21,931 bases of DNA from a virus: positions 1 through 21,931 of IMG/VR virus record IMGVR_UViG_3300034374_011126; one strand, given 5' to 3'. Below the pieces are notes generated by a model. That model did not search any database. It was not told where the DNA came from and saw only the letters and a list, made by a program, of their open reading frames with translations. Every line of letters begins with the position of its first letter. Position 1 is the first letter of the stretch. Made by a program: the position numbers and the translations under genes. Of this stretch, positions 1-21,931 are shown piece after piece.

Positions 1-57
1 GGTGTAGTTACCAGGATAAATCTTGGCAACTTGGAGCTGGTTAGAGTTGATTGCCAT
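1..57 (-). CDS. Start of the gene downstream of the major capsid gene (partial)
   Basis: Only the first 19 codons lie in the window, beginning MAINSNQLQV and running off the left edge. The ATG at 57-55 follows an excellent ribosome binding site (AGGAGG at 67-72, 9 nt upstream) that overlaps the capsid stop codon, so the two genes are translated from one message. Position after the capsid gene suggests a head-completion or tail protein, but 19 residues are too few to name it. Confidence 0.7.
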   Translation of the reverse strand, partial: MAINSNQLQVAKIYPGNYT

Positions 58-66
58 CGTTAGTTA

Positions 67-72
67 CCTCCT
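67..72 (-). promoter_or_regulatory. Strong Shine-Dalgarno of the gene after capsid
   Basis: On the minus strand AGGAGG sits 9 nt before the ATG at 57 and overlaps the TGA of the capsid gene. It is the best ribosome binding site in the window, where most starts have weak or no SD, which suggests high expression of this late gene. Confidence 0.75.
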
Positions 73-1187
73 CAAGCGTTAAAGGAGTAAGCCACGGTGG
101 CGAAGTCAGCGTTCAGAAGTTCGAAACCTGCGTACAGGCTCCAAATCATCATGATAAAACGGCTGAAATCGTCATTGTTGTTCAACAGCACCTGAGCGTT
201 GTTGCCGCCGATACCGACGCCCACGCTCTGAGGACCGAAGAACATACCAATTGCGCTCTCATAAGTAGCGGCGGTACCACCGATGGTGGCACTCTGGCTC
301 TGAGAAGGCATGTTGGTCGATTCGAAGAAGCGAACGCCTTCGAACACGAAACCGGTGGGCATAATCGGCTCACCAGCCACGAAAGTGGCTTGCCCAAAAC
401 CCTGACCCATGTACAGCGCAGCGTTGGGCTGCATTGCCGACATGAGGGGGTTGATCTGACCGTTGCCAGGGTAACGAGCCACTTCACGGAAGTCGCTGTT
501 CTGACGCAGGTGCATCAGGAAGGTAGGATCGCAAACACAGCGATAGAAACCGTCCTGGTAGGTAGGAACGTTCCGCTTACGCATGGATTTCACCACGCGG
601 AGCAGGTCGTCCTTAACGTCGAACTTAGCTTGTTCGGCGTTGCTGTAGGTCAGGGAACCAACAGCGAGGTCGCCAGGGTAGTAGTAACCACCTTGGGTGT
701 CAGAAGACTGACCTTTAGAAACTGCTTTCAGGAGTTCATTGATGAACACCCGGTCACGCCAACGACGATAGTCGTCGAGCATGGTCAGCGAACCGATCGA
801 CTGGTGGAAAGCGGTAAGGTTACCGGTATCCAGCAGCAGACGCTGAGCGGTGATCAGGGTCTCGCGAGCAACCTTAAAGGTGCTGGGCTGAGTGGGATCA
901 CTCGGGTCAGCAGGACCGGTGTACTCGCGAAGAGTCACGAGCACTTTGTCCTTCACAACGTTGCGGCTGTTAGCAGTACCAATGGTCTGCTCAGCAGTAC
1001 GCTCGCGTGACTCTTTGCTTCCCGGATTGCCCCAGAACCTGTAGCGGTCTAACTGCACAGTCTGGCCTGGCTGCTTGCTGAAGTCATGAACGACCACAGG
1101 CTCTGCTGCCATCTCTACAACGTACGCAGGATGCGGACGGTAAAGTTCGGCGCCGAGAAGCTTCGGGAAATCATTATCGACAAACAC
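72..1187 (-). CDS. Major capsid protein (HK97 fold, N4 gp56-like)
   Basis: This 371-aa protein probably forms the icosahedral shell. The pattern resembles the N4 gp56 family of major capsid proteins. The N-terminal part has a basic RFWGNPGSKESRERTAEQ stretch (about 50-67) leading into a Thr/Val-rich strand region. The C-terminal half has CDPTFLMHLRQN (219-230), the FREVARYPG segment (233-241) and GVRFFESTNMP (284-294), typical of the P-domain and beta strands in that family. The length is normal. The start is GTG at 1187 with a GGAG box about 9 nt upstream; ATG at codon 26 is the only early alternative and would remove part of the N-arm. It lies downstream of portal and scaffold, as expected. 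The family call rests on pattern recognition, not on a search. Confidence 0.85.
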   Translation of the reverse strand: MFVDNDFPKLLGAELYRPHPAYVVEMAAEPVVVHDFSKQPGQTVQLDRYRFWGNPGSKESRERTAEQTIGTANSRNVVKDKVLVTLREYTGPADPSDPTQPSTFKVARETLITAQRLLLDTGNLTAFHQSIGSLTMLDDYRRWRDRVFINELLKAVSKGQSSDTQGGYYYPGDLAVGSLTYSNAEQAKFDVKDDLLRVVKSMRKRNVPTYQDGFYRCVCDPTFLMHLRQNSDFREVARYPGNGQINPLMSAMQPNAALYMGQGFGQATFVAGEPIMPTGFVFEGVRFFESTNMPSQSQSATIGGTAATYESAIGMFFGPQSVGVGIGGNNAQVLLNNNDDFSRFIMMIWSLYAGFELLNADFATVAYSFNA

Positions 1188-1241
1188 TGTCGATAGCTCC
1201 AGAAACTACAAAACAAGTTTAACCATAAATAACGACTAAAC

Positions 1242-1258
1242 TACGACAAAATGTCGCA
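1242..1258 (-). other. Small hairpin between the Tyr/Gly-rich gene and capsid
   Basis: On the minus strand TGCGACA, a TTT loop and TGTCGTA can form a 7-bp stem with one G-U pair. It lies in the 80-nt gap (1188-1267) just before the capsid ribosome binding site. No T-run follows, so it is not a convincing terminator; it could be an mRNA processing or stability element. I see no gene in this gap. Confidence 0.35.
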
Positions 1259-1267
1259 TTTTTAGCG

Positions 1268-2017
1268 TTAGGTTGATTTTTGATTGCTGCTATTAACAGA
1301 CGAACTAAAGGTGCGCACCAGATTACGTACGCTTTCAGAACCCTGGTAGTAAATAGAGCCGTAATTCGACACGTAACGAGACGCACCGCCACGATAAATG
1401 TATCTAAGAGTGCTGGACATCAGGCCAGGCGCCGTGGATCTTACGGTCTCTGTGTACGTCTTGCAGTAAACAGGAGGGTTATACACCCACTCTGCACGAT
1501 TAGACGTGCCCTGTGATCCCAGACTGTTCGTTAGAAGACCACCTTCGTAACGACCGTGAGTTACGCCGCCGCCAGTTTTACCTTGAGCAGCTGTATTTCC
1601 CTCAGGAGTGTTGTAAGGCGTGTAATTTTGATTGTCCGGAGCAGCACCGCCGAAGTAGGTGTACTTCCCAGCGTCCCGAACACCAAACTCCGGGCCAAGA
1701 GATGTCTGAATTTTAGCGTTAGCGATTGTTGTGACGCTTAACGGTCTGTAACCGTTGTAGACGCTTAAGACTCCGCTCGGATCGTAGTTATTTTCGGTGA
1801 AATCAGTCCAATAACCAGAGACGGCAGGGGGCACTGCTCGCCACGCGGTCGTTGAATACACCCCCGACGTGGCCGGACCGGCTGTAACAACACCCAAATC
1901 GGCCCCGACATCTAAAATTCCCGAGCTGAGGACGATATAGCCCTCAGAAACCGGTCCACTTTGAATTCGATGAGGCCCAGAATCGTATTTGTAGTTGGAA
2001 AGAGGGATATAAGCCAC
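1268..2017 (-). CDS. Unknown Tyr/Gly/Ser-rich protein, probable virion component
   Basis: This is a 249-aa protein of no family I recognise. It is rich in Tyr, Gly, Ser, Thr and Asn, with many alternating short hydrophobic stretches (for example GYIVLSSGILDVGADLGVV at about 26-44), suggesting an all-beta fold. It has no signal peptide or membrane segment. It lies between the scaffold-terminator unit and the capsid gene, where some phages carry a head decoration or head-fibre protein; that role is inferred from position and composition. The start is GTG at 2017. There is no SD, and no other early start codon keeps the N-terminus. Confidence 0.7.
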   Translation of the reverse strand: MAYIPLSNYKYDSGPHRIQSGPVSEGYIVLSSGILDVGADLGVVTAGPATSGVYSTTAWRAVPPAVSGYWTDFTENNYDPSGVLSVYNGYRPLSVTTIANAKIQTSLGPEFGVRDAGKYTYFGGAAPDNQNYTPYNTPEGNTAAQGKTGGGVTHGRYEGGLLTNSLGSQGTSNRAEWVYNPPVYCKTYTETVRSTAPGLMSSTLRYIYRGGASRYVSNYGSIYYQGSESVRNLVRTFSSSVNSSNQKST

Positions 2018-2018
2018 T

Positions 2019-2026
2019 TATTTATA
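2019..2026 (-). promoter_or_regulatory. TATAAATA box before the Tyr/Gly-rich gene
   Basis: The minus strand reads TATAAATA, identical to the T4-type late promoter core, one base before the GTG at 2017. Such a promoter would normally start transcripts 10 or more nt downstream, inside this gene, so it would fit a start further in or be coincidental. The window shows no T4-type late sigma factor. Confidence 0.25.
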
Positions 2027-2048
2027 CCAACTACACTAATTTTAACCT

Positions 2049-2216
2049 TTACTGAGGCTCAGAAGGTGCAATTTGGCTATTTAAAGTCTGGATATCGCTG
2101 CTGATCAGCTCCATATCGCGCTCATAGGCAGATTTAAGCTCAGCAAGCTCTTTTTTAAGCGCTTCAACCTCGGTAGCGGGGGAAACGCGCTTGCGGCGAC
2201 CGATTGGATTAGCCAT
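2049..2216 (-). CDS. Small coiled-coil protein
   Basis: A 55-aa protein starting MANPIGRRKRVSP. It has a basic head (residues 7-10) followed by a heptad-like helix (about 15-48) rich in Glu, Lys, Leu and Ala, and a polar tail. A coiled coil is likely; function is unknown. I chose the ATG at 2216 over an upstream TTG because it begins one base after the stop of the preceding gene, as expected for coupled genes. Confidence 0.65.
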   Translation of the reverse strand: MANPIGRRKRVSPATEVEALKKELAELKSAYERDMELISSDIQTLNSQIAPSEPQ

Positions 2217-2217
2217 T

Positions 2218-2391
2218 TCAGCTCTTTTTCTTACGTTCAATATACTCGGAAGCTTTATTCTTCGCCTTTACCCGTTCAGGTAGACCACCCTTCGTTTTTT
2301 CCTCGTATTCTTTCACCTTGTCCTTCGATATTTCACCACGCTCCTGCATTGCGTAAAATTTGCGCCTTTGGGCCTCTGATTTGAAGGGCAC
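2218..2391 (-). CDS. Small charged phage protein (MPFKSEAQRR type)
   Basis: A 57-aa basic protein beginning MPFKSEAQRRKFYAM, followed by GEISKDKVKEYEEKT and a LPERV motif. Short proteins with this opening and the xLPERV end recur in phages, including cyanophages as I recall, with no assigned role. The start is GTG at 2391, chosen because the conserved opening motif would be lost from the ATG at codon 15. There is no clear SD. It is the first gene after the terminator at 2437-2462, so it should need its own promoter or readthrough. Confidence 0.7.
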   Translation of the reverse strand: MPFKSEAQRRKFYAMQERGEISKDKVKEYEEKTKGGLPERVKAKNKASEYIERKKKS

Positions 2392-2436
2392 CGGTAGCTA
2401 AGCGGATACAGTAATAGTAACTAAATCCAAAGCAAT

Positions 2437-2462
2437 AAAAAACCCCGCCGTTTCCGGCGAGG
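2437..2462 (-). terminator. Rho-independent terminator after the scaffold gene
   Basis: On the minus strand an 8-bp GC-rich stem (CCTCGCCG with CGGCGGGG, one G-U pair) with a GAAA tetraloop is followed directly by six T. It lies 26 nt past the scaffold stop. It is the clearest terminator in the window and separates the portal-scaffold message from the small-gene-capsid message. Confidence 0.9.
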
Positions 2463-2487
2463 TCGTCCCCATCCTTATGAGTTTAGC

Positions 2488-3399
2488 TCAAGCGTTGTCC
2501 AGGAACAACAGCTTGGAGCGGAAAGCTTCGGGGCTCATCTGAGACAGATAGCGCCAAGCGTTCTCAGGGTTTTGGTTCATCACTTGACCAAAGCTCTCCC
2601 ATTGAACATCAGCGTTAGCGGAAGGAGCGCCAGCGGTAGCGGAGGCGGGCACAGCAGGAACTTGATCGTACTGAGGACGATATTCCTGGGTGGGTTGTTG
2701 TTCGTCTACAGGATACACTTCAGTAAAGAAACGGTTGGTGTAATCGGCGAGGTGATCGGGATCGGTCAGGATGGTTTCCATGGCCATGCCCCGGTTAGCC
2801 ACTTCTTCCAGAACTTGATGCTGCTGAATCAGAGCATCTTCCAGCGTGGTGGCGTACTGGTTGAGAATACCAGGAGCCTCGATGCCGAAGTGATTAACGA
2901 CGGCGGTTGTTTCTTGACTTAGGCTTGGCGTTTGCTGCGCCGTAGAAGTCGGATAAGAAGTTTGGGTCGTAGACTCGTTGCTGTACGAGGTCGGCTGAGC
3001 CGTAGGGGCTTGGTAAGCCCACGGTTGGACCTGTGAAAGCTGACTGAGTTGTTGAATATCCGCCGCCGTCAGTTGGGGTTGTGCTGACGATGCTGTCTGG
3101 CTGGGGGACGGGGAGAGCCGGGACACTATACGGTCCAGGCTGCCCAGCGCTGCTTCCCACGGATTCGACGGGGAGGAGGCTGACGGATACTGGTTGGACT
3201 GGTTGTTGGTAGAAGGGGCCGTAGCCTGTTGTGCCTGCGACGGCACTTGGGGCATAACTGCCGAAGGTACCGCCTGGGTACTGGCTACCCATTGCGGGTA
3301 AGCGGTTGAGCCCTGGTCCACCGCCGGGGCCGCCGCCTGAGGGGCTGCTACCGCCGGGGATACCGGGCTCGGGATCGAAGCTGGGATCTGCTGGCTCAT
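2488..3399 (-). CDS. Probable scaffold / capsid assembly protein, N-terminus overlapping the portal gene
   Basis: A 303-aa protein. Residues 1-168 are Pro/Gln/Ser/Ala-rich and low in complexity, with one helix-like patch (NPWEAALGSLDRIVSRLS at about 79-96). Residues 170-303 are helical and acidic, with EDALIQQHQVLEEVANRG and a C-terminal YLSQMSPEAFRSKLLFLDNA. Position between portal and capsid, acidic helical character and lack of a catalytic motif suggest an internal scaffold; this is inference. The first 506 nt are also read as the portal tail in another frame. The ATG at 3399 has only a weak GGG upstream; ATG at codon 49 (3255) is an alternative but would still leave about 360 nt of overlap. 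Confidence 0.75.
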   Translation of the reverse strand: MSQQIPASIPSPVSPAVAAPQAAAPAVDQGSTAYPQWVASTQAVPSAVMPQVPSQAQQATAPSTNNQSNQYPSASSPSNPWEAALGSLDRIVSRLSPSPSQTASSAQPQLTAADIQQLSQLSQVQPWAYQAPTAQPTSYSNESTTQTSYPTSTAQQTPSLSQETTAVVNHFGIEAPGILNQYATTLEDALIQQHQVLEEVANRGMAMETILTDPDHLADYTNRFFTEVYPVDEQQPTQEYRPQYDQVPAVPASATAGAPSANADVQWESFGQVMNQNPENAWRYLSQMSPEAFRSKLLFLDNA

Positions 3400-5131
3400 A
3401 GCTGCCCGAGTAAGTCAGTTCTTGCGCGAGATGGTCAAACGTCCTATAAAGTAAGGGCGTTAAGTTTAGCCGTGGATCAGCCGCTAAGGGCTGATTAGGA
3501 GCTAAAGGATGCGGGGCTTGTAGCATCTGGTTCAATAGTAGCAAGAATTGCTGCATTGCGCCCTGCGTTTGTTGAATCATTCGGAAAGGGAAGCCCTTCA
3601 ACATCTCCGAACGTTCTAAATCGGTCTTATCGGGGAACAAATACTTCAGAGCTTCAACGCTATCAACGCCGAGCTCTTGTAAGTTACGAACCACGATTGA
3701 CTTTTGGTTGATGTCGTAAGCAGTGTCCTCATAAACATCCCCTTGGAATCGGTATGTTATTTCCCGATCTCCATCCGGAGGTAGGCCGAAAACACCGCGT
3801 GGGACCTTGTTATCAGCTAAAGCAGCTTGAATAGCAAGGTCGACATTTTCTTCGTATTTAGCGAATTTGTTCTGGTACTTAACGAGGGCTTCTTCGGTTT
3901 GTTCTTTGGGTTCTTTAGGTGGGGTTAAACCCACAACGGAGATAAAACTTTCGCGGAAAATCTGCTCCTGATGATAAATAATCATCTCTAACAGACGGCA
4001 GAAACCGTATGTCAGAAAACTCTTATTTTTACGAAGAGCAGTTGCTTGAGCACGGCCCATGAGACCTTTAATCTCAGTAGCAGTGGCTCCGGCGCTGATT
4101 GATATTTCGTCAACGCCGCCCAAGGCAGTTCTGATTTCCTCGCGGAGTAGAAGAGCATACCGATTCATATCCCCGTTAACGGGGTCGGGGGTCATGTAGC
4201 CCACGCGGTCGGAGGGCTCCACGTTCGCAATAATTCGCGGAACGCGCAGACCACCAAGGCTGGACTGCGAGCCGAAAGGCTCAGATACACGAGTGGAGGG
4301 GGAATCAATCCCAGCAAAACCACTTTGACTGCTAATCGTCGGACGGAACGAACGATCTGCATCCGAAGCTTCGACCAGATCGCTACGGGGACGAGAGCTG
4401 ATGAGCGTGGGATTCCCAAAGAACTCGATGTTCTTCGAGATGTTCTGCATCATCTGATCATGCAGAACAATTTGCTGCATAAAAGGCTCAAACTCACCCT
4501 CGCCCTCAGTTCCGCTGGCATTCGGTTTGTTGAGGACTTCAACAGCTGGAATAAAACCGAGTGTGTTATCTCGGCTATTTTTAGGTGTGATTAAAGAGCC
4601 CGGTTCGAGGTCAAAACTCAGCTCACTATTAGCTTCATACTCTGTAATCTTTTCGCTGGTAATCGAGATTCGTACATAACGTTTATTCTGGCCTTGAGTT
4701 TCCGCAGGCAGACCAATAGCACTGTTACGAATCTTATAACTATAGATAATGACGACTTCTTCGATTTCGCCGTTTACGTCGTGGTAAACGCGGTACTGGT
4801 TTTTGTTGAAAAAGTAAATTTGGTACTTAAGTTTTGGGTCAGGGCGAAAGTAAAAAAGCCCACAGCCGTCGATTAAAAAGTTACGGATAATCGCTGGAAA
4901 ACGAATATCTAGTTTATTTAGTTGAATTAAATCGCTTAAAAATTTTGTACGTGCTTTATAAGTATCTTGCTCACAATAGAAAAACAGTCCTTTTTTAATC
5001 ATAAGCAGCGTCATTTGCTGCAGATGACTAAGGACAACCATAGTCGCAGATTGTTTGCTGCGGTCCTGTGTTCTAGAAGCCTCTAGAATTTCATTAAACC
5101 GCTGCCGTACGCTCAGGTTGTCCGCAGACAT
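2894..5131 (-). CDS. Portal protein (SPP1 gp6-like) with long Pro/Gly-rich tail
   Basis: A 745-aa protein expected to form the dodecameric DNA gate at the capsid vertex. The body (about 1-575) is mixed helix and strand. It contains an N-terminal helix rich in Gln and Met, a central strand region, and a helical stem region with REEIRTALGGVDEISISAGATATEIKG, typical of SPP1 gp6-like portals. A Gly/Pro/Ser-rich tail follows from about residue 578, ending in a basic AKPKSRNNRRR. The tail is unusual and is dual-coded with the scaffold-like gene. An AAGGG box lies about 9 nt before the ATG at 5131. It follows the small basic gene at 5150-5320 and precedes the scaffold. Confidence 0.87.
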   Translation of the reverse strand: MSADNLSVRQRFNEILEASRTQDRSKQSATMVVLSHLQQMTLLMIKKGLFFYCEQDTYKARTKFLSDLIQLNKLDIRFPAIIRNFLIDGCGLFYFRPDPKLKYQIYFFNKNQYRVYHDVNGEIEEVVIIYSYKIRNSAIGLPAETQGQNKRYVRISITSEKITEYEANSELSFDLEPGSLITPKNSRDNTLGFIPAVEVLNKPNASGTEGEGEFEPFMQQIVLHDQMMQNISKNIEFFGNPTLISSRPRSDLVEASDADRSFRPTISSQSGFAGIDSPSTRVSEPFGSQSSLGGLRVPRIIANVEPSDRVGYMTPDPVNGDMNRYALLLREEIRTALGGVDEISISAGATATEIKGLMGRAQATALRKNKSFLTYGFCRLLEMIIYHQEQIFRESFISVVGLTPPKEPKEQTEEALVKYQNKFAKYEENVDLAIQAALADNKVPRGVFGLPPDGDREITYRFQGDVYEDTAYDINQKSIVVRNLQELGVDSVEALKYLFPDKTDLERSEMLKGFPFRMIQQTQGAMQQFLLLLNQMLQAPHPLAPNQPLAADPRLNLTPLLYRTFDHLAQELTYSGSYEPADPSFDPEPGIPGGSSPSGGGPGGGPGLNRLPAMGSQYPGGTFGSYAPSAVAGTTGYGPFYQQPVQPVSVSLLPVESVGSSAGQPGPYSVPALPVPQPDSIVSTTPTDGGGYSTTQSAFTGPTVGLPSPYGSADLVQQRVYDPNFLSDFYGAANAKPKSRNNRRR

Positions 5132-5149
5132 CGAGGTTATCCCTTAAGA

Positions 5150-5320
5150 TCAGCGAGCGTTTGCTTCGCGCTCTTTAGTACGCATCATACGAGCTTTCCG
5201 TGATTTACGGACAGCTTCGCGACGATTCTCATTACGGTCAGAACCACCTTCGTTACCGCTGCCATCGCCCTGATTACCGGCGAAAGGCTTTTTGATTTGC
5301 TCAGTCATAAAGTCAGCCAT
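5150..5320 (-). CDS. Small basic protein upstream of portal
   Basis: A 56-aa protein starting MADFMTEQIKKPF, with a Gly/Asn/Ser linker (about 15-32) and a strongly basic C-terminal half rich in Arg and Lys. It could bind nucleic acid or a partner in the head, but no family is recognised. Its ATG overlaps the stop of the glycosyltransferase upstream by 8 nt (ATGGCTGA arrangement), and the same arrangement occurs at 6500-6507. A second ATG four codons in is possible. It ends 18 nt before the portal start. Confidence 0.7.
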   Translation of the reverse strand: MADFMTEQIKKPFAGNQGDGSGNEGGSDRNENRREAVRKSRKARMMRTKEREANAR

Positions 5321-6161
5321 TAGGAAGCAAATAATTTTTGACTCTCTCTATTTTAAACAGTTCATCAGGCAAAAGCTCATGTGGATACGGCTCCAACACA
5401 TGATCTTTGCGACCTAGAGGATCAGTGCCTCCGGCTTCAGCCTTATAGGCGTCAAGATAATCAAGCATATCTTGACTGTAAGCAGGAGCGTGTGCGTTAG
5501 GGATATCGTCGTAACAATGAGAGAACGATGTGAGTTTACGCTTCATGCGGGATGGATCTCCCATCCAAGAAAAATGCCACCCGGCGTCACAGTTGCCTAC
5601 AACAACGTCATTAGGGTTACGGCGTATCTCCGATAAAGTCTGATCCAGATGCTCGTGGAGAACAACGGTACCGCACGTCCAGTTAGTAGGAGGTTTCGAC
5701 ACGTCACGATCTGGATCTACAACACGTAAGTCCGCCCTCCCGTAGAACATAGGCATAGACAGTCGAACACAACGAGAAGGATCTGCTTTAGCAAGATCAA
5801 CAGCTTCTAAAAGTGCTTCGGGTTTAGGGATCTCGTCTACGTCGCTAAAGAAAAACGCAGAATCTGGAGGAGTCATCCTCATACCCACAGCGAGTGCGTC
5901 CCTCTGGGAGTACTCACGGACCCAGGGATTCGGAGCGATATCCGGCGGAGGCAGCTCAACATGAAGCACCTGAATTTTTTCCTCAGGCAATCCAAGTTTT
6001 CTAATTGTCTCTACGCAAGTAAATTCTTTTTTATCGCCTTTAAAAGTACGATCTGCGTCTGTAATGATAAAACCGTCTACAATATCTTTAAGCATATTGA
6101 CGCGGAGCTCTAGGAGCTCCTTTTCGTCAAAATAGAGGAAACAGTCGAATAGCACTGCCAA
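5313..6161 (-). CDS. GT17-like glycosyltransferase
   Basis: A 282-aa protein resembling glycosyltransferase family 17, which includes beta-1,4-mannosyl-glycoprotein N-acetylglucosaminyltransferase. Visible hallmarks are the N-terminal VLFDCFLYFDEKELLELR (3-20), the DGFIITDADRTFKG segment (29-42), a DVDE metal-binding motif (107-110) inside FFFSDVDEIP, and GWHFSWMG (194-201). These cover the usual GT17 core, so the enzyme looks complete. Donor and acceptor cannot be read from the sequence. It sits between small virion-region genes and the portal unit. The start is either TTG at 6161 or GTG at 6155; neither has an SD. A TATACTGTCAG element lies just upstream. Confidence 0.82.
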   Translation of the reverse strand: MAVLFDCFLYFDEKELLELRVNMLKDIVDGFIITDADRTFKGDKKEFTCVETIRKLGLPEEKIQVLHVELPPPDIAPNPWVREYSQRDALAVGMRMTPPDSAFFFSDVDEIPKPEALLEAVDLAKADPSRCVRLSMPMFYGRADLRVVDPDRDVSKPPTNWTCGTVVLHEHLDQTLSEIRRNPNDVVVGNCDAGWHFSWMGDPSRMKRKLTSFSHCYDDIPNAHAPAYSQDMLDYLDAYKAEAGGTDPLGRKDHVLEPYPHELLPDELFKIERVKNYLLPNG

Positions 6162-6163
6162 CT

Positions 6164-6180
6164 AAGAAGCTGACAGTATA
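6164..6180 (-). promoter_or_regulatory. TATACTGTCAG element, probable promoter of the GT17 gene
   Basis: The minus strand reads TATACTGTCAGCTTCTT immediately before the GT17 start and right after the stop of the preceding gene. TATACT is a good -10 hexamer, though no clear -35 is seen. Thirteen of fifteen bases (TACTGTCAGCTTCTT) match the block at 10210-10224 before the terminase start, at the same distance from the start codon. Confidence 0.45.
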
Positions 6181-6507
6181 TTAACCCATACTCTGATCAG
6201 GAGCACCGTTGCCGGCGCGAACAGCAACCTGTTCCTGAACCCGGCGGTTAGCACGTGTTTTTTGCATTAGCTCCCGTTTCATATCCTCAGTAGGATCTCC
6301 CGTAGGGCTAAACTCATCCTCAAACACACCGTAAGGTGCGTTCATAGGGGGCACCGGGGAGTTATAAGCTTGATCTTCAAGCTGACTAGAGTATCCGTCA
6401 ATTCGCATACCAGCTCTCTGAGCTTTTATCTGACGCTGCGAAGCTAATTCTTGAGCATTAAAAGCTCGGGTAAATAAGTCACCAGCTTCGAGAAACGGAT
6501 CAGCCAT
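6181..6507 (-). CDS. Unknown 108-aa protein
   Basis: A soluble protein starting MADPFLEAGDLFTRAF. The N-terminal third is helical and Gln/Ala/Arg-rich, the middle is Pro-rich (PVPPMNAPYG at 51-60), and the C-terminal part is charged. No family is recognised. The ATG at 6507 overlaps the previous stop by 8 nt. An upstream start at 6579 would add 24 residues read through the neighbouring gene and is less likely. Confidence 0.65.
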   Translation of the reverse strand: MADPFLEAGDLFTRAFNAQELASQRQIKAQRAGMRIDGYSSQLEDQAYNSPVPPMNAPYGVFEDEFSPTGDPTEDMKRELMQKTRANRRVQEQVAVRAGNGAPDQSMG

Positions 6508-6730
6508 TTTTTGAAGACTTTCTTCTAATGTACTCGGAAGCGCGACGACGTGCTTCGCGTGCTTTAGCTGTATTAGCAACCTGCGTATTTACAGGTTTAT
6601 TGCCAGCCGTAGCGCGTTTCTTCTTTTCGTCCGTCTTACGACGTTCCTCAGGACTAAGTGATGCCCACGCTGCACGTGGTAGGTACCGCTCAGTCCGTCC
6701 TTTTTCGCGTGCAAGATCAGCCAAGGCCAC
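6500..6730 (-). CDS. Small highly basic protein
   Basis: A 76-aa protein starting with GTG at 6730 (or TTG at 6724, giving a TTGGCTGA overlap like the neighbouring ATGGCTGA ones). It is rich in Lys, Arg and Ala, with LSPEERRKTDEKKKRA (25-40) and a C-terminal REARRRASEYIRRKSSKNG. A nucleic-acid-binding or head-packaged role is possible but unproven. It overlaps both neighbours, as in a tightly packed phage operon. Confidence 0.6.
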   Translation of the reverse strand: MALADLAREKGRTERYLPRAAWASLSPEERRKTDEKKKRATAGNKPVNTQVANTAKAREARRRASEYIRRKSSKNG

Positions 6731-6920
6731 CCATCATTGCTTTAGCTGCTGCCGCTCTAGCAAGCATTTCGTTCTTAAGAGGGTTAACTAAACCCTGAGC
6801 AATCGCATCGGACTTTGAAGAGCTTTTAATCGCTTTAATCAAATCGTCAGCGTCCCCTAGAACTCGTTCCCGAAAAGTTGAGCCTCCGGCTAGGTAGTTA
6901 ATGAGGTCTTGAGTTTCCAT
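6717..6920 (-). CDS. Unknown 67-aa helical protein
   Basis: A helical protein starting METQDLINYL, Ala-rich toward its C-terminus and ending AKAMMGGLG. No family is recognised. The ATG at 6920 comes 2 nt after the preceding stop. It belongs to the same run of small genes between terminase and portal. Confidence 0.6.
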   Translation of the reverse strand: METQDLINYLAGGSTFRERVLGDADDLIKAIKSSSKSDAIAQGLVNPLKNEMLARAAAAKAMMGGLG

Positions 6921-6922
6921 AA

Positions 6923-7153
6923 TCAGTCTTTTTTAGACTTTTCGTACTCTTCGCGTGTCTGCCAGTCTTCTTTAGACCAACGACTTAAACGGTTGCTAGA
7001 GGATTTTTTACCTGCGTAAGTACCGCCCGCCTCTTTATAGTACTTGGTCGCAAGCTGCATCGCTCGCGCAGAATGTCCGCCTAATTTCTTACGGGCTTTA
7101 GCTTTCGCTGCAGCCCACTTTGCAGGATCTTTTTTCTTAGCTACTTCAGTCAT
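6923..7153 (-). CDS. DUF5872-like small basic protein
   Basis: A 76-aa Lys/Ala-rich protein. It shows KKDPAKWAAAKAKARKK (7-23), SARAMQLATKYYKEAGGTY (28-46), then RWSKEDWQTREEYEKSKK. The KMQLAxKxYKxxGGxY and WSKxxWxT pattern matches DUF5872 as I remember it, a domain of phages and large viruses with unknown role. The ATG shares one base with the stop of the gene before it (TAATG). Confidence 0.7.
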   Translation of the reverse strand: MTEVAKKKDPAKWAAAKAKARKKLGGHSARAMQLATKYYKEAGGTYAGKKSSSNRLSRWSKEDWQTREEYEKSKKD

Positions 7154-7434
7154 TAGTAAAGAACAACGACGTTAGTAACATTCCCGCTCAGTAGCGCAGT
7201 GACCGAAATCGGGCATATAAAGTCCCCGTTTAAATGATCGTTTTGGCAAATCTGACCAGGAGCGTCAGAAAACTCTAGAGCGATAGTTTTATTAGAGCCT
7301 CCGCCGTTCTGAATAAAAATAGCTCGGCACGCCGGGAAATGAGTAGCTCCGTCAGACGGCTGCCATCTAAATCCACTGGTATAAGGGAGACTCGCGACCT
7401 GCCCATAAATAGATCCAAACGCTCTAACGTCCAT
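7153..7434 (-). CDS. Small beta-rich phage protein ending VVVLY
   Basis: A 93-aa protein with a beta-strand pattern. The layout (an early PSDGATHFPACRAIFIQNGGG segment, then alternating strands, then TNVVVLY at the end) resembles short phage proteins found near head-tail genes that begin with a 'DT..L...A.YVGTGG' strand and end with an L.ALY-like strand. The role of that group is unclear, possibly a minor virion or spike component. Two Cys occur in the second half (QICQNDH and FICP). The ATG at 7434 has no clear SD. Confidence 0.65.
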   Translation of the reverse strand: MDVRAFGSIYGQVASLPYTSGFRWQPSDGATHFPACRAIFIQNGGGSNKTIALEFSDAPGQICQNDHLNGDFICPISVTALLSGNVTNVVVLY

Positions 7435-7462
7435 CGGTGCTTTGTTTTCTTACATTATAGGT

Positions 7463-7744
7463 TTACTGTTCGCTTTCTTCGATCAGACGATCGAGATACC
7501 AGCGAGCTTTTTTCAAATCTTGAACTTTGTTCTTAAACTCCGTACGCCAGAGGTACTTAATAATATTCCCACGGCAATAGGATTTAAACCCTTCTGCACC
7601 TAGAGCAGCTTTGATCGCTTCGATACACTCAATACCCCCCTGCATATAATGAGCTGGGTGATTTACAGGATCACTAGACTGAGTTGAATCAGTAGAGTCT
7701 TCCCATTTCTTGTGTAGTAAACCGTCGTAGTCTACACGCATCAT
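7463..7744 (-). CDS. DUF3310 protein
   Basis: A 93-aa protein with the DUF3310 signature: DPVNHPAHYMQGGIECIEAI (25-44), then FKSYCRGNIIKYLWR (53-67), then KKARWYLDRLI near the end. DUF3310 proteins are common in phages, especially of cyanobacteria and Gram-positives, and are sometimes labelled nucleotide kinase-like without firm evidence. It is complete. The start is ATG at 7744 or the adjacent ATG at 7741. It lies between a glycosyltransferase and small virion-region genes. Confidence 0.85.
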   Translation of the reverse strand: MMRVDYDGLLHKKWEDSTDSTQSSDPVNHPAHYMQGGIECIEAIKAALGAEGFKSYCRGNIIKYLWRTEFKNKVQDLKKARWYLDRLIEESEQ

Positions 7745-7777
7745 TTTTAAGTAAAATCGGTTGGTAATTTTGACCGT

Positions 7778-8686
7778 TCAGAACATAGCACACGAAAACA
7801 TCTGTGTACAGTCTATTAAATTATTAGATTTCTTAAGAAGCTCTTTAGTGTATTTTGTATCATCGTGTTTAATTAAACAGCAGTCATGCGGCACGTATCT
7901 ACCGTCTCGCTCTACCACGGGGATCCAACGGCGGTGTTCGTACCCTCGTGGGACGCTCTCGAAAGCTAAACCCATGGAACTACGGTCTGCTAAAGGCCAG
8001 TTACGAACCCCAACAAGCTCATAACTTCTAACGGGGTCCATACTTTGACTCTTAACGTATTTAACAGCATCTTGTTGATCTAAAATCATCGCTCCGTAGT
8101 ATGGATTTGATACCTGAGCGAAAAATTTGATTTCGGGATCAACAACCAACATCAGTTTTACGTTGAAACCGATGTCGTGCCAAACATTCGGTGTTTCCCG
8201 CGTCAGGGAGAACGTGTGGTAGTTATCGAAGGGGATTTTTTTGCCGTCGTGCTCCTCATATCGGACAAAACCAGGCTCAAAACCCGCCTCACTTAACCTG
8301 TTTTTCCATCTAAACCAGTATTTTAAATTTTCGTAGGTCAAAATCATATCGTTCTCCTGATAAACGTAAAAATCTGCTGTGTAGTTCATGCACGCTAAAA
8401 CAAGATCAGTTTTATGCGCCCAAGTAAGCTCCCAACCCGAGTATTCAGGCCCACAAACTTTGATATTGATATCTAATTTAGAAAAATACGGATCTAGAAC
8501 ACTTTTTAGCGTATCTACATCATTTTCTGATTCATAATCCACATAGATGTTTATTTTTACCTCTAAGTCATACTCTAAATAAGCTTTAATTGTGTTAATT
8601 AAGGAATTTATGCGGTTTAAAGGTTTGTGAGCCGTAATGGCGACCCACATTCGCGAACCAGAAAGCGAAGAAGAGTGAGTTTTCAT
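7778..8686 (-). CDS. GT-A-like glycosyltransferase
   Basis: A 302-aa protein. It opens with MWVAITAHKPLNR (13-25), a typical first strand of a GT-A fold. A YVYQENDMILTYENLKYWF segment (107-125) follows, in which END-M replaces the usual DxD; GFVRYEEHDGKK (139-150) and a C-terminal DCCLIKHDD come after. This layout matches phage and bacterial proteins labelled glycosyltransferase that carry a YxENDM motif, but activity and sugar are unknown. Its ATG shares one base with the terminase stop (TGATG), so it is translationally coupled to terminase. A longer start at 8737 would lie inside terminase and is unlikely. Confidence 0.72.
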   Translation of the reverse strand: MKTHSSSLSGSRMWVAITAHKPLNRINSLINTIKAYLEYDLEVKINIYVDYESENDVDTLKSVLDPYFSKLDINIKVCGPEYSGWELTWAHKTDLVLACMNYTADFYVYQENDMILTYENLKYWFRWKNRLSEAGFEPGFVRYEEHDGKKIPFDNYHTFSLTRETPNVWHDIGFNVKLMLVVDPEIKFFAQVSNPYYGAMILDQQDAVKYVKSQSMDPVRSYELVGVRNWPLADRSSMGLAFESVPRGYEHRRWIPVVERDGRYVPHDCCLIKHDDTKYTKELLKKSNNLIDCTQMFSCAMF

Positions 8687-10206
8687 CAGTATTCGATCGA
8701 AAAATTGCCTCGGCGCTGTAAAAAGGTAATCAACCAAGTGTATGCGTCTAGCAAATCGTCATGAGCTGTAGCACCAACGTTAATCAGTTGGTCAAATAAC
8801 GCATCAAACTTACGATACTTATTAAATGTCACTCTTTTATTCTCTAGTAGTCCAAGCGTGCCCCTAAATCTAGCAACTTTATCCCCTCGGAAACCCTTGA
8901 CTTCGTGAATATGCAGATTACTTAAACCACGCTCATTCAACAGAACACGGCGAAGGTCAGCAGCCAGGGACGCTTGGTATGCAACAGACTCAACTACAAG
9001 GGTCACCGTGGAATACGTCGGGAAAAACTGTCCATCCTGCTGAATCAAAATGCCCCACTCCAAAAGCATGTCGCACAGAAGGTCTATTTTCTCAAGGTTC
9101 CCAATAGAACGACACTGGTGAGCATCAATTATGTAGTAGTTATCCTTAAGTCGCCCACCTAGCACAAACGCTGTGTAGTCGCTTGTTTCATTTTTACTGG
9201 CGGAGAGGTCAATTCCCACAGCTAAGGAATCAAACTCAGTAACAACTTCTCCCTTAACAAGTAGATCTGGCGAAACGACCAGATCAGAAGTCATCACTGG
9301 TTGCTGTTGGTACTGGTAAGCAAAAGCAACGGGGTCAAGTTCTTTCTGTCCAAGTAGATAATCCGCACTCCATTGTTCAGGCCAGTAACTAATCGGGTCA
9401 CCTTTATCGTCGTACGTAATAGCTTCTTGTGTCACTTGTTTCCATCCTTTATCCGGAACAAACATCGTTTTATGGATGTCCAACGGATGGAATCGAGTAC
9501 CCAGGCAGATAGACCGGCCGCCCTCAAAAATAATTGGAGCGATAACTGAACTCCAGTTATTATTCATCTCTTCCCGAATCGCCGGGTTTTTAATATCCGC
9601 ACTCGATTTAATAGGGTCATCCACAATCACAATGTGTGCACGTTTTGAAGTAATCGAACCTCTAAGACCCGCAGCACGCAGTGTAAATTCTTCGTCACCC
9701 AGACGCGGAATATCTGCATAGTCAAAATCGATAGACCAACCGATATCCGACTGCATCCCCGAACGCAGTTTTACGCGAGGGAAAACTTTACGGTACTCAG
9801 GGGAGTCGATGATCTGCTTAATAATTCTACTTTTAGGAATTGCCGTAGCAATGTTATAAGAACAATAAATTATTTGAAGTGGTCTTTTAGCTGTCGTGTG
9901 TCTTCCAATTATCCACGCTGTAAACAAGTTCAACACGGTACTTTTCGCGCTACCGCGTGGGGCGAGGATATCTAAATTCTGCCCGGCAATATCTAATAAG
10001 TATTTGTTCGACTCGCCCGTAATTAAATGACGGTGCCACTCCAACATATGACGCGCAGGAGTCTTATCTAGAATAGTACAGAACGTATGAAAGTCATTAG
10101 ACGCACGGCCGTATATTGTGTCTAAGGCACCATCTCGTGACTCAGATGCTTTTTTTGCATTGATCTGAGCACTTCGACGATAAGCAAGCGATTCGCGGCT
10201 AGGCAT
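8686..10206 (-). CDS. terL: Terminase large subunit
   Basis: A 506-aa packaging motor. The N-terminal ATPase has Walker A PRGSAKST (83-90), Walker B HIVIVDD (191-197) and a coupling motif CLGTRFH (234-240). The C-terminal RNase H-like nuclease shows D333 in GIDLS (331-335), E406 in VVES, and the acidic HDDLLDA cluster (482-488). All key residues are present, and length is normal. The ATG at 10206 faces the divergent GT4 gene across a 54-nt gap. No small terminase subunit is recognised in the window. It is the first gene of the leftward late operon running to the portal region. Confidence 0.95.
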   Translation of the reverse strand: MPSRESLAYRRSAQINAKKASESRDGALDTIYGRASNDFHTFCTILDKTPARHMLEWHRHLITGESNKYLLDIAGQNLDILAPRGSAKSTVLNLFTAWIIGRHTTAKRPLQIIYCSYNIATAIPKSRIIKQIIDSPEYRKVFPRVKLRSGMQSDIGWSIDFDYADIPRLGDEEFTLRAAGLRGSITSKRAHIVIVDDPIKSSADIKNPAIREEMNNNWSSVIAPIIFEGGRSICLGTRFHPLDIHKTMFVPDKGWKQVTQEAITYDDKGDPISYWPEQWSADYLLGQKELDPVAFAYQYQQQPVMTSDLVVSPDLLVKGEVVTEFDSLAVGIDLSASKNETSDYTAFVLGGRLKDNYYIIDAHQCRSIGNLEKIDLLCDMLLEWGILIQQDGQFFPTYSTVTLVVESVAYQASLAADLRRVLLNERGLSNLHIHEVKGFRGDKVARFRGTLGLLENKRVTFNKYRKFDALFDQLINVGATAHDDLLDAYTWLITFLQRRGNFSIEY

Positions 10207-10260
10207 ATCAACAAACTGACAGTACTGCTATATTGATTGTACTAGAAACCACGGCCGAAC
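10207..10260. promoter_or_regulatory. Divergent promoter region between terminase and the GT4 gene
   Basis: The 54-nt gap must hold start signals for both strands. Leftward it carries AGTACTGTCAGTTTGTT, matching the element before the GT17 gene; AGTACT may be the -10. Rightward a CTGACA box and a TGTACT hexamer with a 16-nt spacer make a fair sigma70-like promoter. Both readings use the same bases, so the two directions may exclude each other. Confidence 0.45.
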
Positions 10261-11433
10261 ATGGCGAAAATTCTTTGGTATGGAGACGCTTGTAGTAACA
10301 CTGGATTTGGTCGAGTAACTCATAGTGTACTAGAGCACTTAGCAAAAGAACATGAAGTCTGTGTGCTCGGTATTAATTACACAGGTGATCCTCATGAGCA
10401 CCCGTACAAAATCTACCCTGCGTGTGTTGGAGGTACACAGGATCGCTTTGGTGTAAATAGAATCCCAGAAATACTCCACAAAGAACGTCCTGATGTCGTT
10501 ATCTGTTTAAACGATATCTGGGTTGTCAATCAATTTTGGGAGCGTTGTCAGTTCCTTAAAGATGACCTGAAATTCAAGTTCATCGCCTACTTCCCCGTGG
10601 ACAGCGAAAGCTATTACCCGGACATGCTTCAAAACATGCCCTTCTGGGATTTAGCGATTACGTTCACTGTTAACTGTGCACACAGAATCCTTTCCCATAA
10701 GATCAATATCCCTCGGCTAGGTGTTCTCCCCCACGGGGTGGACAACGGCAGATTTTATCCAATTTCAAAGGAAGAGGCCCGTCAGGAACTGGGCCTCCCT
10801 TTAGACAAATTTATCGTTTTCAACGGTAACAGGAATCAACCTCGCAAACGTATCGATCTAACGATCCAAGCTTTCGCTGACTTCGCGATCGATAAACCCG
10901 ACACCATGTTGTATTTGCACATGGGAGCAAAAGACCTTGGGTGGGACGTAATGCCTCTGTTCCACAGGGAAATGAACAAACGTGGACTGGATGACAAGCA
11001 CCGATTGATCCTGACATCCCCAAATATGAATTATATGGCTGCACCTCCGGATAGCCTGCTGAACACGATTTACAACGCGTGTGATGTCGGCTTAAATACG
11101 GCAGATGGTGAAGGGTGGGGTCTTGTAAGCTTTGAAAATGCGAGCTGCCGCAAACCTCAAGTTGTCCCCAACCACACCGCATGTAAGGACATTTGGGAAG
11201 GCGCAGCTCAGCTCGCTGATATTGCCACGTGGGTTGTCGATAAAGACCTCGGTGTCGAACGAGGTCTTGTTGATGTCAAACACACCGCTCACCTATTAAC
11301 GGAGCTGTATGAAGACGAATCAATTTACGCCGAAGTCGCGGACGCCTGCTACGCCGTTACTCAACGTCCTGAATACCGCTGGGAATCTGTCGCTATGGGA
11401 TTCTCTAAAGCTGTCTCTGATCTTTCTGTTTGA
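10261..11433 (+). CDS. GT4-family glycosyltransferase
   Basis: A 390-aa GT-B fold enzyme that would transfer an activated sugar with retention. The N-terminal domain has the Gly-rich acceptor-side loop ACSNTGFGRVT (10-20). The C-terminal donor domain has PHGVD (157-161), NRNQPRKRID (190-199) as the phosphate-contacting basic motif, and EGWGLVSFENA (284-294) as the E-x7-E motif. It is full length. It stands alone on the plus strand with the next gene 3 nt downstream, so the pair is an operon. The acceptor is unknown. No SD precedes the ATG. Confidence 0.9.
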   Translation: MAKILWYGDACSNTGFGRVTHSVLEHLAKEHEVCVLGINYTGDPHEHPYKIYPACVGGTQDRFGVNRIPEILHKERPDVVICLNDIWVVNQFWERCQFLKDDLKFKFIAYFPVDSESYYPDMLQNMPFWDLAITFTVNCAHRILSHKINIPRLGVLPHGVDNGRFYPISKEEARQELGLPLDKFIVFNGNRNQPRKRIDLTIQAFADFAIDKPDTMLYLHMGAKDLGWDVMPLFHREMNKRGLDDKHRLILTSPNMNYMAAPPDSLLNTIYNACDVGLNTADGEGWGLVSFENASCRKPQVVPNHTACKDIWEGAAQLADIATWVVDKDLGVERGLVDVKHTAHLLTELYEDESIYAEVADACYAVTQRPEYRWESVAMGFSKAVSDLSV

Positions 11434-11436
11434 GTC

Positions 11437-12519
11437 ATGCAAACAACACATCGTTTTTTCCACGCTTACAGCGACGTTCTTTTCCCCGTTCGACGAGAAA
11501 CCAGAGGTGTGCCTTCCGTCTACCAACAAGCCGAAAAACTCGGAGGGAAGTTCACCCGGATCGTAAACGGGTTACCCGAAAATTCCATCGCGAATTTCAA
11601 CCCTTCTGTAATCAAACACAATCAGAACACGTACATCGCGTGGCGCTGCCAACCCCAACCCTTTGGGTTCAGGCACGACATGAAATACTTTTACTTAAAT
11701 GGGCGGCCTAATGATATCTACATCGGTATGCTTAGTCCGGATGACGCGAGCATTATTGGTACCAAAAAACTGAGATCTAAAAAACATCGTCTAAGTTACG
11801 AAGATCCTCGTTTATTTAAAGGTCCAGACGACGGGTTGTACGTACAATTCGTAACTTCTACATACGCCAGTCGTTACGACAGACATACAGATAAACTTTT
11901 TAATCAGCCCAAAGTTTCTGTCTGCTGGGTAAACGATAACTTTGAAGCTGTTCACTCCGCTACACCCCCGATTGGAGAAAATCTTCATCCGGGTAAGGCA
12001 GAGAAAAATTGGTGCTTTTTCCCTAGGAACGGAGAGCTAGCGTGTTTGTACTCCACGCGGCCATTGATTGTTGAGAGTGAACGGACCCCTCGAATTGAAC
12101 TTAATACGGATGTTTTAGACCAAGTAACTAAAGGCGCACCGACTTTTAACTCGACAGCTCCGATTGATCTCGGTTACGGGTATTTAATTTTTTATCACTG
12201 GAAACATACAACGTTCTCAGAAAATGGAAAACCCTATCTTATTTATCATGTAAGTGCTTACATGGTAGACAAGGACTTTACCAAAGTAACTTACATTATC
12301 CCCGAGTCTATTTTTACGGGGTCTTTAGAAGATCGCGTGATCGAATGGACAGATTTGATGGGTAACCCCGTCTCAAACCAACCCGCTGTGATCCTACCTT
12401 TTGGTGCTTATGTGGAAGGCACGGAGCTGGTAATGTCTCTCGGCGTAAATGATGCTTTTATGGGAGTCTTTAGGACCCCCTTAGAAAACATTATGAAGCG
12501 ACTCAAGAAAGTGGATTAA
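11437..12519 (+). CDS. GH130-like beta-propeller protein (glycoside phosphorylase or hydrolase relative)
   Basis: A 360-aa protein resembling family GH130 (mannoside phosphorylases and hydrolases with a five-bladed propeller). Visible marks are NPSVIKHNQNTYIAWR (55-70), YEDPRLF (121-127) with the usual acidic and Arg residues, EKNWCFFPRNGELACLYSTRP (189-209), and a last blade GAYVEGTELVMSLGVNDAFMGVF (323-345). It begins 3 nt after the GT4 gene and ends with a stop overlapping the stop of the convergent gene. If active it would cleave or phosphorolyse a beta-mannoside-type link, but it could also be a non-catalytic sugar-binding relative. Confidence 0.7.
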   Translation: MQTTHRFFHAYSDVLFPVRRETRGVPSVYQQAEKLGGKFTRIVNGLPENSIANFNPSVIKHNQNTYIAWRCQPQPFGFRHDMKYFYLNGRPNDIYIGMLSPDDASIIGTKKLRSKKHRLSYEDPRLFKGPDDGLYVQFVTSTYASRYDRHTDKLFNQPKVSVCWVNDNFEAVHSATPPIGENLHPGKAEKNWCFFPRNGELACLYSTRPLIVESERTPRIELNTDVLDQVTKGAPTFNSTAPIDLGYGYLIFYHWKHTTFSENGKPYLIYHVSAYMVDKDFTKVTYIIPESIFTGSLEDRVIEWTDLMGNPVSNQPAVILPFGAYVEGTELVMSLGVNDAFMGVFRTPLENIMKRLKKVD

Positions 12520-13046
12520 GATTTCTCCTCTTTTTCCAGCGTGGTCCAAACGATGATCGAGGAGTCTTCAAGCAGAGCTTGGACTCCCGGTTGTCCGTCA
12601 AACGTCTGAACCAATTCGCGCAGACACCGATCAGCGCCAGCGAGTAATAAACCACGGCGATCAAGACCGTCTGAAATAGACCGTACCGCCTGAATGTGAC
12701 TGCGAAGCTCTTTCTGCAGCGTTGATATTTTTGTGGCTGCGGTAGCATGATCCAACATTTGATTTTGAGTCATATCTCGCACATTACGAATATCCAATTG
12801 GAGATCGTCGATCTCCCGCAAAAGAACCTTGCGAAGATCTTCCTTAGGATATTTTTCCTGAACCCAGGCAGTAATGTCCGAGATACTGCCAGCGTAGCCA
12901 GGGTTTAAAAACCGAGCGTAAAGATAAGCTTCAATGTCAGAAGTCGCGTTCTTGGCGTAATGAACAAAGGCGTCCTTTTGAGCTTTTTCAAGCGAAGCTA
13001 ACCACGATGCAACCGTGGTCGAATCACCTACTGTCGATTTGATCAT
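12516..13046 (-). CDS. Unknown helical protein at the end of a virion-like operon
   Basis: A 176-aa helical protein, moderately charged, starting MIKSTVGDSTTVASWLASLE. It has a coiled-coil-like stretch (about 80-135: LLREIDDLQLDIRNVRDM, ISTLQKELRSHIQAV). No catalytic motif is seen. The ATG overlaps the previous stop (ATGA). It ends convergently with the GH130-like gene, the two stop codons sharing bases. A virion or assembly role is inferred from its operon. Confidence 0.65.
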   Translation of the reverse strand: MIKSTVGDSTTVASWLASLEKAQKDAFVHYAKNATSDIEAYLYARFLNPGYAGSISDITAWVQEKYPKEDLRKVLLREIDDLQLDIRNVRDMTQNQMLDHATAATKISTLQKELRSHIQAVRSISDGLDRRGLLLAGADRCLRELVQTFDGQPGVQALLEDSSIIVWTTLEKEEKS

Positions 13047-13813
13047 GCAAACGCTCGTTGACCGGCCATCGCCATTCCAGCACCAAAGCGCTTCATTGCC
13101 AACTGTCCCTCGACTTGCCCACGCTGCAGTGCGAGAGCATTACGGGTATCTTCCTGAGCCTTAGCGATATTTAAATTTGTCTGAGTGGTAGCCAACATCT
13201 GTTGGTTACGGGTTTTAGCTGCCTCTAATCCAGTCTGAGCAGCAGCGGTAGCAGTCGGAAGAAGGAGCTGAGTTTCGCCTTGCAGACCTGTCTGCTGTAA
13301 TGCGCCTGCAGTAGTACCAAATTGTTTAGCAAGAGCAGCAGCTGTTTCAGGTCCAAGCATCTCTGTGGCAAGTTTCGCCTTACCTGCAGCTTCTCCTAAA
13401 CCAATAGCACTACTAGCTAACTGCGAAGCGATGCCTGTTTGAAGACCAGCAGAAGTTAAATCTTTTTGCTTAGCGACATCAAACTGTCCAAGAGCACTTT
13501 CTTGAGCAACGTTACTGCGGGCTCCGAGCGTTCCTGTATAGGCACCCATCATCGCGGCAAGTTCTTGTCCGGCCAATGTAGTTTTTACTTGTCCCGGTAC
13601 AAGCTGTGCATACAAGCTTGAATAATCAGCTTGTCCTCCCCCTCCGCCTCCACCAAAAATTCCTCCTGCTAAAGAACCTAGCCCACTAAGAGCAGACCCG
13701 ACACCGAATAAAGTGGAACCAAGACCCCCTGCGGCAGCTGCACCGCCAGCGGCCAAACCGCCGCCCCCAGCTAAAAGGGGCATTGCAGCGGCAGTGGCAA
13801 ACGGAATTGGCAT
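13043..13813 (-). CDS. Gly/Ala-rich probable virion protein
   Basis: A 256-aa protein. Residues 1-60 are a Gly/Ala-rich hydrophobic stretch with a run of seven Gly, of the sort seen in phage internal or ejected virion proteins that enter membranes. Residues 75-256 are helical, Ala/Gln/Thr-rich and low in aromatic residues. It has no enzyme motif. There is a clear GAGGA box before the ATG at 13813, suggesting strong translation. It could be an internal virion or DNA-ejection protein; this is inferred. Confidence 0.65.
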   Translation of the reverse strand: MPIPFATAAAMPLLAGGGGLAAGGAAAAGGLGSTLFGVGSALSGLGSLAGGIFGGGGGGGQADYSSLYAQLVPGQVKTTLAGQELAAMMGAYTGTLGARSNVAQESALGQFDVAKQKDLTSAGLQTGIASQLASSAIGLGEAAGKAKLATEMLGPETAAALAKQFGTTAGALQQTGLQGETQLLLPTATAAAQTGLEAAKTRNQQMLATTQTNLNIAKAQEDTRNALALQRGQVEGQLAMKRFGAGMAMAGQRAFA

Positions 13814-13815
13814 AA

Positions 13816-14547
13816 TTATCCTCGGGTGCGAAGGTTAAAAGGGGCAGTAGAGGCTTTGTAAATCTCTGCAAAGTTTGACAGATTTGGCGTTAAAGCAGAA
13901 ACCGTCGCTAAACCGAGTGCCATCTGTTGACGAGCATTTGCCTCGATCTGCGCTGTCCTGATGTCACGCCAAGCTTGGATATTCTCGCGCTCGATCTCAG
14001 ATTGCTGCTTCTGACGCTCACGTGGCGCCTTTAAAGCACTCGTAACAATGGAGGCTTCGACCAGATTACGAAGTTTTTGCTGACTGAGTTCCCGTTGATA
14101 CTCAGGATCAAAAACTCGCTCAATTAATTCCCGCGTGGGATCAACAATCGGCTCTTGCTCCTGTTCAATATCAGCGCCTTCACCTACGGAACTGGGGGAG
14201 GGAGCTGAAGGTGCTGTGTCAGGAGCATTATCTCCCACAGTGGGAGGCTCAGCAGAAGGAGTTTCGGGGCCTGCAGTCGCTGCAGGTGTAGAAGGAAGTT
14301 GTTGAGCGGAAGGCTCAAAACCCTGAGGGTAGTTACCGGTAGCTTTTTTAAAACTTTCTCCAGACTGAAAGCCGTAATAAGGATCTACATAAAAGACAGG
14401 TTTACCGTCTTTATATGCAAGTTGCCCAACAGGGGGAGTTCCTGTCTGAGCTACGTTGCGATTCACACGCCCACCGCCCGGATAACGAGGCGAGGACATT
14501 CCTGGTACTACCGAAAGAACTTGATTTAGGAGTTCGTAAGCATCCAT
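13816..14547 (-). CDS. Unknown Pro/Glu-rich protein with helical C-terminus
   Basis: A 243-aa protein in three parts. An N-terminal part contains YKDGKPVFYVDPYYGFQSG (44-62). A Pro/Ser/Thr/Glu-rich acidic linker covers about 80-135. A C-terminal helical part is rich in Gln, Arg and Ala. No family is recognised. A GAGGGAG box lies upstream of the ATG at 14547. It precedes the Gly/Ala-rich gene by 2 nt and is probably a virion component. Confidence 0.6.
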   Translation of the reverse strand: MDAYELLNQVLSVVPGMSSPRYPGGGRVNRNVAQTGTPPVGQLAYKDGKPVFYVDPYYGFQSGESFKKATGNYPQGFEPSAQQLPSTPAATAGPETPSAEPPTVGDNAPDTAPSAPSPSSVGEGADIEQEQEPIVDPTRELIERVFDPEYQRELSQQKLRNLVEASIVTSALKAPRERQKQQSEIERENIQAWRDIRTAQIEANARQQMALGLATVSALTPNLSNFAEIYKASTAPFNLRTRG

Positions 14548-14562
14548 GTTTTAAAAACTCCC

Positions 14563-15126
14563 TCAGGTAGACCCAGCAAGCGTAGACAGGACTTTGCTGT
14601 TATCCAGTCTATCTTGCACAAGAACGTTTTTAATCGCGGAATCTAGGACGTTCTGAGCAAAATCGTATGAAGAGCTCACACGTTCGCGTTGTACATCACC
14701 GAGCGAACGCACTTCCTGCTGCTTAACAGCAGCTTGCCCACGAGCAAGCTCATTCATGTACTCGTACTGGCGTTTCAGAGCTTCAAGCTGACGTTCACGT
14801 TGACCAAGGCTTTGAGCTTGACGCTCTAACCGTTGTTCAACCCCGCCCATAAAGACGTCTGGGCTATCGAGATCAGGGACATCAAACCCTAAACCCCGTA
14901 AGAGGTTTCGACGAAAAGCTTCGTTTGCGTAGTACTGAGTGTATGCAAGCTCGGGAGCAGCACCTTGAAAGTAGGGCTTACTTACAGCGGACTCGGCAAC
15001 ACCGTACTGAGAGGGGTTTGCAGCTTCAGATGCCGGACCTGCCACGCGGTTAGCGATAATATCCGACAACAAATTCATTAAGAAGTTCCCGCCAACGGCA
15101 GCGGCAGTAGCAGCAGGAGCAGCCAT
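14563..15126 (-). CDS. Unknown Ala/Gln-rich helical protein, probable virion component
   Basis: A 187-aa protein starting MAAPAATAAAVGGNFLMNLL, an Ala-rich apolar N-terminus. A coiled-coil region follows (about 97-145: VEQRLERQAQSLGQRERQ and onward), very rich in Gln, Arg and Glu. No enzyme motif is seen. Its ATG shares a base with the previous stop (TGATG). Composition is like its two neighbours and suggests an internal virion protein set. Confidence 0.6.
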   Translation of the reverse strand: MAAPAATAAAVGGNFLMNLLSDIIANRVAGPASEAANPSQYGVAESAVSKPYFQGAAPELAYTQYYANEAFRRNLLRGLGFDVPDLDSPDVFMGGVEQRLERQAQSLGQRERQLEALKRQYEYMNELARGQAAVKQQEVRSLGDVQRERVSSSYDFAQNVLDSAIKNVLVQDRLDNSKVLSTLAGST

Positions 15127-15359
15127 CAGGAACCAGCAGGATTATCGTATGAAGTTCCCGAAGGAATCTTCTTACTTGATTTTACACTCTGACCGTCCTC
15201 TTGAGGGAGAATGCCGAGCATTAACTGTTTTTTAGAAGGTAAAGAAGCAGTTTGAGGAAAATTTGACTGGATATAGAGATTAAGAAACGACGAAGCGTTT
15301 AGATCGGGTGCGTCTCGCCGAACGTCAGCCTCACGTAACTGTTGCTCACGTACGTTCAT
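15126..15359 (-). CDS. Unknown 77-aa polar protein
   Basis: A short polar protein starting MNVREQQLREADVRRDAP, with a central hydrophobic patch (SSFLNLYIQSNFPQ at 23-36) and a Ser/Lys-rich tail. No family is recognised. The ATG overlaps the previous stop (ATGA) and its stop overlaps the next start, so it is a coupled member of the operon. Confidence 0.6.
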   Translation of the reverse strand: MNVREQQLREADVRRDAPDLNASSFLNLYIQSNFPQTASLPSKKQLMLGILPQEDGQSVKSSKKIPSGTSYDNPAGS

Positions 15360-15862
15360 CGCCCCAACGTCTGATACATCACCGAGGCGGGAACAGTAGA
15401 GCTAGAAGGAGCGTTAAGAACAGAATATTGGCCGCCGTAATTAGGTAAATCGTACTCCAAAGGACGTTGACGACTTAGATACTCAGCACCGTCAAGCCCG
15501 TCGTTCGAAAGATTCTGGACGAACTCCAAGAACATCTGCATCAGATTGGGATCTTGGAAAAGCATCCCGACTAATTCCTGAAGTTCTGCCTCGTCTGCGG
15601 GGGACGAAGCGCTGGCTTGCAAACGGTGCATGAGCTGACCACGCACTTCTGGCTGAGAAGTATCGGGGTACCCATTGAGCGATCGGGTAGGGGACGTCAT
15701 AATCCCGTCACCCTCCATGCCAGGCATCGGAGGAGCAGCCCGGTGGAAGTTACGCAACACCGTGGCGGTCATCGGCGCTGCAGCCGCCATTTCAGCGGGT
15801 GTTTTGGGGCAGGGGAGCCCTAAAACCCGAGAAGCAAACTCGTAATCTTGAGGGCTAAACAC
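15356..15862 (-). CDS. Unknown protein, first of the virion-like operon
   Basis: A 168-aa protein starting with GTG at 15862 (VFSPQDYEFASRVL). It has a Pro/Ala/Met-rich stretch (about 25-60), then an acidic helical segment ADEAELQELVGMLFQDPNLMQMFLEFVQNL (about 90-120), and a Tyr/Pro-rich tail. No family is recognised. I prefer the GTG over a TTG at 15901, since the latter would overlap the HTH gene much further. It is translationally coupled to the HTH gene. Confidence 0.6.
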   Translation of the reverse strand: MFSPQDYEFASRVLGLPCPKTPAEMAAAAPMTATVLRNFHRAAPPMPGMEGDGIMTSPTRSLNGYPDTSQPEVRGQLMHRLQASASSPADEAELQELVGMLFQDPNLMQMFLEFVQNLSNDGLDGAEYLSRQRPLEYDLPNYGGQYSVLNAPSSSTVPASVMYQTLGR

Positions 15863-16124
15863 CTGAACACACCGCTTCTGCTGCCTCCATCTTAGACGCA
15901 ATTCGAAGAATATCGCCAGGCTGGACGTCTAGAACTAAACAAATACGTTCCAGAACCTCAGGAGAAGGAATGTAGTACTGGTCAGAATAAATTTTTCTGG
16001 TAGTAGTGGGTGATAAATCAGAAACTTTACTGAATCTAAAAGATGTCATATTGTTACTGTCCAACACTTTTTGTAAAGTGTTGATCAGACGACCCTCAGT
16101 CGGGTATGACGAATAGAAAGGCAT
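15855..16124 (-). CDS. XRE/Cro-type helix-turn-helix protein
   Basis: An 89-aa protein with a Cro/C1-type HTH at about residues 12-75. A first helix LINTLQKVLDSNNM is followed by the turn and recognition helix SPTTTRKIYSDQY and then EVLERICLVLDVQPGDIL. The C-terminus is a short helix. It probably binds DNA as a dimer. It is unusual that a regulator is co-translated with virion-like genes (8-nt overlap with the next start). The ATG at 16124 is chosen over a TTG at 16136. Confidence 0.78.
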   Translation of the reverse strand: MPFYSSYPTEGRLINTLQKVLDSNNMTSFRFSKVSDLSPTTTRKIYSDQYYIPSPEVLERICLVLDVQPGDILRIASKMEAAEAVCSGV

Positions 16125-16152
16125 CGCGCCGCCCAAGATATCAGTATTTTAA

Positions 16153-16476
16153 CTATATCGTGACGAAATAAGATTCGTCTAAACCTGCTTCCTTAATAAG
16201 GATATTACAAGTTATAGCGTTGAGTGAATACCACGTGGTCTGATGGTACCCAGATACTTCTCCCAGTTTCTTAACGTTACACAGTAACGGCCGATCTTCG
16301 TAAACAGAACATCGGTTACCTTCCAACATTGAGCAGCTCCCGTCTTCGTTTGGTTCGTGGGGGAACTCTTTCAGCGCTTTATAAAGCACAGGAAGAGACT
16401 TCATAGCCTCTGCGTTATTTAGAGTGTCACGTATTTTCTGGCAACACACGCCGCAACCGGTGCAAGGAAACTCCAT
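16153..16476 (-). CDS. YkgJ-type cysteine-cluster protein
   Basis: A 107-aa protein with the YkgJ/UPF0153 pattern: CTGCGVCCQKI (5-15), then C48 in GSCSML, C56 in NRCSVY, C66 in PLLCNV, and a late C90. These cysteines probably bind zinc or an Fe-S cluster. Family members are called Fe-S oxidoreductase-like, but no activity is firmly known. It starts 2 nt after the GT2-like stop, so the two are one operon, which hints at a shared role in glycan or protein modification. Confidence 0.82.
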   Translation of the reverse strand: MEFPCTGCGVCCQKIRDTLNNAEAMKSLPVLYKALKEFPHEPNEDGSCSMLEGNRCSVYEDRPLLCNVKKLGEVSGYHQTTWYSLNAITCNILIKEAGLDESYFVTI

Positions 16477-16478
16477 TT

Positions 16479-17246
16479 TTAGAACCCCAAGTTTTTACGA
16501 CGAACAAAGTCCAAATTGTACGTAGTCAGACTCACAGGCAAAGCCTCATTATTAAAAGGATGAGGGTAGACCTCCCCTTCAATGTGTGCTTGCCAAGCGG
16601 GACTCCATTTAGCGTGCAGATAATGTTTGTTCATTTCGTGCGCAATATGGATCTTTTCAGCTAAAGCTGGTTCACTCCGCCAAGTTTGAGAGCCGTCTGC
16701 ATAGTCCCCACAGGTCTCCCCGTGGAAATAAGGCACGCCTACAGACATATGACGCTTTAATTCAGTGTGCTTAAAACGCATCCCATAGTCCATATCCTCA
16801 CAGTACGCAGGGTACAAATTCTCGTCGAAAATTCCGTACTGCTGCACAACCCAATCCTTCAAAAGAAAGATATCCCAACTACCGTTTTCCCCGTGAACAA
16901 TCCCAGTTTCGGGATCCTCAGCATGGGACACCATAGTTTTTAAAAACCCTGGCGTGTACATAAGATCATGGTTTGTAATTATCCAGTAAGGTGCATTCAT
17001 AAAGCACTTTATAATTAAATTCCAAGCTCCTGAGCACCCAATATTAGCAGGCATATGACATACAACTACCTTGTTTACGTACTTATGTGGGAGTTTAGTA
17101 AGTAAATCTAGTTCTTCTGTTATCTGGTCACGACCATTATTGTTAAATACAACAAAAGTGTCTACAGGGTAATCTATGCTGTAAAACAGTCTGTAGACCC
17201 AATGAGGTGCGTTTACGACAGCTGTGCCTAAAACAGGTATCGTCAT
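16479..17246 (-). CDS. GT2-like glycosyltransferase
   Basis: A 255-aa GT-A-type protein. It has TIPVLGTAVVNAP at the start, ANIGCSGAWNLIIK (67-80) in the nucleotide-binding half, NHD (92-94) in place of the DxD metal motif, and CEDMDYGMRFKH (149-160) as the ED catalytic-base region seen in rhamnosyl- and other GT2 enzymes. It is complete at the C-terminus. The ATG at 17246 is preferred to a TTG at 17252. Its start faces the divergent FkbM methyltransferase 43 nt away. Confidence 0.83.
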   Translation of the reverse strand: MTIPVLGTAVVNAPHWVYRLFYSIDYPVDTFVVFNNNGRDQITEELDLLTKLPHKYVNKVVVCHMPANIGCSGAWNLIIKCFMNAPYWIITNHDLMYTPGFLKTMVSHAEDPETGIVHGENGSWDIFLLKDWVVQQYGIFDENLYPAYCEDMDYGMRFKHTELKRHMSVGVPYFHGETCGDYADGSQTWRSEPALAEKIHIAHEMNKHYLHAKWSPAWQAHIEGEVYPHPFNNEALPVSLTTYNLDFVRRKNLGF

Positions 17247-17289
17247 AACCAAATTTAACTGGTATTATGTTAGCACTGACGAAAGACTG
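17247..17289. promoter_or_regulatory. Divergent promoter region, GT2 / FkbM genes
   Basis: This gap contains, on the plus strand, TGGTATTAT, an extended -10 type box, followed by TTAGCACTGAC and the ATG at 17290. TAGCACTGA also lies before the plus-strand methyltransferase at 19672. No -35 is needed for an extended -10, and none is clear. The leftward signal is not obvious. Confidence 0.4.
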
Positions 17290-17997
17290 ATGGCCATCTG
17301 CGTCTGGAACCCTGAACTAGATCAAATCACTGCAGCGCAGGGGCTGACCTTCCTGATGCACCGTGACGATTCAGCACAGTGTCAGATGCACCAAGTAGGG
17401 ATTCCAGAAGCCTCAATCGTTAACTGGGCGAGCAACCAGTTCTCCAACAAAGAAAAACTATTTATTGATGGTGGAGCCCATATGGGCGTCTATTCGATAA
17501 TGCTGGCAGACAAATTTAAACAGGTGCACAGTTTTGAAGCTCAACGAAGAACGTACAACCAGCTGTGCGGGAACATTTTTCTAAACGAAAAAGCCAATAT
17601 CTACCCGCACAACGTCGCGTTGACAAATCAAGTAAAGGCCAATCAACTCACCACGCTGTCAATCGTGTCTGAAGATGGCGGTGGCTCCACGGTCTGCAAA
17701 CCTCATTCGCCTGTGCTGGCGACCGAACGCGTAAAGACAAAGACGATCGATAGCTACCACTTGGAAAATGTAGGTCTAATCAAACTAGATATTGAGGGGA
17801 ATGAACTCAGTGCGCTACAAGGCGCTCAATTTACGATCGAACGTAGCGGATACCCTCCGATAATTTTTGAAGCAAATGAAGATGAGTGGTACGCCGAACA
17901 GAAAAAAGAACTCTTTAACTACCTGAACGAAAACGATTACAACGTTATTGAAATTCGGCCATTTAAGAATATGTTTGCTGCTATCAAACGTCCATGA
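17290..17997 (+). CDS. FkbM-family methyltransferase
   Basis: A 235-aa SAM-dependent methyltransferase of the FkbM group, which O-methylates sugars and lipids. It shows the SAM-binding loop FIDGGAHMGVYS (58-69), an acidic residue E83 after the second strand, KTIDSY (151-156) and IKLDIEGNE (164-172), the last being the FkbM hallmark. It is complete. The ATG at 17290 is preferred to an in-frame GTG at 17224, which would overlap the divergent GT2 gene. Its end overlaps the dCMP deaminase by 14 nt, tail to tail. The acceptor is probably a sugar, given the GT neighbours. Confidence 0.87.
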   Translation: MAICVWNPELDQITAAQGLTFLMHRDDSAQCQMHQVGIPEASIVNWASNQFSNKEKLFIDGGAHMGVYSIMLADKFKQVHSFEAQRRTYNQLCGNIFLNEKANIYPHNVALTNQVKANQLTTLSIVSEDGGGSTVCKPHSPVLATERVKTKTIDSYHLENVGLIKLDIEGNELSALQGAQFTIERSGYPPIIFEANEDEWYAEQKKELFNYLNENDYNVIEIRPFKNMFAAIKRP

Positions 17998-18424
17998 GTA
18001 TCAACTCAATCTGCGCTTCTCGAAACATCTCCTGCGACATACGAAAGCTTTCCTCCCAACGATCCGGAATTGGGAGATTAGGAACAACGACGCGGGAGAA
18101 ACCGGCCTGAATTAATAAGGTGCAGCAACTGCTGCAAGGCAAAAAAGGCCAAACGTAAATATCTGAACCTTCTAGGGAAATGGCATTACGAGCGGCTTGT
18201 GCAACCGCATTTGCTTCCGCGTGGACGGTACGTAAATATTTTTCGTTTCGGTTCTCTAGGCGGCCAGGTAAATCTGCTACCCCACGAGGGAAGCCGTTGT
18301 ATCCGGTCGCCAGGATGCGGCGATCTCGGACGGCAACAGCTCCCACCTGAGTGCTGGGATCTTTGGACCAATGAGAGATGTGCTTCGCTAATTCAAGGAA
18401 ACGAAGATCCCACTTAGAGGACAT
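17984..18424 (-). CDS. dCMP deaminase (zinc-dependent cytidine/deoxycytidylate deaminase family)
   Basis: A 146-aa enzyme that would convert dCMP to dUMP, feeding dTMP synthesis for phage DNA. The zinc and catalytic motif HAEANA (68-73, with H68 ligand and E70 proton shuttle) and PCSSC (96-100, with two Cys ligands) are intact. DPSTQVGAVAV and GYNGFPRG upstream fit the dCMP deaminase subgroup. I chose the ATG at 18424, two bases after the previous stop; a TTG at 18433 is the alternative. Confidence 0.92.
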   Translation of the reverse strand: MSSKWDLRFLELAKHISHWSKDPSTQVGAVAVRDRRILATGYNGFPRGVADLPGRLENRNEKYLRTVHAEANAVAQAARNAISLEGSDIYVWPFLPCSSCCTLLIQAGFSRVVVPNLPIPDRWEESFRMSQEMFREAQIELILMDV

Positions 18425-18425
18425 A

Positions 18426-18812
18426 TCAGACAAAAGCTACGCGGTCAGCCGAGGCATCAGAACACAGGTAAACAGTACCCGGAGCCCACTCTTCTAATTT
18501 ACCGGTCTGGTCGTTTTTTACGACGTAAAACGGTTTCTTAGTTCCCGTACGTGTTGTCGATGCTCCGTACTCAACAATGACGCCAGTCTTGTTAGGGGCG
18601 GATAAGTTTGCGCTGGGCTTACGCTTACCCACGCGGTCGCCAATTTGAAACTTCATTTTGGGATGAGAAGAAGGTAGTTGTTTAAGATAACCGGATTTGT
18701 CTAGTACAGACAAAACCGCACGCATCCGGTGCAGCGACGATAAAGTCTCGTCTTTAAATTCGCTAGACCAGAAAGCATCTACACAAGCAAAAAGTAGTTG
18801 GCTTTCAGTCAG
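18426..18812 (-). CDS. Unknown protein with KOW/SH3-like C-terminal domain (start uncertain)
   Basis: The protein has an N-terminal helical part (LLFACVDAFWSS, then SSLHRMRAVLSVLDKSGYL) and a C-terminal beta-rich domain with MKFQIGDRVGKRKPS, TGVIVEYG, PFYVVKNDQTGKLEEWAPGTVYL, like a small KOW or SH3-like barrel. The reading frame stays open upstream to 19037, but that stretch is a shadow of the small Cys-rich gene and the tRNA. A natural-looking start would be a CTG at 18812 (then TESQLLF). GTG at 18845 lies only one nt past an AAGGAG and ATG at 18725 cuts the helix. The function is unknown. Confidence 0.6.
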   Translation of the reverse strand: MTESQLLFACVDAFWSSEFKDETLSSLHRMRAVLSVLDKSGYLKQLPSSHPKMKFQIGDRVGKRKPSANLSAPNKTGVIVEYGASTTRTGTKKPFYVVKNDQTGKLEEWAPGTVYLCSDASADRVAFV

Positions 18813-18975
18813 CTTTGACGGTGGAGTCGAAGAGGTAGTGCACACACTCCTTATCTGATGTGGGGTCGAAAAAACAAGCAAAAGACTGATGTCTGCTGTC
18901 CGGAGCTGTAACCCTGTAACAGGTAGTGCTCTCGGGACAACCTTGAAAGTTAGCGCACTTTGTGATGTCTGCCAT
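18805..18975 (-). CDS. Small Cys-rich protein (CYR-type)
   Basis: A 56-aa protein starting MADITKCANFQGCPESTTCYRVTAPD and continuing through QSFACFF to ECVHYLFD. Cysteines at 7, 13, 19, 34 and 43 with the CYR-(V/F)-T-A-P-(E/D) and QS motifs match a small phage protein type that I recall from cyanophages, probably metal-binding, of unknown role. The ATG is 13 nt past the CCA end of the tRNA, so the two are probably co-transcribed. Its end overlaps the next gene by 8 nt if the CTG start there is right. Confidence 0.75.
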   Translation of the reverse strand: MADITKCANFQGCPESTTCYRVTAPDSRHQSFACFFDPTSDKECVHYLFDSTVKAD

Positions 18976-18988
18976 AATTTGAAGTAAT

Positions 18989-19075
18989 TGGTAGCCGAGG
19001 CGGGACTTGAACCCGCAAGAGCGTACGCTCGACGCATTTTAAGTGCGTTCTGTTTACCAGTTTCAGCACTCGGCC
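18989..19075 (-). tRNA. tRNA-Leu(UAA)
   Basis: The minus strand folds as a class II tRNA. The acceptor is GGCCGAG with CTCGGCT (one G-U). The D-arm is CTG with CAG, containing AAACTGGTAAA. The anticodon stem is ACGCA with TGCGT, and the loop CTTAAAA has anticodon TAA. A long variable arm (GAGC with GCTC) marks tRNA-Leu. The T-arm is GCGGG TTCAAGT CCCGC. The discriminator is A followed by an encoded CCA. It has no intron, although many cyanobacterial tRNA-Leu(UAA) genes carry a group I intron. It reads UUA and UUG codons. Confidence 0.95.
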
Positions 19076-19084
19076 GACGGTGCC

Positions 19085-19090
19085 AGTATA
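19085..19090 (-). promoter_or_regulatory. -10 box of the tRNA-Leu gene
   Basis: TATACT on the minus strand lies 9 nt before the 5' end of the tRNA, and the sequence continues TATACTGGCAC. No matching -35 is seen. The 159-nt gap 19076-19234 shows no convincing gene; a 73-codon frame in it is rejected. Confidence 0.5.
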
Positions 19091-19234
19091 CAGGTAGTCT
19101 GGTGGCGGCGCCAGAACAACAGCTGCTTTTCGTGAACTAGGTGCCACGAGCTGACAAAACAGGCGTCTCCCCAGATTGAAGAGATACGTACGGAGTTGTC
19201 ATCGTGTTGTTCAGCCGACGTACAAGCCTCAAGC

Positions 19235-19555
19235 TCACCGGGAGCGGGCATCAAGCTGGGCTCGGTAGGCATCGGCATTAACACTGCAGGTCAGGTGCGC
19301 CCGGCTGTTAGAAGCTCGAACGCCCTGGTTAACGAAGTTTAGTATGCACTTGTCATAGTACTGATTACGCAATGCAGCATTTTCATTAAACATTGGGCTT
19401 TTCTGTTTCAGATGCACAGTGCCCATAAAGAACATAATGAGGAATGTGCAACCAGCAAGACCCGCCCACACCGAGGCGCCAATAATTTTATGGGTCTGCC
19501 ACACGGCAGCAGTAATAGGAAGATGCCGGGTGTCGATGTTGATTCGGGTTGTCAT
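19235..19555 (-). CDS. Small single-pass membrane protein
   Basis: A 106-aa protein with one hydrophobic segment (about 24-47, IIGASVWAGLAGCTFLIMFFMG) after a polar N-terminus, and a charged C-terminal part with two Cys. It looks like a single-pass inner-membrane protein. No family is recognised; a holin or spanin role is conceivable but nothing proves it. An extended -10 box lies 25 nt upstream of the ATG. Coding status is moderate because no SD is seen. Confidence 0.55.
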   Translation of the reverse strand: MTTRINIDTRHLPITAAVWQTHKIIGASVWAGLAGCTFLIMFFMGTVHLKQKSPMFNENAALRNQYYDKCILNFVNQGVRASNSRAHLTCSVNADAYRAQLDARSR

Positions 19556-19579
19556 GTGATTTGGGTGTGAACTGTGCTC

Positions 19580-19585
19580 AGTATA
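19580..19585 (-). promoter_or_regulatory. Extended -10 box of the membrane protein gene
   Basis: The minus strand reads TGCTATACTGAG, a TGnTATACT extended -10, about 25 nt before the ATG at 19555. The -35 is unclear, as is common with extended -10 promoters. Confidence 0.5.
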
Positions 19586-19671
19586 GCACGTTATGCGCCG
19601 CCCCGAGGTGGGACTCTATTGCTGCGCCCACGAGACTTTGCTTTATCATGGTGCTAGCACTGAACTGACAC

Positions 19672-20289
19672 ATGCCCGTCGATCTCGCTGAGAAATATGA
19701 GATTACACACGACTGGTACAAAAATCTTACCCGCAGTTACGACGCACTCCAATCCGAGCCACGAGCGCAAAAACTGCAATTCAAACCTGATTCTAAGCGA
19801 CTTATCCTCGAAGTCGGCATTTATGAGGGTGCCTCAACAGTTTGGTGGTCCGACAACCTCCTCAACCACCCCGAAAGCCGCATGATCACAATTGATCCGT
19901 TTACAGGATCAGACGAACATATTGCCAGCCCATCCCAGTATCCAACTCTAAACCGCATCGAATACATCGCCCGCACCAACATCGCTAAAAGCAAGAACCC
20001 CGGCAAGATTGATATCCGTAAAGGTTTGAGCTGGAACCTGTTCCCTGACCTCCTAGAGGACCTCGAAAAAGGTCTGGACATCCTATATATCGATGGATCC
20101 CACGAAACCGTGGCGGTCATGCGTGACCTCACCCTGTTTTACCCCTACGTAAAACCCGGTGGCGCCATAATTATCGACGACTACGCCTGGGAAAGCGTCA
20201 AAACGGGCGTCGATGCCTGCGTGGCAAGCTTCATGGACGTCGAAAACGGCTTCTGTTGCTTCAATCAGCTCTGGACCATCAAAAAATGA
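19672..20289 (+). CDS. Class I SAM-dependent methyltransferase (Methyltransf_24-like)
   Basis: A 205-aa protein with the SAM-binding loop LEVGIYEGAST (46-56), an acidic D75 after the second strand (MITIDPFTG), DILYIDGSH (136-144) and PGGAIIIDDY (162-171). The DGSH and DDY pattern is typical of the Methyltransf_24/CmcI-like group, often found with sugar biosynthesis or glycosylation genes. It is complete. The stop shares ATGA with the next gene start, so the two are coupled. The methyl acceptor is unknown. Confidence 0.85.
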   Translation: MPVDLAEKYEITHDWYKNLTRSYDALQSEPRAQKLQFKPDSKRLILEVGIYEGASTVWWSDNLLNHPESRMITIDPFTGSDEHIASPSQYPTLNRIEYIARTNIAKSKNPGKIDIRKGLSWNLFPDLLEDLEKGLDILYIDGSHETVAVMRDLTLFYPYVKPGGAIIIDDYAWESVKTGVDACVASFMDVENGFCCFNQLWTIKK

Positions 20290-21167
20290 CCAGATTTAAC
20301 GTAATTTGCACAGGTTCTGGCATCCATAAGTGGGGCAAATCCTGGATTGAGCACATGCTCAGCCACCTGAACTGCAAATTCCACTATTTAAACCCCTCAG
20401 ACGACATCCCACTCCTAGAAAAGTGCATTGTCGTCACCAACACAACGGAATCGTACTTCTACATCCGTCGTTTACAGCAAGCACACCTTAAATACGGCGT
20501 CATTCTGCTGTCTGATGAGTGCCTCGACTCCTCGTTGGCATTTTTAAATAACCCAGACTGCGTGTTCCTGGCTCGAAACTATGTGCATCCTGGGTGTTAC
20601 AGAAACTTTAAAGTATTCCACTTTGGTCTCGGCTACAAAAACGAGTTCGAAAAGCACGCAAGCCCACGCCGGACCGCATCAAACCGCGAGTTTTTGTGGA
20701 GTTTCACCGGTTCACTGAAGGCAGACCGCCAGCACGCCCTTAAAGTCTTTTCCCAATTCGAACCAAACTTCACTTACCTTGTCGAGAAGTTCGACGATCC
20801 AGAATATTTAACTACACGAAAATACGCCCAAACATTAAACGACAGCATCTTTGTCCTCGCACCAGCCGGTGGCGCCAGTAACGATTCGTTCAGGATTTAC
20901 GAAGCTCTGGAATGCGGAGCAATTCCGGTCGTAATGCGCAACACACCACACCTGCAAATCATGCCGAGTTACTGGCACGGAATTTTCCCAGGGTCAGATT
21001 TGCCGTTCATCATGGCTGACACGTGGGAAGAAGCAGCCGAACAGGTCCGAACCTTAATCGACACTAACCAAGTTGAAGCAGTACGCAGGGAATGTATGGA
21101 TTTCTGGCGTAGCTGGAAAAAATCTTGGAGGCTCGAATTCGAAAAACGAGCCGCCGGTCTCATTTAA
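20286..21167 (+). CDS. Exostosin / GT47-like glycosyltransferase
   Basis: A 293-aa protein with an exostosin-like C-terminal half. FTGSL (140-144) and FVLAPAGGASNDSFRIYEAL (189-208) followed by ECGAIPVV (209-216) match the donor-binding part of GT47/exostosin transferases. The N-terminal half is less clear (CTGSGIHKWGKSW near the start). I prefer the ATG at 20286, overlapping the previous stop as ATGA, to an earlier in-frame start at 20256. Its stop overlaps that of the convergent small gene. Confidence 0.78.
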   Translation: MTRFNVICTGSGIHKWGKSWIEHMLSHLNCKFHYLNPSDDIPLLEKCIVVTNTTESYFYIRRLQQAHLKYGVILLSDECLDSSLAFLNNPDCVFLARNYVHPGCYRNFKVFHFGLGYKNEFEKHASPRRTASNREFLWSFTGSLKADRQHALKVFSQFEPNFTYLVEKFDDPEYLTTRKYAQTLNDSIFVLAPAGGASNDSFRIYEALECGAIPVVMRNTPHLQIMPSYWHGIFPGSDLPFIMADTWEEAAEQVRTLIDTNQVEAVRRECMDFWRSWKKSWRLEFEKRAAGLI

Positions 21168-21322
21168 GACTCACTTTGAAGTCGTTCCTTCAGATAAGCC
21201 CGAAAGACTTCCTTACACTCTTCGTTACCGATACCTAAAGCCACGGCTGCCTTGGGTACGTTCCACCTTGCACGGAACAACATCTCCATCGGGTCCGGAT
21301 TATTTAACTTCGAGCTCTCCAT
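21164..21322 (-). CDS. Unknown 52-aa helical protein
   Basis: A short protein starting MESSKLNNPDPMEMLF, continuing ARWNVPKAAVALGIGNEECK and a charged C-terminal helix. The WNVPKAAVALGI segment resembles a helix-turn-helix start, so a small DNA-binding protein is possible. An in-frame TGA just upstream fixes the ATG at 21322. Its stop overlaps the stop of the convergent GT47-like gene. Confidence 0.55.
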   Translation of the reverse strand: MESSKLNNPDPMEMLFRARWNVPKAAVALGIGNEECKEVFRAYLKERLQSES

Positions 21323-21476
21323 TTTTATCCCAGCTCATGTATGCACTAAGGCGTTGCCGATCAACATCAGCTTGAAACTTAGCCACTGTCGTCGGTCCCT
21401 GACCGCTCAGCTTTATAAGTTTCTGCATTTGGCAGATAATCGAGGTAGGTTCGTCCTCTGCGACCGGTTGCGCCAT
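21300..21476 (-). CDS. Unknown 58-aa protein
   Basis: A short protein starting MAQPVAEDEPTSIICQMQKLIKLS, with VAKFQADVDRQRLSAYMSWD in the middle. It is helical and polar, with no family recognised. An AGGAA box precedes the ATG at 21476 by about 6 nt, supporting translation. Its last 23 nt overlap the next gene. Confidence 0.6.
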   Translation of the reverse strand: MAQPVAEDEPTSIICQMQKLIKLSGQGPTTVAKFQADVDRQRLSAYMSWDKNGELEVK

Positions 21477-21520
21477 GGGACTTCCTGCCCGCGATTAGGA
21501 ATAATTTACTCCAGCGGCAA

Positions 21521-21670
21521 TCAAAAAATCGAAGGCCCTGAATTATTTAACACAGGGCGATACTTGATCCCGCGATAACACAGCCACAGCGTGGCGCGAT
21601 GCACAAGAGACCACCAAGCCAGGTGATTCTCGTGATGTTGTTCGCGATCGTATGTAACACCGCGATACAT
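21521..21670 (-). CDS. Twin-YRG small protein (DUF4278-like)
   Basis: A 49-aa protein starting MYRGVTYDREQHHENHLAWW and containing CYRGIKYRP further on. The two YRG-(V/I)-x-Y motifs resemble DUF4278, a domain common in cyanobacteria with unknown role. This supports a cyanobacterial host. There is no clear SD. It is the first gene after the promoter at 21704-21731. Confidence 0.6.
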   Translation of the reverse strand: MYRGVTYDREQHHENHLAWWSLVHRATLWLCYRGIKYRPVLNNSGPSIF

Positions 21671-21682
21671 AATTGTCGTCAC

Positions 21683-21700
21683 TACAGTTCAGCAACTGTA
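21683..21700. promoter_or_regulatory. 18-nt inverted repeat, possible operator
   Basis: A perfect inverted repeat, TACAGTT, CAGC loop, AACTGTA, lies between the promoter and the ATG at 21670. No T-run follows on either side, so it is more likely a binding site or mRNA hairpin than a terminator. Confidence 0.5.
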
Positions 21701-21703
21701 ATT

Positions 21704-21731
21704 ATTATAAAAAGCGTAGAATGCGCTACAA
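21704..21731 (-). promoter_or_regulatory. Sigma70-like promoter of the small-gene rack
   Basis: On the minus strand TTGTAG (21726-21731), a 16-nt spacer and a perfect TATAAT (21704-21709) lie upstream of the gene at 21670. It is the best -35/-10 pair in the window and fits host RNA polymerase early or middle transcription. Confidence 0.6.
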
Positions 21732-21769
21732 AGTTTATTGTGTTACAAGACAAATTAAGAAAATATTAG

Positions 21770-21931
21770 TTATACGCCTCCGATAGGTAGCCCCCGCTGG
21801 CGCATAATGTCGATTAGGTTTAAGCCGGGGGCATTTTTCAAAAGATCCTGATGACGACGCTCGTCCATTCGTTTTTCAACGAACTCACGAAACTCGCCTT
21901 GAGTTAAAGGAAAAATAGGATTACCGAATTC
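21770..21931 (-). CDS. C-terminal end of an unknown protein (partial)
   Basis: The last 53 codons of a gene entering from the right edge. It reads EFGNPIFPLTQGEFREFVEKRMDE near the edge and ends DIMRQRGLPIGGV. It is a helical and charged tail with no family recognised. No terminator is seen between it and the next promoter. Confidence 0.55.
   Translation of the reverse strand, partial: EFGNPIFPLTQGEFREFVEKRMDERRHQDLLKNAPGLNLIDIMRQRGLPIGGV

Follow-up and report, generated by a model that had tools for sequence, protein, structure and literature searches.

In phage lambda, the scaffold gene Nu3 is nested within the upstream head gene C, where it is expressed by internal initiation in the same frame, and the two proteins share their sequence. 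The lysis genes Rz and Rz1 of the same phage form a functional out-of-frame overlap on the same strand, with one gene nested in the other. The locus described here, where the tail of a portal gene and the start of a scaffold-like gene occupy the same DNA, is proposed to have an internal scaffold start like that of C/Nu3; however, its two genes are read in different frames, and two different proteins come from the same DNA. Its overlap is out of frame and on the same strand, like that of Rz/Rz1, also from a tailed dsDNA phage, whereas Rz/Rz1 is shorter, nested, and concerned with lysis. In a survey of virus reference genomes, +1 overlaps have a median length of 14 nt (IQR 8-26 nt) (PMC8903798). 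A preliminary description of this DNA had called an overlap of 500 nt in two essential late genes uncommon. Unlike the surveyed same-strand +1 overlaps, the one considered here reaches approximately 500-690 nt, is kept over deep divergence, and joins two head-assembly genes. Among tailed dsDNA phages, it seems uncommon for head-assembly genes to overlap out of frame over a long distance, and a literature search of incomplete coverage found no description of a portal-scaffold overlap of such a kind.

S-EIV1-like cyanobacterial phages are a recognised group, present in marine data too (PMC5332604), and Synechococcus phage S-EIV1 (KJ410740) is the only cultured relative found. The window, which is the whole stretch of 21,931 nucleotides that was analysed, is a virus record (21.9 kb) of the S-EIV1 type. 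Its head-assembly genes all lie on the minus strand, in the order large terminase, small genes, portal, a 303-aa ORF, and major capsid protein (MCP). The portal, the scaffold-like gene, and the MCP are homologous to and collinear with those of S-EIV1, which places the window in the S-EIV1-like lineage. The features of the locus are as follows:

8686-10206, minus strand: large terminase, upstream (phrog_38, E 2e-76)
2894-5131, minus strand: portal protein gene, 745 aa (matches to PHROG 20475 and phrog_64, portal fold)
3400-5131, minus strand: portal core, codons 1-577, single-coding by codon-position divergence
3422-3601 (up to 3670), minus strand: stretch of reduced synonymous change (O/E 0.56-0.82; similar in the other clades)
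3400-3421, minus strand: conserved putative translation-initiation leader within portal codons (by synonymous O/E; no Shine-Dalgarno)
2894-3399, minus strand: dual-coding overlap, portal residues 578-745 and scaffold residues 1-168
2488-3399, minus strand: scaffold-like gene, 303 aa, ATG start, +1 relative to the portal (relatives, invariant M1)
2488-2893, minus strand: C-terminal helical half of the scaffold-like gene, single-coding (divergence and predicted helices)
2441-2464, minus strand: intrinsic terminator just 3' of the scaffold stop, with a 10-bp stem followed by a T-run
72-1187, minus strand: major capsid protein, downstream (phrog_1357, E 3e-22; 68% identity with an S-EIV1 ORF)

S-EIV1 resembles the window in its portal (47% identical), its gene order, and a +1 overlap of 554 nt at 59287-59840 with an ATG, and differs from it in having an AGGAG Shine-Dalgarno and a start approximately four codons upstream in portal terms. 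Taken together, the data argue strongly that in S-EIV1-like phages, the window included, the head-assembly module contains a long, ancient overlap, functional in both frames, in which the scaffold would be started by internal initiation.

The portal ORF (5131..2894) and the 303-aa ORF (3399..2488) have 506 nt in common (2894..3399), and the second frame is +1. The coordinates and lengths given in the preliminary description agree with the ORF list of the window, where the two further features that it had pointed out are also seen, namely a basic portal tail (the C-terminus reads ...KPKSRNNRRR) and a scaffold frame running 406 nt beyond the portal stop. The third same-strand frame holds four to nine stops over the overlap. 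When the portal protein was fixed and its synonymous codons were reshuffled, the +1 frame was free of stops in approximately 1-10% of trials per genome. When the scaffold protein was fixed instead, the portal frame was open in at most 0.05% of trials with codons drawn from portal usage, and in 0.5-10% with the overlap's own codons shuffled. On these sequence counts, an open +1 frame within one genome is mildly unusual and provides modest evidence, the decisive evidence being its conservation across relatives. A single open frame that is not very improbable could be a mere shadow, with only the portal tail being coding in the overlap and the downstream gene starting near or after the portal stop. 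The GenBank record of S-EIV1 would fit such a reading, as it annotates just 133 aa for the downstream gene, that is, 133 of its 325 codons, and misses the overlap.

Searches of viral contigs returned more than 260 relatives of the scaffold-like protein and more than 400 of the portal, with deeper searches adding relatives on the S-EIV1 side as well as a third clade. A scaffold relative is encoded in 264 candidate stretches, the best 80 of which span essentially the full length. The portal-core tree sets apart, with strong support, clade A (the window's), clade B (that of the isolate S-EIV1), and clade C (mostly environmental), and portal identity between clades A and B is only about 44%. Both frames are open and homologous in these divergent relatives: of the 285 fetched loci in which both genes could be read, 284 have a +1 overlap that starts with ATG and extends over 400 nt or more. 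This count spans the three clades and includes repeat fetches of some contigs, so that 130 non-redundant loci (43 in clade A, 34 in B, and 53 in C) were used for rates. The overlap measures 497-509 nt in clade A, 542-692 nt in clade B, and 509-548 nt in clade C, and its length is always 2 mod 3, which implies that indels preserve both frames. Frame-breaking changes in relatives, which had been named beforehand as grounds for rejecting dual coding, are confined to one locus (L310), where a non-triplet indel in the overlap exchanges the portal and scaffold tails; this indel is probably an assembly error. No relative without the overlap was found in scans of viral contigs and one genome scan, which covered up to the best 80 loci apiece and favoured near relatives. 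Two of the contigs (L235 and L236) are phage contigs of the S-EIV1-like lineage that had been binned in a 'Bacteroidetes' MAG (IN_BCD_1), and in L236 the portal core is divided between two frames.

The comparison of codon-position variability in aligned relatives, which had been proposed together with the overlap, points to constraint in both frames and in all three clades. Divergence at codon positions 1/2/3 in clade A is about 0.156/0.077/0.513 in the portal core, 0.209/0.113/0.214 in the portal frame of the overlap, 0.110/0.208/0.211 in the scaffold frame of the overlap, and 0.236/0.164/0.500 in the scaffold frame past the portal stop, and clades B and C follow the same pattern. Across the three clades, the third positions of the portal diverge by 0.51, but by only 0.21-0.26 within the overlap, to which the drop is confined, and those of the scaffold return to 0.50-0.54 past the portal stop. 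Estimates of dN/dS that account for the other frame, obtained with our own implementation of the site-class idea for overlapping genes, are 0.33 (0.24-0.45), 0.27 (0.21-0.35), and 0.30 (0.21-0.41) for the scaffold frame of clades A, B, and C, respectively, and 0.35, 0.61, and 0.38 for the portal frame, with every upper limit below 1. As controls, the +1 frame within the portal core gives 0.61-0.67 and the third frame about 2; the method is biased, since the null for the +1 frame lies at approximately 0.6-0.67 rather than at 1, and it is the contrast that counts and not the absolute value. With a tighter divergence limit, the two overlap frames of clade A yield 0.27 and 0.26, and in clade B the portal tail is less constrained than the scaffold frame. 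On these substitution patterns, both overlap frames are under purifying selection in every clade.

The third-position suppression, the dN/dS of the scaffold frame, and the conservation of its ATG in three clades leave hardly any probability for a shadow frame. A true shadow at this locus behaves differently: the antisense ORF over the MCP (window 51..1010, plus strand), tried as a candidate gene and rejected, is interrupted by one to nine stops in relatives, and the third positions of the MCP are the most variable there. Thus, the claims made from the window alone, that the portal tail and the scaffold-like N-terminus are encoded in two frames of the same strand and that neither frame is a random shadow, are borne out by conservation and codon-position constraint across relatives in three clades. 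Gene callers can shorten such overlapping genes, as exemplified by the S-EIV1 record. The present comparison amends the gene models of S-EIV1, the sole cultured member, and raises the possibility that databases lack the N-terminal part of the scaffold in this lineage. In the same record, the MCP homologue of S-EIV1 (L154 9317-10468; record 60859-62010) is not annotated as one gene, and an antisense ORF (AHV82227.1) is annotated in its place.

The preliminary description had also proposed that one of the two proteins probably gained its tail by overprinting. This suggestion has weaker support than the dual coding itself, and the direction is not polarised, as both overlap frames are equally deep among relatives and codon usage ends in a tie (34 of 69 genomes). 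Portals of other phages, including the PDB chains matched here, are for the most part similar in length to the portal core, which would favour the portal extension, rather than the scaffold N-terminus, as the overprinted part.

Regarding the start of the scaffold-like gene, an alignment of 57 relatives shows no variation at M1. A second candidate start, at 3255, was rejected, the residue there (M49) not being conserved. Of the two starts mentioned in the preliminary description, 3399 is therefore favoured over 3255, also because synonymous constraint begins just upstream of 3399. In clade A, synonymous O/E is about 1 in the core, falls to 0.14-0.24 from seven to nine codons before the scaffold ATG (0.14 for portal codons 571-580), and stays low across most of the overlap, which sets the onset approximately 21-27 nt upstream of the ATG. 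This onset precedes the ATG by approximately nine codons in clade A and six in clade B, and the drop is less sharp in clade C.

The signals ahead of this ATG differ among clades. In clades B and C, the portal codons contain an AGGAG or GAGG element at a distance suited to the scaffold ATG, with anti-Shine-Dalgarno energies of -9.8 and -7.0 kcal/mol, respectively, compared with about -2.6 kcal/mol in clade A, where no Shine-Dalgarno is present at the scaffold start. A Lys-Glu codon pair is written in the form that lacks the element, AAA-GAA, in only 1 of 72 cases at the Shine-Dalgarno site against 20 of 35 elsewhere in the portal (Fisher p 2e-11, an optimistic value since the cases are related). 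In clade A, approximately 21 nt ahead of the ATG are nearly invariant. RNA folding around the start is no better than that of shuffles in this clade (z -0.16, 1.26, 0.38, and -0.92), and one clade C sequence gives a weak signal (z -2.6). Most sequences have a stop in the scaffold frame 6-18 nt before the ATG; in the window, it is the TGA at 3417..3415 on the minus strand. The scaffold ATG is shifted by approximately four portal codons between clades (window 3400-3421 versus L154 7720-7744), being further downstream in clade A, and the shift was accompanied by loss or gain of the Shine-Dalgarno.

These features also bear on a programmed +1 (or -2) frameshift, which would produce a fusion of portal and scaffold, alone or alongside free scaffold. 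As neither frame is interrupted and the scaffold is in +1, a shift at any point inside the overlap would yield a fusion, and parts of the overlap hardly vary. However, the second frame opens with an invariant ATG of its own, preceded by a Shine-Dalgarno in clades B and C and, in most sequences, by the scaffold-frame stop; the near-invariant stretches are explicable by residues conserved in both proteins, such as NPWEAA; and codon columns inspected by eye near the start established no slippery site. A frameshift is thus improbable, and the frameshift product that had been raised as a possibility is not needed to explain a second frame with an ATG of its own and a Shine-Dalgarno in two clades.

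Both sequence and fold indicate that the 745-aa protein is a portal. It matches PHROG 20475 (head and packaging) with an E of 7e-162 and, weakly, the portal family phrog_64 (E 1e-8), and its AlphaFold model, of moderate confidence, retrieves solved portals with Foldseek (best E 3.6e-9; 53 matches at E<=0.001). Its overlap tail (578-745) is predicted to be disordered and is rich in Gly/Pro/Ser; it ends in basic residues and contains the conserved motif GSADL, features that S-EIV1 has as well.

The downstream protein is acidic (charge about -17). Its residues 1-168, in the overlap, are predicted to be disordered and rich in Ser/Ala/Gln/Pro, and its C-terminal half is modelled with a long helix (175-212) and three helices (263-302) at a pLDDT of about 50-80. 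This combination, in a gene placed between the portal and the MCP, is of the scaffold type, and the protein is most likely a capsid scaffold, judging from position, acidity, disorder, and helices. It has no detected homologue outside the S-EIV1-like lineage, and no homologue of a known scaffold was found in PHROGs, PDB, or BFVD, although scaffolds diverge fast and the query model was poor (pLDDT 47). This lack of homology to any named scaffold would fit a protein of another kind encoded by a real dual-coding overlap, such as an internal head protein, an ejection protein, or a head-tail factor. Such an identity is unlikely given the order portal, gene, MCP in both the window and S-EIV1, the acidic composition with a disordered N-terminus and a helical C-terminus, which fit scaffolds, and the failure to see any other candidate between the portal and the MCP, where the remaining small ORFs were viewed cursorily.

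With a capsid scaffold as the preferred identity, the following mechanism may be proposed. The portal and the scaffold would be translated from one late mRNA ending at the terminator after the scaffold gene, and scaffold synthesis would begin independently, at the ATG that lies within the portal cistron. To find it, ribosomes would rely in clades B and C on a Shine-Dalgarno carried by the portal codons, and in the window's clade on a conserved leader without such an element. Internal initiation would uncouple the output of scaffold (many copies) from that of portal (few copies). The overlap would be tolerated because in both proteins it affects a disordered tail and leaves out the folded core of the portal and the helical C-terminal part of the scaffold. 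Sequences downstream of the scaffold contain a terminator-like hairpin in 49 of 51 cases in clade A, 34 of 56 in clade C, and only 1 of 44 in clade B; since it directly follows the scaffold in clades A and C, the portal and scaffold genes are probably transcribed together up to this point. No match to a sigma-70 promoter was found on the coding strand near the scaffold start.

With its great age, its wide distribution in environmental data, and its strong support, this overlap offers a good test case for why phages with large genomes keep overlaps, for which expression ratio, co-evolution of the partners, and historical lock-in are candidate reasons. A more speculative idea, to which we give little weight, is that the two disordered tails encoded together, of a portal with a basic tail and an acidic scaffold, bind each other, with the portal nucleating scaffold assembly and the shared DNA locking their co-evolution; if so, the overlap would represent functional coupling beyond compression.

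Upstream of the overlap, synonymous change is mildly reduced (O/E about 0.5-0.8) over 60-90 portal codons in all three clades, a plateau that could possibly reflect an internal promoter, an RNA element, or slower local divergence. Elsewhere in the window, there is a glycosyltransferase gene at 10261-11433 (phrog_2170), and candidate glycosyltransferase-like ORFs on both strands, picked out by eye, possibly at 5313-6161, 7778-8737, 16479-17252, and 20256-21167.
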